From contig NZ_BKDJ01000001.1 of the NCBI RefSeq assembly GCF_008580665.1, positions 124,001 to 188,000 on the forward strand: a DNA stretch of 64,000 nt, in the 5' to 3' direction. The notes under the pieces were generated by a model, which had not been told where the DNA came from, made no database searches, and saw nothing but the letters and a program-made list of their open reading frames with translations. Positions 1-64,000 of the stretch are shown here, piece after piece; positions within the stretch are counted from its first letter, which is position 1, and the number at the start of each line of letters is the position of its first letter. Source of the stretch: Zafaria cholistanensis (GTDB lineage: Bacteria; Actinomycetota; Actinomycetes; Actinomycetales; Micrococcaceae). Made by a program: the position numbers and the translations under genes.

Positions 1-750
1 AATGCCGACCGCGAGGAGATGGCGGCCGTGGGTGCCCTGGCCCTGGTGGCCGCGGCAGGCTCGTACGACCCGCAGCGCGGGGTGCCTTTCGGCGCGTTCG
101 TGCGGATCAGGATCAACGGGGCCTTCGCGGACGAGATGCGTTCGGTGGACTGGGCCACCCGCGGCACCCGTCGCAGGATCCGCGAAACCCGCCAGGTCCG
201 GGACTCCCTGGCCCAGGCGCTCTGCCGCGAACCCTCCACCGATGAGCTGGCCGCCGCCCTGGGTGTCTCCCGCAGCGAGGTCGAGGCCACCCTGCAGGAT
301 GCCTCCCGCCGGGTGAGCCCGCTGGACGAGCTGACCGCGCAGATGATCGCGGACCAAAGCGAGGGCCCCGAGGACGCCCTCTTTGCCCGGGAGCGCGCCG
401 AGACGCTGCGCCACGCGGTCGAGGCGCTGCCGGAGCGCATGCGCCGTATTGTCCGGGACCTTTACTTCGGGGACAAAACGGTCAAGGACCTGGCCGCCGA
501 GCTTGGCTGCACGCACTCGGCCGTGTCGCAGCAGCGCTCCGAGGCCCTGCGGCTGCTGCGCGACGCGGTGGAGCCCCGCGTCACCGGCCTCCCAACTGTC
601 CCGGGGACCCGGCACTCCCGCGTTGCCGCCGACCGGTACCAGCGCTACATGGCGGATTTTGAGCAGGCAGCGGCCCGCCCCGTCGCCGCCGGACTCGAGG
701 GCGGGCTGCGCGACGGCCAGCCCCGCCCCGCCGCCCGGACCTACGCCTAG
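1..750 (+). CDS. fliA: Flagellar sigma factor FliA (sigma-28/WhiG type), 5' end missing
   Basis: The reading frame is open from base 1, so the start lies upstream of the window; 249 residues are visible. The first residues (DREEMAAVGALALV) and the RGVPFGAFVRIRINGA and DEMRSVDW stretches match sigma region 2 of the FliA/WhiG branch of sigma-70. Region 3 follows (CREPSTDELAAALGVS). Region 4 lies near residues 140-190 and has a helix-turn-helix, DLAAELGCTHSAVSQQRSEAL, which would read the -35 element. The ~55 residues after region 4 are Ala/Arg-rich and of unknown use. It directly precedes flagellin, and sigma-28-like promoters occur four times in the window, so it probably directs late flagellar transcription. 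No anti-sigma FlgM is visible here; it may lie upstream. Confidence 0.93.
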   Translation, partial: NADREEMAAVGALALVAAAGSYDPQRGVPFGAFVRIRINGAFADEMRSVDWATRGTRRRIRETRQVRDSLAQALCREPSTDELAAALGVSRSEVEATLQDASRRVSPLDELTAQMIADQSEGPEDALFARERAETLRHAVEALPERMRRIVRDLYFGDKTVKDLAAELGCTHSAVSQQRSEALRLLRDAVEPRVTGLPTVPGTRHSRVAADRYQRYMADFEQAAARPVAAGLEGGLRDGQPRPAARTYA

Positions 751-826
751 CCGGCAACCGGGACAGGCGCGGTTACGGGGCCCGGCAGGCCCCGGAAGAT
801 TCCCGAAGAAATTCCCGGTCAGGGGC

Positions 827-853
827 TAACGCTCCTGACGGGGCGGCCGATAG
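827..853 (+). promoter_or_regulatory. Sigma-28-type promoter of flagellin
   Basis: TAAC at 827-830, a 15-base spacer, then GCCGATAG at 846-853. This matches the FliA consensus (TAAA-N15-GCCGATAA). The -35 is preceded by GGGGC, exactly as at 19873-19877. The predicted transcript would have a leader of about 55 bases before the flagellin ATG. Confidence 0.85.
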
Positions 854-859
854 CCGCAG

Positions 860-908
860 ATGGAACCCATGGACGGGGACCATTAACTGCCTGAATCTCA
901 CGGAGGAG
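860..908 (+). promoter_or_regulatory. Putative CsrA-binding sites in the flagellin leader
   Basis: Three ANGGA motifs occur within 45 bases: ATGGA at 860-864, ATGGA at 869-873 and ACGGA at 900-904. The last overlaps the Shine-Dalgarno sequence GGAGGAG (902-908). ATGG (869-872) can pair with CCAT (880-883), exposing a purine loop. In Bacillus, CsrA represses hag by binding one site over the ribosome site and one upstream; csrA is present at 29964. Assignment to CsrA is inference. Confidence 0.5.
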
Positions 909-915
909 AACAACC

Positions 916-2070
916 ATGGGCATGACCGTCAACACCAACATGGCCGCGAACAGCGCCTACCGCAACCTCAGCAACACCCAGAACACCCTGAGCAAGTCCA
1001 TGGAGAAGCTCTCCAGCGGCCTGCGCATCAACCGTGCCGCGGATGACGCCGCGGGCCTTGTCACCGCCGAGGGCCTGCGCTCGCAGGTCGGCGGCCTGCA
1101 GGTGGCCCAGCGCAACGCGCAGGACGGCATCTCCGTCATCCAGACCGCCGAAGGCGGCCTGACGGAGTCCCACTCCATCCTGCAGCGCCTGCGCGACCTG
1201 GCCGTCCAGGCCGGCAGCGATTCGAACAACCCCGAGTCCCGTGCCGCCATCGCCAAGGAGGCCACCGCGCTGGTCTCCGAGTTGGACCGCATCGGCAACT
1301 CCACCAACTTCAACGGCACCAAGCTGCTGGACGGCTCCGCCAACCTCAGCTTCCAGATCGGCGCCGACGGCGAAACCTCCAGTCGCATCGGCGTCAACCT
1401 CAAATCGGCCAACCTCTCCGGAGTCGCGGACGCGCTGAACGTCGGCACGAAAGGTGCGCAGATCGGGGTAGCCGATGCGACGTTGGTCGCCGGTGCAATG
1501 AATTTCTCCATCACCGCCGCTGACGGCAGTACCAGCACCATCACGACTGCGAGCCTGGGCGCTGCCGGTGACTTCGCCACGGTCCAGGACGTTGCCGATG
1601 CCCTGAACGCGGACACCACATTCCGCGGCGCCCTGTCCGCCACGGTGGACGCCAATGACAACCTGGTGGTCACTAGCAGGACGGGTGGCACCGTGTTCGG
1701 CGGCAGCACCGCCAACACCCACGGTGCCGCGAATGCCAACGTTGGCACTAGCGCCCTCGCCGCGGGTGGCCTTGATTTCTTCAGCGCCGGGGGGGCCGCT
1801 AACGCGATCAAGTCAATCGACACCCAGATCTCCGGCATTTCCTCCGCCCGCGCGGACTTGGGTGCAACCCAGAACCGCATGGAGTCGGCCCTCACCACGC
1901 TGAGCGTCTCGCAGGAGAACCTCTCCGCCGCCGAGTCCCGCATCCGCGACACGGATATGGCCGCCGAAATGGTCAAGTACTCCGCCGCCAACATCATGTC
2001 CCAGGCCGGCACCGCAATGCTGGCCCAGGCCAACCAGTCCACTCAGGGCGTCCTGCAGCTGCTGGGCTAA
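916..2070 (+). CDS. fliC: Flagellin
   Basis: 384-residue filament subunit, secreted by the flagellar type III apparatus. The N-terminal D0/D1 helices are clear (residues 1-140, with LSSGLRINRAADDAAGL near residues 32-48), as is the C-terminal D1/D0 region (AESRIRDTDMAAEMVKYS, ending in VLQLLG). Residues ~170-300 form a variable Ala/Thr/Gly-rich surface domain with somewhat less GC-biased codons. The ATG sits 7 bases after GGAGGAG. A sigma-28 promoter lies upstream and a strong hairpin terminator downstream, so it is its own transcription unit. FliS and FliD, encoded next, are its expected chaperone and cap. Only one flagellin gene is in the window. Confidence 0.97.
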   Translation: MGMTVNTNMAANSAYRNLSNTQNTLSKSMEKLSSGLRINRAADDAAGLVTAEGLRSQVGGLQVAQRNAQDGISVIQTAEGGLTESHSILQRLRDLAVQAGSDSNNPESRAAIAKEATALVSELDRIGNSTNFNGTKLLDGSANLSFQIGADGETSSRIGVNLKSANLSGVADALNVGTKGAQIGVADATLVAGAMNFSITAADGSTSTITTASLGAAGDFATVQDVADALNADTTFRGALSATVDANDNLVVTSRTGGTVFGGSTANTHGAANANVGTSALAAGGLDFFSAGGAANAIKSIDTQISGISSARADLGATQNRMESALTTLSVSQENLSAAESRIRDTDMAAEMVKYSAANIMSQAGTAMLAQANQSTQGVLQLLG

Positions 2071-2194
2071 TCCTGGAGTAGACGGGTCCTGACGCCTGCC
2101 ACCCCCCAAGGGGCCGGCGCCGGACCACCACCTGGAGCACCGGACCCCATCCGGTGCACCGGGTACACCGCCGAGGTTTCCCCAAACCGACGCG

Positions 2195-2250
2195 GCAGGC
2201 GGCAGTTCGGGGGCGTCCTTGCGGCGTCCCCGAACTGCCGCCTGCGTTTT
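2195..2250 (+). terminator. Intrinsic terminator after flagellin
   Basis: A perfect 18-base stem (arms 2195-2212 and 2228-2245, GCAGGCGGCAGTTCGGGG and its complement) with a 15-base loop is followed by GTTTT. It lies between the flagellin stop and fliD and should separate the abundant flagellin transcript from the following operon. Confidence 0.85.
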
Positions 2251-2333
2251 CGGTCCCGACGGCATCCCGGTGCCGCCGGGACCGCGCCGCCAATTCCATA
2301 CCGCCACGCCGATCGACACACACGAGGAGGGAC

Positions 2334-3677
2334 ATGGCCTTCGCCATTGACGGGCTGGTCAGCGGGCTGCAGACCAGCGAGATGGTCGACGCCCTGGTCA
2401 ACGTCCACGCCATCCCGCAGACCCTGCTCAAGCAAAAGATCAGCGCCGGCGAATCCAAGGTCTCGGCGCTGCAGTCGCTGAACTCCTCGATCGCCAGCCT
2501 GGCCACGCTGGCCCAAAAGACCGCGTCCCCCAAATCCCTGGCCCTTTTCACCGCCACCAGCAGCTTGGACAAGGTCGCTGCCACGGCCGGGCCGACCGCG
2601 CGCGCGGGCTCCATCAGCCTCACGGTTGAGGCCACCGCCACCCGCCACCTGGCGGTCACCGCGCCGGCCACCGCCTGGTCCGGCACGGAGCTGACCATCA
2701 AGGTCGGCACCGGCACTCCCACCACGGTTACCGCCGCCTCCACCTCTTTGGACGACGTCGTCAAGGCCGTCAACTCCTCCAACACGGGAGTCACCGCGTC
2801 CAAGGTCGCCGCCGGCACCGACCCGGACACCGACGAAACGCTGTACCGCCTCCAGTTCACCGCCGCCGAAACCGGCGCCGCCCACGTTTTCACCGTGACC
2901 AGCGGCGGGACGGACGTGTTCGCCGAGCCGGGCGGCGCGGTCGTGACCCAGGGCCAAGACGCCTCGGTGCTGCTTTACGCCGGCACTGCCGCGCAAACCC
3001 AGCTGAAGTCGGCCACCAACACCTTCACCGGCGTCCTGGACGGCGTGGACATCACGCTGGCTGCCGGCGCGGCTAAGGACACGGTCGCCGAAATCGTGGT
3101 GGAACCGGACACCAAGTCCCGCACCAACCTGGCTAAGGACCTGGTCGGGTCCCTGAACGGCATATTCAGCACCATCAACGCCAAGACGGCCGTGACCGGC
3201 AGCGGTGATTCCACCCGCGCCGGCATCCTGAGCGGGGACAGCACCGTCCGTGCCGCCAAGGACCTCATCTATACGGAGGCCTCCCGTCCGGTGGAGGGCC
3301 GCTCGCTGTCGGAGATCGGCATCTCGGTCACCCGCCACGGCACGCTGGAGTTTGACGCGGACAAGTTTGCCGCCGCGCTGGCCAGGGACCCGGACTTCGC
3401 GGGCCGGGCCCTGGCGGAGATGTCCACCCGGGTGCAGTCCGCCGCGGAAACGGTCAGCGACAAATACGACGGCATCCTGACCGGCAAGATCACCGGGCAG
3501 GAAAAACTCATCGACGGGTGGGAAGTCCAGGTGGAGAAGTGGGACTCCCGGCTCGCCACCCGCCGCAGCCAGTTGGAGCGCATCTACGCCCAACTGGAAG
3601 TCACCCTGGGCAGGATGCAATCCCAAGGCGACTGGATGACAGCCCAGACCACGGCCCTGAACGCCTCGAAGAAGTGA
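2334..3677 (+). CDS. fliD: Flagellar filament cap FliD (hook-associated protein 2)
   Basis: 447 residues from the ATG that follows GAGGAGGG (2324-2331). The frame is open further upstream, but that stretch would run through the flagellin terminator. The N-terminus (AIDGLVSGLQTSEMVDALV) is the FliD_N signature. The middle is Thr/Ala-rich (residues ~85-230). The C-terminal FliD_C part includes SGLLTGK-like DGILTGKITGQEKLIDGW and ends in a helical coiled coil (RSQLERIYAQLEVTLGRMQSQ). FliD caps the growing filament and helps flagellin fold at the tip. The stop codon lies 8 bases before the fliS ATG. Confidence 0.94.
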   Translation: MAFAIDGLVSGLQTSEMVDALVNVHAIPQTLLKQKISAGESKVSALQSLNSSIASLATLAQKTASPKSLALFTATSSLDKVAATAGPTARAGSISLTVEATATRHLAVTAPATAWSGTELTIKVGTGTPTTVTAASTSLDDVVKAVNSSNTGVTASKVAAGTDPDTDETLYRLQFTAAETGAAHVFTVTSGGTDVFAEPGGAVVTQGQDASVLLYAGTAAQTQLKSATNTFTGVLDGVDITLAAGAAKDTVAEIVVEPDTKSRTNLAKDLVGSLNGIFSTINAKTAVTGSGDSTRAGILSGDSTVRAAKDLIYTEASRPVEGRSLSEIGISVTRHGTLEFDADKFAAALARDPDFAGRALAEMSTRVQSAAETVSDKYDGILTGKITGQEKLIDGWEVQVEKWDSRLATRRSQLERIYAQLEVTLGRMQSQGDWMTAQTTALNASKK

Positions 3678-3685
3678 GCACGAGC

Positions 3686-4210
3686 ATGAACCAGACCGCC
3701 TACGCCATGGCCCGCTACGGGCGCGAAGCCATCCTGTCCGCCACCCCCGCCCAGCTGCTGGTCATGCTCTGCGACCGGCTTATGCTGGATCTGGGCCGCG
3801 CCGAACAGGCGCAGGTCCAGCAGGACTGGCCGGCCGCGTCCGCCCAGCTGCTCCACGCACAGGACATCCTGATGGAGCTGTCCGCCTCCCTGGACGTCAC
3901 CGTGTGGGACGGGGCCGAGGACCTGCTGGCGCTGTACCGGTATGCGCACACCGCGCTGGTGAACGCCAACATCTACCGCAACGTCGGGCTGACCCGCGAA
4001 GCGGCCTCCCTCATGGGCCCGATCTGCGACTCCTGGCGCCAGGCGGCGCAATCCCTTCCCGCGGGCCAAGCCCTTCCCGCGGGCCAAGCCCTCCCGGGTT
4101 CCCAGGCGGCCGCAAACCCGTTCGCGGCACGCCCGGCCGCCCCGGCGTCGCCTTTCGCCGCCTGGGACCACAGCCCGCGTGAGGCCGGAGGCACCCTTGG
4201 TGTCGGTTGA
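3686..4210 (+). CDS. fliS: Flagellin export chaperone FliS
   Basis: 174 residues from ATG 3686. A GTG at 3674 that overlaps the fliD stop is an alternative start. The N-terminus MNQTAYAMARYGREAILSAT and PAQLLVMLCDRLMLDLGRAE are typical of the four-helix FliS fold (residues 1-120), which binds the flagellin C-terminus to stop polymerisation in the cytosol. Unlike the usual ~125-residue FliS, it has a ~55-residue Pro/Ala tail with the repeated unit LPAGQA (near 4050-4100). The tail end overlaps the next gene by 11 bases. Confidence 0.93.
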   Translation: MNQTAYAMARYGREAILSATPAQLLVMLCDRLMLDLGRAEQAQVQQDWPAASAQLLHAQDILMELSASLDVTVWDGAEDLLALYRYAHTALVNANIYRNVGLTREAASLMGPICDSWRQAAQSLPAGQALPAGQALPGSQAAANPFAARPAAPASPFAAWDHSPREAGGTLGVG

Positions 4211-4550
4211 GCCGGCCGCCGCCCCGCACACCGCGGCGTGGGCAGCGGTGCTGGCGGAGCTGGAGGAACAGGTGGACTCCGCCGAAGGCTGGCTGCGGGC
4301 CTACGACGGCGGCACCGGGATCCCCGATTCCGCGGCCCTGCCGGGCGCCGGCTGGACCCCGCCGTCCGGGCTGGGCCCGGTCCCTTCCGAACTGGCCGGG
4401 CGCCTGCTGGCCGTGCAGGCACGCCACCGGGACGCCACTGAACGGCTGGCCCGTACCCGCACGGGCGTGGCCGGGGCACTGGCCGCCGCCCGCGCGGCGC
4501 TTGCCACCAAGGACCCGGCCCCGGGCATCTACCTGGACCAGGAAGGCTGA
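4200..4550 (+). CDS. Small helical protein, possible flagellar chaperone
   Basis: 116 residues from GTG 4200, chosen because CGGAGG lies 8 bases upstream; it overlaps fliS by 11 bases. An ATG at 4179 would lengthen it by 7 residues. The protein is Ala-rich, with predicted helices around WAAVLAELEEQVDSAEGWL and LAVQARHRDATERLARTRTG. I recognise no family. Size, helicity and position (directly after fliS, 4 bases before flgB) resemble FlgN/FliT-type chaperones, which is inference only. The codon bias is that of its neighbours, so it is likely a real gene. Confidence 0.7.
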   Translation: MSVEPAAAPHTAAWAAVLAELEEQVDSAEGWLRAYDGGTGIPDSAALPGAGWTPPSGLGPVPSELAGRLLAVQARHRDATERLARTRTGVAGALAAARAALATKDPAPGIYLDQEG

Positions 4551-4554
4551 ACGG

Positions 4555-4896
4555 ATGTTTGAATCGCTCTCCATCAGTGCGCTCACCAGTGCCCTGGACG
4601 GGCTCTCGGAGCGCCAGCGCGCCATCGCCAACAACATCGCCAACGTCAACACGGAGAACTACAGCGCCCGCCGGATCCTGTTCGAGGATGCCCTCCAGGC
4701 CTCGATCGAACGCGGCGACGGCCGGATCGAGACGGCCACCGAAATCTCCCGGGAACCGGCCCGGCAGAACGGCAACAACGTCAACCTGGACACCGAGACC
4801 CTTTCCAACATCGACACGGTGCTGAGGTACCAGTTCGCGGCCAACGCCGTGAGCGGGAGCTTCTCCTCCGTCCGGACCGCCCTGAGGACCCACTGA
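4555..4896 (+). CDS. flgB: Flagellar basal-body proximal rod protein FlgB
   Basis: 113 residues from ATG 4555. It contains the rod-protein signature RQRAIANNIANVNTENYSAR (residues ~20-39), shared by FlgB, FlgC and FlgE and involved in axial assembly. The C-terminal helix NIDTVLRYQFAANAV packs in the rod. It is slightly shorter than the usual ~130 residues. It forms the proximal rod with FlgC and FliE, encoded next; its stop overlaps the flgC start (TGATG at 4894). It heads the basal-body operon flgB-flgC-fliE-fliF. Confidence 0.93.
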   Translation: MFESLSISALTSALDGLSERQRAIANNIANVNTENYSARRILFEDALQASIERGDGRIETATEISREPARQNGNNVNLDTETLSNIDTVLRYQFAANAVSGSFSSVRTALRTH

Positions 4897-5288
4897 TGAC
4901 CTTTGACGCAATCGGCATCGCCGGCACCGGCCTGGGCGTCCACCGCAAGTGGCTGGACGCCGTCGCCGACAATATCGCCAACGCCAACACCGCCACCCCG
5001 ACCAACGGCGAGGCCTTCCGCGCCCGCTACATCGCCGTGCGGGCGGACGCCAACGGCGAGGGCGTGTACGTGGCCGGGGCGGCCTGGGGCGACGCCGGGG
5101 GACGGGTGGTCCACGAGCCGAACCACCCGCTGGCCGACGCGGAGGGCTATGTCCGCTACCCGGAGATCGACCTGGGCGAACAGATGGGCGCGCTCATCAT
5201 GGCCCAGCGCGGCTACCAGGCCAGCGCCGCCGTGGTGGACCGGGCCAAGGCCACCTACGAAGCCGGACTCCAGATCGGACGCAACTGA
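4896..5288 (+). CDS. flgC: Flagellar basal-body rod protein FlgC
   Basis: 130 residues; the ATG overlaps the flgB stop by one base. N-terminal signature: GTGLGVHRKWLDAVADNIAN, the rod-protein motif. The C-terminus NHPLADAEGYVRYPEIDLGEQMGALIMAQRGYQASAAV is characteristic of FlgC (the usual N-P-ADA-GYV block). It is a structural subunit of the proximal rod, exported by the type III apparatus without a cleaved signal. One base separates it from fliE. Confidence 0.95.
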   Translation: MTFDAIGIAGTGLGVHRKWLDAVADNIANANTATPTNGEAFRARYIAVRADANGEGVYVAGAAWGDAGGRVVHEPNHPLADAEGYVRYPEIDLGEQMGALIMAQRGYQASAAVVDRAKATYEAGLQIGRN

Positions 5289-5289
5289 T

Positions 5290-5643
5290 ATGGCCCTGGA
5301 CATCAGCGGCATCACCGGAGCCGGGGGCCTGGGCGGATCCGGCATGGTCGCCTCCCTGTGGGAGGACGCCCAAGCGGCCATCCAGGCCCCGCGGGCCACC
5401 GCGCCGGCTGCAAACGACGGCGGCACCTCCTTCGCCGGGACCCTTGCCTCCGCGGTGGACGAGGCCCAGGGCCTGCAGGGCACCTCCAAGGCCCTGGCGC
5501 TGCAGGCCGTGACCGGGAACCTGGACGACATCCACAAGGCGACCATCGCCTCCGCGCGCGCCGCGGTGTCGCTGGAACTGATCGCCACCGTCCGCAACAA
5601 GGGCATTGATGCCTTCAACGAGATCATGAGGATGCAGGCCTGA
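5290..5643 (+). CDS. fliE: Flagellar hook-basal body protein FliE
   Basis: 117 residues from ATG 5290, one base after the flgC stop. The C-terminal two thirds match FliE: TSFAGTLASAVDEAQGLQ, then DDIHKATIASARAAVSLELI and RNKGIDAFNEIMRMQ at the end. FliE joins the MS-ring to the rod. The N-terminal ~45 residues are Gly/Ala-rich. Its stop overlaps the fliF ATG (TGATG). Confidence 0.93.
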   Translation: MALDISGITGAGGLGGSGMVASLWEDAQAAIQAPRATAPAANDGGTSFAGTLASAVDEAQGLQGTSKALALQAVTGNLDDIHKATIASARAAVSLELIATVRNKGIDAFNEIMRMQA

Positions 5644-7409
5644 TGGCAACCGCCGTGCCGCCCGTCGTGGGCCGGATGGTTTCGGCCCTCCGCGAGTTCA
5701 CCATCGCCCAGCGCACAATCGCGCTGATCGGCCTGGGGGTGCTGGTCCTGGGGGCCACCGCCCTGGGGTTCTGGCTGGCCCGCCCCTCCTACACCCCGCT
5801 GTTCAGCGGGCTGCAGGCCGCGGACGCAAGCCTGGTCGTCGAACAGCTCCAGGCGGACAACGTCCCCTACCAGCTCACCGACGGCGGGGGCACCATCCTG
5901 GTGCCCCAGGAGAACGTGTACGACCAGCGGCTCAAGGCCGCCTCCTCCGGGCTGCCGGCCGCGGAGGCTGACGGCTACTCGCTGCTGGACTCGGTGGGGG
6001 TCACCTCCTCCGAATTCCAGCAGGACGTCACCTACAAGCGCGCGCTGGAGGGTGAGCTGGCCAGCACCGTGGCCTCCCTGGACGGGGTGAAGGGCGCATC
6101 CGTCCAGCTCGCCATCCCCGAGGAAACCGTGTTCACGGAGAACGCCGCCGAGCCCACCGCCTCGGTGTTCGTGGAGACCCAGCCGGGACGGGGCCTGACC
6201 AAGGAGCAGGTCCAGGCCGTGGTGCACCTGACCAGCGCCGCCATCGAGGGACTGACCCCCGCCAACGTGGCCGTGGTGGACTCCTCCGGCAAGGTGCTCT
6301 CCGCCGTGGGCTCCGGCGCCGTGGGAAGCGCCGACGAGCAGGCCACCGACTACGAACAGCGTGTCTCCGCCGCCGTGCAGGGCGTGCTGGACCGTGTGGT
6401 CGGCGTCGGCAACGCGACCGTGGCGGTCGCCGCGGACATGAGCACCGACACCACCGAGCGGATCTCCGAAACCTACGGCGGCAGGAAGACGGCACTGACC
6501 GAGACTTCGGACAGCGAAAGCTACACCGGCACCGGGGGTGGGAGCGGGGGCGGGGTCCTTGGCCCCGACAACATCGCTGTCCCGGAGGGGGCGAACGGCA
6601 CCGGCGAGTACCTCAACGAATCGGCCAGCAGGACCAATGCCGTGGACAAGGTGGTCGAAACCAGTTCCATCCCGGCCGGCCAGGTGCGCCGGCAGAGCAT
6701 CTCCGTGGCGATCGACGCGGCCGCCGCCGGGGGCGTGGACGTGGACGCACTGAGCAACCTGGTCTCCTCGGCCGCCGGCGTCGATAACCAGCGCGGGGAC
6801 AGCCTCGCCGTCGAAGTGGTTCCCTTCAACACGCAGGCCGCCGAGCAGGCCGCCGCCGCCCTGGCCGCGGCGCAGGCTGCCGAGGAGGCGGCCCGCCAGG
6901 AGGAACTCATTCGCGGGGGCATCATCGCCGCCGCCGTCGTGCTGGGCCTGGCCATGGCCGCCTTCTTCATCGCCCGGGCCCGCCGCCGCGACCGCCGGGA
7001 ACCGCTGGAGAGCCCCGAGGAGTTCGAGCTCGAGGAGATGCGCACGCTGGCCCGGCTCGGGTCGGCGCCGACCGCGGCAGTCACCGCACCCCCGGCCACC
7101 ACCTCCATCCCGGCGGTGCTCCCGGCGGTGGCACAGGCCCCGGCGATCGAAGCCCTCCCCACAGCCCGTCCGGAGCTCGCCGCAGGAGCCTCCACCCAGG
7201 CCGACCGCCAGCGGGCCGCGGTCGGCCACCTGGCGGCGACCGACCCGGCACGCACCGCGGAGTTCCTGCGGGCCCTCATCGACGGGGACTCGGGCACCGC
7301 CCCCGCCGCGGCCAAACCGGCAGCCCCCGCTCCGGCGGGAACACCCGCCCAGGATCCCTCGGCCGCCCCCGCGACTGCTCCGGCGGCCGCGGAAAACGTT
7401 CCGGCCTGA
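5643..7409 (+). CDS. fliF: Flagellar MS-ring protein FliF
   Basis: 588 residues, normal for FliF. A membrane segment at ~25-46 is followed by YscJ/FliF ring domains (SYTPLFSGLQAADASLVVEQL; SVQLAIPEETVFTEN). A Gly-rich insert lies near residues 296-305. The second membrane segment is at ~425-445 (GIIAAAVVLGLAMAAFF), followed by a cytoplasmic tail. The stretch FELEEMRTLARLG (near 7020-7065) resembles nothing specific; the last ~50 residues (SGTAPAAAKPAAPAPAG) are low-complexity, whereas in most FliF proteins the extreme C-terminus docks FliG. The final domain before the tail (DRQRAAVGHLAATDPARTAEFLRALI) fits that role. Its stop codon is part of an octamer repeat array. Confidence 0.95.
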   Translation: MATAVPPVVGRMVSALREFTIAQRTIALIGLGVLVLGATALGFWLARPSYTPLFSGLQAADASLVVEQLQADNVPYQLTDGGGTILVPQENVYDQRLKAASSGLPAAEADGYSLLDSVGVTSSEFQQDVTYKRALEGELASTVASLDGVKGASVQLAIPEETVFTENAAEPTASVFVETQPGRGLTKEQVQAVVHLTSAAIEGLTPANVAVVDSSGKVLSAVGSGAVGSADEQATDYEQRVSAAVQGVLDRVVGVGNATVAVAADMSTDTTERISETYGGRKTALTETSDSESYTGTGGGSGGGVLGPDNIAVPEGANGTGEYLNESASRTNAVDKVVETSSIPAGQVRRQSISVAIDAAAAGGVDVDALSNLVSSAAGVDNQRGDSLAVEVVPFNTQAAEQAAAALAAAQAAEEAARQEELIRGGIIAAAVVLGLAMAAFFIARARRRDRREPLESPEEFELEEMRTLARLGSAPTAAVTAPPATTSIPAVLPAVAQAPAIEALPTARPELAAGASTQADRQRAAVGHLAATDPARTAEFLRALIDGDSGTAPAAAKPAAPAPAGTPAQDPSAAPATAPAAAENVPA

Positions 7410-7488
7410 AAGCCGACCCCTGAAAGCCGTGATCCGTGAAAGCCGTGACCCCTGAAAGCCATGACATGAAAGCCACGACGTGAAAGCG
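7407..7488 (+). repeat. Six TGAAAGCC octamers spanning the fliF-fliG junction
   Basis: TGAAAGCC (the last copy is TGAAAGCG) occurs at 7407, 7421, 7437, 7453, 7467 and 7481, spaced 14 or 16 bases apart. The first copy contains the fliF stop and the last overlaps the fliG GTG. The remaining spacers read like CGACCCC or GTGACCCC. Confidence 0.8.
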
Positions 7489-8499
7489 AACCCCCGCAGC
7501 GAACTGTCCGGGCTGCAAAAGGCCGCCGTCGTGCTGATGCAGCTCGACCAGGAGGCCGCCGCCGCGGTCATGCGCGAACTCAGCGAAACCGAGGCCCAGG
7601 ACCTGGCCACCGAGATCGCGCGGCTGCGCCGGGTCGAGGCGGCGGTAGCCGACGCCGCCCTTGCCGAGTTCCACGAGCTGACCCTTTCCGGCCAGCGCCC
7701 GGCCCGCGGCGGCAAGGACGTGGCGGCCGGCCTGCTGGAGGCCACCTACGGCCGCGACCGCGCCTCCGGGGTGATGGACCGCCTGTCCGCGAGCATGGCC
7801 GGCCGTTCCTTCGAATTCCTCGAGGACGTCGACGCCGGGCAGATTTCCAGCCTGCTCGACGGCGAACTGCCGCAGACCGCGGCCCTGGTCATGGCCCACC
7901 TGCAGCCGGACCACGCGTCGGCGGTGCTGGCCGGTCTGCCCGAAGCCTCCCGCGTCCAGGTGGCCCAGGCGATCGCGGAGATGGGCCCGGCCGTCCCCGA
8001 AGCCGTGGCTTTGGTCGCGGAATCCCTCAAGAGCCGCGTCGGCGCCGTGGTCACCACCCGCAACGCGGGGGAGAGCCTGGGCGGGATCCAGCCGCTGGTG
8101 GACATCCTCAACCGCTCCGACGCCGCTACCGAACGCGGCCTGCTGGCGTCCCTGGCCGAGACCGACCCCGCCTTGGCCGAGGAGGTCCGCTCGCGGCTGT
8201 TCACCTTCGCCGATCTGGCCAAGCTGGAGAACCTGGACCTGCAGAAAGTCCTGCGCGGGGCCGACCCCGCCCTGCTGGCGCTGGCCCTGCGCGGTGCCCC
8301 CACGGCCGTCGTCGAGGCCATCGAGTCCAATATCAGCGAACGCACCCTGGCGGCCCTGGCGGAGGAGACCTCGATCCAGCGCCGGGTCCGCTCCTCGCAG
8401 GTGGAGGACGCCCGGGCGGAGATTGTCCGGGCCGTCCGCGCCCTCGAGGCGCAGGGCGAGGTGAACGTCCGCCGCATGGAGGAGGACAGCTATGTCTGA
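7480..8499 (+). CDS. fliG: Flagellar motor switch protein FliG
   Basis: 339 residues, the standard length. GTG 7480 is the first start after an in-frame stop at 7462. The N-terminal domain (LSGLQKAAVVLMQLDQEAAAAVMREL) binds FliF. The middle domain has the EHPQ-like position replaced by HLQPDHASAVLAGLPE. The C-terminal domain carries the torque helix with charged residues (FTFADLAKLENLDLQKVLRG, ... ALRGAP, SNISERTLAALAEE). It forms the rotor face that meets MotA and the core of the switch with FliM and FliN. There is no good ribosome site; the start sits in the octamer array. Its end overlaps fliH by 8 bases. Confidence 0.95.
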   Translation: MKANPRSELSGLQKAAVVLMQLDQEAAAAVMRELSETEAQDLATEIARLRRVEAAVADAALAEFHELTLSGQRPARGGKDVAAGLLEATYGRDRASGVMDRLSASMAGRSFEFLEDVDAGQISSLLDGELPQTAALVMAHLQPDHASAVLAGLPEASRVQVAQAIAEMGPAVPEAVALVAESLKSRVGAVVTTRNAGESLGGIQPLVDILNRSDAATERGLLASLAETDPALAEEVRSRLFTFADLAKLENLDLQKVLRGADPALLALALRGAPTAVVEAIESNISERTLAALAEETSIQRRVRSSQVEDARAEIVRAVRALEAQGEVNVRRMEEDSYV

Positions 8500-9103
8500 G
8501 CCGGCCTACCGGTCGCTGGAACTTCCTGTCCTGGGCACGGAGCGGATCGACACCGCATCCGAACGCGCCCGGGTCCGCGGCCATGCCGCCGGTTACGCCG
8601 CCGGCGCCGCCCGCGCGGCGGCCGGACTGGCTGCTGCCCGCGCCGAACTGGAGGCCCAGGCGGAACGCCGCCGCGAGGCCGAACAGGCCCGGGCGGCCGC
8701 CGCGGTCCAGGCCCTCGAGGCCGCTGCGGCCGGGCTGAACGCCCGCATGGTGGACCACCTGGAGCAGCTGACCGGCCTGCTGGCCGGTGCCGCCCTGGAT
8801 TTGGCCGCGGACCTGCTTGGCTCCGGCGTGCTGGGGGACCGGGCGCGGTCCGCCCTGGACCGGGCGCTCGCAGTGCCCACCGACCCGCCCGTCCACACGG
8901 TCCGGCTGCATCCGGAGGACCTGGCCGCCCTCTCCGGCCTGGCCGGCGTGCCCGGGCAGGGGCCGGCCGGCGTCGTGCTGGTGGCGGACCCGGCCCTGGC
9001 GCGCGGGGACGCCGTGGCGGAGTACGACGGCGGGTGGATCGACGCGCGGCTTGGCGCCGCCGTGGCGCGCGCCCGCGCCGCGCTGCAAGGCGAGGACTGG
9101 TGA
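8492..9103 (+). CDS. fliH: Flagellar assembly protein FliH
   Basis: 203 residues starting inside the fliG end. Ala/Arg/Glu-rich coiled coil (residues ~25-85) with GHAAGYAAGAARAAAG, a small-residue GxxxG-like repeat typical of FliH. The C-terminal part (residues ~110-200) resembles the V/A-type ATPase peripheral stalk fold: VHTVRLHPEDLAAL, VADPALARGDAVAEYDGGWIDAR. FliH binds and restrains the FliI ATPase, encoded next with a 4-base overlap. Sequence identity in this family is low; the assignment relies heavily on position. Confidence 0.88.
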   Translation: MSEPAYRSLELPVLGTERIDTASERARVRGHAAGYAAGAARAAAGLAAARAELEAQAERRREAEQARAAAAVQALEAAAAGLNARMVDHLEQLTGLLAGAALDLAADLLGSGVLGDRARSALDRALAVPTDPPVHTVRLHPEDLAALSGLAGVPGQGPAGVVLVADPALARGDAVAEYDGGWIDARLGAAVARARAALQGEDW

Positions 9104-10524
9104 GGCCCGCAGCCGCCCCCGGCAGCCTGGCGGAACCGGGCGTGATATCGGGACCGGGCGTGATATCGGGACCGGGCGGAATGTTGGAGCCGGGCCGGAA
9201 GTTGGAGCCGGGCCGGCCGCCGGAGCTGCAGGGGCTGCTGGCCGGCATGGCCGCGGCCGGGGCTCCGCGGCGCACCGGCCGGGTGGTGGCCGTCAGCGGA
9301 CTGGGCTCTGAGGTCACCGGGCTCGCACTGCCCGTGGGCGGAGTGGTGCGCTGCGGCGGAGGCCTGGCCGAGGTGGTTTCCGCCGGCCCGGGCTCGCTGC
9401 GCTGCATGGCCCTGGAACCCGCCGCCCGGCTCCAGGTCGGCGACGACGCCGTGGCGGCCCCGGACAGCGGCCTGGTCCGGATTGGGCCCGGCCTGCTGGG
9501 CCGGGTCCTGGACGGGCTGGGCCGGCCCATCGACGGCAAGGGGCCCTTGGCCGGAACCGTCCCGGTAGACAGCCACCAGGCCCCGCCGGAGGCGCTGGAA
9601 CGCAGCCGCATCCGGGAGCAGCTGTCCACGGGAGTGCGCGCCATTGACGCGTTCACCCCGCTGGGCCGCGGCCAGCGCATGGGCCTGTTCGCCGGATCCG
9701 GCGTCGGCAAGTCCTCCCTGCTTTCCATGGTGGCCCGCGGCTCCGAAGCCGCCCTGAGCGTGATCGCCCTGGTGGGCGAGCGCGGGCGCGAGGTCCGAGA
9801 ATTCCTTGAGGACGACCTCGGCCCCGAGGGGCTGGCGCGTTCGGTGGTGGTTGTCGCCACCAGCGACCAGCCCGCCCTGATGCGCCTGCGGGCGGCCCGC
9901 ACGGCCACCCGCATCGCCGAGCATTTCCGCGACGGGGGCGCCGACGTCGTGCTGATGATGGACTCGCTCACCCGGGTGGCGATGGCCCAGCGGGAGATCG
10001 GCCTCACCTCGGGCGAGCCTCCGGCGACCCGCGGCTACCCGCCCTCGGTCTTCCCGCTGCTCGCCGGGCTGCTGGAGCGCACCGGCCCGGCGCCGGTCGG
10101 CTCCATCACCGCGCTGTATACGGTCCTGGTGGAGGGCGATGACCACAATGAGCCGGTGGCGGACACCGTGCGCTCGATCGTGGACGGGCATATCGTGCTG
10201 GACCGCGCGCTCGCCGTCTCCGGGCACTACCCGGCGATCGACGTGCTGGGTTCGGTGTCCCGGCTGGAATCGCGCATCGCGTCCCCGCCCGTGCGCGCCG
10301 CCGCCACCGCGGTGCGCCGCGTCATGGCCGCCCGCGCGCAGGCCCGGGACCTGATCGACGTCGGCGCGTACAAGGCCGGCGCCAACCCCCTGGTCGACGC
10401 CGCACTGCGCCACCAGGCGGACCTGGACGCGTTCCTGCGCCAGGACATGGACCATCCGGTCCCGGCCGCGGTGTCCGGGCAGGGGATCCAGGAACTGGCC
10501 GCCAAGCTGGCAGCGGGGGCCTGA
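9100..10524 (+). CDS. fliI: Flagellum-specific ATP synthase FliI
   Basis: 474 residues from GTG 9100, overlapping the fliH stop (GTGA). The frame is open a little further upstream, and ATG 9181 is a shorter alternative. The first ~40 residues are an unusual low-complexity leader with a near-perfect repeat (GVISGPG twice, then LEPGR twice). The F1-type core follows: Walker A GSGVGKSS at ~199, GERGREVREFLEDD, Walker B DVVLMMDSLTRVAMAQRE and the YPPSVFPLLAGLLERTG block. It powers or regulates export of rod, hook and filament proteins with FliH and FliJ. Confidence 0.95.
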   Translation: MRPAAAPGSLAEPGVISGPGVISGPGGMLEPGRKLEPGRPPELQGLLAGMAAAGAPRRTGRVVAVSGLGSEVTGLALPVGGVVRCGGGLAEVVSAGPGSLRCMALEPAARLQVGDDAVAAPDSGLVRIGPGLLGRVLDGLGRPIDGKGPLAGTVPVDSHQAPPEALERSRIREQLSTGVRAIDAFTPLGRGQRMGLFAGSGVGKSSLLSMVARGSEAALSVIALVGERGREVREFLEDDLGPEGLARSVVVVATSDQPALMRLRAARTATRIAEHFRDGGADVVLMMDSLTRVAMAQREIGLTSGEPPATRGYPPSVFPLLAGLLERTGPAPVGSITALYTVLVEGDDHNEPVADTVRSIVDGHIVLDRALAVSGHYPAIDVLGSVSRLESRIASPPVRAAATAVRRVMAARAQARDLIDVGAYKAGANPLVDAALRHQADLDAFLRQDMDHPVPAAVSGQGIQELAAKLAAGA

Positions 10525-10562
10525 ACGGTGTCCGGGCAGGAAGATCAGGAACAGGGGCTGGC

Positions 10563-10601
10563 ATGAGGATGGATCGGGCCATGAAGCGGTGCGAGTCATG
10601 A
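10563..10601 (+). other. Twelve-codon mini-ORF overlapping the fliJ start
   Basis: ATG at 10563 opens a 12-codon frame whose TGA (10599-10601) overlaps the fliJ ATG at 10598 (ATGA), the same coupling geometry as other gene pairs here. It lies in the fliI-fliJ gap after a 15-base copy (10526-10540) of the fliI sequence at 10469-10483. It may be a translated leader or chance. Confidence 0.25.
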
Positions 10602-11041
10602 GCACAGGCGGGACCAACCGGCTCGCCTCGCTGCTGCGGCTGCGCCGGCTGGAGGAGGACCTCGCTGCCGCCAAGGCGGGGGAGGCCTCCCGCCGGGCCG
10701 GAGCGGCGGGACGTCGGGTGGAAGAGGTCGACGCGCAGATGGAGGCGGCGGCTCAGGCGGAGTCGGCGGCGCAGGCCGCGGCCACCGCAGCCACCGCCGC
10801 GTTCCAAGCCCGGTTGGGCGGGTACGGGCTGCTGGCCGAACTGCGGGGCATGGCCGCTGAGCACGCCAGCGCGGCCGCGGCCGCCGAGGACGGACTGAGG
10901 GAGGCCCGCCAGGCGGCAGCCACGGCAGCGAAGGCCGTGGAGCGCCGGGCCGCGGAGGCTGCGGCGGCCGCGGGACGCCTTGAGCAGGCCGCCCTGGATG
11001 AGGCCGGTGCCGCGTCCTGGTCCCGGACCCGGGGGAGTTGA
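10598..11041 (+). CDS. fliJ: FliJ-like flagellar export protein
   Basis: 147 residues from ATG 10598 (a GTG at 10589 adds three). It is almost entirely an Ala/Glu/Arg coiled coil: LLRLRRLEEDLAAAKAGEAS at the start and RAAEAAAAAGRLEQAALDEA near the end, the pattern of FliJ, a coiled coil inserted into the FliI hexamer. There is no sequence signature beyond this; the call rests on length, coiled coil and position directly after fliI. Confidence 0.8.
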   Translation: MSTGGTNRLASLLRLRRLEEDLAAAKAGEASRRAGAAGRRVEEVDAQMEAAAQAESAAQAAATAATAAFQARLGGYGLLAELRGMAAEHASAAAAAEDGLREARQAAATAAKAVERRAAEAAAAAGRLEQAALDEAGAASWSRTRGS

Positions 11042-11237
11042 CGGGCGGGGCAGCCGGACGCTTTGAGGCCACAGAGAGGCGGAAACGGCGCCGGCAGATT
11101 CCACGGGATGCCGCCGCACTCTGCCCCGGCCTTTTCTGTTCCTTCCACCCGCGGATGAGTCCATGCTGGAGGGGGCAACAGGGGTCAGGCCGCTTGGCTC
11201 CGCCCTGACCCTGCGGACGCTAGAGAGGGCAGCCGCC

Positions 11238-12881
11238 ATGAGAACACCCGAACTCGACGCCACCTTCGTGCTGAGCAGGATCCTGGTCAAGAAAACCCAG
11301 GATTCCGGAGGGGACGAGCCGTACCTGTGGGTCGTTGGCTTCAAAGTCGACGCGGACACGCTCCGTTCCGGCGCCAATCCGCTGATCCCCACCGTGGAGG
11401 TCCACACCTTCGCTGGAGGACCCCACTTCCCCAACATTCGGGGCTCCGGCAGCATTGGCGCGGGCCCGCATCCGGTGCCGATCCCCGCAGCGCTTGGTAC
11501 CCGCACCTTCCGCCTGCGGCCCGCGTTCCTCGACGGAACCGGATGGTTCGACGGGTTCGGGGGCATCGTGTGCCTGCTGTGGGACCAGGACGAGTACGCT
11601 CCCAGGACGTCAGAAGAGGGCCGGAAGGAGTTCGAACGCCTGGTGGGGACGGCCCTCACGGACCTGTTGAACCTTCTCCTCCACGGCGATCCGGGATTCG
11701 ACGCGGCGCTCACCACGGACGCCCAAGGAAACCTGCTGCCCCAACCGGCGGGCGGCCTTGGTCTCACGGCCCGCATGCGACGGCTTGCGGACCCCGTGGG
11801 GGCGGCAAACGTGGCCAGGGAGCTCGCCGTCCGGCTGAAGTCCTCCCTGCTGGCACCGATCGAGGCCGCCATGGAGACTGAGGCGGATGTGGATGAGAGC
11901 TTCGATGACGACGACTCGCTGGGGGTTCAGGCAGCCCTCTTCACCACCGGCCAACTGCAGTCCCTGCAACCGATCAGCCTGCGTTTCATGGACGCGGGCG
12001 CGGACTACGAGGTCACGGGGTTCGCCTCCGGAGACCGCGTCCACAGGCACAGCTTCATCTCCTCGGTCCACTCAGTTCAACGGCAACTGGTTGAGATGAC
12101 CCCAGTCGATGCCAAGGTGTGCTGGTTCGCCCCGAAAACCTACCAGGCAATGACATTCCGCCAAACCACCACCACCAGGTTCATTGTTACGAACCTTAGC
12201 GGGACCCCCGTCGAGCAGGTGCGCTGGCTCCTGGACGGCAGGCCGCTCGACGGGCCTTCCGGCACCGTCGGGGTGACGCTGGAGCCGGCAGCCTCGATGT
12301 ACCGCCCGCCCGTCGTCAGTGTGGCCGCCAAGTACCCCGGGGGCGGAGGGACGCTGGCTTACACCATCGAGGGGCCCATCATGGACCTGACCAACACCGC
12401 CGGCGACGGCGTCTTCCACGGCACCGTACAGGCCGTCGTTCGCTACGAGGGAGACCCGCCGCTGGATGGACACATGGACGGGCCAACCCTGCTTGAGCGC
12501 GGCTATCGGCTGACCACGGCTTTCAGCGTCGTCACGCTCGAGGTGCTGATGGGCGACGATTACCGTTGGGACGTCCAGCGGTGTCTGGGGATGGTCCAGG
12601 ACATCGACCGCAAGCGAATCCCCGTCAACTGGGGCAGGGTAAAAATCATCCCGGGCGACCCCCCGCCCACGTGGGATTCCCTGCAGGAGGTTATCCGCCA
12701 GGAGTTCCTCATCACGCAAAGCCTGGCACGGCATATGCCTGATGAGACGGTCGGACCGGACACAGATGGGGCCCGATCGCCGGCGGAGCGGCTGCGCGGC
12801 CTGCAGGCCCTGCGCGAGGAGGGCTTGATCTCCGCTGACGAACTGAAGGCCGTGCGCGCCCGAATCATCGCGCAACTGTAG
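11238..12881 (+). CDS. Unknown 547-residue protein with C-terminal SHOCT-like motif
   Basis: Start ATG 11238 follows GAGAGGG by about 9 bases; the frame is open upstream to 11163. I recognise no overall family. Residues 1-150 are rich in beta and aromatic residues (DEPYLWVVGFKVDADTLRSG, GWFDGFGGIVCLLWDQDEY). A very acidic patch (DVDESFDDDD) lies near residue 220. The middle is beta-like with a possible immunoglobulin-type segment (TTTTRFIVTNLSGTPVEQVRW). The last ~35 residues (LRGLQALREEGLISADELKA) match the SHOCT short helical domain, often a regulatory or oligomerising tail. No signal peptide or membrane segment is seen. It sits between fliJ and the flagellar hydrolase and ends in a terminator-like hairpin. 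Codon use is slightly less GC-extreme than its neighbours, so it may be a later insertion. Confidence 0.85.
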   Translation: MRTPELDATFVLSRILVKKTQDSGGDEPYLWVVGFKVDADTLRSGANPLIPTVEVHTFAGGPHFPNIRGSGSIGAGPHPVPIPAALGTRTFRLRPAFLDGTGWFDGFGGIVCLLWDQDEYAPRTSEEGRKEFERLVGTALTDLLNLLLHGDPGFDAALTTDAQGNLLPQPAGGLGLTARMRRLADPVGAANVARELAVRLKSSLLAPIEAAMETEADVDESFDDDDSLGVQAALFTTGQLQSLQPISLRFMDAGADYEVTGFASGDRVHRHSFISSVHSVQRQLVEMTPVDAKVCWFAPKTYQAMTFRQTTTTRFIVTNLSGTPVEQVRWLLDGRPLDGPSGTVGVTLEPAASMYRPPVVSVAAKYPGGGGTLAYTIEGPIMDLTNTAGDGVFHGTVQAVVRYEGDPPLDGHMDGPTLLERGYRLTTAFSVVTLEVLMGDDYRWDVQRCLGMVQDIDRKRIPVNWGRVKIIPGDPPPTWDSLQEVIRQEFLITQSLARHMPDETVGPDTDGARSPAERLRGLQALREEGLISADELKAVRARIIAQL

Positions 12882-12897
12882 ATGCACAGGCAGGGAG

Positions 12898-12933
12898 GCA
12901 GCCCCCAGACCGGCGTGTTCGGCGGGCTGCTTT
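12898..12933 (+). terminator. Hairpin terminator after the SHOCT-tailed gene
   Basis: GCAGCCC (12898-12904) pairs with GGGCTGC (12924-12930), with an inner CCG/CGG pairing, followed by TTT. Moderate strength. Confidence 0.5.
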
Positions 12934-12945
12934 CCCGCGCGTGCT

Positions 12946-12971
12946 TAACTTCCGCCCGGTCCTGCCGACAG
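12946..12971 (+). promoter_or_regulatory. Weak sigma-28-like promoter of the NlpC/P60 gene
   Basis: TAAC at 12946-12949, 14-base spacer, GCCGACAG at 12964-12971. It differs from the strong sites by a spacer one base shorter and T-to-C in the -10. The gene starts 30 bases downstream, and the preceding gene ends in a terminator. Confidence 0.45.
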
Positions 12972-13000
12972 TAGGTGCTGAACCCCACGGAAAGGGCCCG

Positions 13001-13654
13001 ATGAGTTACGAGGCGGCGCTGGAGCGCATCTCCAGCATCCAGTCGCGGTTCGCCATGGCGCAGACCACCGGGGCCTCCATTGCCGGGGACGCCGCGGCGC
13101 GGACTGCGGTATCCGGCACGTCATCGCTGGAATCGCTGGCCTCCCGCCTGGGCATGGACACCTCCGGCACCTCCCTGGAGTCGCTGTCCACGCTGCTGGG
13201 CTCGGAAGCTTCCCGCTCCTCGCTCTTCGCCCAGGCCCTGGACTCCGCCAGCGCCACCTCCCAGGCGCCTTCCTCCACGGGTGACACCGCGGCCGGAGGA
13301 GCCATTGTTGCCACGGCCAAGAAGTACCTCGGAGTGCCCTACGTGTGGGGCGGAACCGATCCCGACAAAGGCCTGGACTGCTCCGGCCTGGTGCAGCTGG
13401 TGTTGGGGGAACTTGGCGTGGACATGCCGCGGGTGGCGCGCGACCAGGCGAAGGAAGGCGCCCTGGTCGCTTCCCTCGCCGAGGCCCGGCCCGGGGACCT
13501 GCTGGGGATGCGCAACGGCTCCCACATTGCCATCTATCTGGGCGACAACAGGATCCTGCATGCGCCACAGCCCGGAGAGTCCGTCTCCATCAGGTCGCTG
13601 ACCAGTGCCGATGACATCGATACGATCCGGCGCGTTGTGCCGGCCGCCGGATGA
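13001..13654 (+). CDS. NlpC/P60-family peptidoglycan endopeptidase, flagellar
   Basis: 217 residues from ATG 13001, after GGAAAGGG. The C-terminal half (~100-215) is a C40 peptidase: AKKYLGVPYVWGGTDPDKG, catalytic Cys in LDCSGLVQLVL, catalytic His in GSHIAIYLGD, and HAPQPGESV. The N-terminal 100 residues (YEAALERISSIQSRFAMAQ, then a Ser/Leu-rich linker) carry no Sec signal peptide, so export through the flagellar apparatus is likely. FlgJ or an equivalent wall-opening enzyme is otherwise absent here; it probably cuts peptide crosslinks to let the rod through the thick wall. It overlaps fliK by 4 bases. Confidence 0.92.
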   Translation: MSYEAALERISSIQSRFAMAQTTGASIAGDAAARTAVSGTSSLESLASRLGMDTSGTSLESLSTLLGSEASRSSLFAQALDSASATSQAPSSTGDTAAGGAIVATAKKYLGVPYVWGGTDPDKGLDCSGLVQLVLGELGVDMPRVARDQAKEGALVASLAEARPGDLLGMRNGSHIAIYLGDNRILHAPQPGESVSIRSLTSADDIDTIRRVVPAAG

Positions 13655-15585
13655 TCGCCGCGGGGGACCTGGCCGCACTCCAAAGCGCGGTGCGCCAGGC
13701 GTCCGCGCGCCCGGATGCCACGCGCCCGGATGCCACGCGTCAGGGAACCGGACGTATTCGGGCGGGACGGGACCCGGACCCCGGCTTCGAGCGCAGCCTG
13801 GAGGATGCACGCCGCCTTGAGGACGCACGCAACCTTGACGAGGCACGCCGTGCCGGTGAAACACTGCGCTCGGGTGAGGGAGCGGGTGGATCGGTGGACA
13901 GTAGGGCCCGGGCCGCAGTTGTCTCCCTAGGGACAACGGGTTTCCCCGTCCCCCTCCAGGCCGAAGGGGCACCAAAAGCCGGGGGTAGCCTGGCCCGGGG
14001 AGACCTGGCCCGGGGAGACCTGGCCCGGGGAGACCTGGCCTCGGGAGACCAGGGGGTTGCCGGCTCCAGCCTGGGATCCGCCGGCCCGGCCGTAAACTCC
14101 GCCGGCCCCGACCAGGACTGGGACGCCCGGTTGCCCGGCCCAGCAACTGCCGGCCTTGCCCCGGCAGACCCGGCTTTCCGTGCCGCGGCCGGCGTGGGCC
14201 TTCAGGACACCGGGCCGGTTCCGGAGCAGGGGCAAGGACGCCTCCGAGAGGCGTCTGCCGCGCTGCCAGGCATGCCGGGTTCCGCCGTGACCTCGAATGG
14301 ACGAGCCGCGGCTGAAAAGTTCTTGTTTGGAACGTCCTTGCCCGAAGCGTCCTTGCCCCAAACGTCCTTGCCCGGTACCTCACTGTCCGGGACGATTCCT
14401 TCGGTTGTGCCCGGCATGGCCGCTTCAGGGGCGTCAGGCACGGGGTCCGCAGTCGACGGCATTCCCGGCGCGCTCGCCGGCCAGTCCATGGATGAATCCG
14501 GGGAGGGTGGATCTGCACTGGTTGAATCTGCGCTGGTTGAATTTGGGCTGGGCAAATCCGGGCTGGGCAAATCCGGACCGGGTGGATCTGCGCTGGGCCA
14601 ATCCCCGCCAGGCGGCTCCGGACCGGATGAATCCACGCAGGGCCAATCTGTACAGGGCAAACCCGCACAGGGCGGTGACAGTGGCTCGGGCGGTTCTGGC
14701 TCGGGCGGTTCTGGTGCGGAGGGTGCGGGTCTGGATGGTGTGGGGCCGGACGGTGCTGGCCTGCACAGCGGGCGGCAGGACGTCCTCCAGGGCGGCCTGG
14801 TGATTCCGGCCCATCATCCTGCCCAGGGAGCAGTATCTTCCTCCACAGGGGCCGGCGTTCCGGTGCCTGCCGCGGGCGAGGTGTCCTCCCCGGGGCCCGT
14901 GGCGGAGGCCGGCGCACCCGCGGCCCGCCCCGCGATGGCCGGCCATGTGCCCCTGAACCGCCAGTTGGGTGGACCGGTCGCCCTGCTGGCCACGGCCGGA
15001 GCGGGGGAGCATTCCGTCACCGTCCGGGTCAGCCCGGACACGTACGGGCCCGTCACCGTCCGCGCCACCATCGGCGCGGACGGGAGCATCAAGGTGGAAC
15101 TTGCCCCCGCCACCCAGGCCGGACGCGAAGCGCTGCGCCTGGGCCTGGCCGACCTGCGCCGCGACCTCGCCCAAGTCTTGGGGGCCCAAGCCCAGGTGAG
15201 CATCCACCTGCCTTCGGACCCGGGTCGGCCCGGCGCCCTCGCGCAGGGAACCGGCCACGGGGCCCTGCCCGGCGGCGACACCGGCGGCGGCGCGGGCCAG
15301 AACGGTTGGGGCCAGCACGGCGCGGGCCAAAACGGTTGGGGCCAAAACAGCGCCGGACAGAACAGCTTCGGGCAGAACAGCTTCGGGCAGAACAACCCGG
15401 ATCAGAACAGCCCCGGCCAAAACAACCCCGGCCAAAACAACCCACGGCAAGACGGGGACGGCCCCGGATCCGCCCTGCCCGGAACCCCGGGAGGCCGCGG
15501 CGCCGGTGGCCCTGCCGCGGACGGAACAACCGGCGTCGTGCTCCCCGGTGATGCCGGGACCGGGAGCCTGGACGTGTTGGCGTGA
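13651..15585 (+). CDS. fliK: Flagellar hook-length control protein FliK
   Basis: 644 residues, long for FliK (about 370-480 is common). The only conserved part is the Flg_hook domain near residues 435-530: [59 protein letters not shown]. The rest is low-complexity and repetitive, built from short Gly/Ser/Ala units. FliK is secreted, measures hook length with its N-terminal part and switches FlhB specificity with its C-terminal part. The length and repeats could tune ruler length. It is followed by a sigma-28-type promoter and flgD, the hook cap. Confidence 0.9.
   Translation: MIAAGDLAALQSAVRQASARPDATRPDATRQGTGRIRAGRDPDPGFERSLEDARRLEDARNLDEARRAGETLRSGEGAGGSVDSRARAAVVSLGTTGFPVPLQAEGAPKAGGSLARGDLARGDLARGDLASGDQGVAGSSLGSAGPAVNSAGPDQDWDARLPGPATAGLAPADPAFRAAAGVGLQDTGPVPEQGQGRLREASAALPGMPGSAVTSNGRAAAEKFLFGTSLPEASLPQTSLPGTSLSGTIPSVVPGMAASGASGTGSAVDGIPGALAGQSMDESGEGGSALVESALVEFGLGKSGLGKSGPGGSALGQSPPGGSGPDESTQGQSVQGKPAQGGDSGSGGSGSGGSGAEGAGLDGVGPDGAGLHSGRQDVLQGGLVIPAHHPAQGAVSSSTGAGVPVPAAGEVSSPGPVAEAGAPAARPAMAGHVPLNRQLGGPVALLATAGAGEHSVTVRVSPDTYGPVTVRATIGADGSIKVELAPATQAGREALRLGLADLRRDLAQVLGAQAQVSIHLPSDPGRPGALAQGTGHGALPGGDTGGGAGQNGWGQHGAGQNGWGQNSAGQNSFGQNSFGQNNPDQNSPGQNNPGQNNPRQDGDGPGSALPGTPGGRGAGGPAADGTTGVVLPGDAGTGSLDVLA
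13990..14050 (+). repeat. 15-bp tandem repeats in fliK (LARGD units)
   Basis: Four copies of CTGGCCCGGGGAGAC, the last degenerate, encode LARGD-LARGD-LARGD-LASGD. The unit is a multiple of three, so copy number can change without a frameshift. Confidence 0.85.
14518..14690 (+). repeat. Degenerate 15-bp repeats in fliK (xGxSx units)
   Basis: Imperfect 15-base units encode pentapeptides such as LVESA, LGKSG, PGGSA, LGQSP and QGQSV. The phase is preserved over about eleven units. Confidence 0.7.
15298..15450 (+). repeat. 15-bp repeats in fliK C-terminal tail (QNxxG units)
   Basis: About ten imperfect units encode QNGWG, QNSFG, QNNPG and similar pentapeptides after the Flg_hook domain. The tail is Asn/Gln-rich, unlike the rest of the protein. 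Confidence 0.85.
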
Positions 15586-15617
15586 GGTGCCAAACCCCCT
15601 TTTAGGGGAGGTCCTGC

Positions 15618-15644
15618 TTACGCGCGGCCCCGGAGAACCGATAG
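15618..15644 (+). promoter_or_regulatory. Sigma-28-type promoter of flgD-flgE
   Basis: TTAC at 15618-15621, 15-base spacer, ACCGATAG at 15637-15644, 37 bases before the flgD ATG. It differs from the flagellin site by one base in each box and keeps the exact spacing. Confidence 0.7.
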
Positions 15645-15680
15645 ACCAGCACAAGCACGCCCACACGCCAAGGAGAAACC

Positions 15681-16118
15681 ATGTCGATCGAAGCCATCGC
15701 CTCCGCCTCCGGGGCGGCGCTGGCCGGGTCCGGCTCCGTCCGCGAGGCCAAGCAGGCCATGGACAGCGAGGTCTTCATGCAGCTTCTGGTCACCCAGCTG
15801 CGGAACCAGGACCCCAGCTCGCCGATGGATACCACCGACATGGTCGCCCAAACCACCCAGCTGGCCATGATGGAAAGCCTCACCCAGCTGACGGACGGCG
15901 TCGGGGGGCTGCTCACCGCGCAGCAGAGCACCCAGGCCGCGCAGCTGATCGGCGCGGCCGTCACCTGGACGGATGCCTCCGGCACGAGCCGTTCCGGAAC
16001 CGTGGACTCCGTCTCCTTCGGCGGGGCAGGACCTACCCTGTCCGTGGACGGCACCGACGTCCCACTGTCCGGAATCACCGGGGCCAGCGTCCCGGGCCCC
16101 GGTGCAACCACCGCGTAA
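15681..16118 (+). CDS. flgD: Flagellar hook cap/assembly protein FlgD
   Basis: 145 residues; ATG 15681 after AAGGAG. The N-terminal FlgD motif is clear: MDSEVFMQLLVTQLRNQDPS, then TTDMVAQTTQLAMMESLTQL (residues ~28-70). The C-terminal part is short and beta-rich (QLIGAAVTWTDASGTSRSG), the length seen in Gram-positive FlgD. It caps the hook during FlgE polymerisation. flgE follows after 35 bases. Confidence 0.93.
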   Translation: MSIEAIASASGAALAGSGSVREAKQAMDSEVFMQLLVTQLRNQDPSSPMDTTDMVAQTTQLAMMESLTQLTDGVGGLLTAQQSTQAAQLIGAAVTWTDASGTSRSGTVDSVSFGGAGPTLSVDGTDVPLSGITGASVPGPGATTA

Positions 16119-16153
16119 CCGACTTCCCTTCCCGGCCCCGAAAGGTCAACGCC

Positions 16154-17326
16154 ATGCTTCGTTCCCTGTACTCCGGCATCAGCGGCCTGCGTTCGCACCA
16201 GACCATGCTTGACGTCACCGGCAACAACATCGCCAACGTCAACACCACCGGCTTCAAGTCCTCCTCGGTGGTCTTCCAGGACACGCTGTCCCAGATGGCG
16301 GCCGACGGCGCCGCGGGCGACGCCCAGGCCGGCGGCACCAATCCGGCCCAGGTGGGCCTGGGCGTCCAGGTCGCAGCCATCGCGACGAACACCGCCCAGG
16401 GATCCCTGCAGCCCACCGGCAAGGCCACCGACGTGATGATCGCCGGGGAGGGGTACTTCGTGGTGTCCCAGGGCGGCCAGCAGTACTACACCCGCGCCGG
16501 CGGGTTCGAGGTGGACGACCAGGGCCGACTGAAGACCCCCAGCGGGGCGCTGCTGCAGGGGTGGCCCGCCACCAACGGCGTAGTGGACACCGCCGCCACG
16601 CTGGGCGCCCTGAACGTCGTGAGCACCACGGCCAGCCCGGCCGTGGCGACCGCCGCCCTGGGAGCCTCCGGGAACCTGCCCGACCAGGCCGCCCCCGGCA
16701 CCGTGCGCAGCACCGAGATCACCGTGTACGACGAAACCGGCGCCGCCCGCAACTTTTCGCTCGAATTCACCCGCACCGCCTACGGGTGGGATGTTGCGGC
16801 CAATGACGGCGCCGGAAACACCGCCACCACCAGCCTGGCTTTCTCCAACGGCGTGCAGACCCAGTCGGCCGCACTCACCGTGGGCGGGGCGACGGTGGAC
16901 CTGTCCGCGGTCACCGGATACTCCGGCCTGGACACCGCCGGCCTGACCAGCCAGGACGGGCGTGCGGCCGGGATGATGGAGTCCTTCTCGATTGGCCCGG
17001 ACGGCACCGTCACCGCCGCCTACAGCAACGGCGCCCGCCTGGCGGTCGGGCGCATCGCGCTGGCGGACTTCGCCAACCCGGGCGGGCTGGAGAAGGCCGG
17101 GGACTCGCTCTACCGGGCCACCGGCAACTCCGGCGCGGCGACCCTTGTGGAGCCCGGAGCCAACGGCGCGTCCACGCTGGCCTCCGGCTACCTGGAGATG
17201 TCCAACGTGGACCTGTCCCAGGAGTTCACCAACCTCATCGTGGCCCAGCGCGGTTTCCAGGCGAACGCCCGCATCATCACCACCAGCGACGACGTCCTCC
17301 AGGAACTGACCAACCTCAAGCGCTAG
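16154..17326 (+). CDS. flgE: Flagellar hook protein FlgE
   Basis: 390 residues from ATG 16154, preceded by GAAAGG. N-terminus MLRSLYSGISGLRSHQTMLD and VTGNNIANVNTTGFKSS are hook/rod signatures. The FlgE beta domain lies around residues 90-300 (GYFVVSQGGQQYYTRAGGF). The C-terminus MSNVDLSQEFTNLIVAQRGF and TTSDDVLQELTNLKR is the coiled coil that joins subunits. There is no flgF or flgG in this window; a single FlgE-type protein may serve, or distal rod genes lie elsewhere. Confidence 0.95.
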   Translation: MLRSLYSGISGLRSHQTMLDVTGNNIANVNTTGFKSSSVVFQDTLSQMAADGAAGDAQAGGTNPAQVGLGVQVAAIATNTAQGSLQPTGKATDVMIAGEGYFVVSQGGQQYYTRAGGFEVDDQGRLKTPSGALLQGWPATNGVVDTAATLGALNVVSTTASPAVATAALGASGNLPDQAAPGTVRSTEITVYDETGAARNFSLEFTRTAYGWDVAANDGAGNTATTSLAFSNGVQTQSAALTVGGATVDLSAVTGYSGLDTAGLTSQDGRAAGMMESFSIGPDGTVTAAYSNGARLAVGRIALADFANPGGLEKAGDSLYRATGNSGAATLVEPGANGASTLASGYLEMSNVDLSQEFTNLIVAQRGFQANARIITTSDDVLQELTNLKR

Positions 17327-17335
17327 CATTCAGCC

Positions 17336-17926
17336 ATGCCGCACCAGCCGCTGGACCAGCAGGGCTTCTCCTACTCGGAAGTCGGCGCCACGCGGGGACC
17401 GCTCCCGGACGGGTACCAGACAGTGGTGCAGCGCCGCGTCCTGGGCCGCGGCGGTGAGCTGTTCCGCACGGCGGCCGAACGGCTGCTGACGTGGGAAATG
17501 CACCGCGGGGCCGGGATCCGGGTGCCCGCCTCCACGCCCCGTGCCGCCCCGGGTCTGTCCGTGGAACTGCGCCTGGGCCCCGGGCGGTTCGCCATCGCGG
17601 CCGGGTGCCGGGTGGTCTACGTCATCGACGAACCCCGCCGCCAGGGATTCGCCTACGGCACGCTGCACGGCCACCCGGAGCGGGGCGAGGAACGCTTTTG
17701 CCTGGACTGGCACGACGACGGCACCGTGGAATTCACCATCACCGCCTTCTCCGTCCCCGCCTTCTGGTGGGTCAGGGCGGCCGGGCTGCTGGCCCGTTGG
17801 ATCCAGCGGGCCGTCACCGGCAGGTACCTGCGGGCGCTGGAAGGCGGGCGCTCCGGCGGGGAGCCCGACGCCGGTCCGCACGCCGGTCCGAACGCAGGCC
17901 CTGGGGATACGCCGGGGCGGTGGTAA
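17336..17926 (+). CDS. DUF1990-family protein
   Basis: 196 residues; ATG 17336 lies 9 bases after the flgE stop. It matches the DUF1990 pattern: FSYSEVGATRGPLPDGYQTV, YVIDEPRRQGFAYGTLHGHP, and GEERFCLDWHDDGTVEFTIT followed by FSVPAFWWVRAAGLLARWIQ. The biochemical role of the family is unknown to me. It is common as a stand-alone gene in actinobacteria and is not a flagellar part. The C-terminal tail repeats DAGPHAGPNAGPG. It seems inserted between hook and motor genes together with RNase J. Confidence 0.88.
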   Translation: MPHQPLDQQGFSYSEVGATRGPLPDGYQTVVQRRVLGRGGELFRTAAERLLTWEMHRGAGIRVPASTPRAAPGLSVELRLGPGRFAIAAGCRVVYVIDEPRRQGFAYGTLHGHPERGEERFCLDWHDDGTVEFTITAFSVPAFWWVRAAGLLARWIQRAVTGRYLRALEGGRSGGEPDAGPHAGPNAGPGDTPGRW

Positions 17927-18084
17927 AGTCAAGCATGCATATGCCGTCCCGCCGTCGTTGCCGCGGGGCAGGCCGCCGAGCCCCAACCGGGCCATTCGGC
18001 CCCGAAGATTTCACCGCCGGCAATCCGGTTCCGGGCGTTTTCCGCCCATGATTGCCCACCGCCGCAGTACCCGCTAGAGATTGG

Positions 18085-19764
18085 ATGCCATTGACCACCC
18101 ACCGCCGCCCCGCCCCGCCCGCGCTGCCGAAGGGGGCCCTGCGCATTGTCCCGCTGGGCGGCCTCGGCGAAATCGGCCGCAACATGACTGTCTTCGAGTA
18201 CGCCGGCAAGCTCCTGATCGTGGACTGCGGCGTGCTCTTCCCGGAGGAGCACCACCCGGGCGTGGACCTGATCCTTCCGGACTTCTCCGCCATCCGCGAC
18301 CGCCTCGACGACGTCGTGGGCCTGGTCCTCACGCACGGCCACGAAGACCACATCGGCGGCGTGCCGTACCTGCTCAAGGAACGCGCGGACATCCCCGTGA
18401 TCTCCGCGAAGCTCACCCTGGCCTTCGTGAAGACCAAGCTCCAGGAACACCGCATCACCGCCAAGATGGTGCACGTGCGTGAGGGTGACCGCAGGAAGCT
18501 GGGGCCGTTCGACCTCGAGTTCCTGGCCGTGAACCACTCCATCCCGGACAGCCTGGCCGTGGCCATCCGCACCCCCGCGGGCCTGGTGCTGCAGACCGGC
18601 GACTTCAAGATGGACCAGTTCCCGCTGGACCGCCGGATCACCGACCTGGCCGGCTTCGCCCGCCTGGGCGAGGAGGGCGTGGACCTGTTCCTGCCCGACT
18701 CCACCAACGCCGAGGTCCCCGGATTCATGGCCTCCGAGGAGGAGCTGTACCCGGCGATCGACACCGTCATGCGGACCTCCCCGCAGAAGATCGTGGTCTC
18801 CAGCTTCGCCAGCCACGTGCACCGCATCCAGCAGATCATCGACGCCGCCCACAAATACGGGCGCAAGATCGCGTTCGTGGGACGCTCGATGGTCCGCAAC
18901 ATGGGCACCGCCCGCGAGCTGGGGTACCTGAAGATCCCGCGCGGCATGCTGGTGGACTTCAAGGAGCTGGAAAAGCTGCCGCCGTCCAAGGCCGTGTTCA
19001 TCTGCACCGGCTCCCAGGGCGAGCCGATGGCGGCGCTGGCGCGCATGGCCAGCGGCGACCACCAGATCGACCTGCGCGACGGGGACACCGTGCTGCTGGC
19101 CAGCTCGCTGGTCCCGGGCAACGAGACCTCGATCTACCGGCTCATCAACGACCTCACCAAGCTCGGCGCCAACGTGGTGCACAAGGGCAACGCCAAGGTC
19201 CACGTCTCCGGCCACGCCTCCGCCGGCGAGCTGGTGTACTGCTACAACCTGGTCCGCCCCCGCAACGTGGTGCCGGTGCACGGCGAATACCGCCACCTCA
19301 AGGCCAACGCGGAACTGGCGGTCCGCACCGGGGTTGACCCCAAGCAGACCCTGATCGTCGAGGACGGCACCACGATCGACCTCAAGGACGGCGTGGCCCG
19401 CGTTTCCGGCTACGTCCAGGCGAACTACGTCTACGTGGAGAACCTGGTGGCCGGTGCCGCCACGGAAGAGTCCCTGCAGGACCGCATCCGTCTGGCCGAG
19501 GACGGCGCCGTCACCGTCCTGGCGATCGTGAACCCGGAGACCGGGGCACTGGAGGAGGACCCCGAGTTCTTCCCCGTGGGCTTCACCCCCACCCGGGCCG
19601 AGCTGGAAAAGGCCACCGGCGTGGTGGAGAAGACCCTGGCCGGCCTCAAGCGGGAAAAGACCGGACCGCACGCCGAACGCGCCATCTCCGAGGCGCTGGT
19701 GCGCTGGTCCGACCGCGCGCTGCGGCGCAAGCCGGTGGTCACGGTCATCATCGTCGAGGCCTAA
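18085..19764 (+). CDS. rnj: Ribonuclease J
   Basis: 559 residues from ATG 18085 (TTG 18052 is a longer alternative). Metallo-beta-lactamase/beta-CASP nuclease: LGGLGEIGRNMTVFEY, metal-binding LTHGHEDHIGG near residue 83, NHSIPDSLAV, GDFKMDQ, DSTNAEVPG, beta-CASP VSSFASHVHRIQQIID, and the C-terminal PVHGEYRHLKANAELA. It processes and degrades RNA 5'-to-3' and endonucleolytically. A strong terminator follows. In most actinobacteria this gene lies near dapA, so its place between flgE and flbD is unusual. Confidence 0.97.
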   Translation: MPLTTHRRPAPPALPKGALRIVPLGGLGEIGRNMTVFEYAGKLLIVDCGVLFPEEHHPGVDLILPDFSAIRDRLDDVVGLVLTHGHEDHIGGVPYLLKERADIPVISAKLTLAFVKTKLQEHRITAKMVHVREGDRRKLGPFDLEFLAVNHSIPDSLAVAIRTPAGLVLQTGDFKMDQFPLDRRITDLAGFARLGEEGVDLFLPDSTNAEVPGFMASEEELYPAIDTVMRTSPQKIVVSSFASHVHRIQQIIDAAHKYGRKIAFVGRSMVRNMGTARELGYLKIPRGMLVDFKELEKLPPSKAVFICTGSQGEPMAALARMASGDHQIDLRDGDTVLLASSLVPGNETSIYRLINDLTKLGANVVHKGNAKVHVSGHASAGELVYCYNLVRPRNVVPVHGEYRHLKANAELAVRTGVDPKQTLIVEDGTTIDLKDGVARVSGYVQANYVYVENLVAGAATEESLQDRIRLAEDGAVTVLAIVNPETGALEEDPEFFPVGFTPTRAELEKATGVVEKTLAGLKREKTGPHAERAISEALVRWSDRALRRKPVVTVIIVEA

Positions 19765-19803
19765 ACCGAGCCCGCCGCGCCCGCGCAGGGCGCAACCACG
19801 CAC

Positions 19804-19843
19804 ACGGCACGACGCCGGCACGCAGGTGCCGGCGTCGTGCCGT
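19804..19843 (+). terminator. Intrinsic terminator after RNase J
   Basis: A perfect 18-base stem (19804-19821 and 19826-19843, ACGGCACGACGCCGGCAC and its complement) with a GCAG loop ends in TT. It isolates RNase J from the motor operon. Confidence 0.8.
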
Positions 19844-19877
19844 TTCCGTGCCGGAAGCCCCGGTGGGGGAGTGGGGC

Positions 19878-19904
19878 TAACGGGACGCGCCCGGCTGCCG
19901 ATAG
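19878..19904 (+). promoter_or_regulatory. Sigma-28-type promoter of the flbD-motA operon
   Basis: TAAC at 19878-19881, 15-base spacer, GCCGATAG at 19897-19904. Both boxes and the GGGGC before the -35 are identical to the flagellin promoter. The flbD start is 51 bases downstream. Confidence 0.85.
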
Positions 19905-19954
19905 CAGGTCGTGGCGGCACCAGGCCGTGCACTGTCGGCGGAAGGAAGCCACTG

Positions 19955-20275
19955 GTGATCGTTGTGACCACGTTGAACGGCCGGCCCGCCGCCGTCAACG
20001 CCGAACTCGTCGAGCGCATCCACGAGAACCCGGACACCACCCTGGTGCTGGTCGACGGCAAGCGCCTGGTGGTGCGCGAAAGCATGGCCGAGGTGATCGC
20101 ACTGGTGGACCAGGCCAAGGCCCGGGTCCTGCGGCTCGCCGCGCATTCCCCGGAGGGTTCCCTCCCGGAGGATTCCTCCCCCAAGGACTGCTCGCTGCCG
20201 GAACCCCACAGTGGAGAACGGGCGCCCGGAGAGCCGGACCCCACAGCTTCGGACGCTGAAAAGATTGGACGCTAA
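19955..20275 (+). CDS. flbD: FlbD/SwrD-family flagellar protein
   Basis: 106 residues from GTG 19955, preceded by GGAAGGAAG. Residues 1-55 (IVVTTLNGRPAAVNAELVE, TTLVLVDGKRLVVRESMAEV) match the small FlbD/SwrD family; in Bacillus SwrD increases flagellar torque, probably through the stator. The last ~45 residues form a Ser/Pro/Glu tail with a repeat-like SPEGSLPEDSSP. It lies 3 bases upstream of motA, which fits a stator role. It is not the Caulobacter transcription factor of the same name. Confidence 0.85.
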   Translation: MIVVTTLNGRPAAVNAELVERIHENPDTTLVLVDGKRLVVRESMAEVIALVDQAKARVLRLAAHSPEGSLPEDSSPKDCSLPEPHSGERAPGEPDPTASDAEKIGR

Positions 20276-20278
20276 GGC

Positions 20279-21046
20279 ATGGACCCCCTGCTGATCATCG
20301 GGCTCCTGCTTGCCTTTGGTTCCGTCGTGGCCATGGTCTTCATGGAGGGCGCCCACCTGAGCTCGCTGCTGCTGCCGGCGCCGATCGTGCTGGTGGTCGG
20401 GGCGACCATCGCCGTGGGGCTGGCCAGCACCACCTGGCGCGACGCCCTGCACGGAATCAGGCTGCTGCCGCGCACCTTCACCGGCAAGGTGCCTTCGCCG
20501 GCGGAGACGATCGAGCGCCTGGTCGGACTGGCCCGCACCGCCCGCGCCGAGGGCCTGCTCGCCCTCGACGCGACACTGGCCGGGACCACCGACCGGTTCG
20601 AGCGCACCGCCCTGCAGGGGATTGTCGACGGCATGCCCGGGGATGAACTGCGCATCCTCCTGGAGGAGGAGATCGGCACCCGCGAGCGCGCCGACGCGGC
20701 CGGGGCCGGGTTCTTCAACAGCATGGGCGGCTACGCCCCCACCATCGGCATCATCGGCACGGTCGTCTCCCTGACCCACGTGCTGGAGAACCTCTCCGAC
20801 CCGAGCAACCTGGGGCACATGATTGCCGCCGCCTTCGTCGCCACCCTGTGGGGCCTGCTCACCTCCAACTTCATCTGGCTGCCGATCGGGTCCCGCATGG
20901 AACGCATCTGCGCCCTGGAGACCGAGGAGATGGTGCTGGTCATGGAAGGCTCCCTCGCGATCCTCGAGGGCAGCCAGCCGGCCCTGCTGGAGGACCGCCT
21001 GCGGGCCATGGTTCCCCGGCACCGCCTGCCCGTGGAGGCCGCATGA
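20279..21046 (+). CDS. motA: Flagellar motor stator protein MotA
   Basis: 255 residues, ATG 20279. Four membrane segments: ~1-20, ~30-50, ~150-170 and ~185-205. The conserved third segment reads GGYAPTIGIIGTVVSLTHVL and the fourth AAFVATLWGLLTSNFIWLPI. The cytoplasmic loop carries charged residues (LVGLARTARAEGLLALD), which contact FliG. With MotB it forms the proton-driven stator. The last 4 bases overlap motB. Confidence 0.95.
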   Translation: MDPLLIIGLLLAFGSVVAMVFMEGAHLSSLLLPAPIVLVVGATIAVGLASTTWRDALHGIRLLPRTFTGKVPSPAETIERLVGLARTARAEGLLALDATLAGTTDRFERTALQGIVDGMPGDELRILLEEEIGTRERADAAGAGFFNSMGGYAPTIGIIGTVVSLTHVLENLSDPSNLGHMIAAAFVATLWGLLTSNFIWLPIGSRMERICALETEEMVLVMEGSLAILEGSQPALLEDRLRAMVPRHRLPVEAA

Positions 21047-21921
21047 GCCGCCGGGGCGGGAGCGCCCGGCGCGGCGGGGCCGGGCAGGGAGGCGGGCACG
21101 GAGGAGGCGGGCACGGTTCGGGGAAGGACCGCTGGATGGCCTCCTACATGGACATGGTCACCGTGCTGATGTGCCTGTTCATTGTGCTGTTCGCGATTTC
21201 CTCGGTCGACCAGAGCAAGTATGAGGCGCTCAAGCACTCCCTGGCGGAGGGCTTCGGCACGGCGGAGGAGGGGCCCCAGACCGCCCCCGCGGCGGTAGTG
21301 GAGGCAGAGGAAGCCAAGGACGAGCCCACCGACCTGCAGGCGCTGCGCCAGCACCTGGAGCAGGCCCTGGAGCAGCAGGGGATGGGCCAGGCCGTGGACC
21401 TGCGGATGGACCCCGACGGACTGACCGTGCGCCTGGTCGGCTCGGAGACCTACTTCGAGACCAACAGCGACCAGCTCACCGCCAGGGCCCGCAAGGTGCT
21501 TGGCGCGGTGGGGCCGGAGCTGGCCGCGGCCGGCCGGGAGCTCTCCATCGAGGGGCACGCCGACTACCGCAGCACCTCCGCTCCCTATGAGACCAACTGG
21601 GACCTCTCCGCGGCCCGCGCGGTGACGGTGCTGCGCCACCTGGTGGAGCGCAACGGCGTTCCCGCGCCGGAGATCAGCGCCACCGGCTTCGGCGACGCGC
21701 AGCCCCTCACCGACGGCACGGACAGCAAGTCCCTGGGCCTGAACCGCCGGGTGGACATCGTGGTCCTGGCCGGAAACAGCGAAGGCACCGGAAACAGCGA
21801 AAAAGCCGGGGACACCGAAAAGACCGGGGACACCGAAAAGACCGGGGACGCGCAGGACACCGCCGGTGCCTCCGGCGGGACCGGCGACACCCACGACGCG
21901 CAGGCGGCCGAACACAAATGA
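21043..21921 (+). CDS. motB: Flagellar motor stator protein MotB
   Basis: 292 residues from ATG 21043 overlapping motA. A Gly/Arg-rich N-terminus (residues 1-30) precedes one membrane helix with the proton-binding Asp37 in WMASYMDMVTVLMCLFIVLF. The periplasmic-side OmpA/MotB domain (~155-255) has LSIEGHADYRSTSAPYETNW and LNRRVDIVV, which bind peptidoglycan. The tail repeats GDTEKT (near 21805-21850). Proton rather than sodium coupling is suggested by the D-M context but not proven. It overlaps fliM by 4 bases, leaving no room for fliL. Confidence 0.95.
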   Translation: MSRRGGSARRGGAGQGGGHGGGGHGSGKDRWMASYMDMVTVLMCLFIVLFAISSVDQSKYEALKHSLAEGFGTAEEGPQTAPAAVVEAEEAKDEPTDLQALRQHLEQALEQQGMGQAVDLRMDPDGLTVRLVGSETYFETNSDQLTARARKVLGAVGPELAAAGRELSIEGHADYRSTSAPYETNWDLSAARAVTVLRHLVERNGVPAPEISATGFGDAQPLTDGTDSKSLGLNRRVDIVVLAGNSEGTGNSEKAGDTEKTGDTEKTGDAQDTAGASGGTGDTHDAQAAEHK

Positions 21922-22775
21922 CCGTGGAAACCTACGACTTCAACCGGCCCAGCACGCTGGCCCGCGAACACAGCCGCGTCCTGGAGCTCGGCTTTGAAAC
22001 CTTCGCCCGCCAGTGGTCCACCCAGCTGACCGCGAAGGTGCGCGCCAAGGCCGTGGCCACCAGCGACTACGTGCTGATGCAGACCTATGACGAATACGTC
22101 GCCCAGATGCCGTCCATGACCGTCATGGTGCTGTGTTCGGTCCCGGGCCACAGTGCCCGGATCGTGGTGCAGTTCCCGGTCGCCTCCGCCCTGGACTGGA
22201 TCGCCCGGATGCTTGGGGGCCGCTGTGCCTCCGTTCCCGAGCGCAAGCTCACCCCGCTGGAAGCGACCCTGGTCGGCAGGCTCACCACGGAGACCCTGGA
22301 GGACCTGCGCTATTCCCTGGGCTCGCTGATCACCGGGCCGATGGTGGTGGAGGGCATCCAGCACAACGCGCAGTTCGCGCAGGCCGCGGCCATCACCGAC
22401 CTGATGGTGGTTGCGGGCTTCACCCTGCGCGTCGGCCAGCTCTCCGGCAGCGCCACCGTGGCCATTCCGGCGGACCTGCTGCTCGCCCGCCTGGGCGCGG
22501 CCAACCCGGTGGCCGGCACGGAGGGCGCCCGCGAACTCGTGGAGTCCCAGCTGGCTGCCGTGCCGCTGGACGTGGCGCTGTCCCTGGAGCCGCTGGCCGT
22601 GCGCCCGGCGGACATCCTGGCCCTGGGCGTCGGCGACGTCCTGCGGCTCAACCACACCCGCCACCGACCCTTCGACCTGACCGTCAGCGGCCGCACCATC
22701 GGCCGCGCCGCCGTCGGCACCAGCGGTTCCCGCCTGGCCGCCCATGTCACCGCCCTCGAGGAGAACAACCCATGA
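21918..22775 (+). CDS. fliM: Flagellar motor switch protein FliM, lacking the CheY-docking N-terminus
   Basis: 285 residues, shorter than the usual ~330. The start ATG overlaps the motB stop. The protein begins at YDFNRPSTLAREHSRVLELG, which aligns to about residue 45 of typical FliM, so the usual N-terminal EIDALL CheY-P motif is absent. The middle domain (SMTVMVLCSVPGHSARIVVQ, LDWIARMLGG, LTPLEATLVGRLT) and C-terminal SpoA domain (DVALSLEPLAVRPADILALG, TVSGRTIGRA) are intact. It forms the C-ring with FliG and FliN. Upstream codons in this frame within motB read Arg/Gly-rich, not EIDALL. Confidence 0.93.
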   Translation: MTVETYDFNRPSTLAREHSRVLELGFETFARQWSTQLTAKVRAKAVATSDYVLMQTYDEYVAQMPSMTVMVLCSVPGHSARIVVQFPVASALDWIARMLGGRCASVPERKLTPLEATLVGRLTTETLEDLRYSLGSLITGPMVVEGIQHNAQFAQAAAITDLMVVAGFTLRVGQLSGSATVAIPADLLLARLGAANPVAGTEGARELVESQLAAVPLDVALSLEPLAVRPADILALGVGDVLRLNHTRHRPFDLTVSGRTIGRAAVGTSGSRLAAHVTALEENNP

Positions 22776-23500
22776 CCGCCCCCCGTTCCCCCCAGGATCC
22801 GCTGGCCCGTGCCGCCGAGGCGGCCGCCGCGGCCTACCCCGCGCAGACCCCGCTCTCCGCCGCGCCGGAGCGGATGCCCCCGGGCACCGCCGCGACCTGG
22901 GTCGGTGCCGGGTTCATCGGCACCGCCTCGGCGGATGTGGTGCTGGGCGTGCTCGACGACGCCGCGCTGGCCGCCGCGGCCGGCGTCCCCGCGGGCACGG
23001 TCGCCCCGCGCGATGTCCTGCACGGCACGCTGGAGGCCGCCGTCGCCGGGTTCGGCACCGGCGTCCTGGGCGAGTCCTACCTGGCCGACCCGGCCCTGTT
23101 CATGGCGTCCGCCGACACCTCCACCTATGCGCTGCGCGACGCGTTCGGGAACATCGTCGCGTGGTTCGGCATCTCGGTGGCCCAGGCCGCCCCGGCGGCC
23201 GCGGCCGCCCCCCACACCCCCGCGGCGACGGGCTTCCCGGTCGACGTCGCCGCGGGCCTTAACCGCATCTCCTCGGTGGAGATGCAGCTGACGGTCGAGA
23301 TCGGCCGCACCCGCATGAGCGTGCGCGACGTGCTGAACCTGGAGCCGGGCAAGATCGTGGAGCTGGACCGCTCCGCCGGCGCCCCGGCCGACGTGCTGCT
23401 CAACGGCCGCAAGATCGCCCAGGGCGAGGTCGTCGTGGTGGACCAGGACTACGCCATCCGCATCACCCGCATCCTCGACTCGGCGGAGGACCACGCCTAG
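22772..23500 (+). CDS. fliN: Flagellar motor switch protein FliN with long N-terminal domain (FliY-like)
   Basis: 242 residues; ATG overlaps fliM by 4 bases. The SpoA domain at ~165-240 is typical FliN: MQLTVEIGRTRMSVRDVLNL, PGKIVELDRSAGAPADVLLN, GEVVVVDQDYAIRITRIL. The N-terminal ~150 residues (ADVVLGVLDDAALAAA, DVLHGTLEAAVAGFGTGVLG) resemble the size and layout of FliY, whose N-terminal region binds CheY-P in Bacillus. This could compensate for the missing FliM motif, which is inference. Confidence 0.92.
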   Translation: MTAPRSPQDPLARAAEAAAAAYPAQTPLSAAPERMPPGTAATWVGAGFIGTASADVVLGVLDDAALAAAAGVPAGTVAPRDVLHGTLEAAVAGFGTGVLGESYLADPALFMASADTSTYALRDAFGNIVAWFGISVAQAAPAAAAAPHTPAATGFPVDVAAGLNRISSVEMQLTVEIGRTRMSVRDVLNLEPGKIVELDRSAGAPADVLLNGRKIAQGEVVVVDQDYAIRITRILDSAEDHA

Positions 23501-23935
23501 GTGGACTCGCTCTTCCTGGTCCTGCGCGTGGCGGTCTCGCTGGCGGCGGTGCTCGGGCTGCTGTGGTACCTGCAGCGCCGGTTCGCCGGCCGCCTCGGCG
23601 CCCACCCGCGCGCCGAGGTCTCGGTGCTCTCCCGCACCCCGCTCGGCCCCAAGTCCCACGCCGTGGTGCTGCAGGCGCACGGGCGCCGCTACCTGCTGGG
23701 GGTGACCGAGCACGGAGTCAGCGTGCTCGACGGCGACCTGCCGCCGGCACCGGTGTTCCAGGTTGATCCGGACTTGCCAGTCCATCCGGAGGCGCTGCCG
23801 CACGAGGACCTGCCCTATGGAGCCCAACCGGCGGGGGATGGCCGTGCCGCAGCTTCCTTTCCTGCGTCCTTGCCGGCCTCCTTCCGGTGGCCGCCCGCGC
23901 CGCAGCAGCAGAGGCGGGGGCGAAGGGCGCTGTGA
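23501..23935 (+). CDS. fliO: Flagellar biosynthesis protein FliO
   Basis: 144 residues from GTG 23501, directly after the fliN stop, with GGAGGA 11 bases upstream. One membrane helix at ~3-23 (LFLVLRVAVSLAAVLGLLWY), then the short FliO domain: VLSRTPLGPKSHAVVLQAHG, RRYLLGVTEHGVSVL. The C-terminal ~60 residues are low-complexity. FliO stabilises FliP during assembly of the export gate, encoded next with a 4-base overlap. Confidence 0.9.
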   Translation: MDSLFLVLRVAVSLAAVLGLLWYLQRRFAGRLGAHPRAEVSVLSRTPLGPKSHAVVLQAHGRRYLLGVTEHGVSVLDGDLPPAPVFQVDPDLPVHPEALPHEDLPYGAQPAGDGRAAASFPASLPASFRWPPAPQQQRRGRRAL

Positions 23936-24747
23936 GCCTGATTCTTTTGGCGGACCCTTCGCTGCTGGTAAACCCCGCGCTGCTGATGGACTCCCCGCTG
24001 CTGGCCGGGCCGTGGACGCCGCAGGTGCCCCTGGCCCCCCTGGACGACGCCGGCGACGGCAACGGCGGCAACGGTAACGGCGGCTTCGGAATCGAGATCA
24101 ACGGCCCCGACGGCACCCCGTCGGCGGCGATCACCACCCTGGTCGGGATCGCGCTGCTGGCCGTTGCCCCGGCGCTGCTGCTGATGATGACCAGCTTCAC
24201 CAAGATCTTCGTGGTCCTGGCCCTGGTGCGCAACGCGCTGGGCCTGAACACCATCCCGCCCAACCAGGTCATCGCCGGGCTGTCCCTGTTCCTGACCTTC
24301 TTCATCATGTGGCCGGTGATCGGGGAGATCAACGCGGACGCCGTCGTGCCCTACCTGGACGGGCGGACCACGTTCGCGGCGGCCGCGCAGGAGGCCGCCG
24401 GGCCGCTGCGCACCTGGCTGCTGGCCTACACCCGCGAAGAGGACATCGCCCTGATGCTGCGGGCGGCCGGGCTGGAGAACCCCGCCACCGCGGCGGAGGT
24501 GGGACTGACCACGCTGGTGCCCGCGTTCATGGTCTCCGAGCTGCGCGCGGCCTTCATCATCGGCTTCGTGGTGTTCGTGCCCTTCCTGGTGATCGACCTG
24601 GTGGTCTCCTCCGCGCTGATGGCCATGGGCATGATGATGCTCCCGCCCGTGATGGTCTCGCTGCCGTTCAAGATCCTGCTCTTCATCCTCGTGGACGGCT
24701 GGGGCCTGGTGGTCACCGCCCTGGTCAGCAGCTACCGGGGAGGCTGA
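23932..24747 (+). CDS. fliP: Flagellar export gate protein FliP, N-terminus uncertain
   Basis: 271 residues from GTG 23932 overlapping the fliO stop; GTG 23887 is a longer alternative. The FliP core is typical: ALLLMMTSFTKIFVVLALVR, NTIPPNQVIAGLSLFLTFF, LVPAFMVSELRAAFIIGFVV and MMMLPPVMVSLPFKILLF, with four membrane segments. FliP normally has a cleaved signal peptide. In this frame, codons 23836-23920 encode a signal-like CRSFLSCVLAGLLPVAARAA stretch but have no start codon; an ATG with a ribosome site at 23838 is in the wrong frame by one base. The frame may be shifted by an indel. Confidence 0.9.
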   Translation: MSLILLADPSLLVNPALLMDSPLLAGPWTPQVPLAPLDDAGDGNGGNGNGGFGIEINGPDGTPSAAITTLVGIALLAVAPALLLMMTSFTKIFVVLALVRNALGLNTIPPNQVIAGLSLFLTFFIMWPVIGEINADAVVPYLDGRTTFAAAAQEAAGPLRTWLLAYTREEDIALMLRAAGLENPATAAEVGLTTLVPAFMVSELRAAFIIGFVVFVPFLVIDLVVSSALMAMGMMMLPPVMVSLPFKILLFILVDGWGLVVTALVSSYRGG

Positions 24748-24749
24748 GC

Positions 24750-25019
24750 GTGGACCCGAACGCCGTCATCGACATCGGGGTGCAGGGGCTGCTGGTCGCC
24801 GCCAAGATCGCCGCCCCCGTGCTGATCACCTCCCTGGTGGTCGGCTTCGCCGTCTCCCTGGTCCAGTCGATCACCCAGATCCAGGAAGTCACGCTCTCCT
24901 TCGTGCCCAAGGCCATCGCGGTGGCCGTTGCGCTGGCCGTCTGCGGGCACTGGATGATCCAGGAGATGGTCTCCTTCACGCACCGGATGTTCGAGCGCAT
25001 CCCCGGGCTGCTGGGATAG
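24750..25019 (+). CDS. fliQ: Flagellar export gate protein FliQ
   Basis: 89 residues, the exact family length, from GTG 24750 with GGGGAGG 7 bases upstream. Two membrane helices (~15-38 and ~50-75): APVLITSLVVGFAVSLVQSI and FVPKAIAVAVALAVCGHWMI, with the conserved TQIQEVTLSFVPK between them. It is an export gate subunit with FliP and FliR. Confidence 0.95.
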   Translation: MDPNAVIDIGVQGLLVAAKIAAPVLITSLVVGFAVSLVQSITQIQEVTLSFVPKAIAVAVALAVCGHWMIQEMVSFTHRMFERIPGLLG

Positions 25020-25023
25020 CGCG

Positions 25024-25782
25024 ATGTTCATCCCCCTCGACGCGGCCTGGATCGAGGCCGTGGGCCTGTCCGCGGTGCGGATGACCGCCTTTTTGGCCAT
25101 CGCCCCGCCCTTCTCCCACCAGTCGATCCCCAACAACGTCAAGGCCATGCTGGGGGTGGGGCTGGCGCTGGCCGTCTCCCCGCGGGTCACCGAGGGATAC
25201 CAGAGCCTCTCCAACACCGCCTACCTGGGCGCCCTGGTGCTGGAGGCCGCCACGGGGGCGCTCTTCGGCTTCCTGGTGCTGGTGCTTTTCTCCGCCCTGC
25301 AGTCCGCCGGGGCGCTGGTGGACCTCTTCGCCGGATTCTCCCTGGCCATGGCCTACGACCCCGGATCCCAGGTCAACGGCGCCCAGTTCACCCGGCTGTT
25401 CCAGCTGGCCGGGATTGTGCTGCTGTTCGCCAGCGACGGCTACCAGCTGGTCATCTCCGGGCTGCTGCGCACCTTTACCGCCATCCCGCCCGGCACCGGC
25501 TGGGACCTGGGCGCCTCCAGCGGGACGCTGATCGAGTCCCTGACCCAGATGTTCCTCGCCGCCGTGCAGGTGGCCGGGCCGCTGATCGTGGTCCTGTTCC
25601 TGGCCGACGTCGGACTGGGCCTGGTCAGCCGGGTGGCCCCGGCGCTGAACGCGTTCGCGCTGGGCTTCCCGCTGAAAATCCTGCTGACGCTGGCCTTCGC
25701 CGGATTCATCTTCATCGCCCTGCCCCAGGTGGTCTCCGGGCTGGTGGACCGGGCCCTGCACGCCCTCGGGGAGGTGCTGTAG
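25024..25782 (+). CDS. fliR: Flagellar export gate protein FliR
   Basis: 252 residues from ATG 25024, 4 bases after fliQ. Five to six membrane segments; family signatures: VRMTAFLAIAPPFSHQSIPN, FGFLVLVLFSALQSAGALVD and the C-terminal PALNAFALGFPLKILLTLAF. It completes the FliP-FliQ-FliR gate. flhB starts immediately after its stop. Confidence 0.95.
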   Translation: MFIPLDAAWIEAVGLSAVRMTAFLAIAPPFSHQSIPNNVKAMLGVGLALAVSPRVTEGYQSLSNTAYLGALVLEAATGALFGFLVLVLFSALQSAGALVDLFAGFSLAMAYDPGSQVNGAQFTRLFQLAGIVLLFASDGYQLVISGLLRTFTAIPPGTGWDLGASSGTLIESLTQMFLAAVQVAGPLIVVLFLADVGLGLVSRVAPALNAFALGFPLKILLTLAFAGFIFIALPQVVSGLVDRALHALGEVL

Positions 25783-26949
25783 GTGTCCGACGCCCAGGAA
25801 CGCACCGAACAGGCCACGGACAAGCGCATGAAGGAGGTCCGGGAGAAGGGCAAGCTGCAGCGCTCCCAGGACCTCACCGCCTGGCTGGCCGTCGGCGCCG
25901 CCCTCTCCACCCTGCCGGTGGTCATCCCCGCGGCCACCGATGCCGCCGCCACGCAGTTCTTCACCGCGCTCACGGTGGCCTCCGCCCCCGAGCCGGGCCG
26001 GGCGCTCGCGGTGCTCGGGGACGGGCTGGGCTCGGTCCTGCCCACGCTGGCCCCGATGCTTGCCGCCGCCGTGGCCGGGGTGCTGGCCGGGGCGGTGCTG
26101 CAGGGCCGGATCACCTTCCGCAAGTTCACGCCCAAGTTCGAGCACTTCAACCCGGTCACCGGCCTGAAGGGGACGTTCGGGCCGCAGGCGCTGTGGAAGG
26201 GCCTGCAGGCGCTGCTGAAGACCGTGGTGGTGGGCCTGGTGCTCTACCTGGTGGTCCAGGCCGCGGTGCCGGTGCTGATGTCCTCCGGCAGCATGCCGGT
26301 CACCGCGGTGCTGGCGCACGCGGGGGAATCGGTGGCCACCATGCTGCAGGTGGCGGTGGCCGCCGGCGTCGGGCTGGCCGTGGTCGATGTCCTGGTGGTG
26401 CGCAAGCGCAACACCAAGCAGACCCGCATGTCCCGCAAGGAGGTCCAGGACGAGCAGAAGAACTCCGACGGCGACCCGCTCATCCGCTCCCAGCGCCGCG
26501 CCCGCCAGCGCGCGCTCAGCCGCAACCGCATGATCGCCGCGGTGGCGGACGCCGACGTCGTGCTGGTCAATCCAACGCACGTGGCCGTGGCGCTGAAGTA
26601 CGACGCCGGGAAGGCGGCCCCGCGCGTGTGCGCCAAGGGGCAGGGACACGTGGCCACCCGCATCCGCGAGGAGGCCGAGCGGCACCGGGTGCCCATGGTC
26701 CGGGACGTCCCGCTGGCCCGGGCCCTGCACAAGGAGTGCCGGCTGGGGGAGGAGATCCCGGTGGACCGCTACGGGGAGGTCGCCGCGGTGCTGGCCTTCG
26801 TCATGCGCCTGCGCCGCCGCGGCAACGCTGGCGGAGTCCACACCGTGCCGCCCGGCCCCGCCCCCCGCCCCGGCCGAACCGGCACCCGCTCCGGCCCCGC
26901 CCCGATCAGTACCGCCCCAACCACTACCCGCCCAGGAGGAACATCGTGA
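25783..26949 (+). CDS. flhB: Flagellar export specificity switch FlhB
   Basis: 388 residues from GTG 25783. N-terminus AQERTEQATDKRMKEVREKG with four membrane segments (~30-205). The cytoplasmic domain carries the self-cleavage motif NPTH at ~263-266 (DVVLVNPTHVAVALKYD), as needed for switching from hook to filament substrates on a FliK signal. The C-terminal ~35 residues are Pro/Thr-rich. The ribosome site of flhA (AGGAGGA at 26935) lies inside its end. Confidence 0.96.
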   Translation: MSDAQERTEQATDKRMKEVREKGKLQRSQDLTAWLAVGAALSTLPVVIPAATDAAATQFFTALTVASAPEPGRALAVLGDGLGSVLPTLAPMLAAAVAGVLAGAVLQGRITFRKFTPKFEHFNPVTGLKGTFGPQALWKGLQALLKTVVVGLVLYLVVQAAVPVLMSSGSMPVTAVLAHAGESVATMLQVAVAAGVGLAVVDVLVVRKRNTKQTRMSRKEVQDEQKNSDGDPLIRSQRRARQRALSRNRMIAAVADADVVLVNPTHVAVALKYDAGKAAPRVCAKGQGHVATRIREEAERHRVPMVRDVPLARALHKECRLGEEIPVDRYGEVAAVLAFVMRLRRRGNAGGVHTVPPGPAPRPGRTGTRSGPAPISTAPTTTRPGGTS

Positions 26950-28994
26950 AGGGCAAGCTCTCCCAACTGGCGGTCCCGCTGGGGATCGTGGGGATCATCC
27001 TGCTCCTGGTGGTCCCGGTCCCGGCGCCGCTGCTGGATGTCCTGATCGTCACCAACATCCTGCTGGCCCTGCTGATCCTGCTGACCAGCATCTTCACCCA
27101 GAAGCCGCTGGACTTCTCCGTGTTCCCCTCGGTGCTGCTGGTGGCCACGATGTTCCGGCTGGGCCTGAACGTCGCCTCCACCCGCCTGGTGCTGGGGGAG
27201 GCGCACGCCGGGCAGGTGATCGAGGCGTTCGGGCAGGTCGCCGTGGGCGGGTCGCTGATCATCGGGATCGTGGTGTTCCTGATCCTGGTGGTCATCCAGT
27301 TCGTGGTGGTCACCAAGGGCGCCGAGCGCGTGGCGGAGGTCGGCGCGCGCTTCACCCTCGACGCCATGCCCGGCAAGCAGATGGCCATCGACGCGGACCT
27401 GAACGCCGGGCTGATCACCGACGTGCAGGCCCGCGAGCGCCGCGCCGAGGTCTCCGCGGAGGCGGACTTCTACGGGGCCATGGACGGCGCCTCCAAGTTC
27501 GTCAAGGGCGACGCGATCGCGGGCCTGGTCATCACCATCGTGAACCTGGTCGGCGGCGTGGCGATCGGCATGATCCAAAACGGGCTGGGGATCGGCGAGG
27601 CGCTGAACACCTACGCCCTGCTCACCATCGGCGACGGGCTGGTCACCCAGATCCCGGCCCTGCTCATGGCGGTGGCCACCGGCATGATCGTCACCCGCTC
27701 CGCCGCGGAGGAGGACATGGCCTCCTCCGCCTCCCGGCAGCTGACCCAGTCCAGCCGGGCCCTCTACATCGCGGCCGGCGCCGCGGTGGTGATGGGTCTG
27801 ATTCCGGGCATGCCGGTCCTGGTCTTCCTCGGCGCCGCCGTGTTGCTGGTGGTGCTGGCACGGTCGGTCACCCGGCGCGACGCCGCCGAGGCCCGCGGCG
27901 CCGAAACTGCCGCGGCGGAGGCCGCCGCCGGCCCGGCCCCGGACCCGGCCCGCGAGCTCATGGAGCAGATGCGGGTGCCGGCGCTGGAGGTGCTGCTGGC
28001 CACCGACCTGGTGGGCCTGGTCACCGGCGCCGGCGATGACCTGCTGGGGCGGGTGAAGTCGCTGCGCCGGAAGATGGCACTGGAGACCGGCATGGTGATC
28101 CCCCCGGTGCGCACCCGCGACAGCGTGGAGCTGGCCCCGGGCACCTACTCCATCCGGGTGGCCGGGGTGGAGGCCGCCTCCGGCACGCTGCCGGCGGGCA
28201 TGCTGCTGGCCCTGGGCGGGAACCTGGCCACCCTGCCGGGAACCGCCACCGTGGACCCGGTGTTCGGCCTGGACGGCAAGTGGGTGCCCACCGAGCTGCG
28301 CTACAGCGCCGAACTGGCCGGCTGCACGGTGATCGACCGCGTCTCAGTGCTGATGACCCACCTCTCCGACGTGGTCTCCCGCAACGCCGCGCGCCTGCTC
28401 TCGCGCGAGGACGTGCGTGCGCTCAACGAGGCGCTGAAGGAGGAGAGCCCTTCCGCGGTGGAGGAACTGGTCCCCGGCCTGCTGAGCCTGGCGGAGGTGC
28501 AGCGGGTGCTCCAGGGCCTGCTGGCCGAGCAGGTCCCCATCAACGACCTGGCCCGCATCTACGAGGCGCTCACCCTGCGCGCGCGCACCTCCACCGACCC
28601 CGAGCCCCTGGTGGAGGCCGCCCGCACCGGGCTTGGCCCGGCCGTGGTGGCTCCCTACGTGCGGGAGGGCGTGCTGACGGTGATCACGTTCGAGCCGCGT
28701 GCCGAGCAGCTGATGCTGGAGGGGATGCGCCCCTCCGACGCCGGCACCCAGATCCTGCTGGAGCCCCAGCGGCTGGACGCGCTGACCCAGTCGCTGAAGG
28801 CGGCCCTGGACCGCGCCGCGGCCGCGGACCGGCGCCCCGTGCTGGTGTGCGCGCCGGCGCTGCGCCCGGCGGTGCGCCGGCTGGTGCTCCCGCACGCGGA
28901 CCTTCCGGTGCTGAATTACCAGGAGGCGACCGCCACGGCCGCCCGCATCGACACCGTGGGGGTGGTGAACCTTGCGGACGCCATCACGGTTTAG
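26946..28994 (+). CDS. flhA: Flagellar export protein FlhA
   Basis: 682 residues from GTG 26946, 4 bases within flhB. Eight membrane segments in the first ~310 residues; the FHIPEP signature region is present as TMFRLGLNVASTRLVLGEAH and GDAIAGLVITIVNLVGGVAI; GARFTLDAMPGKQMAID is highly conserved. The cytoplasmic domain (ESPSAVEELVPGLLSLAEVQ; LVLPHADLPVLNYQEA) docks chaperone-substrate complexes. It overlaps the next gene by 23 bases. Confidence 0.96.
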   Translation: MKGKLSQLAVPLGIVGIILLLVVPVPAPLLDVLIVTNILLALLILLTSIFTQKPLDFSVFPSVLLVATMFRLGLNVASTRLVLGEAHAGQVIEAFGQVAVGGSLIIGIVVFLILVVIQFVVVTKGAERVAEVGARFTLDAMPGKQMAIDADLNAGLITDVQARERRAEVSAEADFYGAMDGASKFVKGDAIAGLVITIVNLVGGVAIGMIQNGLGIGEALNTYALLTIGDGLVTQIPALLMAVATGMIVTRSAAEEDMASSASRQLTQSSRALYIAAGAAVVMGLIPGMPVLVFLGAAVLLVVLARSVTRRDAAEARGAETAAAEAAAGPAPDPARELMEQMRVPALEVLLATDLVGLVTGAGDDLLGRVKSLRRKMALETGMVIPPVRTRDSVELAPGTYSIRVAGVEAASGTLPAGMLLALGGNLATLPGTATVDPVFGLDGKWVPTELRYSAELAGCTVIDRVSVLMTHLSDVVSRNAARLLSREDVRALNEALKEESPSAVEELVPGLLSLAEVQRVLQGLLAEQVPINDLARIYEALTLRARTSTDPEPLVEAARTGLGPAVVAPYVREGVLTVITFEPRAEQLMLEGMRPSDAGTQILLEPQRLDALTQSLKAALDRAAAADRRPVLVCAPALRPAVRRLVLPHADLPVLNYQEATATAARIDTVGVVNLADAITV

Positions 28995-29934
28995 GGGCAA
29001 GACGCTGGAGCAGGCCCGCAAGGCGGCGGCCGCGGCGCTGGGGCCGGACCTGCGGATCATCTCCGCCGAGCAGGTGACCCGCGGCGGCCTGGGCGGGTTC
29101 TTCGCCAGCCGCTACTTCGAAGTGGTCGCGGTGCCCGGTGCTGAGCATCCGGAGGGCCGGGAACATCCGCCCGCCCTGGCACATCCACGCGGCTTGCCGA
29201 ACCTGCCCGGCGCACCGAATCCGCCCGGCCCGGCGTTCCCGGTCCAGGTCCCGGAGCACCTGCCGGGTTCGGTCCGGCGGGGGGTCCTGGCGGCCCTGCT
29301 GGACGCCGCCGACGCCGGGGACGGCGCGGCTGGAACGGGCGCGCCGGGAGCGGGGCCAGCGGGAATGGGCCCGGGGATGGCCGCCGGACCGCTCCCGGGG
29401 CTGGCCGCCCCGCCGGTGTCCACCGTGGCCCCGGAGTTCGACCGCCTGCTGCACGGGTTGGATCGGGAAGTGGGCCGGCCGAACCTGCCCGGATCCGGGC
29501 AGATCCTGCTGCTGGCCGGCCTCCGGGAGGACGCCCTGCGCGGAGCCCGGATGCTGTCACGGACCACGGTGCTGGAAGGGGTCTTCACCTGTGGGGTGCT
29601 GCACATGGAGAACCTGCCGCGCTGGAGCGGGGAAGCGGCCACCCCGGGGGCGCCGGGCCCACTGGTGGTGGCACTGGGGCTGGGAAGCCGCTGGGACGCG
29701 CTGGCGCGGAGCATGGTGGGCCGGGTGCCGGCGGACGCCGTCTGGGCCGTGGTGGATGCCGGGCGCAAGCCGGAGGACACCCGGGCCTGGGTGGAGGGCC
29801 TGCACGGAGCCGGGCCAGTGGCCGGGATCGTGGTGGTGGGGGAGAAGGGCACGGCCACCCCGCACACCCCCGCGGAGCTGGGCCTGCCGATCCTGCTGGC
29901 CGGCGACGGGGACCTGTTCCCGGACGCGACGTAG
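28972..29934 (+). CDS. FlhF-like protein without a GTP-binding loop
   Basis: 320 residues from TTG 28972, inside the flhA end. The N-terminus FRGKTLEQARKAAAAALGPD, then LRIISAEQVTRGGLGGFFAS and RYFEVVAVPG, matches the start of FlhF (B domain). A Pro/Gly-rich linker follows. The C-terminal part (LPGSGQILLLAGLREDALRG; VVDAGRKPEDTRAWVEGL; GLPILLAGDGDLFPD) has the outline of an SRP-type NG domain, but the GxTGxGKTTT P-loop and DTAG motif are gone. It probably cannot use GTP. FlhF normally sets flagellar position and number. Position between flhA and csrA supports the link. Confidence 0.75.
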   Translation: MRTPSRFRGKTLEQARKAAAAALGPDLRIISAEQVTRGGLGGFFASRYFEVVAVPGAEHPEGREHPPALAHPRGLPNLPGAPNPPGPAFPVQVPEHLPGSVRRGVLAALLDAADAGDGAAGTGAPGAGPAGMGPGMAAGPLPGLAAPPVSTVAPEFDRLLHGLDREVGRPNLPGSGQILLLAGLREDALRGARMLSRTTVLEGVFTCGVLHMENLPRWSGEAATPGAPGPLVVALGLGSRWDALARSMVGRVPADAVWAVVDAGRKPEDTRAWVEGLHGAGPVAGIVVVGEKGTATPHTPAELGLPILLAGDGDLFPDAT

Positions 29935-29951
29935 GGCAGTCCGGACGGCGG

Positions 29952-29957
29952 TAGACT
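29952..29957 (+). promoter_or_regulatory. -10 element of csrA (leaderless)
   Basis: TAGACT followed by 6 bases and the csrA ATG; no ribosome site intervenes. Transcription would start at or next to the ATG. Confidence 0.5.
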
Positions 29958-29963
29958 CGGACG

Positions 29964-30212
29964 ATGCTTGTTCTCACCCGCAAGGCCGGCGAACAGATCG
30001 CGCTCGGGCCGGACATCGTCGTGAAGGTTGTCGAGGTCCGCGGCGACGTGGTGAAGCTCGGCATCGAGGCCCCTCCGGGCGTGCGGATCCAGCGCCAGGA
30101 GGTGCTCGACGCCGTGGCTGCCGCCAACTCGGAGGCGGCGTCCCCGGCCGCTCCGGACCTGACCGCGCTGCGCGCACTCGTGGCTGCGGCCGAACGCCGC
30201 AAGAAGGCTTGA
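29964..30212 (+). CDS. csrA: Carbon storage regulator CsrA
   Basis: 82 residues. MLVLTRKAGEQIALGPDIVV and RGDVVKLGIEAPPGVRIQRQ are the canonical RNA-binding core, including the conserved Arg of the core (GVRIQRQEV). The C-terminus (residues ~58-82) is an Ala/Arg helix encoded by a sequence that is duplicated in tandem downstream. CsrA binds ANGGA loops in mRNA leaders and typically represses flagellin until the hook is complete; its antagonist FliW is not in the window. It is the last gene of the flagellar region. Confidence 0.95.
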   Translation: MLVLTRKAGEQIALGPDIVVKVVEVRGDVVKLGIEAPPGVRIQRQEVLDAVAAANSEAASPAAPDLTALRALVAAAERRKKA

Positions 30213-30283
30213 GCCCGGCCGCTCCGGACCTGACCGCGCCGCGTGCACTCGTGGCCGCGGCCGAACGCCGCAAGAAGGCTTGA
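30142..30283 (+). repeat. 71-bp tandem duplication of the csrA 3' end
   Basis: Copies 30142-30212 and 30213-30283 differ at four positions. Each contains the codons for the last residues and a TGA. The unit is not a multiple of three. The first copy is used by csrA; the second is non-coding. Confidence 0.9.
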
Positions 30284-30409
30284 GCCCGGCCGCCCCGCCC
30301 CCGTCCCGGCACCCTGCCCTCCAACTCCCCGGCCTCCAGCTTCCGGCACTCCACCTTCCGGCCCGCTGAACGCGCCCGCTGAACATGCCCGCGCGATCCG
30401 GCCGGCCAA

Positions 30410-30466
30410 CCGTAGTGCAGGACCTGCTGGAATGGCCCGGCTATTCCAGCAGCTCCTGCACTACGG
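30410..30466. terminator. 24-bp inverted repeat between csrA and mscL
   Basis: Arms 30410-30433 and 30443-30466 begin CCGTAGTGCAGG and pair with one mismatch over 24 bases; the loop has 9 bases. It lies between convergent genes and could end both transcripts, but no T-run follows on either side. A protein or recombination site is an alternative. Confidence 0.55.
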
Positions 30467-30559
30467 ATCCGGGTGATCGGCCCCGGGAGAGCGGGCCCTG
30501 GAGGAGGCCTCCCGGGAAGGAGTCCTGGGAAGAGGGGCCCAGCAGGGGTCTCCCGGGGA

Positions 30560-30970
30560 CTAGGCGCGGTTCTTGAGCGCGTCGCGGATCTCGGTCAGCA
30601 GCTGGATGTCCGCGGGGATCGGCTCCGGCTCCGCTTCCGGTTCCGGCTTCTTACCCAGGTGCAGTTTCTTGTCCCGGAACTCGATCATCTTGTTCATCGG
30701 CATGACGATCACGAAGTAGACGGCGGCGGAGATCAGCAGGAAGTTCACCAGCGCCGTGAGGAAGACCCCGAACTGCACGGTGTTGCCGTTGATGGTGATG
30801 GCCGCGAATTGGTCGAAGTTCGGCGAGCCCACTATGGCGGACACCAGCGGCATGAGGACGTTCTTCACCAGCGCATTGACCACGCCGCTGAACGCGGTGC
30901 CGATCACCACGGCCACGGCAAGGTCAACGACGTTGCCCTTCATGACAAAATCCTTGAAACCCTGAAGCAT
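30560..30970 (-). CDS. mscL: Large-conductance mechanosensitive channel MscL
   Basis: 136 residues from ATG at 30970. N-terminus MLQGFKDFVMKGNVVDLAVA, first membrane helix VVIGTAFSGVVNALVKNVLM, second helix FLTALVNFLLISAAVYFVIV, then the cytoplasmic helix bundle ending PADIQLLTEIRDAL. This is the standard pentameric osmotic safety valve. A Glu/Pro linker (KPEPEAEPEPIP) precedes the last helix. A -10 box lies 7 bases before the ATG. Confidence 0.96.
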   Translation of the reverse strand: MLQGFKDFVMKGNVVDLAVAVVIGTAFSGVVNALVKNVLMPLVSAIVGSPNFDQFAAITINGNTVQFGVFLTALVNFLLISAAVYFVIVMPMNKMIEFRDKKLHLGKKPEPEAEPEPIPADIQLLTEIRDALKNRA

Positions 30971-30977
30971 GCCGTCC

Positions 30978-30983
30978 ACTCTA
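30978..30983 (-). promoter_or_regulatory. -10 element of mscL (leaderless)
   Basis: On the minus strand TAGAGT, then 7 bases, then the ATG. No Shine-Dalgarno sequence is present between them. Confidence 0.5.
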
Positions 30984-31020
30984 CCCAGTGCGGGGTGCCG
31001 GCCTTTTCGGGCCGCCGGTC

Positions 31021-31980
31021 TCAGATCTTGCGCAGCAGCATGCGGCGGATGGTGTGGTCCGCGTCCTTGGTCAGCACCAGCTGCGCGCGCCCGCGGGTGG
31101 GCAGCACGTTTTCGCGCAGGTTGGGCTCGTTGATGCCCTTCCAGATGCTGCGCGCCGTCTCCCGGGCCTCCACGTCGGAGAGCATCGCGTAGCGGTGGAA
31201 GTAGGAGGCCGGGTCGGCGAACGCGCCCGAGCGCAGGCGCATGAAGCGGCTGATGTACCACTCCTCGATGTCCGGGGTCCGGGCGTCCACATAGACGGAG
31301 AAGTCAAAGTAGTCGCTCAGCGCCAGCCCCGTGGTCCCGTCCGAGCGCACCCGGGCGGGGGCCAGCACGTTCAGGCCCTCCACGATCAGCACGTCCGGGC
31401 GGCGGACCACCACTTCCCGGCCGGGGACAATGTCATAGGTCAGGTGGGAGTACCAGGGCGCGCGCACTTCTTCGGCGCCGGATTTCACCTCGGCGACGAA
31501 GCGCAGCAGGGCGCGGCGGTCGTAGGACTCGGGGAAGCCCTTGCGCTGCATCAGGCCGCGCCGTTCCAGGACCTCGTTCGGGTACAGGAACCCGTCGGTG
31601 GTGACCAGTTCCACGTTGGGGGTGTCCGGCCAGCGGCGCAGCATTTCCTGGAGCACGCGGGCGGTGGTGGACTTGCCCACCGCCACGGATCCGGCCACGC
31701 CAATCACAAAAGGCGTCCGGCGGGTCCGTTCGCCCAGGAAAGTGTTGGTGGCCTGGTGCAGCTGCGCGGCCCCCTGCACGTAGAGGTTCAGCAGGCGGGA
31801 CAGCGGCAGGTACACCTCGCGGATTTCCTCAAGGTCCAGCTGTTCGCCCAGGCCGGAAAGCCGCTGCAGATCGTCCTGGTCCAGGGGTTGCTGGATCTGG
31901 TTGGAGAGCCGCGCCCACGTCTGGCGGTCCAGCTCAACGTAAGGCGTGGCCCCAGTCTCGGTAACCCGCTGTCCATTCAC
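31021..31980 (-). CDS. coaA: Type I pantothenate kinase
   Basis: 319 residues from GTG at 31980; TTG at 32034 is a longer alternative (337). The P-loop GSVAVGKST is near residues 97-105; [36 protein letters not shown] and [14 protein letters not shown] are CoaA signatures, and [20 protein letters not shown] lies in the C-terminal half. It phosphorylates pantothenate, the first step to coenzyme A. The start is uncertain because a 16-bp tandem repeat covers the N-terminal codons. It is divergent from glmS. Confidence 0.95.
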
Positions 31981-31999
31981 TTGCGCTGTCCATTCACTT
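31967..31999 (-). repeat. Two 16-bp direct repeats over the coaA start
   Basis: CGCTGTCCATTCACTT (plus strand) occurs at 31967-31982 and 31984-31999, period 17. The period is out of frame, so the duplication changes what precedes the start codon. Confidence 0.8.
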
Positions 32000-32065
32000 A
32001 CGGCATTCTGCCAACCGCGCGCGGCGAATCCCAATCGGGGAACCGGAAACCGGAACGCTCCACGG

Positions 32066-32071
32066 TAACCT
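32066..32071 (+). promoter_or_regulatory. -10 element of glmS (leaderless)
   Basis: TAACCT followed by 7 bases and the glmS ATG, without a ribosome site. Confidence 0.4.
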
Positions 32072-32078
32072 TGTGCGC

Positions 32079-33989
32079 ATGTGTGGAATTGTTGGCTACG
32101 TTGGCCTCCCGACCAAGACCTCGGGCACCCACGGTGCCCTCGACGTGGTTCTCGAGGGCCTGCGCCGCCTTGAGTACCGCGGCTATGACTCCGCCGGCGT
32201 CGCCGTCGTTTCCCCCGCGGGAGTGGAAACGCGCAAGAAGGCGGGCAAGCTCGCCAACCTGGTCACTGCGCTGGAGATGGACCCGCTGCCGGCGGCGCTG
32301 ACCGGCATCGGACACACCCGCTGGGCCACCCACGGCGGGCCCACCGACGGGAACGCGCATCCGCACCTGGCGGACGGTGACCGGCTGGCCCTGATCCACA
32401 ACGGCATCATCGAGAACTTCGCCGAGCTCCGCAAGGAACTGCTCGCCAAGGGCGTGGTGTTCCGTTCGGAGACGGACACCGAGGTCGCCGCCGCGCTGCT
32501 GGGGGACATCTACCGCGGGCTGCACGACGCCGGCACGGCCGGCGGTGACGCGGCCGAGGGCGCCGACCTGCTCACCCAGGCGATGCGGCACGCCTGCCAG
32601 CGCCTGGAGGGCGCCTTCACGCTGCTGGCCGTGCACGCGGACCTTCCCGGCGTCGTCGTGGCCGCCCGCCGCAACTCGCCCCTGGTCCTGGGACTGGGCG
32701 AAGGGGAGAACTTCCTGGGCTCGGACGTGTCCGGCTTCATCGACTTCACCCGCCGGGCGGTGGAGCTGGGGCAGGACCAGATCGTCACCATCACCCCCGA
32801 GACCCACGTGATCACCGACTTCCGCGGCACGCCGGTCCAGGGCCGCGAATTCACCGTGGACTGGGACGCCGCCGCGGCGGAGAAGGGCGGCTACCCGTCC
32901 TTCATGGAGAAGGAGATCAATGACCAGCCCTCCGCGGTCGCGGACACCCTGCTGGGCCGCGCTGACGCCGCCGGCCGGCTGACCCTGGATGAGCTGCGCA
33001 TCAACCCGGAGGAACTGGCGCAGGTGAGCAAGATCATCGTGCTCGCCTGCGGCACCTCGGCTTATGCGGGCCAGGTGGCCAAGTACGCAATTGAGCACTG
33101 GTGCCGCATCCCGGTGGAGGTGGAGCTGAGCCACGAGTTCCGCTACCGCGACCCGATTGTGGACGCGGGCACCCTGGTGGTCTCCATCTCCCAGTCCGGG
33201 GAGACCATGGACACCCTCATGGCCGTGCGTTACGCCAAGGAACAGGGCGCCAAGACGCTGTCCATCTGCAACACCAACGGATCCACCATCCCGCGCGAAT
33301 CCGACGCCGTGCTCTACACCCACGCCGGCCCGGAGATCGCGGTGGCCTCCACCAAGGCGTTCCTGGCCCAGATCACCGCCACCTACCTGCTGGGCCTGTA
33401 CCTGGCGCAGCTGCGCGGGAACCTGTTCAGCGGCCAGATTAAGGACATCCTGGCGGACTTGGGCAAGATCCCGGCGAAGATCCAGGACGTGCTGGACCGC
33501 GCGGACCACATCAAGGAACTGGCCCGCTCCATGAAGGACGCCGAGTCCGTGCTGTTCCTGGGCCGGCACGTGGGCTACCCCGTGGCCATGGAGGGTGCGC
33601 TCAAGCTCAAGGAGATCGCCTACATCCACGCGGAGGGCTTCGCCGCCGGCGAGCTCAAGCACGGGCCGATCGCCCTAATCGACGACGGCCAGCCGGTCTT
33701 CGTGGTGGTTCCCTCCCCGCGCGGGCGCCACTCGCTGCACTCCAAGGTGGTCTCCAACATCCAGGAGGTGCGCGCCCGCGGCGCCAAGACCCTGGTGATC
33801 GCCGAGGCGGGGGACGAGGCCGTGTGCGACTACGCCGAGTTTGTCTTCTACGTCCCGGAGACCCCCACCCTGCTGATGCCGCTGCTGGCCACCGTGCCGC
33901 TGCAGATCTTCGCCTGCGAGCTGGCCACGGCCAAGGGCTATGACGTGGACCAGCCGCGTAACCTGGCCAAGTCCGTCACGGTCGAGTAG
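32079..33989 (+). CDS. glmS: Glutamine-fructose-6-phosphate aminotransferase GlmS
   Basis: 636 residues. ATG 32079 is chosen because the next codon gives the catalytic N-terminal Cys (MCGIVGYVG); GTG 32073 would block it. The glutaminase domain (1-250) has [19 protein letters not shown] and [12 protein letters not shown]. Two SIS domains follow ([39 protein letters not shown]), ending in the typical [15 protein letters not shown]. It makes glucosamine-6-phosphate for peptidoglycan and other amino sugars. No glmS ribozyme is seen in the short upstream region. Confidence 0.98.
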
Positions 33990-34032
33990 GCGGCCCCGGC
34001 CACCTTCCGTAAGAAACGTTCCGCACTGTCCG

Positions 34033-34062
34033 ACGGCGGCACCCTCCCGGGTGCCGCCGTTT
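34033..34062 (+). terminator. Intrinsic terminator after glmS
   Basis: ACGGCGGCACCC (34033-34044) pairs perfectly with GGGTGCCGCCGT (34049-34060) over a TCCC loop, followed by TT. Confidence 0.75.
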
Positions 34063-34176
34063 GGCGTAGGCCGGGGCGCGCGCACGGGCAACTCCCGCAA
34101 ATGCGTTCATTCGGGCCACGCGGCGGTAGCGTACGGAGAGGCAGCAGCCACCATCACCCGCACCCGAAGGAACTCC

Positions 34177-34596
34177 ATGTCACAGGAGAATGGGGACTAC
34201 CCCTCCCAGCCGTCCCTGCCCCACCAGGACCCCCAAGTCCCGTACCAGCAGGCCCGGTACCAGCAGGCGCCCTACCAGCAGGCCCCGTACCAGCAGGCAG
34301 GGCCCGGGCCCTACGTCCAGCCGTATCCGGGCTACCCGATGCCGGTGGAACCGAAGTCCCGGCTGGTCGCCGGCCTGCTGGGCATCTTCCTCGGCGGCCT
34401 GGGAATCCACCGGTTCTACCTGGGCCACACCAAGATCGGCCTCCTCCAGCTGTTGCTGTCGGTGGTCCTGGGCTTCTTCACCTTTGGGCTGTCCAGCCTG
34501 CTGGTGAGCCTGTGGGGCTTCATCGAGGGCATCATGATCCTCGCTGGCGCCCAGATGTTCCGCGCCGATGCCAAGGGCGTCCCGCTGCGGGGCTGA
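34177..34596 (+). CDS. TM2-domain membrane protein
   Basis: 139 residues from ATG 34177, after GAAGGA. Residues 20-50 contain tandem QAPYQ/ARYQ/APYQ Gln-Tyr-Pro repeats. The TM2 domain (~65-130) follows: KSRLVAGLLGIFLGGLGIHR, FYLGHTKIGLLQLLLSVVLG and a second hydrophobic helix. The protein is of unknown function and common in actinobacteria. Single-gene unit between two hairpins. Confidence 0.9.
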   Translation: MSQENGDYPSQPSLPHQDPQVPYQQARYQQAPYQQAPYQQAGPGPYVQPYPGYPMPVEPKSRLVAGLLGIFLGGLGIHRFYLGHTKIGLLQLLLSVVLGFFTFGLSSLLVSLWGFIEGIMILAGAQMFRADAKGVPLRG

Positions 34597-34668
34597 ACCG
34601 GCCTGCTGCGCCCGCTCGTAGCGGGGCCTGACTAATCAGCGCGGGCCGGCCAACGCGCGGCCAATCAC

Positions 34669-35142
34669 TCAGCGGGGCCGGCGGGTTTTCCTGCCGGCCC
34701 CGCGGGCCTGTGCGCGCAGTTGCAGGATGCGGGCGCCGCCCACTGCCGCCACCACAAACCCTCCGGCCACGGCGGCAACCAGCAGGGCCAGCCCCAGGTT
34801 GACGGTGCCGTCCAGGCCGAAGTACCGCAGCGGCACCGTCACTTGGTTCTGGGCGATGAAGACGATCAGCAGCACCAGCAGCACCAACCCCAGGACGGTG
34901 GCCCCCCACGCCATGGCGGTGCGGCTCGCATGGTCCCGCTCCGCTGTAGGTGCCGGTGCGGGCTGCTCGGCTGTCGGCCCGCTTAAGGAGCCGCCGGGGC
35001 GATCCGCCGGGACGGACACGGACCCGGTACTAGGGCCCGGAACGGGAGCTTGGCCGGGAATTTGGCCAGGTGTCTGGACGGGCTCAGGACGCGCACCGCC
35101 CGCACCCGGGGCAGCGTACGGTGAAGGATCCTCGGACGTCAT
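34669..35142 (-). CDS. LapA-domain membrane protein
   Basis: 157 residues from ATG at 35142 with AAGGAGA 6 bases upstream. The first ~85 residues are Pro/Gly/Ser-rich and probably cytoplasmic. Two membrane helices follow: GATVLGLVLLVLLIVFIAQN and GLALLVAAVAGGFVVAAVGG, joined by QVTVPLRYFGLDGTVN, the LapA (DUF1049) pattern. The basic tail RAQARGAGRKTRRPR is encoded in part by a hairpin. Function in actinobacteria is unknown. Confidence 0.9.
   Translation of the reverse strand: MTSEDPSPYAAPGAGGARPEPVQTPGQIPGQAPVPGPSTGSVSVPADRPGGSLSGPTAEQPAPAPTAERDHASRTAMAWGATVLGLVLLVLLIVFIAQNQVTVPLRYFGLDGTVNLGLALLVAAVAGGFVVAAVGGARILQLRAQARGAGRKTRRPR
34672..34703. terminator. Hairpin at the 3' end of the LapA-domain gene
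   Basis: GCGGGGCCGGC (34672-34682) pairs with GCCGGCCCCGC (34693-34703). It overlaps the last codons of the minus-strand gene and lies downstream of the TM2 gene, so it may act on both convergent transcripts. No clear T-run follows. Confidence 0.4.
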
Positions 35143-35277
35143 GACGTTCTCCTTGGTTGGGGCCCGGGAGGGCCTGCAGGTGACTGATCCTCTTACGGGA
35201 AGATTGCCACGTCCCGGCCCGTTCGGCCACCCGCCTTCACGCCGGGTTTCCTCCGATTGAAACCCCAAACGACGACG

Positions 35278-35312
35278 ACGGCGCCGCTCCCCACGTGGGG
35301 GAGCGGCGCCGT
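35278..35312 (-). terminator. Intrinsic terminator after galU
   Basis: ACGGCGCCGCTCCCC pairs with GGGGGAGCGGCGCCGT around an ACGT centre, with one bulged G. It lies just beyond the galU stop. Confidence 0.6.
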
Positions 35313-35343
35313 CCGCGTGCCGGGAGGAACCCGGCGGGAAGTG

Positions 35344-36237
35344 CTAGCTAAGGGTCTTCACGAAGTCCTTCAGCCACGGGATCAGCTTGGGGCCCAGGTC
35401 CTGGCGCCCGGAAGCCAGTTCGATCACGGCCTTGATGTAGGAGAGCTTGTCCCCGGTGTCATAGCGCTTGCCGCGGAAGACCACCGCGTGCACGCCGCCG
35501 GAGCCCTCCTGGTTGGTCAGCGTCTGCAACGCGTCGGTCAGCTGGATCTCGCCTCCGCGGCCCGGGGGAGTGCGCTCCAGGACCTCGAACACCTCGTGGT
35601 GCAGGACGTAGCGGCCAATCACGGCCAGGTTGGAGGGGGCATCCTCGGCGGCCGGCTTCTCCACCAGGCCGTTGACGCGCACGTACTCTTCGCCCTCCAC
35701 CATGGAGACGTCCGCGCAGCCATAGGCGGAGATGTCTGCCGGGTCCACCTCCATGAGTGCAATCACGGAGCCGCCGGTTTCCTGCTGGACGCGGATCATT
35801 TCGGAGAGCAGGTCATCCTGCGGGCCGATCAGGTCATCGCCGAGCAGCACCGCGAAAGGCTCCTCGCCCACGTGCCGCTTGGCGCAGAGCACCGCGTGGC
35901 CCAGGCCCAGCGGGTCGCCCTGGCGGATGTAGTGGATATCGCCCAGGGAGGCGGCGTAGCGGACGGCCTCCAGCTTCTCGATGTCTCCCTTGGCCTCCAG
36001 CATGGCTTCAAGGGTCGGGCGGCGGTCAAAGTGGTCCTCCAGCGCGCGCTTGGAACGGCCCGTGATCATCAGCACGTCGTTCAGGCCGGCCTTGGCGGCC
36101 TCGGCGACCACGTACTGGATCGCGGGTTCATCGACTACGGGCAGCATTTCCTTAGGCATGGCCTTTGTGGCCGGCAGGAACCGCGTCCCCAAGCCTGCGG
36201 CCGGAATGACTGCCTTAGTAACCCCAAAATTTGTCAT
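35344..36237 (-). CDS. galU: UTP-glucose-1-phosphate uridylyltransferase GalU
   Basis: 297 residues from ATG at 36237. Nucleotidyltransferase signature [20 protein letters not shown] then [20 protein letters not shown]; sugar-binding [60 protein letters not shown]. It makes UDP-glucose, the likely substrate of the dehydrogenase encoded at 48257. A minus-strand -10 lies 7 bases from the ATG, so it is probably leaderless and divergent from acpS. Confidence 0.97.
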
Positions 36238-36244
36238 GTATGGA

Positions 36245-36275
36245 ATCTTAGGGAAATTTTGCGCCATTTGGTCAA
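36245..36275 (-). promoter_or_regulatory. Promoter of galU
   Basis: On the minus strand TTGACC (36275-36270), a 19-base spacer and TAAGAT (36250-36245), then 7 bases to the ATG. The spacer is 1-2 bases longer than ideal. Confidence 0.5.
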
Positions 36276-36321
36276 ATTTTCGGTGGTTTGGCGTTTCAAC
36301 GCCTGTTGGAGTAGGTCCCGT

Positions 36322-36327
36322 TAGAAT
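36322..36327 (+). promoter_or_regulatory. -10 element of acpS (leaderless)
   Basis: TAGAAT, 7 bases before the acpS ATG; no ribosome site. The -35 is unclear. Confidence 0.5.
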
Positions 36328-36334
36328 CGCAAGC

Positions 36335-36685
36335 ATGATTGTTGGCATTGGTGTAGACGTGGTGCAGGTTTCCCGCTTCAAGGAGCAGCTCGCGCGCACG
36401 CCGGCCCTATTGGAGCGGCTCTTCGTCCCCGCCGAACGGGAACTCCACGTCCGCTCCCTGGCCGCCCGCTTCGCGGCCAAGGAAGCCGTGGCGAAAGCCC
36501 TGGGGGCCCCCGCCGGCATGAACTGGCAGGACTGCCAGGTGGTCACCGACGCCGCAGGGGATCCGCATGTCCTCATTGAAGGGTCAGTGGCCGAGGTGGC
36601 CGATGCCAAGGGCATCCGCTACTGGCACCTCTCCATGAGCCACGACGGGGACCTGGCCACTGCGATGGTGGTTGCGGAGAAGTAG
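36335..36685 (+). CDS. acpS: Holo-[acyl-carrier-protein] synthase AcpS
   Basis: 116 residues from ATG 36335. It carries the two phosphopantetheinyl-transferase motifs: [16 protein letters not shown] (metal-binding Asp) and [13 protein letters not shown] (Glu/Lys), and ends in [20 protein letters not shown]. It transfers 4'-phosphopantetheine from CoA to ACP. The middle is short compared with the Gram-positive trimeric form but complete. An unknown gene follows after 6 bases. Confidence 0.96.
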
Positions 36686-36691
36686 GAGCGT

Positions 36692-37072
36692 ATGGGCTCC
36701 CTGCCCCAGTTCAAGGATGGGTCCGTGCAGTGGCCTTCCGATCCCCAACGGACGATCTTTCAACAGATAGTCCGGCACGGGGGAGCCCTCGCAGGCATAT
36801 TGCAAGCGCAGTTCGCCGCATGCCATACAGTGCAGGAGGAGCACTGCGAGGAGTGCTTCGCCCTTGTAGTTGCGCCGGACGTTCCCCTGCTGCCCGAGGG
36901 AACCAACTGCCCGTTGGGTTTCGCAGCGGACCTGAAAGGCCAAGCGGACCCGGCGGATGTCCTGTTGTGGCACGAGGGCGGCCGAGTCACGGGCGTCGAG
37001 ATCTCTTGGTACGATGATCCCCACCCTCCTTTGACTAAGGTATCCATCTTCCAACGATGGTGGACGAACTGA
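36692..37072 (+). CDS. Hypothetical 126-residue protein
   Basis: Start ATG 36692 has TAGGAG 5 bases upstream and lies 6 bases after the acpS stop. I recognise no family. It is soluble, with four Cys, including CEECF, and an aromatic/acidic C-terminus (GGRVTGVEISWYDDPHPP, FQRWWTN). GC at third positions is lower than in acpS, hinting at an origin different from its neighbours. Confidence 0.7.
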   Translation: MGSLPQFKDGSVQWPSDPQRTIFQQIVRHGGALAGILQAQFAACHTVQEEHCEECFALVVAPDVPLLPEGTNCPLGFAADLKGQADPADVLLWHEGGRVTGVEISWYDDPHPPLTKVSIFQRWWTN

Positions 37073-37291
37073 TGGATGGCGCCGACGTCCCACCAAATGG
37101 CGAGCCGCAGTCGAAAGGACTACGGCTGAGGCGGTGAACGAAGTTGAATGAGGCTAGTACTGGGCGGGGGCCTGGGTGGTTCGGACCGCTTTTCCTCGGC
37201 GTGTGGGGTGACAGGCGATGGGCGAGCAAGGCCACACTGAAGAAGCGCCTTGGATCACCCGTCCGGTCAGAGCGCGGTCCTTCCTAATCGA

Positions 37292-37297
37292 TATCCT
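37292..37297 (+). promoter_or_regulatory. -10 element of nnrD/E (leaderless)
   Basis: TATCCT, 6 bases before ATG 37304. The preceding 231 bases (37073-37303) hold no gene I can support. Confidence 0.45.
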
Positions 37298-37303
37298 GAC
37301 TAC

Positions 37304-38854
37304 ATGATCCCCGCCTATACAGGTACACAGATACGCGCCGCAGAACAGCCCCTCCTGGAAGCTGGTGAGGGCCCGTCCCTCATGCGTCAGGCCGCCTTTG
37401 GCTTAGCGCAACACACCATGGACCTGCTGCGTGCCCGGCGCGGGCGAGTCTACGGAAGTTCTGCAGCCGCACTGGTGGGAACCGGGAACAATGGCGGGGA
37501 TGCCCTCTTGGCGCTGGCCCTCATGGCTAGGCGCGGGGTAGCCTGCACTGCCATCCTGACCGGTGAGAAGGCTCATGCCGAAGGCCTAGCTGCCTTGCGG
37601 AAGGCCGGCGGAAAACTGGTTCGCACTGTAAATTCGGCGGATACCCGTCAGCGCAGCAGGAGCAACCGCTGGCGTGAAGCAAATCAGGTCATTGCCGGTG
37701 CCGACGTGCTCATCGATGCGGTGCTGGGGACCGGGGCACGGGGCGCGGTGGAGTTGCCGAAGATCTCGCCGGAAACCCTGGTGGTGGCCTGCGACCTGCC
37801 CTCCGGCGTCGACGCGGACACCGGCCAGGCGCACGGCGGCGTCCTGCCCGCGAACCTAACCGTCACCTTTGGCGCGCTCAAGGTGGGCCTGGCTGTGGGG
37901 GAGGGAAGGCTGCTGGCCGGCCGGGTGGAGGTGGTGGACATCGGCCTTGGCCCGCACTTGGGCAAGCCCGAACTGCACGTGCTGGAACCCGGGGACGCCG
38001 CCCGCACACTGCCGCGGCCCGCGCAGTCGGTGCACAAGTACAGCCGGGGTGTCCTGGGGCTGGTGGCCGGTTCAGCCCAGTACCCGGGGGCGGCACTGCT
38101 CACGGCCACCGCGGCCGTAAACACCGGGCTTGGGATGTTGCGCACTGTCTCCGTACCGGAAATCGGCCCCCTGCTGGCTCAGCGCGTGCCGGAAGCCATC
38201 CCCGCTCCGGATGCGACCGCGCACGTCCAAGCGTGGGCCGTAGGACCCGGTATCGGCGAGGATCCGCTGCAGGCGAAGAATGCTGCGGTGGCCATCGGCA
38301 CCGGGCTGCCCTGCGTGGTCGACGCCAGCGCCCTGCGGACCTTCCAGCCCGAGCAGGGCCATGGACGGCTGGTCCTGACTCCGCACGCCGGAGAACTGGA
38401 GGACCTGCTCAACCGGGCCGGGCTTCGCGTGGACCGGACCGCTATCGAGCGGGACCCGCTGCGCTGGGCGCGCTGGGCGGCGGTCGGCTACTCCTCGGTG
38501 GTCCTCCTCAAGGGCCCTACCACGGTGTGTGTGTCCCCGGACGGCTACGCGGTCGTGATCAGCGCCGGCGGCCCGGAGTTGGCCACGGCCGGCAGCGGAG
38601 ATGTGCTGACCGGGATCCTCGGCGCCCTGCTGGCCGTGCAACCGGTCCAGCCGTCACCGTATGAACTGGCACGCCTAGCGGCGACCGCCGTGCTGGTGCA
38701 CGGAACTGCGGGTAGGCTGGCCGGGCCTGGCCCCTTCGGCGCCTCGGGTCTGGCCGAGGCTGTGCCCGAGGCGTTGCATGCGGCGGCGGCCGGGGAGTCA
38801 GTGTTTAATAGCACCAGTCGAGTCATAAATTCCGGCTCCAAGGAGATCGCGTGA
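37304..38854 (+). CDS. nnrD: Bifunctional NAD(P)H-hydrate repair enzyme (epimerase/dehydratase)
   Basis: 516 residues from ATG 37304; the frame is open 18 codons further upstream. The N-terminal YjeF domain (epimerase, ~1-215) has GTGNNGGDALLALALMARRG and LIDAVLGTGARG. The C-terminal ribokinase-like domain (~230-500) has GVLGLVAGSAQYPGAALLTA, VVDASALRTF, LTPHAGELEDLL and GPELATAGSGDVLTGILGAL. It repairs damaged NAD(P)H hydrates. In related genomes alr and tsaE usually follow; here a lower-GC glycan region starts directly after. Confidence 0.95.
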   Translation: MIPAYTGTQIRAAEQPLLEAGEGPSLMRQAAFGLAQHTMDLLRARRGRVYGSSAAALVGTGNNGGDALLALALMARRGVACTAILTGEKAHAEGLAALRKAGGKLVRTVNSADTRQRSRSNRWREANQVIAGADVLIDAVLGTGARGAVELPKISPETLVVACDLPSGVDADTGQAHGGVLPANLTVTFGALKVGLAVGEGRLLAGRVEVVDIGLGPHLGKPELHVLEPGDAARTLPRPAQSVHKYSRGVLGLVAGSAQYPGAALLTATAAVNTGLGMLRTVSVPEIGPLLAQRVPEAIPAPDATAHVQAWAVGPGIGEDPLQAKNAAVAIGTGLPCVVDASALRTFQPEQGHGRLVLTPHAGELEDLLNRAGLRVDRTAIERDPLRWARWAAVGYSSVVLLKGPTTVCVSPDGYAVVISAGGPELATAGSGDVLTGILGALLAVQPVQPSPYELARLAATAVLVHGTAGRLAGPGPFGASGLAEAVPEALHAAAAGESVFNSTSRVINSGSKEIA

Positions 38855-38898
38855 CCGAATAGGATGATCGACGATTTGTCTTGTCGAGTGGGGGAATT

Positions 38899-39990
38899 AT
38901 GGAAGCAGTAACCGGTTGGCGCCTACCGGGCCGTGGAGTGCACATTCCGGCACTAGACGGATTAAGAACAGTCGCTATTGTGCCTGTGCTCCTTGTTCAC
39001 CTTGACTACGCGTCGGGTGGATTCATTGGTGTCACCCTCTTCTTCGCTCTCTCGGGCTTCCTCATTGCTTCGTTGCTTCTAGAAGAGTTGGACCGAACTG
39101 AAACGATCAGGCTCAAGTCTTTCTACATTCGACGTATGGCGCGCCTGTACCCGGCATTGCTAGCCATGATTATTATGGCTGTTGTCATTGGTCTCACAAC
39201 TGGTAAAGATCCAATTGGCATGTTCCTCGTCGCCATTATCGCAGGGACCTACACGGCAAACTTGGTGGCATCTACTACTGGGGTATGGCTCCCATTGATG
39301 AACCACACCTGGACACTTGCCCAGGAAGAACAGTTTTATCTTGTCGCTCCTTGGCTCCTGCGGAAGATGAATCTCTTACGGATGAGGAGGTGGGCTATTG
39401 GAATCGCCGTCCTGGCGGTTTTGCTTGCGGGGTTGCGTCTGGGCGTGACCATGACGGTCCCTGAGTTGTACCGATTTACCTATGAGAACCCAGTCCTGAA
39501 CCTGGACTCGATGCTGGCAGGCGTAGCCTTGGCCATGGTACTTCGGCGGGGAGTCGTTCCGCGTTGGATCGAAACCCTAGCGAGCAGCCGGGCTGTCATT
39601 TTGGTTGCATTTTCCGCTCTCGTGTTCGCCATCTTCTGGGCAAAGTTGGATGGCTGGACAATGTCTATCGCCACGTCCATTACGACTGTTGCTACCCTTT
39701 CCATTCTCGCTCACATCTGCTTCCGACAGAGTGCATGGACACAGGTGCTCAGCTTCAGATGGATGCGGTGGGTGGGCGAGCGAGTCTACGGCATATACCT
39801 CTACCATGTACCGATCTTTGTTCTACTCGGCGTGAAGGAAATTGAGGGGCCGCTAGAGCGAGCGCTAATGAGCATGGCCGCAACGGCGCTTTCTGTTGCC
39901 GTTGCGGCACTCTCAAGCCGATGGATTGAGCAACCAGTCCGCTCGTGGGTGAGGAACCGGTCGAGACAGCCTGCGGCGGTCACCGTCTGA
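38899..39990 (+). CDS. Membrane acyltransferase (acyltransferase-3/OafA family)
   Basis: 363 residues from ATG 38899, with GGGGG 4 bases upstream. About ten membrane segments. Family signatures: HIPALDGLRTVAIVPVLLVH (catalytic-type His and the DGLR motif), GVTLFFALSGFLIASLLLEE, FYIRRMARLYPALLAMII and NHTWTLAQEEQFYLVAPWLL. It probably adds acetyl or another acyl group to a surface sugar on the cell surface. No SGNH domain is fused. GC is clearly lower than in nnrD. Confidence 0.92.
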   Translation: MEAVTGWRLPGRGVHIPALDGLRTVAIVPVLLVHLDYASGGFIGVTLFFALSGFLIASLLLEELDRTETIRLKSFYIRRMARLYPALLAMIIMAVVIGLTTGKDPIGMFLVAIIAGTYTANLVASTTGVWLPLMNHTWTLAQEEQFYLVAPWLLRKMNLLRMRRWAIGIAVLAVLLAGLRLGVTMTVPELYRFTYENPVLNLDSMLAGVALAMVLRRGVVPRWIETLASSRAVILVAFSALVFAIFWAKLDGWTMSIATSITTVATLSILAHICFRQSAWTQVLSFRWMRWVGERVYGIYLYHVPIFVLLGVKEIEGPLERALMSMAATALSVAVAALSSRWIEQPVRSWVRNRSRQPAAVTV

Positions 39991-40399
39991 TACGACTTCG
40001 TCATAGTTACGAGTCAAAAGCCACATCACATGCCAGCAGGTAGACTGGGTTCCTGTGTTTGGGATGTCTTTTACCTGCATGCTATTTTCCTTTTCGACGA
40101 TTAGACCAAGATGGGGAGGGTGCGCTTGGTCATGTCGTAGACCTGCCCGATGATGTTCACCTGCATACCGGTAGTGCATGTGGCTCCGACCTGCACGGTG
40201 ATCCGGGTCAGGTTGCCGTCCTCGTTGTAGGTAAGGGTGGTGCACCCGTTCACGGTGTCCGTGCGCGGGATCCTCACCCCGTCCGCGTACAGGTGGGCCA
40301 CGCTTTTAACCGTGAAGGACGCGGTGCCCGAGGCTAAAATGGTCAGCATAGCCTTCGCGCCACCCGCCCCGTCCGCGAACATGGACCCGGGGCCGAACA

Positions 40400-40407
40400 C
40401 CTTTTTG
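40400..40407. repeat. Left target-site duplication of the ISL3 element
   Basis: CCTTTTTG, identical to 41854-41861. Eight bases is the normal target duplication of ISL3-family elements. Confidence 0.9.
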
Positions 40408-41853
40408 GGCTCTTGGGACATCCGGTGGGGAGTGGGGGCCATGGCGTGGGGAACGCCGGACAGCCGTCAGGGTCCCCGAGGGCCGGTAGCGACCAAGCAT
40501 GCTGATCCGCCACGAGGACCCCGAAAATGTCCAACACTACGGGGTGCGTCCCCGCGCCCACCACTAGTGATTCCTGTTCCCGCTGCGATGTCTTGCTCGG
40601 CCTGGAGTGCGTCCATATCGAGGCTGTCGAACGCTGCGGGGAGCTGATGACCGTCACCGTCTCCACGCCGTGGATCTTGATGGGTTCTCCTACGTGCGGG
40701 GTCGTGGCCCCGAGCCGGGGCCGGCGCCTGCGGGTGTTGAATAACGTGCCCCACGGGCAGGTCCGGGTCCGGTTGGCGTAGCGGCAACGGATGTGGCGTT
40801 GCCCGAACCCAGGCTGCGAACGGGGGACGTTCGCCGAGCAGTTCCCTTCCTTGGCGGCTGCACGGGGCTCGATCCCGACCCGTGCGATCACGTGGGCGAT
40901 CGGGCAGCTGCGCCGCGAGCACGCCACCATTCTGGGTCTGGCCCGCCGGCTCGGCACGGCGTGGAAAACGCTCTGGCGCACGATCCGCCCCGTGCTGGAG
41001 CGCCTCGCGGCGGATCGGGCCCGCTTCGCCGGCGTCACCTCCCTCGGGGTCGACGAACACATCTGGCACCACGTCGACCCGCGCAGGCGCGGCCCGAAGG
41101 AACCGGCCGGGATGGTCGACCTCACCCGCGATGCCAAGGGTAGGGTCCGCGCCCGGCTGCTGGACCTGATGCCGGGGCGCTTGAGGAAGGCCTACGCGCA
41201 ACTGGCTGACCGAACGCGGCCGGGCCTTCCGCCAGGGCGTGGATGTCGCGGCGCTGGATCCGTTCGGCGGCTACAAGAGCGCGATCGACCAGGAGCCGGG
41301 GACACGACAGCCGTCCTGGATGCCTTCCACGTGATCAAGCTCGGCATGGCTGTGGTCGATGAGGTGCGCCGGCGCGTTCAGCAGGACACCACCGGGCACC
41401 GCGGGTGCAAGGGAGACCCCCTGCAGGGCATCCAGAGGATCCTGCGCGCCGGCGCGGAGAACCTCACCGAAAAGCAGTTGGACCGGCTCGCCACCGCGAT
41501 TGAGGCCAACGAAGCCTATGAGGAGGTATACGTGGCTTGGCGCTGCGCGCCGCCTATAAGGCCAAAGGACGCCACCGAAGGCAGACGGAGGGCCGAGAAG
41601 ATCCTCGAGGCCTTCCATTCCTGCCCGGTTCCCGAGGTCGCCCGCGTCGGCCGAACCCTCCCACGCTGGCGCGACGCATTCCTGCTACTTCACCACCAAC
41701 CGCGCCAACAACGGCGGCACGGAAGCGGTGAATGGAATCATCGAGCTCCACCGCCGCCTCGCACGAGGCTACCGCAACTACAACTACCGCCTCCGCATGC
41801 TCCGCGCCGCCGGAGGACTCGCCCCCTGATCTCCACCGGATGTCCTAAGAGCC
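40408..41853 (+). mobile_element. ISL3-family insertion sequence, 1446 bp, complete but inactive
   Basis: Ends are imperfect inverted repeats of 24 bases: the left begins GGCTCTTGGGACATCCGG (40408) and the right, on the minus strand, GGCTCTTAGGACATCCGG (41853), two mismatches in all. It is flanked by perfect 8-bp duplications. The transposase inside is broken by a nonsense codon and frameshifts. The intact duplication suggests an insertion that has since only accumulated point changes. Confidence 0.93.
40527..41829 (+). pseudogene. ISL3-family transposase, disrupted
   Basis: The N-terminus MSNTTGCVPAPTTSDSC with zinc-type Cys residues, then an in-frame TAG at 40779 where the related copy at 63085 has a Trp codon. 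The DDE part (SLGVDEHIWHHVDPRRRGPK, TAVLDAFHVIKLGMAVVDEV) is interrupted by compensating frameshifts near 41210-41300 and another near 41690. The last segment (NGGTEAVNGIIELHRRLARG) ends at TGA 41827-41829 in a different frame from the start. Confidence 0.88.
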
Positions 41854-41861
41854 CCTTTTTG
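41854..41861. repeat. Right target-site duplication of the ISL3 element
   Basis: CCTTTTTG, identical to 40400-40407. Confidence 0.9.
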
Positions 41862-41895
41862 GAGTAGACCATCTACTTGCCATAGGCGTCGGACG

Positions 41896-42780
41896 GGGCC
41901 TGTCCTGTGAATCATCGGAGCCACAGGACGATGGCGGCGATGATGAGTTCGGAGCGGTAGTAGGGGCAGTCCCTAGACGGCCCGCTTGGCGTAGCGGGTG
42001 GCCAGGTCGCGGAACTGCTTGAGCCGGTTGAAGCAGCGCTCGACCACGTTGCGACCGCGGTATTCGGCCGGGTCAAAAATCCGGCAGGCGGCTGCCCTTG
42101 CTGCCCAAGGCCGCGCGGCTGGCCTTCTGGTCGGAGTGCTCGGGACTGGTGAACCGGATCCACGGGGACCGCAGCGCGGCCCGGGTCGAGGGATGCGAAT
42201 ACGCCTTGTCGGCCAGGACGGCTTCCGGTCTCGACCGGGGCCCTTCCCGGCCGGCCCGACGAACGCGGATCCCGTCCAGCAGCAGGATCAGTTGCGGGTT
42301 GTCCCCGTTCTGGCCGGGGTCAGGACCACGCTCATGGGCATGCCGCGCCCGTCCACGGCCAAGTGGATGTTGCTGCTCAGTCCGCCCCGGGAACGGCCAA
42401 TCCCTTCTCCGTCCACTGCGATGGCCTCGCTTCAAGGGCTTGCACCCCCCTTTTTCCTGGCCCGGCCGCGTGCTGGTGGGCCCGGGCAATGGTCGAATCG
42501 ATGCTCAGGATCCATTCGACCTCCCCAACGGCGTCGTCCTTGACGACCGCCTCGTCCAGGATCTTCTGCCAGGTGCCGTCCAGGGTTCACTTGCGCAGCC
42601 GTTCGTGGGCGGTCTTCCACGGCCCGTACCTCTCGGGCAGGTCCCTCCAAGGGGCCCCGGTGCGCAGCTTGAACAGGATCGCGTTGATCACCTGCCGGTG
42701 GTTCCGCCACTGCCCGCCCCGCCCGGAAGCGGGCAACAGGGGTTCAATCCTCGACCACGCCTTCTCCGGCGATAAGGAGT
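41896..42780 (-). pseudogene. IS5-family transposase remnant
   Basis: Read on the minus strand in shifting frames: WSRIEPLLPASGRGGQWRNH and INAILFKLRTGAPWRDLPER at the start, IDSTIARAHQHAAGARKKGG, GIGRSRGGLSSNIHLAVDGR and RGRNVVERCFNRLKQFRDLA near the end. These are IS5-type DDE transposase blocks. Several frameshifts and stops (for example after the ERLRK block near 42590) make it inactive. No matching pair of terminal repeats was found, so the ends are approximate. Confidence 0.85.
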
Positions 42781-42850
42781 AGTTAGCGCGTGCGCTAGGA
42801 TAGTTCGGGTTTCAAGCTGATCCCCAAACCGTATTCCTCTGGGGGGATTT

Positions 42851-43906
42851 GTGCGCCTTTCTGAAACGTTTGACCCTAGAGCCAATTCGTTGAATCTGGT
42901 TCGTCTGGTTCTGTCGGTAACGGTCATCGTCTGGCATTCCTACCTGATAGGTGGCTTCACTCGCCCGCTGGCCCCTGTCGTACAGTTGCTCTCGCAGGCG
43001 ACAGTTGACGGGTTTTTTGCCATCTCTGGATTTCTGCTGATCCGTAGCTGGGTCTGCCGGCCGTACGTGTGGTCGTACCTGTATGCGCGGTGCCTCCGGA
43101 TCTTCCCTGCGTTCTGGGTTTGTCTTGCAGTCACGGCTTTCGTCCTAGCCCCAGTGAGCACGATCTTGGCTGGGGGAACGTTGCAAGATATTTGGGGGGG
43201 CGCTTTTCGGTATTTCACCTCCAACGTCGCCTTGTGGATCGCTCAAAACCATATGCCCGGAACGCTTGAGTCTGTGCCCTTTAGCGGAATCTGGAACGGC
43301 TCTCTGTGGACGTTGTTCTGGGAGTTCCTTTGCTACTTGGTACTTCTCGCCATGGGGCTCGTGGGGTTGTTGCGGCGGAAGCGTACCGTCGTAGCAGCCT
43401 TCGGGTTGCTTTGGATGGGTAGCATCGCGGACGTGTTTCTCGCCGTCGAAAGCCAGGCGCTACACAACGTGTTTCGGTTCGGGCTGATGTTCACGGCAGG
43501 GATGATCCTTTACATGTTTAGAGACCGGATCATCGTGTCTTGGGCATGGATCGCAATTGCCGCACTAATCGTCGGGACGTCGTCCCTGCTCCCGGAGTAT
43601 CGGCTTATCGCCGCGATTCCCCTCGCTTACCTGTGCATCGCTTTGGGGGTGATGGTCAAAGGGCCGCAACTCCGATTGAAGAATGATTTGTCCTATGGGT
43701 TCTATATCTACGCCTTCCCGATGCAGCAACTGCTGGCAACAGTTGGTCTTACTTCAGCAGGGCTGGGAGTGTTCATGCTCAGCTCGATCCTTGCGACTTT
43801 CCCCTTGGCCGCCGCAAGTTGGTTCCTGATCGAGCGTCCCACACTGAGGCTCAAGACCGCTTCGGCCCACCTGACAGTTTCTCCTGCTAGCAGTTCAGTC
43901 AAATAG
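42851..43906 (+). CDS. Membrane acyltransferase (acyltransferase-3 family), second copy
   Basis: 351 residues from GTG 42851, with GGGGGG 4 bases upstream. About ten membrane segments: PRANSLNLVRLVLSVTVIVW with the His in WHSYLIGG, QATVDGFFAISGFLLIRSW, LYARCLRIFPAFWVCLA and GSLWTLFWEFLCYLVLL. It is a different subfamily from 38899-39990 (closer to exopolysaccharide acyltransferases such as ExoZ). Open throughout despite lying between IS remnants. A TAGGAT -10 candidate lies at 42796-42801. Confidence 0.9.
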   Translation: MRLSETFDPRANSLNLVRLVLSVTVIVWHSYLIGGFTRPLAPVVQLLSQATVDGFFAISGFLLIRSWVCRPYVWSYLYARCLRIFPAFWVCLAVTAFVLAPVSTILAGGTLQDIWGGAFRYFTSNVALWIAQNHMPGTLESVPFSGIWNGSLWTLFWEFLCYLVLLAMGLVGLLRRKRTVVAAFGLLWMGSIADVFLAVESQALHNVFRFGLMFTAGMILYMFRDRIIVSWAWIAIAALIVGTSSLLPEYRLIAAIPLAYLCIALGVMVKGPQLRLKNDLSYGFYIYAFPMQQLLATVGLTSAGLGVFMLSSILATFPLAAASWFLIERPTLRLKTASAHLTVSPASSSVK

Positions 43907-43946
43907 GAAAAACTGTGACTCTACGAGCGGGCTTAGACGAGCCGCG

Positions 43947-45283
43947 GGGAGTGTCAGATTAACGGTGGGTTTGGCCTGGCGCATGGTTAGTTGATTCGTC
44001 CCTCGAACGCGATGGCGAACGGGTTCAGCGCGGGCTTCCACCTCGTGGCCCACCGTGTCCTGCCGCGCCCTGTAGGGTCAAGGGAACGGGTCACAAGGTA
44101 GAGGCACTTCAGCGCCGCGGCGTCGTTGGGAAAGTGACCCCAGGCCCTGACGGCGCGCCGGTAGCGGGCGTTGAGGGACTCGATGGCGTTGGTGCTGCAG
44201 ATGACCCTACGGATCTCGGCGTCCCAGTTTAGGAACGGGACGAACTGAAGCCCAGGCGCCGTGCCAGAGCTTGGGGATTGCCGGGTATTTGGGACCCCAT
44301 TTGGCCTCAAGTTCAGCGAGGCGCTTCCTAGCTGCGGCCTCGGTCGCCGCGGTGTAGACGGGCCTGAGGTCGCGGGAGAGCTCGTCCCAGTGCTGGCGGG
44401 GAGCGTACTTGAACGTGTTGCGACAGGCGCGATGACGCAGGTCTGCACCGTCGCCCGCTCCCACAGGGTGGTGATCGCCTCCGGAAGACCCTTGAGCCCG
44501 TCGCAGACGGCGATGCACACGTCCTCCACACCGCGGTTCTTGACCTCGGTCAGAACCCCGAGCCAGTACTTGGCGCCCTCGCCGCCATCCCCGGCCCAGA
44601 TCCTTCAGGATGTTCCGTTCCCCGTTCACCGTGACTCCGAGGAGGATATAGAACAGCTTGTTGCGCACCTGCCCGTCCCGGACCTTGGTATGGATGGCAT
44701 CGATGAAGATGACCAGATAGACCCGGTCGAGGGGCCGGTTGGACCACTCCGCCATCTCCTCGGAAACCTTCTCGGTGATCCGGCTGATCGTGTCCTTGGA
44801 AACGGAGGCGCCGTAGACCTCCTCGAAGTGCGCGGCAATCTCTCCGGTGCTCAGGCTGCGCGCCGTAGGGACAGGACGACCTCGTCGATCCCGTCCAGGC
44901 GCCGCTGACGCTTATTGACGATCACCGGCTCGAACGTGCCCCCGCGGTCACGGGGCACCTCGACTTCCACCGGCCCGATCTCGGTCAGGACTGTCTTGGT
45001 CCGGGTCCCGTTGCGCACGTTCGCACCCTCCGCGGACCCGTGCCTCTCGTGGCCGAGATGCTCCGTCAGCTCCGCCTCAAGCTCGGTCTTCGTCAGGCCG
45101 GCCAGCAGCCCGCCCGGGCCCAGCAGACTTACGCCCTGCTCGCGCGCCTGCGCAAGCACCTGCTCCGCGAGTTCCTTCTCATCGATGATTCCCCTGTCAC
45201 AGGATCGATCATCTCCGTGGTTTCCGTCATAGCCGTTCCTTTCGGTCAAGCCACGCCGTTTCCACCGTTTATCGGACACTCCC
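43947..45283 (-). mobile_element. IS256-family element, about 1337 bp, decayed
   Basis: Ends are imperfect inverted repeats: GGGAGTGTCAGATTAACGG at 43947 and, on the minus strand, GGGAGTGTCCGATAAACGG from 45283. The transposase inside runs on the minus strand. The flanking 8-9 bases do not match, so the target duplication is lost or one side was deleted. Confidence 0.88.
43987..45279 (-). pseudogene. IS256-family transposase, disrupted
   Basis: Recognisable blocks in several frames: VSLLGPGGLLAGLTKTELEA, VEVPRDRGGTFEPVIVNKRQ, LDGIDEVVLSL, RPLDRVYLVIFIDAIHTKVR (DDE Asp), LKGLPEAITTLWERATVQTC and RVICSTNAIESLNARYRRAV, ending FEGRIN at 43987. At least four frameshifts (near 45200, 44850, 44600 and 44440-44210) separate them. 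Mutator-type transposase, no longer functional. Confidence 0.9.
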
Positions 45284-46440
45284 GCGCCCGGTGCGAATGG
45301 CTTGGTTGGACGCCACCCCGAGCACGCCGGCCGCGATGCACGTCAACTGGGTGTCAAGGCTGGAACCGATGTAGAGGGTGCCGTCCACATAGGTCTGCCC
45401 GGGGAATTTCATGAACTCGGAGGTGGGGTTGTACTCGACTGTGACGCGCCGCATGTTGGCTACGTAGATGCGTGGTCCTATGGGCTGGGCGTTGGTTAGC
45501 GCGGTCACGGTGTGGGTAAAGGGGCCCGTGCCGCCGGGATTGCCGGACGCTGTGACGGTTTCCCGCCAGGCGCGTCGGGGCCAATGTAGACCGTCGTTGT
45601 GCCGGTTGGGATGGGGGTGTTCGTCTCCAGTACGGTGTCCCCGATGGTGTGGTCCTTGGTGAGGACGGCGCTTATGTAGGCCGGTCCGAATATAATGCCG
45701 GCCAGCCCCGATTGGATTCGTCCGTCGGACACCTCCCATGCAGTCCAGCGATTACCGGTGGCGGGGCCCTGATCATTTAGGAGGACGTGCCCGGCGTCCA
45801 AGGGTAGTACGTGCTTTTGGGTGCTTTGCCAGCGGTGACGCGCAGCACGGCGGGGTGTCTGCCTGAGGCAGCACCCATCGGTTCCAGGAACAGGGAGGAT
45901 GCCGCGTTGTTCTTGATGCGGTTGTCCGCGAAGCTGAACTGCTCCTTATGGGGGCCGGTGACGGTCGCCGTCTCGCCTTCTACGGACAGGCGCACGCGGT
46001 AGGTGCGCCCATTGAGGAGCCGGTTGGTGTAGTTCAGGACGTAGCCGGGCTGTTTGTCGGTGGACCATGAGCCGCCGGTGAGGAAGTCCACGATAATCTG
46101 CCGGTTGTTCACGGTGAAGTGGACCAGGTTGTCGATCACGTTGTTGGTTGTCGCCAGCGCCAGGACCACATTCAGTTCCGTACCGGTGCGGCGCATCTCG
46201 AACTCCACGTTACGGATCTTCTGCCCGGTGTCCACCCATGCGTAACCGGTGCCATCTGACACCAGCCCGCCGAAGACAATCTTGGGCGGGGTGATGCCGG
46301 TGCCGATCCATGACTATTCGGTCGGTGCCACGCGGGTGGCAATAGAGCCGTCCCGCAACGCCGTGAAGTTGTCCGCGAAGATCAGATCGTCCGGGGCGAT
46401 GGAGGATACGACCTCATCAATTGCTGGGGATAGCTGACAG
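45284..46440 (-). pseudogene. Decayed gene of unknown function, cut by IS256
   Basis: Three frames join into one protein on the minus strand. It starts near SPAIDEVVSSIAPDDLIFAD, has an amber codon at 46314-46316 (before SWIGTGITPPKIVFGGLVSD), and continues through TELNVVLALATTNNVIDNL and TGGSWSTDKQPGYVLNYTNR. A frameshift near 45790 leads to GNRWTAWEVSDGRIQSGLAG and another near 45570 leads to FMKFPGQTYVDGTLYIGSSL. It then runs into the IS256 end at 45283. It reads like a beta-rich, lectin- or tail-fibre-like structural protein, but no family is recognised. The next 238 bases (46441-46678) hold nothing I can name. Confidence 0.65.
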
Positions 46441-46678
46441 TTGGTATGGGCTTCGCGACGAACCGCGGAGATAGGACTATCACGTCATCACGGGAGACAT
46501 GTCGGCCATCCGCGGTTGAAGGCCTCCCTGACCCAACCGAAAGCTCAAACACGATGTACCCGGCCCAAGCTGGGCAGGTTCCCCGGAAAGGTTCCTGATG
46601 AAGCTATGGGGCTACGCAGTCATCCTTCGAGGGGTTATAGCACTCCGAAAGCCCTGAAGCAATCTGCAGGAACGGTTC

Positions 46679-48151
46679 CTAGTAAGCCCCGTCTTTGGCA
46701 AGGACGGCCTTCACGGTACGGGCAAGGATGACCAGATCCTGCATGAGGGACCAGTTTTCTACGTAGTACAGGTCCAGCCGGACGCTGTCCTCCCACGAGA
46801 GGTCAGAGCGGCCACTGACCTGCCATAGGCCGGTGATGCCGGGCTTGACCATCAAGCGCCGGTGGACGTACTTCTCATAGGTGTCCACCTCGGCTGGCAG
46901 GGGAGGACGGGGTCCCACCATGCTCATTTCACCCATCAGCACGTTCCACAGCTGCGGCAACTCGTCGATGCTGTAACGGCGAATAAAGGCCCCGAACCTG
47001 GTAATGCGGGGATCCTCTTTCATCTTGAACAGAACGCCGTTGCCTTCGTTGTCGGCCTGCAGGGCATCCAGTCGCGTCTCCGCGTCCACCACCATCGAGC
47101 GGAACTTGTGCATTCGGAAGGTTTCCCCGTTTTTGCCCACCCGGAACTGGTGGAAGAAAGCGGGTCCGGGGCTGTCCCGCTTGACCATAGTGGCGGTGGC
47201 CAGCAGGACGGGGGAGAGCAACAGCAGGACAATCGACGCACCAAGGATGTCGAAGGCCCGCTTGAACACGGCCCGCATGCCTTCAAGCTTGGGGGTGGAC
47301 ACGTGGATTAGTGGCAGTCCGGCGATGGGTTGGGTGTGGATGCGGGGACCGGCAATATCGGTAAGGGCGGGAGCCATGATCATGCTGATGCCGCGTTCCT
47401 GCAATTCCCAGCCGAGGCTGCGGATGGTCCGCGGCTTGAGGGCAGAGCCGGAGGAGATGGCTATCGCATCCGCCTGATGCTCCTCAATGGAACTCAAGAT
47501 GTGCTCAAGGTCGGCGCTCACGCCAGCCACAGGGATGGGCAACTCCTCTCCGGTGGGCGACTGCGGCAGGAAACCGGGAAGGATGGCGGCGACAGGGAGG
47601 TATCCGGCGGCGGGGTTGCTTGAAAGGTTTTTGTGCAGGTGCGCCACTGCGGAAGGGCCTCCGATCAGCAGCAGCCGCCGGCTCATCTGTCCGTTGGCCC
47701 GCTGGCCCACCAGCCAGCGGCGGATCAGCCACCGTGTACACATCAACATCAGCACGCCCGCCGGCAGTGCGGCGCCAACGTATCCGCGTGCGGTGGGGAT
47801 ATCCAGTGCGTAGGAGAAGATTGCGATGACGCCGAAGAGGTAGAGGGATGCCACGGCGACTCTCTTGTATTCCTCCGGGCCGGTCCCCAGCACCTTGAGG
47901 TCGCGGGTGCCCCAAGCTTCGAGCATGATCCACCAGGCAAAAATAATGAGGGCCGTTACTAACCAGTAGTTTAGGCCAGCCGATCCCTTAAGCGTGACGG
48001 ATGAATCGGTGCCAAACCGCAGGACCTGCGCCAGCGCCATGGATACGGCAATGACCCCACCGTCGCTGAGGCGCAGCGCGCGTGGAAGCCGGTGCTGCCA
48101 GGGCCATGGCGCCGAATGCTCGGTGCGAGTGGCTGGTTCCAAGGTCTGCAA
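46679..48151 (-). CDS. Polyprenyl-phosphate sugar phosphotransferase (WbaP/CpsE type)
   Basis: 490 residues from TTG at 48151, chosen because GGGGGGAAG lies 12 bases upstream; TTG at 48196 is a longer alternative. Four to five N-terminal membrane segments (~25-150) and a CoA-binding-like domain (MSRRLLLIGGPSAVAHLHKN). The C-terminal bacterial sugar transferase domain follows: KRAFDILGASIVLLLLSPVL, FRMHKFRSMVVDAETRLDAL, RYSIDELPQLWNVLMGEMSM, VGPRPPLPAEV and KPGITGLWQVSGRSDLSW. It loads the first sugar-phosphate onto undecaprenyl phosphate and so starts the repeat unit. Last gene of the minus-strand operon. Confidence 0.94.
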   Translation of the reverse strand: MQTLEPATRTEHSAPWPWQHRLPRALRLSDGGVIAVSMALAQVLRFGTDSSVTLKGSAGLNYWLVTALIIFAWWIMLEAWGTRDLKVLGTGPEEYKRVAVASLYLFGVIAIFSYALDIPTARGYVGAALPAGVLMLMCTRWLIRRWLVGQRANGQMSRRLLLIGGPSAVAHLHKNLSSNPAAGYLPVAAILPGFLPQSPTGEELPIPVAGVSADLEHILSSIEEHQADAIAISSGSALKPRTIRSLGWELQERGISMIMAPALTDIAGPRIHTQPIAGLPLIHVSTPKLEGMRAVFKRAFDILGASIVLLLLSPVLLATATMVKRDSPGPAFFHQFRVGKNGETFRMHKFRSMVVDAETRLDALQADNEGNGVLFKMKEDPRITRFGAFIRRYSIDELPQLWNVLMGEMSMVGPRPPLPAEVDTYEKYVHRRLMVKPGITGLWQVSGRSDLSWEDSVRLDLYYVENWSLMQDLVILARTVKAVLAKDGAY

Positions 48152-48256
48152 GGTGTTTCTCTTCCCCCCGAAGAAAATGCTGGGACCGTTTTCCAACGGC
48201 CCGTCAGGGTCGGCCGTTGGCAGACGGCGATGCGCCTGCCGACAGCCGGTGGCCGT

Positions 48257-49588
48257 TTATTTTTGGCCGACGTGCCTGTGCCCGAGTGCGGTGATGTCCC
48301 ACCCGGCATCCTGCCAGACACCCATGTCCAACACGTTGCGTCCGTCGATGAAGCGCTTGCCCCGGACCAGGTCGTCCAGGTCCGTCGGCGCGAGGGCTTT
48401 GAACTCGGCCCATTCGGTCAGCAGGATGACCAAGTCGGCGTCCCGGGCGGCGTCCACGGTGGAATTGACGTAGTTTAACCGCGGGAAACGCTTGGCGGCG
48501 TTGGTGTTGGCCTCGGGGTCGAAGACGTTCACGTCGGCACCAGCGCTGAAGAGCCGGGCGGCCACATCCAGGGCGGGGGAGTCGCGGACGTCGTCGCTGT
48601 CCGGCTTGAAGGCGACGCCGAGCACAGCGATCTTCTTCCCCGCCAGTTCGCCGAGCATGTCCTCGGCCAGGAAGACCACGCGGTCGCGGCGGCGCAGATT
48701 GATTTCATCCACCTCGGAGAGGAACCGCATGGTGCGCTCCAATCCGAGTTCGCTGACCCGTGCCTGGAGGGCGCGGATGTCCTTAGGCAGGCAACCTCCG
48801 CCGAAACCGACACCGGCATTCAGGAAGCGGCGCCCAATGCGGGTGTCATGCCCGATTGCGTCCGCCAAGGTGCGGATGTCCCCGCCCACCGTTTCGGTGA
48901 CCTCGGAGAAAGCGTTGATAAAGGAGATCTTGGTGGCCAGGAAGGCGTTGGCCGCCACCTTGACCAGCTCTGCGGTTTCGAAATCGGTGCTGATGAATGG
49001 GGTATTGGCCGCCAGTGCGGTGGCGTAGACCTCGCGCAGGACGGCCTCGGCATCCGGATTGTCCACACCGACCACTAAACGGTCCGGAGTCAGTGTGTCC
49101 TTGACCGCAAAGCCCTCGCGCAGGAACTCGGGGTTCCACGCGAATCCAACGTCCACCCCGTCGTTCTTGTTCTTGATGACTAGCTGCTGAAGCCGGCGCG
49201 CCGTCCCCACCGGCACGGTGGATTTGCCAACGATCAGCGAGTCCTTGGTGATGTGCCGGGCCAGCGAGAGTGTTGCGGCATCGACGTAGGTGAGGTCCGC
49301 GGCGTTGTCCCCGGCCTTTTGCGGGGTGCCGACGCCGATAAAGTGCACGTCCGCCCAGGCACCCACCTCCTCGTAGGAGGTGGTGAAGCGCAGCCGGCCC
49401 GAAGCGATGTGCTTGAGCAGCAGTTCCGGCAGGCCCGGTTCGTGGAACGGGAGTTCGCCGCGGGAAAGGCAATCGATCTTGGCCTGGTCAACGTCCAGCC
49501 CCAGGACCTCGAAGCCCAACTCGGCCATGCAGGCCGCGTGGGTGGCGCCGAGATAACCGGTCCCGATAACGGAAATGCGCAATGACAC
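48257..49588 (-). CDS. UDP-glucose/GDP-mannose-type 6-dehydrogenase
   Basis: 443 residues from GTG at 49588, with GGGGG-AAGCAAC before it. NAD-binding MSLRISVIGTGYLGATHAAC; VGKSTVPVGTARRLQQLVIK; FAWNPEFLREGFAVKDTLTP; catalytic Cys in NAGVGFGGGCLPKDIRAL; C-terminal GVAFKPDSDDVRDSPALDVA. Most likely UDP-glucose 6-dehydrogenase giving UDP-glucuronate for the polymer, using UDP-glucose from GalU; GDP-mannose as substrate cannot be excluded. Confidence 0.93.
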   Translation of the reverse strand: MSLRISVIGTGYLGATHAACMAELGFEVLGLDVDQAKIDCLSRGELPFHEPGLPELLLKHIASGRLRFTTSYEEVGAWADVHFIGVGTPQKAGDNAADLTYVDAATLSLARHITKDSLIVGKSTVPVGTARRLQQLVIKNKNDGVDVGFAWNPEFLREGFAVKDTLTPDRLVVGVDNPDAEAVLREVYATALAANTPFISTDFETAELVKVAANAFLATKISFINAFSEVTETVGGDIRTLADAIGHDTRIGRRFLNAGVGFGGGCLPKDIRALQARVSELGLERTMRFLSEVDEINLRRRDRVVFLAEDMLGELAGKKIAVLGVAFKPDSDDVRDSPALDVAARLFSAGADVNVFDPEANTNAAKRFPRLNYVNSTVDAARDADLVILLTEWAEFKALAPTDLDDLVRGKRFIDGRNVLDMGVWQDAGWDITALGHRHVGQK

Positions 49589-49714
49589 GTTGCTTCCCCC
49601 TGTGGATTGTCGTGCGAGCTGTGCCGGCCGAAACGAGACTTTTCCGTCCGTACCGCTAGGTTATCCGGTGAGGCGGATGCGGGTGGCACGCGGACGCCGC
49701 GCGCCACCCGCATA

Positions 49715-50686
49715 TTACGCCCTGAAGGAATCCCGGTGAGCCCGGAACCAGGCAACCGTTTCTTCGATGCCTTCGCGCAAACCGATCTGGGCCTTCCAGC
49801 CGGCTTCAGTGAGCCTGCTGACATCCATCAGCTTCCGGGGGGTGCCGTCCGGCTTGGAGGCATCCCATTCGATGGCTCCGGTGTAGCCGACGGCAGCGGC
49901 CACGATCTCGGCGACTTCCCTGATGCTTACGTCGGTGCCGACGCCCACGTTGACCTGCTCCGGGCCGTCGTAATTCTCCAGCAGGAACAGGCACGCGGAG
50001 GCCATGTCATTCACGTGGAGGAACTCGCGCAGCGGGGAGCCCGTGCCCCAGTTCACCACAGTGTCGACGCCGTCCTGGACGGCCTCGTCATAGCGGCGGA
50101 TGAGCGCCGGCAGCACGTGGGAGCCGGTGGGGGAGAAGTTGTCGCCCGGGCCGTACAGGTTGGTCGGCATCGCGGAGATCCACGCCTTGCCGTACTGCCG
50201 GCGGACGGCCTGGACCTGGAGGATGCCGGCGATTTTGGCGATTGCGTAGGCGTCGTTGGTGGGTTCCAGGTGCCCGGTGAGCAGGTATTCCTCCTTCAGC
50301 GGCTGCGGGGCCAGTTTCGGGTAGATGCAGGAGGAACCGAGGAACAGCAGGCGCTCCACCCCGTGCTCAAGTGCGGCATCCATGGTGTTGAGCTGGATCT
50401 GCAGGTTTTCGCTGAGGAAGTCCACCGGGTAGGTGTTGTTGGCCAGGATGCCGCCGACCTTCGCCGCGGCCAGCACCACGTAGCGCGGCTTCTCCCGGGC
50501 GAAGAATTCGAAGACCGCGACGCGGTCCTTCAGGTCCAGCTCGGCGGAGGTGCGGCCGACGATGTTGGTGAAGCCTTCGGCCTCCAGCTTGCGCCAGATG
50601 GCGGAGCCGACCAGTCCGCGGTGGCCTGCGACGTAGATCTTGGCGTCGCGCTCCAGCGGGCGCGCGGTGAACTCGACGTTCTCCAC
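49715..50686 (-). CDS. fcl: GDP-L-fucose synthase
   Basis: 323 residues from GTG at 50686, 3 bases after gmd. Short-chain dehydrogenase of the epimerase/reductase type: [40 protein letters not shown]; active-site [20 protein letters not shown] and Tyr-Lys in [31 protein letters not shown]. It converts the 4-keto-6-deoxymannose product of Gmd to GDP-L-fucose. Strong pairing with gmd. Confidence 0.96.
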
Positions 50687-50689
50687 AGC

Positions 50690-51739
50690 TTAGGCCCCTG
50701 CGACCAGGAGGCTGCTGTTCCAGCTCTTGAGGTTCACGGTGTCGATCCAGTGGGTGCCGGCGTTCTTGAGGGCTTCGATGTCAGCATCGACCATGATGCG
50801 GGCCAGTTCCGGGGTCTTGACGGTCGGCTCCCAGCCGAGCTTGTCCTTCGCCTTGGAGTAGTCGCCGATCAGCGCATCGACCTCGGTGGGGCGCAGGTAG
50901 CGCTCGTCGAAGCGGACGTAGTCTTCCCAGTTCAGCCCGACGTGCTCGAAGGAGTACTGCAGGAAGTCCTTGACGGTGTAGCCGGCGTTGGTGGCGAGCA
51001 CGAAGTCCTCGGGCTCGTCGACCTGGAGCATGCGCCACATGCCTTCGACGTACTCGGCGGCGTAGCCCCAGTCGCGCACGGCGTCCAGGTTGCCCATGTA
51101 GAGCTCCTGCTGCTTGCCGGCCTTGATGGCGGCGACGGCGCGGGTGATCTTGCGGGTCACAAAGGTCTCGCCACGACGGGGGGACTCGTGGTTAAACAGG
51201 ATGCCGTTGACGGCGAACATCCCGTAGGCCTCGCGGTAGTTCTTGGTCACCCAGTAGCTGTAGACCTTGGCAGCACCGTAAGGGGAGCGCGGGTAAAACG
51301 GGGTTTCCTCATCCTGCGGCGGCGGGGTGGCACCGAACATCTCTGAGGAGGACGCCTGGTAGAAGCGGGCATTCACATTGGCCATGCGCATGGCCTCAAG
51401 AAGCCGAATGCTGCCCATGCCCGTGGTGTTGCCGGTGTGCTCGGGCTCGTCGAAGGACACCCGCACGTGGGACTGAGCGGCAAGGTTGTAGACCTCATCA
51501 GGGTTAATCTGGGCCAGCAGCGTCACAAGACGGGCACCGTCAGCAAGGTCGCCGTAGTGCAGGAACAGCTTCGCGCCCTCCTGGTGCGGGTCGACGTACA
51601 TGTGGTCGATGCGGGCCGTGTTGAACGTCGAGGCTCGCCGGATCAGACCATGTACCTCGTAGCCCTTGCTGAGCAGTAGCTCCGCAAGGTAGGAGCCATC
51701 TTGGCCCGTGATTCCCGTAATAAGAGCTTTCTTGGCCAA
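50690..51739 (-). CDS. gmd: GDP-mannose 4,6-dehydratase
   Basis: 349 residues from TTG at 51739, with GGGGG 4 bases upstream; ATG at 51784 is a longer alternative. [74 protein letters not shown]; Tyr-Lys in [33 protein letters not shown]. First committed step from GDP-mannose to GDP-L-fucose. No mannose-1-phosphate guanylyltransferase lies in the window, so GDP-mannose must come from elsewhere. Confidence 0.97.
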
Positions 51740-51802
51740 GTTTCCCCCTGTGTGAATAATTTTACAGACAGCTGTCGCGGTCATCCCGCGGTCAATTAAT
51801 CC

Positions 51803-53038
51803 CTAGTTGGCGCTTGTAATCAAGTTTGACAACCAGGCTTGGTATGCGTCGACGGCCCGTCCCTCGTCCAAAACGGACCGCACGTATGGCACACCAGCCG
51901 CCCCGCATGAGGCTGCTAATTCCGGGTTGGCCACTAGTTCTTCAACAGCATTCAGCAGTGACTGCGGCCGGCCAGAGTTGACTTGAATCCCCGCCCCGGA
52001 GGCTCGGATTTCATCGGCGGTTGCGCTGTCTGGTTCTGTCGCGGCCACCACCGGACGCCCCGTCGCGAAGTATGACGTGAGCTTGCTGGGAACAGACATC
52101 TCTTTGACCCCAGGCATCTCATTCACAATGAGTACATCGGCGGCTTGAAGGGCCTGAGTGAACAACTCGTCCGGGAGCGGGTCCATGAATGTAATGTTTT
52201 TCACGCCCGCCGCGTATTTCTCCAGAGCAGGACGCTGATTGCCATGGCCGAGAAGCACGAACCTCACCGAAGATCCTTGCAACTCAGCGAGGCGGGCGGC
52301 ATCAATAACGTTTTCCAAATTCTGTTTGACGCCCATGTTGCCGGCGTGCAGGGCGATCGTGTCCTGGAGTGCCCAGCCAAATTGAGAGCGTGCCGCTGCG
52401 CGGTCCACGTTGTCCGGGACCGAAATGTGCGTCCAGTTCCGGATGACCCGGACGCGGTCCCCGGGGACCCCCAATTCATTGACAACGTAAGCCCGGAAGC
52501 GTTCGTGGATGACAGCGACGCCAGTAGCCGACCGAAGAGTTTGTCCTTCGACACGCTTCATGACCTTGGCGGCCAGCGACGAGGACCCTTTGGTCTCCTC
52601 CAGTCCGCGGCTATAGATGTCTTGGACCCAAACTCCTATGGGCGTTCCGGTTATACGCGCCTTCAGGACTGCCAGTCCGGAGGCGAACAGAGCAGGTGAA
52701 ACAGTTAGGACAACATCGGTCTTGCGCCAGTTAGTGAGGACGGAGCGCAGTCCGTAGGAGAGTTCCATATGTATACGCGAAAAGATTCCAGGCTCCGCGG
52801 GTACCGCGTGCCTGAGCCGCCTTACCGAGATTCCGTTGATCTGCTGATCCATGGTCATACCGCGATATCCTGCAGGAATAGTCCACTCGGGGTAATGCGG
52901 ATACCCCGCAAGTACCTGGACCGCCCGCCCCCTGCGATTCAGGCCTTCAGCCAGCTTGGTGGAGTACGGCGCATTGCCCGTCGGCTCCGGGGCATAGTTG
53001 AGGCTGACAATCAATGCCGCGAAGTCTCGGGTAGTCAC
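51803..53038 (-). CDS. Glycosyltransferase family 4 (WcaI/WbuB-like)
   Basis: 411 residues from GTG at 53038. N-terminal LIVSLNYAPEPTGNAPYSTK and LAGYPHYPEWTIPAGYRGMT are typical of WcaI-like GT4 enzymes; the GT-B C-terminal domain has IALHAGNMGVKQNLENVIDA, FVLLGHGNQRPALEK and SVPSKLTSYFATGRPVVAAT. Retaining transferase, likely adding a sugar (possibly fucose, given gmd and fcl next) to the lipid-linked unit. It heads the minus-strand operon. 60 bp separate it from the divergent acetyltransferase gene. Confidence 0.9.
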   Translation of the reverse strand: MTTRDFAALIVSLNYAPEPTGNAPYSTKLAEGLNRRGRAVQVLAGYPHYPEWTIPAGYRGMTMDQQINGISVRRLRHAVPAEPGIFSRIHMELSYGLRSVLTNWRKTDVVLTVSPALFASGLAVLKARITGTPIGVWVQDIYSRGLEETKGSSSLAAKVMKRVEGQTLRSATGVAVIHERFRAYVVNELGVPGDRVRVIRNWTHISVPDNVDRAAARSQFGWALQDTIALHAGNMGVKQNLENVIDAARLAELQGSSVRFVLLGHGNQRPALEKYAAGVKNITFMDPLPDELFTQALQAADVLIVNEMPGVKEMSVPSKLTSYFATGRPVVAATEPDSATADEIRASGAGIQVNSGRPQSLLNAVEELVANPELAASCGAAGVPYVRSVLDEGRAVDAYQAWLSNLITSAN

Positions 53039-53098
53039 ATATGCCAGAATAGGCGAGCGAACATAAAAATCCGGAAACTTGGCATGTGTGGGGGCGCA

Positions 53099-53698
53099 AT
53101 GAATGGAATTCCCGACTGTGATCTAAGTGACATTCCTGTCATCGATCTCTCCAAAGCCCCCGGCGAACGCGCTGCTTGGGGACGCCCTGCTCTGACTGTG
53201 TACCTCTGGGGCCTTGCCGAGTTGCTTTTTGTTACGAATCCACTCCAGATCAGCTCCGCCCTCCGCGTGCGCGTGCTGCGCTTGTTTGGGGCCAAGATTG
53301 GTGAGGGAGTGATTTTCCGGCCCCGAACACGGGTGAAGTTCCCCTGGAAGCTCGAGATAGGCGACAGGGCTTGGATTGGCGAGGGCGTTTGGATCCATAA
53401 CCAGGACCAGGTCACACTCGGCCACGACGTAGTTGTCTCCCAGGAGACCTTAATTACAACAGGGAGCCACGCTTTGCGAAGAGACATGGCGTTGCTAACA
53501 CGCCCCGTGAAGATCAAAGACGGCGCCTGGATCACCTCGCGATCCATGATTCTGGGGGGCACCACGGTGGGAATAAGTAGCGTTGTCAGGCCAGGAAGTG
53601 TGATCGGGCCGAACACTACAATCCCTGAAAACCGCATTGTAGGGCAATCAGGCCAAGTAACGGACTTTGGTGAGAGGTTTAGTAGTAATGAAAGTTGA
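53099..53698 (+). CDS. Hexapeptide-repeat O-acetyltransferase (WcaF-like)
   Basis: 199 residues from ATG 53099 with GGGGG 4 bases upstream; the frame is open much further upstream, overlapping the divergent gene. WGRPALTVYLWGLAELLFVT and RLFGAKIGEGVIFRPRTRVK match WcaF-type enzymes; the left-handed beta-helix has WLE-like LEIGDRAWIGEGVWIHNQDQ, VVSQETLITTGSHAL and GAWITSRSMILGGTTVGISS. It probably acetylates a sugar of the repeat unit. First gene of the plus-strand operon. Confidence 0.9.
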   Translation: MNGIPDCDLSDIPVIDLSKAPGERAAWGRPALTVYLWGLAELLFVTNPLQISSALRVRVLRLFGAKIGEGVIFRPRTRVKFPWKLEIGDRAWIGEGVWIHNQDQVTLGHDVVVSQETLITTGSHALRRDMALLTRPVKIKDGAWITSRSMILGGTTVGISSVVRPGSVIGPNTTIPENRIVGQSGQVTDFGERFSSNES

Positions 53699-54530
53699 TG
53701 ATCGAGAACCTGTAGTCAAAATCCCAGCCACGGTTGTAATTCTCACAAAAAATGAATCTAGGCACGTAGCCCGCGCTGTTTCTTCGGGTGCGGCTTTCGC
53801 CGAGATACTAGTCATTGACTCTGCGAGTACAGACGAAACCGTGCTCTTGGCTGAGAAATCGGGGGCAACGGTAATCCAGTTCGAATGGGATAAAGGTTAT
53901 CCTAAGAAGAAGGAATGGGCGCTTGCGCATTGCACCCATGACTGGGTGGTCTATCTCGACGCGGACGAATATCTTACGCCCGAACTCGTAGACGAAATTC
54001 GCAGCACGGTAGAAGACCGGACGGCCTCTGCATTTGAAGTTCCGCTCCGATACTACTGGTGCGGAGTAGAACTAAAATTTGGCCACAGGGTATCCAAGCG
54101 AATTGGAATGCGCCGATCGGCCGCATACTGGCCTCGACCAGATGACTTGCACGTTCAAAACATGTGGGAGGTAGAAGGCCACTATCAGCCGCAGGTTAAA
54201 GCTGGCAGTGTTCGGAAGCTCAGCGCTGTCTTAGGTCACCAAGACGAGGACGGTCTTTATGACTACTTTGCTCGTCACAATCGATACAGCGACTGGGAAG
54301 CCCACATGATCGCTGCCAAGGATAAGGCTTCGCTAGAAAGCCGTTCGCCGTTGGGCCGTCTAGCAGTAAATGCTCCGGCAAAGCCGCTTTTGTTTTTTGC
54401 ATACTCCTACCTCATTAGGCAGGGCTTCCGTGATGGCCGGGCCGGATTTGATTACGGCCTTGCACTGGCTTTTTATTACTGGCAGATCGGAGTCAAGCGT
54501 CGTGAAATCGCCCGCCTGGTGGGGGTCTGA
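53688..54530 (+). CDS. Glycosyltransferase family 2 (LPS-type, WaaE/KdtX-like)
   Basis: 280 residues from ATG 53688 with GAGAGG upstream; it overlaps the previous gene by 11 bases. GT-A fold: ATVVILTKNESRHVARAVSS, EILVIDSASTDETVLLAEKS and the metal-binding YLDADEYLTPELVDEIRS. The C-terminal part (WEVEGHYQPQVKAGSVRKLS, LGHQDEDGLYDYFARHNRYS) is usual for the LPS heptosyl/glucosyl branch. GC is far lower than in the flagellar region. Confidence 0.9.
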   Translation: MKVDDREPVVKIPATVVILTKNESRHVARAVSSGAAFAEILVIDSASTDETVLLAEKSGATVIQFEWDKGYPKKKEWALAHCTHDWVVYLDADEYLTPELVDEIRSTVEDRTASAFEVPLRYYWCGVELKFGHRVSKRIGMRRSAAYWPRPDDLHVQNMWEVEGHYQPQVKAGSVRKLSAVLGHQDEDGLYDYFARHNRYSDWEAHMIAAKDKASLESRSPLGRLAVNAPAKPLLFFAYSYLIRQGFRDGRAGFDYGLALAFYYWQIGVKRREIARLVGV

Positions 54531-55698
54531 AACCACAAGCGATGGCAGTCTACGAATTCTCCAAGTCGCCGCAACCATTGCCGCGGCCGACGGAGGTCCG
54601 GCCACTTCCGTTCGATCCCTTAACCGAGCGTTTCATCGTTTAGGACACCAAGCTCTCGTAATGACTACGGCAGATCATGGCGTGGACAGAATGAAGAAGC
54701 CAGATTACGTGAATGGGACATATGCACTGGCCTCATCGCAAGTGCCTGGGGCCCCGTACAAACTCTCCATCGACATGTTTTTCCGGCTGCAAAAAGCAGT
54801 TCGATCTGCCGACGTGGTAATCGCAGATGGCCTTTACCTCCCGTCCGTTCTCATGGCCTGCTTCTGGAGTAGTATTTTTCGTAAACCCTTCTTTCTGCAG
54901 CCTCACGGTACACTTGACGCGTATGACAGGCGAAAAAATGCGAATTTAAAGAGAGCCTTCGATTGGATCATCGCTGGTTGGCTCTTTCGGATGTCCGAAG
55001 GCATTTTTGTGACTTCTGCGGCTGAGCGTCTGGACGCGTTGCCGCAGAGGTTTCGCTCGAAGGTGAGAGTCGTACCCCTGGGTGCTGACCTATCTCGCGA
55101 GAGTCAAACTGCGCTGCCGGCTTCCTATCTTGCTGTTCCCCGTTCACGCCGATTCGTATTCCTGGGAAGGCTTGCGCGGAAAAAGAACCCGCGTCTCCTC
55201 CTCCAGGCATGGCAGGAATCAGGGGTAGGCACATCGGGACATCTTTTGTTCGTTGGTCCAGACGGTGCCCACACTGCATTAGAACTGCAAGAACTAGCAG
55301 AAGAACTCGGCATCGACCGATCCGTGACCGTAATGGGTCCGGTAGATGAACAAGGCGTAGCATCGGTATTGCGTGCATCAGGGGTGTTTGTTCTGCTGAC
55401 AGACCGAGAAAACTTTGGCATTGCCCTCGTTGAAGCGATGATCGCCGACTGTGCAGTCCTAGCCACACGGGGCGTGGCTGCGGCAGAGTTTGTCGAACAA
55501 TGCAAGGGAGGCATTCTTTTGGAAGCTCCCGACTTGCAGGCCAGTGCCAACGCACTGAAAGAGCTCTCTGACTCAGAAGATGAAGTTGTTGCGATGGGTA
55601 TGCGCGCAGGTCAGTTTGCCCGTGACCATCTCACTTGGGAGGAGTCTGCAAAGCGCTACCTGGAAGTGTTTCGTGGCGGCCGGACTAATGCGAGCTGA
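54502..55698 (+). CDS. Glycosyltransferase family 4
   Basis: 398 residues from GTG 54502, which overlaps the previous gene by 29 bases; the frame is open to 54370. The first strand is LRILQVAATIAAADGGPATS; PFFLQPHGTLDAYDRRKNAN; GT-B donor domain RRFVFLGRLARKKNPRLLLQ, TVMGPVDEQGVASVLRASGV and the E-x7-E region REDFGIAL-like RENFGIALVEAMIADCAVLA. Retaining sugar transferase. Start confidence is moderate. Confidence 0.88.
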   Translation: MKSPAWWGSETTSDGSLRILQVAATIAAADGGPATSVRSLNRAFHRLGHQALVMTTADHGVDRMKKPDYVNGTYALASSQVPGAPYKLSIDMFFRLQKAVRSADVVIADGLYLPSVLMACFWSSIFRKPFFLQPHGTLDAYDRRKNANLKRAFDWIIAGWLFRMSEGIFVTSAAERLDALPQRFRSKVRVVPLGADLSRESQTALPASYLAVPRSRRFVFLGRLARKKNPRLLLQAWQESGVGTSGHLLFVGPDGAHTALELQELAEELGIDRSVTVMGPVDEQGVASVLRASGVFVLLTDRENFGIALVEAMIADCAVLATRGVAAAEFVEQCKGGILLEAPDLQASANALKELSDSEDEVVAMGMRAGQFARDHLTWEESAKRYLEVFRGGRTNAS

Positions 55699-57010
55699 AC
55701 GGACAGCGCGTGGATTCAAATCGAGCGCAAGCAAGTTAAGCCCACCAGTCAAAGTCCAGATCCACAAGCCGCCGTCCGGATCTAGGCGTGCGCCTCTCCT
55801 TCGGTCGTTGCCAATGTGGTACGGATTATTCTCGGGCTTCTATATTCCGGTAGGCGGACAGCTTTACTTAACTGAGATCGCCATTTGCCTTCAATTCATG
55901 TTTCTCATGACGTTCCCGGGAAGCGTACGCCTCGATAAGAGCAAAATTGTGGGTTGGGCTTGCTTGCTTTGGACCCTCGGCCTTGTGATGTCCGGTGTCT
56001 GGAATGAAAGCCCGCTTGGTAACCTCCTTAAGGCTTGCACGGTCCCCCTCCTTCTGTGGATCACGGTCATAGTCCTGAGCCATATATGCCGCTCATCGAC
56101 TGACTTTGTGAGGTTATACTTTGGCATTGCCCTCGGCTACTTAGTGGCTATCCCTCTGCAAAGAATGCCCCCTACCTCAGACGTAGCTTGGAAAGTCGCG
56201 TTTGGTTTACCCGTGACGATTCTTCTTGTCCTTATCGCTTCTGCGACAAGGAGTGTAATAGTTAAGACCATAGTGCTGCTGGCCGCGGCGTCCGCTAACC
56301 TGATGCAGGATTTCCGGTCTCTAGCACTCCTAATGGGCGCAGTCATGGCATTCGGAGTGGCGCGCTTCTGCTTGCGGCCGATGGCCGGTGTGATTTCTCG
56401 CGCAGCGTGCCTGTGGGTAGTTGCGGTGGCGCTCGCTGGGACGTTTGGTTATGCCTTGGCGAAACTGTACGCCACTCTCGTCGGCGGCGGATATCTCGAT
56501 GAGCAGGCAGAGATCCGGTTGGAACTGCAGGGCGGAGGCTCGTCACCGCTTTTGATGCTCTTGGGCGGACGAAACGAAATCTTTTACAGTCTGCGAGCGG
56601 CCCTTGAACACCCTATTCTTGGGTATGGGACCGAACCTATCTATGCTCCGGAAATCATTGAGGCGGGCAGTACTCAGCTATTGAACTTAGGCCTGGATCA
56701 GGCGGCATTGTCGCGTCTGGCTACAAGCACCGTGCCGGCCCACTCGTCGATCATGTCGAGCTGGTTGGAGGCAGGCATCCTGGGCTTGCTGGCGTGGGTG
56801 GTGTTAATTGCTCTAGGACTTCGCTCTATCACCTTAGTAAATACGTGGAACCTGCCTATTTGGGTCTTACCTACGTTTACGGGACTTTTGATGATCTGGA
56901 CTGCAACGTTCAGCCCATTTGGCGCCACAACGCGATTTCTTACTGCAGCCACTCTGACGTGGGCGCTATGGATAGCATCAAATGGGCAATCCAAAGCCAA
57001 AGGAGCATAA
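55688..57010 (+). CDS. O-antigen/exopolysaccharide polymerase-like membrane protein (Wzy type)
   Basis: 440 residues from ATG 55688, overlapping the previous gene by 11 bases; ATG 55814 is a shorter alternative. About 10-11 membrane segments and a large extracellular loop with the O-antigen ligase-like motif GGRNEIFYSLRAALEHPILG followed by YGTEPIYAPEI and PAHSSIMSSWLEAGILGLLA. This loop layout is typical of Wzy/WaaL proteins. It probably polymerises lipid-linked repeat units outside the membrane. Confidence 0.85.
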   Translation: MRAERTARGFKSSASKLSPPVKVQIHKPPSGSRRAPLLRSLPMWYGLFSGFYIPVGGQLYLTEIAICLQFMFLMTFPGSVRLDKSKIVGWACLLWTLGLVMSGVWNESPLGNLLKACTVPLLLWITVIVLSHICRSSTDFVRLYFGIALGYLVAIPLQRMPPTSDVAWKVAFGLPVTILLVLIASATRSVIVKTIVLLAAASANLMQDFRSLALLMGAVMAFGVARFCLRPMAGVISRAACLWVVAVALAGTFGYALAKLYATLVGGGYLDEQAEIRLELQGGGSSPLLMLLGGRNEIFYSLRAALEHPILGYGTEPIYAPEIIEAGSTQLLNLGLDQAALSRLATSTVPAHSSIMSSWLEAGILGLLAWVVLIALGLRSITLVNTWNLPIWVLPTFTGLLMIWTATFSPFGATTRFLTAATLTWALWIASNGQSKAKGA

Positions 57011-57664
57011 TTGCAATTTAAGAGCCTATTTGTCATCGTGGTGGGCGCCCTGCCTGCGGGCAAAATTAAGAATTATCTTCTTAGAAGAGCCGGATGGATC
57101 ATTGGAGATAACGTCCAAATTGGACCGTCGGTCTTCGTTAGGATCAAAAATGTTTCTATCGAAGGCGGTTCTCGAATTGGGCCGCTCAACGTCTTTAGAG
57201 ACCTGAATTTGCTTCACATGGAGTCCGGTAGTGTTATTGGCCAGTGGAACTGGGTCTCATCGGCACCCAGTATCGCTGGACAGCAAGGCGGTAAGTTGCA
57301 TCTTGGTGCTGAGTCTGCGGTGACCTCCCGCCACTACCTGGACGTGTCAGGCGGCGTCATTATTGGTTCGTATACGACCATTGCCGGCGTGAGGTCAACT
57401 TTCGTTACTCACGGCATCGACTGGCGAAGCTCGCAGCAACGCGTTCAGCAGATCGTCGTCGGCGACTACTGCATTGTAGGTTCGAATTGCGCGCTCACCC
57501 CAGGCGTATCAGTGGCCTCGAACGTTGTGGTGGGCATGGGTACGGTGCTCGCCAAAGATAGTGCCCTCTCAGGGAACACTCTCGTCATAGGGCCGCGGGG
57601 GTCCGCAAGCAGCAACGATCTATCTGGCCAATACTTTACAAGGGAACGCGGTTTTGTCGACTAA
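57011..57664 (+). CDS. Hexapeptide-repeat acetyltransferase
   Basis: 217 residues from TTG 57011 with AAAGGAG 6 bases upstream, starting on the base after the polymerase stop. Left-handed beta-helix: IIGDNVQIGPSVFVRIKNVS, GSVIGQWNWVSSAP, LDVSGGVIIGSYTTIAGVRS, THGIDWRSSQQRVQQIVVGD and YCIVGSNCALTPGVSVASNV. It is related to the maltose O-acetyltransferase group. Second acetyltransferase of the locus, so the polymer may carry two acetylations. Confidence 0.88.
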   Translation: MQFKSLFVIVVGALPAGKIKNYLLRRAGWIIGDNVQIGPSVFVRIKNVSIEGGSRIGPLNVFRDLNLLHMESGSVIGQWNWVSSAPSIAGQQGGKLHLGAESAVTSRHYLDVSGGVIIGSYTTIAGVRSTFVTHGIDWRSSQQRVQQIVVGDYCIVGSNCALTPGVSVASNVVVGMGTVLAKDSALSGNTLVIGPRGSASSNDLSGQYFTRERGFVD

Positions 57665-58508
57665 CGAATATTATTGCCTTGACCAAAAGTCCGACTCAAA
57701 TAGAAATACTTTTTCCATTCTGATGCCGGCCTTTGAACCGAATGCGAAACTGGCAGGCAAGGCATTTGCATCCGTGCTGCCTCAATTTATCGCCGGCGAC
57801 GAACTGATCGTTCAAGATGGAGGATCCGACCAGCGCTGGCATACTGCTGCCCAAGGTCGGTCGGGTGCTGTGCGGTTCTTCGTCGAGTCTGATGAGGGAC
57901 AGGCGGATGCCCTAAATCGGGCTTTGGCCAGAGCCAAGGGGGATTGGATCGGCTGGCTGAATGCGGACGATATTTACTATGAAGGAGCCCTGGAAAGTGT
58001 CCGTCAGGCCGCAACTACTCATCCACGGGCGAACGTCATCGTAGGAGCGTACACCACCATTGATGGGAATAGTCATGTTCGGCGAACATTTCCGCCTCCC
58101 GAGCCAACATTCGACCGGCTTGCCATGCGAGGTTGCATGGTTTACAGCGGGGCATTCTTTATAAAGAGGTCGCACTTGCTGGCTCTCGGCGGTTTTTCGA
58201 GGGCATACCACTTTTGCATGGATTACGAGCTATATCTCCGAACTTGGGGCCATTCGGATACTTGTTCCAGCACGGTACCCGAGATCCTCGGTGCCCTGAG
58301 AATCCATGAGGGGACAAAGACAACTTCGACACCCTGGCGATTCGTGAAGGAAGCCCGGGCAGCTCGGCAGGCCTCCATCTACAGTCCCCTTCTTAGGGGA
58401 ATATCAGAGGTCGAAACAGCCAAACACGCGTTGACTGTAGCGACCACCTCGCTGAGAGAGACGGCAGCCTACCGGCGTTGGCGTGTTGGAAGAGCTGGAA
58501 CAAAGTGA
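57654..58508 (+). CDS. Glycosyltransferase family 2
   Basis: 284 residues from TTG 57654 with AAGGGA upstream; a later ATG at 57723 would remove the first beta strand. GT-A: FSILMPAFEPNAKLAGKAFA, GDELIVQDGGSDQRWHT, EGQADALNRALARAKGDWIG and the metal motif WLNADDIYYEGALESVR. C-terminal FCMDYELYLRTWG is common in WcaA-like enzymes. Overlaps both neighbours. Confidence 0.9.
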   Translation: MSTNEYYCLDQKSDSNRNTFSILMPAFEPNAKLAGKAFASVLPQFIAGDELIVQDGGSDQRWHTAAQGRSGAVRFFVESDEGQADALNRALARAKGDWIGWLNADDIYYEGALESVRQAATTHPRANVIVGAYTTIDGNSHVRRTFPPPEPTFDRLAMRGCMVYSGAFFIKRSHLLALGGFSRAYHFCMDYELYLRTWGHSDTCSSTVPEILGALRIHEGTKTTSTPWRFVKEARAARQASIYSPLLRGISEVETAKHALTVATTSLRETAAYRRWRVGRAGTK

Positions 58509-59656
58509 AGAGGCAGCCCCGCATTCTCTTAGTCGGAATTGGTGACTTCAATACCGGCTTTCAGTCGGGACGCCCACGCGCTGTTCTTGAGGCAGCGCGT
58601 TCGGTCGCTGACGTGGTGCCATTCTCTCTCCCTTCGGCCCCGCAGTGGCTAAATGCAACGTCACGCGTGATGCGGTCCCTGGGACTTCCCTCGTTTTTAG
58701 CGGATAGAAGTCCTGCAATGTTGAAAGATTATGCTGAAAGAGTTGAACTATCGGCGAAAAAGCATAAAGTTGACATTGTTCTCTCCACTACCACGTTGGC
58801 CGCATATCAAGCTCTCGATGTGCCCTTGGTAACGTGGCCCGACGCTACGCTCCAAACAATGCTAAAGACGGATGCATATCCGATGCTTAATTCGTTATCC
58901 GCTAAGTCTAAAGATCGGCTTAGGCTGCTCGAAAAGCGACTGCTTGAAACGGCTAGCGCTAACTTCTTGCCAACTCAGACCGGAGCGATTGATGCTTTGG
59001 AAATGGCTCCAAATGCAAAAGTCATGGTGGCGCCGTTTGGCCCTAACTTGCCCATTAAGCTCTTGGAGGACGCTTGGACTCTTCGCACACAATCACTACC
59101 TCCGAGCAATGACTTCTTGTTTATGGGTGTTGACTGGATTCGTAAGGGCGGCGACATAGCCCTTCGTGCCATTGCCGAGTTGGGCCGCCAGGACCGTGAG
59201 GACCGCAAACCCGTGATCCTTCATGTAGTAGGTGATTGTCCGCCTTCACAGCAAACTCATCCGTTACTCAGGTTTCATGGCAAACTGGCACCAGAAAATA
59301 CGAGGGATCGAAGTATTCTCGTTGAACTCCTAGCGACCTGCCGCGCATTGGTCCTCCCCACCAGGGCGGATAATTATGGTGCAGTCGTAGTGGAAGCCGC
59401 AGCATCAGGCCTCCCCGTCCTGACATCGAGCTCGTGTGGCGCCAGCGAACACGTGCAGCAGCAAGGATTTGGTTTTGTTATACAGCCAAGTGATTCATTG
59501 CAGTACGAAAGCCGGCAGTACGCAGAAGGTTTGGCGCGATTGGGCGCCCCTGATTATATGCAAATCTCGCATAAGGGACGACTAGGCTATGTTGAAAAGC
59601 TCAATTACACATCTAGTGTGACCTTAATCCTTCGAGAGTTTGGCTTGCTTGATTAA
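58505..59656 (+). CDS. Glycosyltransferase family 4
   Basis: 383 residues from GTG 58505, overlapping the previous stop (GTGA). GT-B: RILLVGIGDFNTGFQSGRPR; DIVLSTTTLAAYQALDVPLV; donor domain NDFLFMGVDWIRKGGDIALR, LHVVGDCPPSQQTHPLLRFH and LVLPTRADNYGAVVVEAAAS. Fourth plus-strand glycosyltransferase. A 207-bp gap (59657-59863) follows with no gene; it could hold a promoter for the last two genes. Confidence 0.88.
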   Translation: MKRQPRILLVGIGDFNTGFQSGRPRAVLEAARSVADVVPFSLPSAPQWLNATSRVMRSLGLPSFLADRSPAMLKDYAERVELSAKKHKVDIVLSTTTLAAYQALDVPLVTWPDATLQTMLKTDAYPMLNSLSAKSKDRLRLLEKRLLETASANFLPTQTGAIDALEMAPNAKVMVAPFGPNLPIKLLEDAWTLRTQSLPPSNDFLFMGVDWIRKGGDIALRAIAELGRQDREDRKPVILHVVGDCPPSQQTHPLLRFHGKLAPENTRDRSILVELLATCRALVLPTRADNYGAVVVEAAASGLPVLTSSSCGASEHVQQQGFGFVIQPSDSLQYESRQYAEGLARLGAPDYMQISHKGRLGYVEKLNYTSSVTLILREFGLLD

Positions 59657-59863
59657 GTGCTGCATTGAGTGCTGGTTTCGCCGACAGTTCTTCGGCGCTC
59701 ATAGGAGGAGGGAGTCGATCCACGGACCGCGTGCGGATCGGCATCGCCTACCCTGGTGAGGATCGGGTAACAATTACCTATTCGGCAGCTCTTACATTAA
59801 GAGCAAAGAACTAAATGATTAATGTATCGTGAGAATGGGATTAGAGGGGGATTGTTAGGCACA

Positions 59864-60772
59864 ATGGAAAGAAAAGCAATGAATGTATCCATAAGATCTT
59901 TTTTTCGCGAAGCCAACAATAACGCGTTGCGCTTTCTCCCTATCGCTGCGCGCCGACACCTCTTATTTATTCGCAGCCACAAGCGTCTCTTGATTGGCTC
60001 GCCCCAGACCTTCTCAGAGAAGATTCAGTGGCGAATAATCCATGACCGCCGTTATCAAATTGCCGTAGGTGGCGATAAGCTTGCAATGAAGGACCTCGCG
60101 GAGTCAAAGTACCCGGACATTGCGGTTCCCGAGACACTTTGGCATGGGACAGAACTAGAGAGTATTGCTGACGTTGACTGGGGTTGTGAATGGGTTTTGA
60201 AGCCCATTGGTGGTACTGGTCACGCAGCCTTTGGAGCAGGAACACTTGCCGCTTCGGGGATAGATTTGGCAGAAGTTAAGGCGTGGCCTTATCGCAATCC
60301 CTTTGAGCTTTTCGGCGAGTGGGCCTACGGACAAGCGCGACCAGGGTTTCTTATCGAGCGACGGATCCCAACGGCGGATGGCAATTCTCCGGCGGATCTG
60401 CGATTCTTTGTCTTTGATGGAGAAGTACAGTTAATTCAGGTGGATACGCCTCGAGTGGAAGAAGTTGCTCGTCGTTTTTACACTCCAAACTGGGAGCCGC
60501 TGGATGTAAGGCAAGGTGGTAAGCGGCTTGGCGAGGTACAACCCACGCCGGAAAATTTGGGAGAAATGCTAGAGGCGGCTAAGAACATCGGGTCGGGTTA
60601 TGATTTCGTGAGAGTCGACCTGTATGCTTCGGGCCGGAAAATATACTTTGGAGAGATTACCCCCTACCCGACCGCTGGTCTGGCAAGGTGGGACCCGGTA
60701 AGCTTCGATGCGCATCTCGGGTCGTATTGGAGACTGCCCTCGCGCTCTACCGTTTCTCTTCTTTCGCAATGA
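59864..60772 (+). CDS. TupA-like ATP-grasp protein
   Basis: 302 residues from ATG 59864; ATG 59822 and 59879 are alternatives. The TupA-like ATP-grasp pattern is visible: SPQTFSEKIQWRIIHDRRYQ, VGGDKLAMKDLAESKYPDIA, CEWVLKPIGGTGHAAFG (the ATP loop), PADLRFFVFDGEVQLIQVDT and FVRVDLYASGRKIYFGEITP. TupA makes teichuronopeptide; relatives in glycan loci probably attach amino acids or modify sugars by an ATP-dependent ligation. Substrate unknown. Overlaps the flippase by 4 bases. Confidence 0.85.
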   Translation: MERKAMNVSIRSFFREANNNALRFLPIAARRHLLFIRSHKRLLIGSPQTFSEKIQWRIIHDRRYQIAVGGDKLAMKDLAESKYPDIAVPETLWHGTELESIADVDWGCEWVLKPIGGTGHAAFGAGTLAASGIDLAEVKAWPYRNPFELFGEWAYGQARPGFLIERRIPTADGNSPADLRFFVFDGEVQLIQVDTPRVEEVARRFYTPNWEPLDVRQGGKRLGEVQPTPENLGEMLEAAKNIGSGYDFVRVDLYASGRKIYFGEITPYPTAGLARWDPVSFDAHLGSYWRLPSRSTVSLLSQ

Positions 60773-62124
60773 TTAATCCTCAACAGCCCTCCTCCGACGC
60801 GGAACCCTTTACTCTGGAAGAAGGACAGAACGCGGTGCGCTCACGCGCTATGCGGTCAGCATTAATCTCGGGCATGGGTGCCAAGGTTGCAACAACGTTG
60901 CTGGGCTTCATATCGGTTGGTATAGCAGTCCGGGTCATTGGCCCAGTTGAGTATGGAATTGTCGCTACATTGGTCGGTTTGACAGGGGCCCTGGGCTTTC
61001 TGGATTTTGGGATCGGTAACGCCGCTATCACCGTCGCGGCGCGTCACTACTCCACAGGTTCCTGGAGGGATCTTCGGAAATTTGTCCTTAATACTTTCGG
61101 CTTCTTAAGCTTGGTAGGATTCTTGGCCTTAATGAGCCTCGGGACAATGGTCTTGGTGTTTCCAGACGAAGCCCTCTTGCCTGCTGAAGGTGTTGACCCG
61201 TCCGACATTCGTTACTCTATCCTTCTATTTGTAGTGTCTTCTGCCATGTCGATTCCTTTGACTTTGGGCAGCCGGTTGGCACTTGCATACCAAAAGGGAT
61301 GGCAAGCGAATCTGGTAATGCTGGGAGCAAGCGTTCTTACCTTCGTCTCTTGCTATATTGGTTCTCTCTCGGCGCAAGGCCTATTGTACTTTACGGCGTG
61401 TTTTGTTATTTTTCCTGTTCTGTTGAATGGCATGTTGACGGTAATTCAGGTCAAACGGACCTTGTCGTTAGCCGATGGATGGCGCGACGGGTTCAGCGTT
61501 AGGGATCTCAAAGGTGTTCTGCTCGGGGGCGCGCCGTTCATGGTGCTGTCTGTTGCGACTGCTGCCTTTTCCCAAGGTCAGAGCTTGGTCGTGGCTTACG
61601 TAGTTGGAGCCTCGGGGGCTGCTCTATATGGGCTTGTTTCTAAGCTTTTCGTCGGCACAATGTCCCTGTTCTCCAATGCTCTGCTGCAGTTGTGGGCGTC
61701 TACTTCTCACGCACTTGCCCAGCGAGACGTTCAGTGGGTGCGGAGGACCTTTAGCCGTATGTTCGCATTAACGATGACAGTTTACGGCGTAGTTAGCGTC
61801 CTCCTGATTGCCTTCGGTGGAATAATCATCGACATCTGGACTGGTTCCCTGGTCGCAGTAAGTCGCTGGGATCTTTTTGCATTTGCTTTATGGAGCTTAT
61901 ACAGCTTTGGTATGAGTCAGTTTTCCATGTTGCTCAACGGAGCAAACAGGATCTGGTTGCAAGCTGCTCTCAATTTGATGGTTGCTGGAGCGGCGGTCCC
62001 CCTTGCAATTCATTGGTCCGAAAAGATCGGAATTGTTGGAGTTCCATATGCAAATTTGGTAGCCCATCTTGTTTTTCTCGGTATTCCGACCATTTTCGCC
62101 GTCCGAAAAGTACTCCGTACGTGA
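60769..62124 (+). CDS. Polysaccharide flippase (Wzx/MATE-like)
   Basis: 451 residues from ATG 60769 (ATGA overlap). Twelve or so membrane helices; the first ones read SGMGAKVATTLLGFISVGIA, VRVIGPVEYGIVATLVGLTG and ALGFLDFGIGNAAITVAARH, the usual start of Wzx proteins; later GASGAALYGLVSKLFVGTMS. It should move the lipid-linked unit across the membrane for the polymerase. Last gene of the glycan locus; 62125-62226 shows only a weak T-run. Confidence 0.92.
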   Translation: MINPQQPSSDAEPFTLEEGQNAVRSRAMRSALISGMGAKVATTLLGFISVGIAVRVIGPVEYGIVATLVGLTGALGFLDFGIGNAAITVAARHYSTGSWRDLRKFVLNTFGFLSLVGFLALMSLGTMVLVFPDEALLPAEGVDPSDIRYSILLFVVSSAMSIPLTLGSRLALAYQKGWQANLVMLGASVLTFVSCYIGSLSAQGLLYFTACFVIFPVLLNGMLTVIQVKRTLSLADGWRDGFSVRDLKGVLLGGAPFMVLSVATAAFSQGQSLVVAYVVGASGAALYGLVSKLFVGTMSLFSNALLQLWASTSHALAQRDVQWVRRTFSRMFALTMTVYGVVSVLLIAFGGIIIDIWTGSLVAVSRWDLFAFALWSLYSFGMSQFSMLLNGANRIWLQAALNLMVAGAAVPLAIHWSEKIGIVGVPYANLVAHLVFLGIPTIFAVRKVLRT

Positions 62125-62226
62125 ACTGCTGGGAGCGTCCCCTGAGATCGAGTATTCTCCCCTTAGTTGATCCAACTTGCTTCTGCAGACTAGTATCTTC
62201 GATGCTCTGACAGAACTGGTTTTTTC

Positions 62227-62476
62227 GGCTCTTGGGACATCCGGTGGGGATCAGGGGGTGAGTCGTCCGGCGGCGAGGAGCATGCGGAGGGGGCAGTTCT
62301 CGTAATTGCGGTAGCCGCGGGCGAGGCGGCGGTGGAGTTCGATGATTTCATTGACGGCTTCCGTGCCGCCGTTGTTGGCGCGGTTGGTGGTGAAGTAGGC
62401 CAGGAATGGGTCGCGCTGGCGTCGGAGGGTTCGGCCGACGCGGACGACTTCAGGGATTGGACAGGTATGGAGGCTC
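62227..62476 (-). pseudogene. ISL3-family transposase 3' fragment with inverted repeat
   Basis: GGCTCTTGGGACATCCGG at 62227 is identical to the left end of the element at 40408. The adjoining minus-strand frame encodes PIPEVVRVGRTLRRQRDPFL, NRANNGGTEAVNEIIELHRR and RLTP-stop, the C-terminus of the same transposase type. The rest of this copy is missing. Confidence 0.85.
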
Positions 62477-62477
62477 T

Positions 62478-62750
62478 TCACAGATGAGGGTGTAGCCGGG
62501 GTCTGAATCCGACGGTTTTGAGCAGGCTGCGGGCGATGTAGTTGGCGAGGTTCCGGTAACCCAGGGCCAAGCCGCGGAGGTGTTCGAGGCGGTCGTTGAT
62601 GGCCTCGGTCGGGCCGTTGGAGGTGCCGGGCCGGTCGAAGTAGGCCAGTACGTCGACGACGCACTTCTTCAACGTGCGCCCCAGCGTAACGATTTCGCGG
62701 AAGGCAGCAGGGCTGCCGGATTTGACTGAAGCGATGATCAGCTCTTCGCC
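62478..62750 (-). pseudogene. Second ISL3-type transposase 3' fragment
   Basis: Minus-strand frame reading FREIVTLGRTLKKCVVDVLA, YFDRPGTSNGPTEAINDRLE and LRGLALGYRNLANYIARSLL, ending at 62478. It is a different ISL3 subgroup from the fragment at 62227, and its 5' part is cut off at about 62750 by the next element. Confidence 0.85.
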
Positions 62751-64000
62751 GATCCGGTGTGGAGTAACATGCCGGGATGATCTGCCGGGGATAGGCGCCG
62801 AGGTCTTCGTTGATCAGTAGCGACCAAGCAACTGTTCGTTCCGGAGACTTCGACGTTGTCCAATGCTACGGAGTGCGTCACCGCGTCCACCAGCAGCGAT
62901 TCGTGTCCTTGCGACCTCCTTTTCGGGCTGGGCGCGGTGCAGGTTGATGCCGTTGAGCGCGGAGGGGCGGTGACGGCCTCGAGGCCGTGGGTCTTGATGG
63001 GTTGTCCCGCATGCGGGGTGGTCGCCCCGAGCCGTGGCCAGCGTCGGCGCGTGCTCAAGGACATGCCTCATGGGAGGTGCGGGTCCGGGTCGTGTGGCGG
63101 CAACGCAGCTGGCGCTGCCCGGAGCCGGGCTGCGAATGGGGGACGTGCGCCGAGCAGGTGCCCGCCCAGGTGGCTGTGCGGGGGTCGGGCAGATGCGTCG
63201 CGAGCACGCGAGGATCTGAGGCTTGGCACGCCGCCTCGGGACGGCATGGAGGACGCTGGGGCGTGCCGTGAAGCTTGAACTGGCGCGCCTCACGGCGGAC
63301 GAGGCTAGCTTCGCCGGCAGCACCACCCTCGGGATCGACGAACACATCTGTCATCACATCAACCCGCGCAGGCGGGGCCCGAAGGAGCCAGCCGGGATGG
63401 ACGATCTCACCCGCCACGCTGGTCCGGACGGCAAACCACGGATGAGGGCCCGGCTGCTGGACCTTGTCCCGGGGCGTTCGAAGAAGGCTTACGCTTCGCT
63501 GGCTCACCGACCGCAGCCGAGGCTTCCGCCAGGGCGCGGACATAGCGGCGCGGGATCCGTTCGGCAGCCACGAAAGCGCGATCGACCAGGAAACCGAGGA
63601 CGCCACCGCAGTGCTGGATGCGTTCCACGTCGTCAAGCTCGGCACTCAGGCCGTGAACGAGGTCCGCCGTCGCGGTCAGCAGCCCAGCACCGGGCACCGC
63701 GGCAGCACGGGCGATCCCCTCCAGGTGATCCTGCGCGCCGGCGCGGAGAACCTCGCCGACAAGCAGCTGGACCGGCTCGCGACCGCGATCGAGGCGAACC
63801 CCGCCCACGAGGAGGTCTGCGTCGCGTGGCGCTGCGCCCGGGACCTCTGCACCACCGATAAGGCCAAGGACACCGCCGAAGGACGGCGCCGGGAAAATCC
63901 TCGAGGCTTCACACGCCTGCCCGATCCGAAGAAACCGCGATCCTCGGCCGGACCCTCCGACGCTGGCGCGAGGCGTTCTGCGGCCTGCTTCACCACCGGC
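62741..64000 (+). mobile_element. Third ISL3-family element, right end outside window
   Basis: Its left end reads GCTCTTCGCCGATCCGGTG at 62741, a variant of the 40408 repeat. The internal GTAGCGACCAAGCA at 62817-62830 is also found at 40486-40499 in the first element. The window ends before its right repeat. Confidence 0.75.
62856..64000 (+). pseudogene. ISL3-family transposase, frameshifted and truncated by the window
   Basis: N-terminus MSNATECVTASTSSDSC, then the zinc-type CPACGVVAPSRG; a frameshift near 63070 leads to VRVRVVWRQRSWRCPEPGCE, another leads to the DDE block (TLGIDEHICHHINPRRRGPK from ~63320), and others follow near 63520 and 63890. Parallel to the copy at 40527 but independently decayed. 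Confidence 0.85.

Follow-up and report, generated by a model that had tools for sequence, protein, structure and literature searches.

The flagellar genes of Zafaria cholistanensis raise the question of how a motor switch is thrown when FliM lacks the peptide that binds CheY and FliN carries a long N-terminal addition. The window analyzed here is a 64,000 nt stretch of the draft genome (3.29 Mb in 49 contigs; 99.96% complete), and a flagellar gene cluster spans the window from its start to about 30 kb. The locus probably represents an ordinary FliG-FliM-FliN C-ring in which both means of receiving CheY-P are absent or inactive, and the bacterium itself would have no chemosensory pathway.

The genes motA (20279..21046), motB (21043..21921), fliM (21918..22775), fliN (22772..23500) and fliO (23501..23935) are consecutive on the plus strand with overlapping start and stop codons, fliO being located directly after fliN. 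MotB displays the MotB_plug and OmpA domains. The third C-ring protein is encoded by fliG (7480..8499, plus strand) and has all three of its domains. A second RNase J gene is found inside the flagellar cluster at positions 18052–19764, ahead of flbD, and the other copy is at G000:C4. The RNase J of the cluster was found in none of the best 80 named loci, 47 of which reach the match to the window frame at 15506–17326. The cluster also has an open reading frame of 572 aa (11163–12881) that displays no Pfam match.

FliM and its missing peptide

fliM encodes a predicted 285 amino acid protein that starts with the sequence MTVETYDF, where the YDF block that begins the core is at residues 6–8. The ATG at position 21918 overlaps the motB stop codon as ATGA. 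The frame upstream of the YDF block is open for 114 codons, however no ATG, GTG or TTG is present upstream of 21918 in the 110 in-frame codons inspected. An EIDALL-like motif is found neither in these 110 codons nor in a recount over the whole upstream frame. Thus the claims of the sequence-only reading that FliM begins at the YDF block, with its ATG overlapping motB, and that it lacks the CheY-binding motif both stand. An upstream start giving EIDALL and a second fliM were looked for and neither was found: a profile search of the whole genome shows a single match to PF02154, and the two matches to PF01052 are fliM and fliN.

The FliM domain (PF02154) is at residues 6–185 and the FliMN_C domain at 211–279. 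The PF02154 score of 79.2–80.2 bits exceeds the gathering cut-off of 27 but is the lowest of the 39 FliM proteins examined in the order. With the NCBIfam equivalog fliM_switch TIGR01397 the protein stays below the cut-off (128.1 vs. 219.6 bits). The structural model (pLDDT 82.3) has the FliM middle-domain fold (Z 25.8 to 4fhr_A). By structure comparison, residue 12 of the model pairs with residue 45 of Thermotoga maritima FliM, and residue 5 or 9 with residue 40 or 44 of Salmonella FliM. By this structural numbering the window FliM is short by ~35 N-terminal residues; a missing N-terminal stretch had been proposed from the sequence, and only its length, given there as 45, has to be corrected.

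The absence of the peptide is not peculiar to this genome. FliM was detected in 39 of 118 relatives searched, own genome included. Comparison of FliM starts, which the earlier reading had also proposed, shows that the canonical EIDALL is absent in all 39, with 38 displaying no motif and one a variant. The sequences upstream of FliM in G031, G068 and G070 are identical to the ones in Arthrobacter koreensis, Tersicoccus solisilvae and Arthrobacter horti, respectively, which points to Micrococcaceae as the probable family. Neither the canonical nor a variant motif is present at any of the 78 readable FliM starts among the best 80 named loci retrieved by means of the FliN alignment, the starts of L148 and L174 not being readable. 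A leader similar to MTVQE is found in 28 of these 78 and is shortened in the window.

The window FliM has the sequence GGRC at positions 22215..22226 (plus strand) where the alignment shows GGxG in 10 of the 19 Micrococcaceae members and in EIDALL-bearing FliM proteins. GGxG is a putative element of the FliG interface. Reading of the alignment shows that it is absent from FliM in eight of the 19 family members, with one more unclear, and from that of G079 and G097 among the 15 CheW-positive members of the order. GGRC as a mark of decay unique to the window is ruled out by the lack of GGxG in other family members.

The FliN extension

fliN encodes 242 aa and its ATG overlaps the fliM stop codon. 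The SpoA domain (PF01052, E-value = 4.2e-25) is at residues 165–235 (23264..23476, plus strand) and is preceded by about 160 residues; the N-terminal addition had been recognized in the sequence-only reading, although at a length of ~150. The protein passes NCBIfam fliN TIGR02480 (91.8 bits, cut-off 84.05) and fails the NCBIfam FliY model NF005995 (85.2 bits vs. a cut-off of 218), where only the SpoA part matches.

Sequence searches give little on the nature of the addition. The window extension displays no Pfam match, and CheC and CheX (PF04509, PF13690) are not detected in any of the 39 extensions of the order at E-values up to 10, in a search whose filters drop weak matches. There is no sequence match in a PDB profile search. 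Comparison of profiles with the CheC-type FliY found in deeper lineages is negative, and the extension matches one other long-FliN family only (E-value = 4e-4, probability 36%).

An AlphaFold2 model was made with 70 sequences. The alignment termed A2 consists of the window and 69 of the best 80 named FliN sequences (nine near-duplicates, L148 and L175 left out). A further alignment, A5, has the window and 66 named sequences, with L163, L173 and L174 also left out. Residues 11–140 of the model have a pLDDT of 87–98; the linker is poor. The predicted domain encompasses residues 7–137 (22790..23182, plus strand) and in VIA-align 2 its best match is T. maritima CheX, 1squ_A (Z 11.9, 3.1 Å over 129 residues). 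This is followed by the CheX of the CheX-CheY complex, 3hzh_B (Z 11.3), CheC 1xkr (Z 9.6), the FliM middle domain (Z 7.8) and T. maritima FliY (Z 7.5), and the first unrelated row is at only Z 2.7. Identity in the structural alignments with CheX and CheC is 5 to 10%. Foldseek places whole FliM chains at the top (E-value = 1.4e-6, rmsd near 20) because FliM shares the two-domain layout, with CheX and CheC-like chains from an E-value of 2.2e-4. As the FliM middle domain is also among the structural matches, the origin of the extension may be CheX-like or FliM-like, both being compatible with the model.

The phosphatase site of CheC and CheX is ExxN. In a putative register of the helix expected to carry it, FliN residues 88–91 (E A A V; 23033..23044, plus strand) are the likely counterpart. 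The Glu is kept in 35 of 39 sequences of alignment A1 and in 65 of 70 in A2, which is drawn from the best 80 named loci. An Asn at residue 91 is found in none of the 39 and none of the 70; one Asn is nearby at position 92 in A2, and one at position 93 in A1. Near-invariant positions of the domain are G50, P23, P85, E88, A90, G95 and L99 (alignment A3). The EIDALL peptide has not moved to FliN, as it is absent from the window FliN and from all 70 sequences of A2, again from the best 80 named loci. An EIDALL-like motif is present in two of the 79 FliN sequences found, and both of these genomes have the FliM motif as well.

The extension is therefore predicted to be a domain of the CheX/CheC fold that sequence methods do not detect and that lacks the phosphatase Asn. 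FliN probably has a degenerate FliY-like layout. It is the predicted fold, not the sequence, that suggests homology to CheC and FliY.

Chemotaxis genes in the order and phylum

No match to PF01584, the CheW domain which is also present in CheA, and none to the chemoreceptor domain PF00015 was found in a profile search of the draft genome; each of the two models matches in seven of 14 control genomes. PilZ (PF07238) is also without a match (5 of 14 control genomes match). The genome has 20 response-regulator domains, one of which is a single-domain protein. The sequence-only reading had suggested looking for cheA and had considered that chemotaxis may not control the switch. The lack of CheW, CheA and chemoreceptors supports this, as does the absence of PF01584 from all 19 flagellated Micrococcaceae genomes. 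PF01584 is found in 15 of the 20 flagellated genomes of other families of the order. A gene can always be missed in a draft assembly, but its absence in 19 of 19 family members is not chance. PilZ is present in one of the 19 family members, in 12 of the 15 CheW-positive members of the order and in two of the five others. Thus braking by c-di-GMP of the YcgR type seems to be missing in the family too.

FliN has 105–200 residues before SpoA in each of the 39 flagellated genomes examined, CheW-positive or not. Since both the FliM and FliN traits are order-wide, they are inherited and are not peculiar to this genome. The order includes 15 genomes with CheW, and neither C-ring trait is tied to loss of chemotaxis within it.

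The phylum sample comprises 296 genomes, 52 of which have FliM; three of these are already in the order set and 49 are new, and CheW is found in 42 of the new ones. The combined 88 FliM loci are from related genomes, so that the counts do not represent independent events: 57 are CheW-positive (including G085 and G173, which have a single weak or lone CheW-domain match), with 23 displaying the canonical motif, two a variant and 32 none, and 31 are CheW-negative, with no canonical motif, two variants and 29 without a motif. All 23 canonical EIDALL sequences are thus in CheW-positive genomes. The variants without CheW are EIEGLI in G072 and EIAGIL in G225. At locus L010 (G072, no CheW match) the variant is seen as AEIEGLIAQ about 45 residues before the FliM FDF.

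In 12 of the 32 motif-less CheW-positive genomes FliN is short, with 3–49 residues before SpoA (FliN is missing from the fetched flank at nine of the 88 loci). FliM without the motif occurs with long and with short FliN, and the link implied in the sequence-only reading, a longer FliN as a consequence of the shorter FliM, does not hold across the phylum.

Related to the chemosensory system, the parts of PMC10746217 consulted describe a CheA frame with two neighboring CheW domains as a mark of class F5, and a change of class from F1 to F5. Reading of the match tables shows the two-CheW CheA frame in 25 of the 32 motif-less CheW-positive genomes (exceptions are G085, G088, G104, G173, G302, G348 and G406) and in none of the 23 genomes with the canonical motif. 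Judged from these genomes, loss of the FliM peptide appears to go with the F1 to F5 change and not with loss of chemotaxis.

Chemotaxis regions of 11 motif-less genomes, three of which are cut by a contig end, show two receivers ending near a stop codon in six cases, one in two and none in three. In eight motif-bearing genomes, one recognizable CheY type is present in seven. Two different CheY-like receivers are found in the EIDALL-less chemotaxis regions L180, L181, L182, L184, L187 and L189. In L191 (G193) the open reading frames at 4171 and 12535, about 8 kb apart, have the same CheY receiver sequence.

FliN of deeper lineages can be CheC plus SpoA, e.g. in L053. The match to Pfam CheC (PF04509) is strong in L053 (E-value = 1.8e-27) and L050 (1.3e-21) and weaker in L051 (0.026); L059 shows only CheX at 0.006 and L070 shows no match. 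Across these lineages the CheC domain looks like one in graded decay, with a presumed order of events.

Control of the switch

In the proposed history, an actinobacterial ancestor would have had EIDALL in FliM together with a FliY-type FliN (CheC domain and SpoA), as deeper lineages keep. A later lineage would have lost the FliM peptide while chemotaxis was still present, and the CheC-type domain may have decayed to a small CheX-like domain at about the time when the chemosensory class changed. The Micrococcaceae would then have lost chemotaxis altogether. The motor may turn in one sense or switch spontaneously, but not on CheY-P, and the FliN domain may have been kept as a structural element at the FliN level of the lower C-ring, or to bind a partner that does not belong to the Che pathway.

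Selection on the extension bears on this last step. dN/dS was determined by the Nei-Gojobori method in pairs of the same genus or family; the window is in no pair, and for G031/G057, one pair of eight, there is no ratio because the two extensions do not differ. The values for the extension are 0.14–0.35 in seven CheW-less pairs and 0.42–0.53 in seven CheW-positive pairs, and the two mixed pairs give 0.39 and 0.53, although the pairs are not independent (G015, G044 and G068 are in three each and G085 in two). Comparable values for FliM are 0.05–0.26 in the CheW-less (the seven pairs that have an extension ratio), 0.24–0.47 in the CheW-positive and 0.37–0.56 in the mixed pairs. The ratio of extension to FliM has a median of about 1.4 in CheW-less vs. 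1.2 in CheW-positive pairs, a difference within noise. Thus constraint on the whole C-ring is stronger in the CheW-less family, where the extension is not clearly relaxed. Purifying selection on the extension in CheW-less relatives disfavors a role limited to CheY, and we infer that the role is likely structural or otherwise non-chemotactic. That the extension, relative to FliM, evolves slightly faster in the CheW-less than in the CheW-positive pairs, a noisy result, weighs against the preferred reading, as does the survival of a variant FliM motif in two CheW-less genomes.

Another signal protein could dock on the FliN domain, e.g. an orphan single receiver or a metabolic partner. This is unlikely, although the genome does have a single-domain receiver of 126–127 aa (G000:C8) and the FliN domain keeps a conserved core of the size of a surface. 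The receiver is on another contig, where it adjoins a hybrid kinase, an Hpt-receiver protein, a HEAT-repeat protein and a glycosyltransferase, which points elsewhere. The orphan receiver as motor input was rejected on this gene neighborhood. More generally, input other than from CheA may come through the response regulators in the genome.

The proposal of the earlier reading that the FliN extension mediates the action of CheY-P, in the manner of a FliY-type switch, has little probability here. It would agree with the CheX-like fold, including the similarity to the CheX that is in complex with CheY, and with presence of the extension throughout the 15 CheW-positive members of the order, whose FliM proteins all lack EIDALL. 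However, the genome has no CheA/CheW to phosphorylate CheY and no chemoreceptor, the extension has neither the phosphatase Asn nor EIDALL, and it is present in 19 of 19 CheW-less family members, among which it evolves under purifying selection. Because FliN is also short in 12 of the CheW-positive genomes whose FliM lacks the motif, action through FliN cannot be the general answer, but it may hold for CheW-positive relatives. Of the two interpretations offered from the sequence alone, absence of chemotaxis control is thus the one retained, and CheY acting through FliN is not.

A decaying C-ring, with flagellar genes being lost after loss of chemotaxis, is no better placed. The low PF02154 score, the GGRC sequence and the shortened leader of FliM would fit such a process, but the C-ring, stator and export reading frames are intact, the FliM model keeps its fold and GGxG is missing in other family members as well. 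In addition, the portion of PMC9608346 consulted reports an Arthrobacter relative to be motile, with fliM and fliN expressed. An error of start site or assembly, which is easily made in a GC-rich operon of overlapping genes, can practically be dismissed, as there is no in-frame upstream start codon or motif and the motif is likewise absent at all 78 readable starts among the best 80 named relatives.

For most of the CheW-positive later-lineage actinobacteria, we lean somewhat toward the view that CheY-P controls the motor without EIDALL, through direct contact with the FliM core or with some other surface of the C-ring. The peptide would have been discarded at the class change, so that chemotaxis could later be lost at no cost, and the CheC-type domain would have been recast as a structural FliN module that outlives chemotaxis. 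As seen in part, PMC9126983 describes binding in two steps, where the N-terminus of FliM serves only to increase the local CheY-P concentration and the second site is in the middle domain. In relatives with CheW, CheY would have to bind at a place other than the peptide, and direct docking on the FliM core is therefore the simplest guess.

The same source, in the part seen, states that the FliM motif is present in all motile bacteria. The 32 of 57 CheW-positive flagellated actinobacterial genomes without an EIDALL-like FliM motif disagree with this statement, and if CheY-P does control these motors without the peptide, the textbook two-step docking of CheY is not universal. Cellulomonas, Sanguibacter, Curtobacterium and Arthrobacter are candidate culturable genera in which to ask how, or whether, the switch is thrown. 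The Micrococcaceae would offer a switch complex free of chemotaxis input, a case that PMC10746217, in the part seen, calls very rare and treats as a question of behavior.

Several known systems are comparable. Sections of PMC10746217 report 14 of 69 flagellated actinobacterial species to be without a chemosensory system and how these steer to be unclear; the window organism shares with them the flagellar genes and the lack of CheA, CheW and receptors. In the same sections FliN, FliM and FliY are named only in method lists, and the FliM N-terminus and a FliN extension are not discussed. A literature search found no report of a CheX-sized, sequence-invisible FliN domain with an EIDALL-less FliM in CheW-positive genomes.

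Compared to canonical FliM, the window protein has the middle domain and SpoA in common, and it lacks ~35 residues at the N-terminus, among them the CheY-binding peptide. With the CheY-P phosphatases CheX and CheC, the FliN domain shares the predicted fold but differs in being fused to FliN, in lacking the Asn of ExxN and in its very low identity. FliY of Bacillus and Thermotoga likewise has a fold of the CheC/CheX family ahead of SpoA, in the place of FliN, if the model is correct. Unlike FliY, the window domain is CheX-sized (about 130 residues), cannot be recognized by sequence, has no EIDALL peptide and is below the NCBIfam FliY cut-off. The available part of PMC6946799 reports phosphatase-dead FliY in Epsilonproteobacteria and Leptospira. 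This inactive form, in Campylobacter, Helicobacter and Leptospira, resembles the window FliN, which is without the ExxN Asn. Thus a FliY with an inactive CheC domain is already known, and what appears to be new is the combination of a CheX-sized FliN domain invisible by sequence with a FliM that lacks EIDALL.
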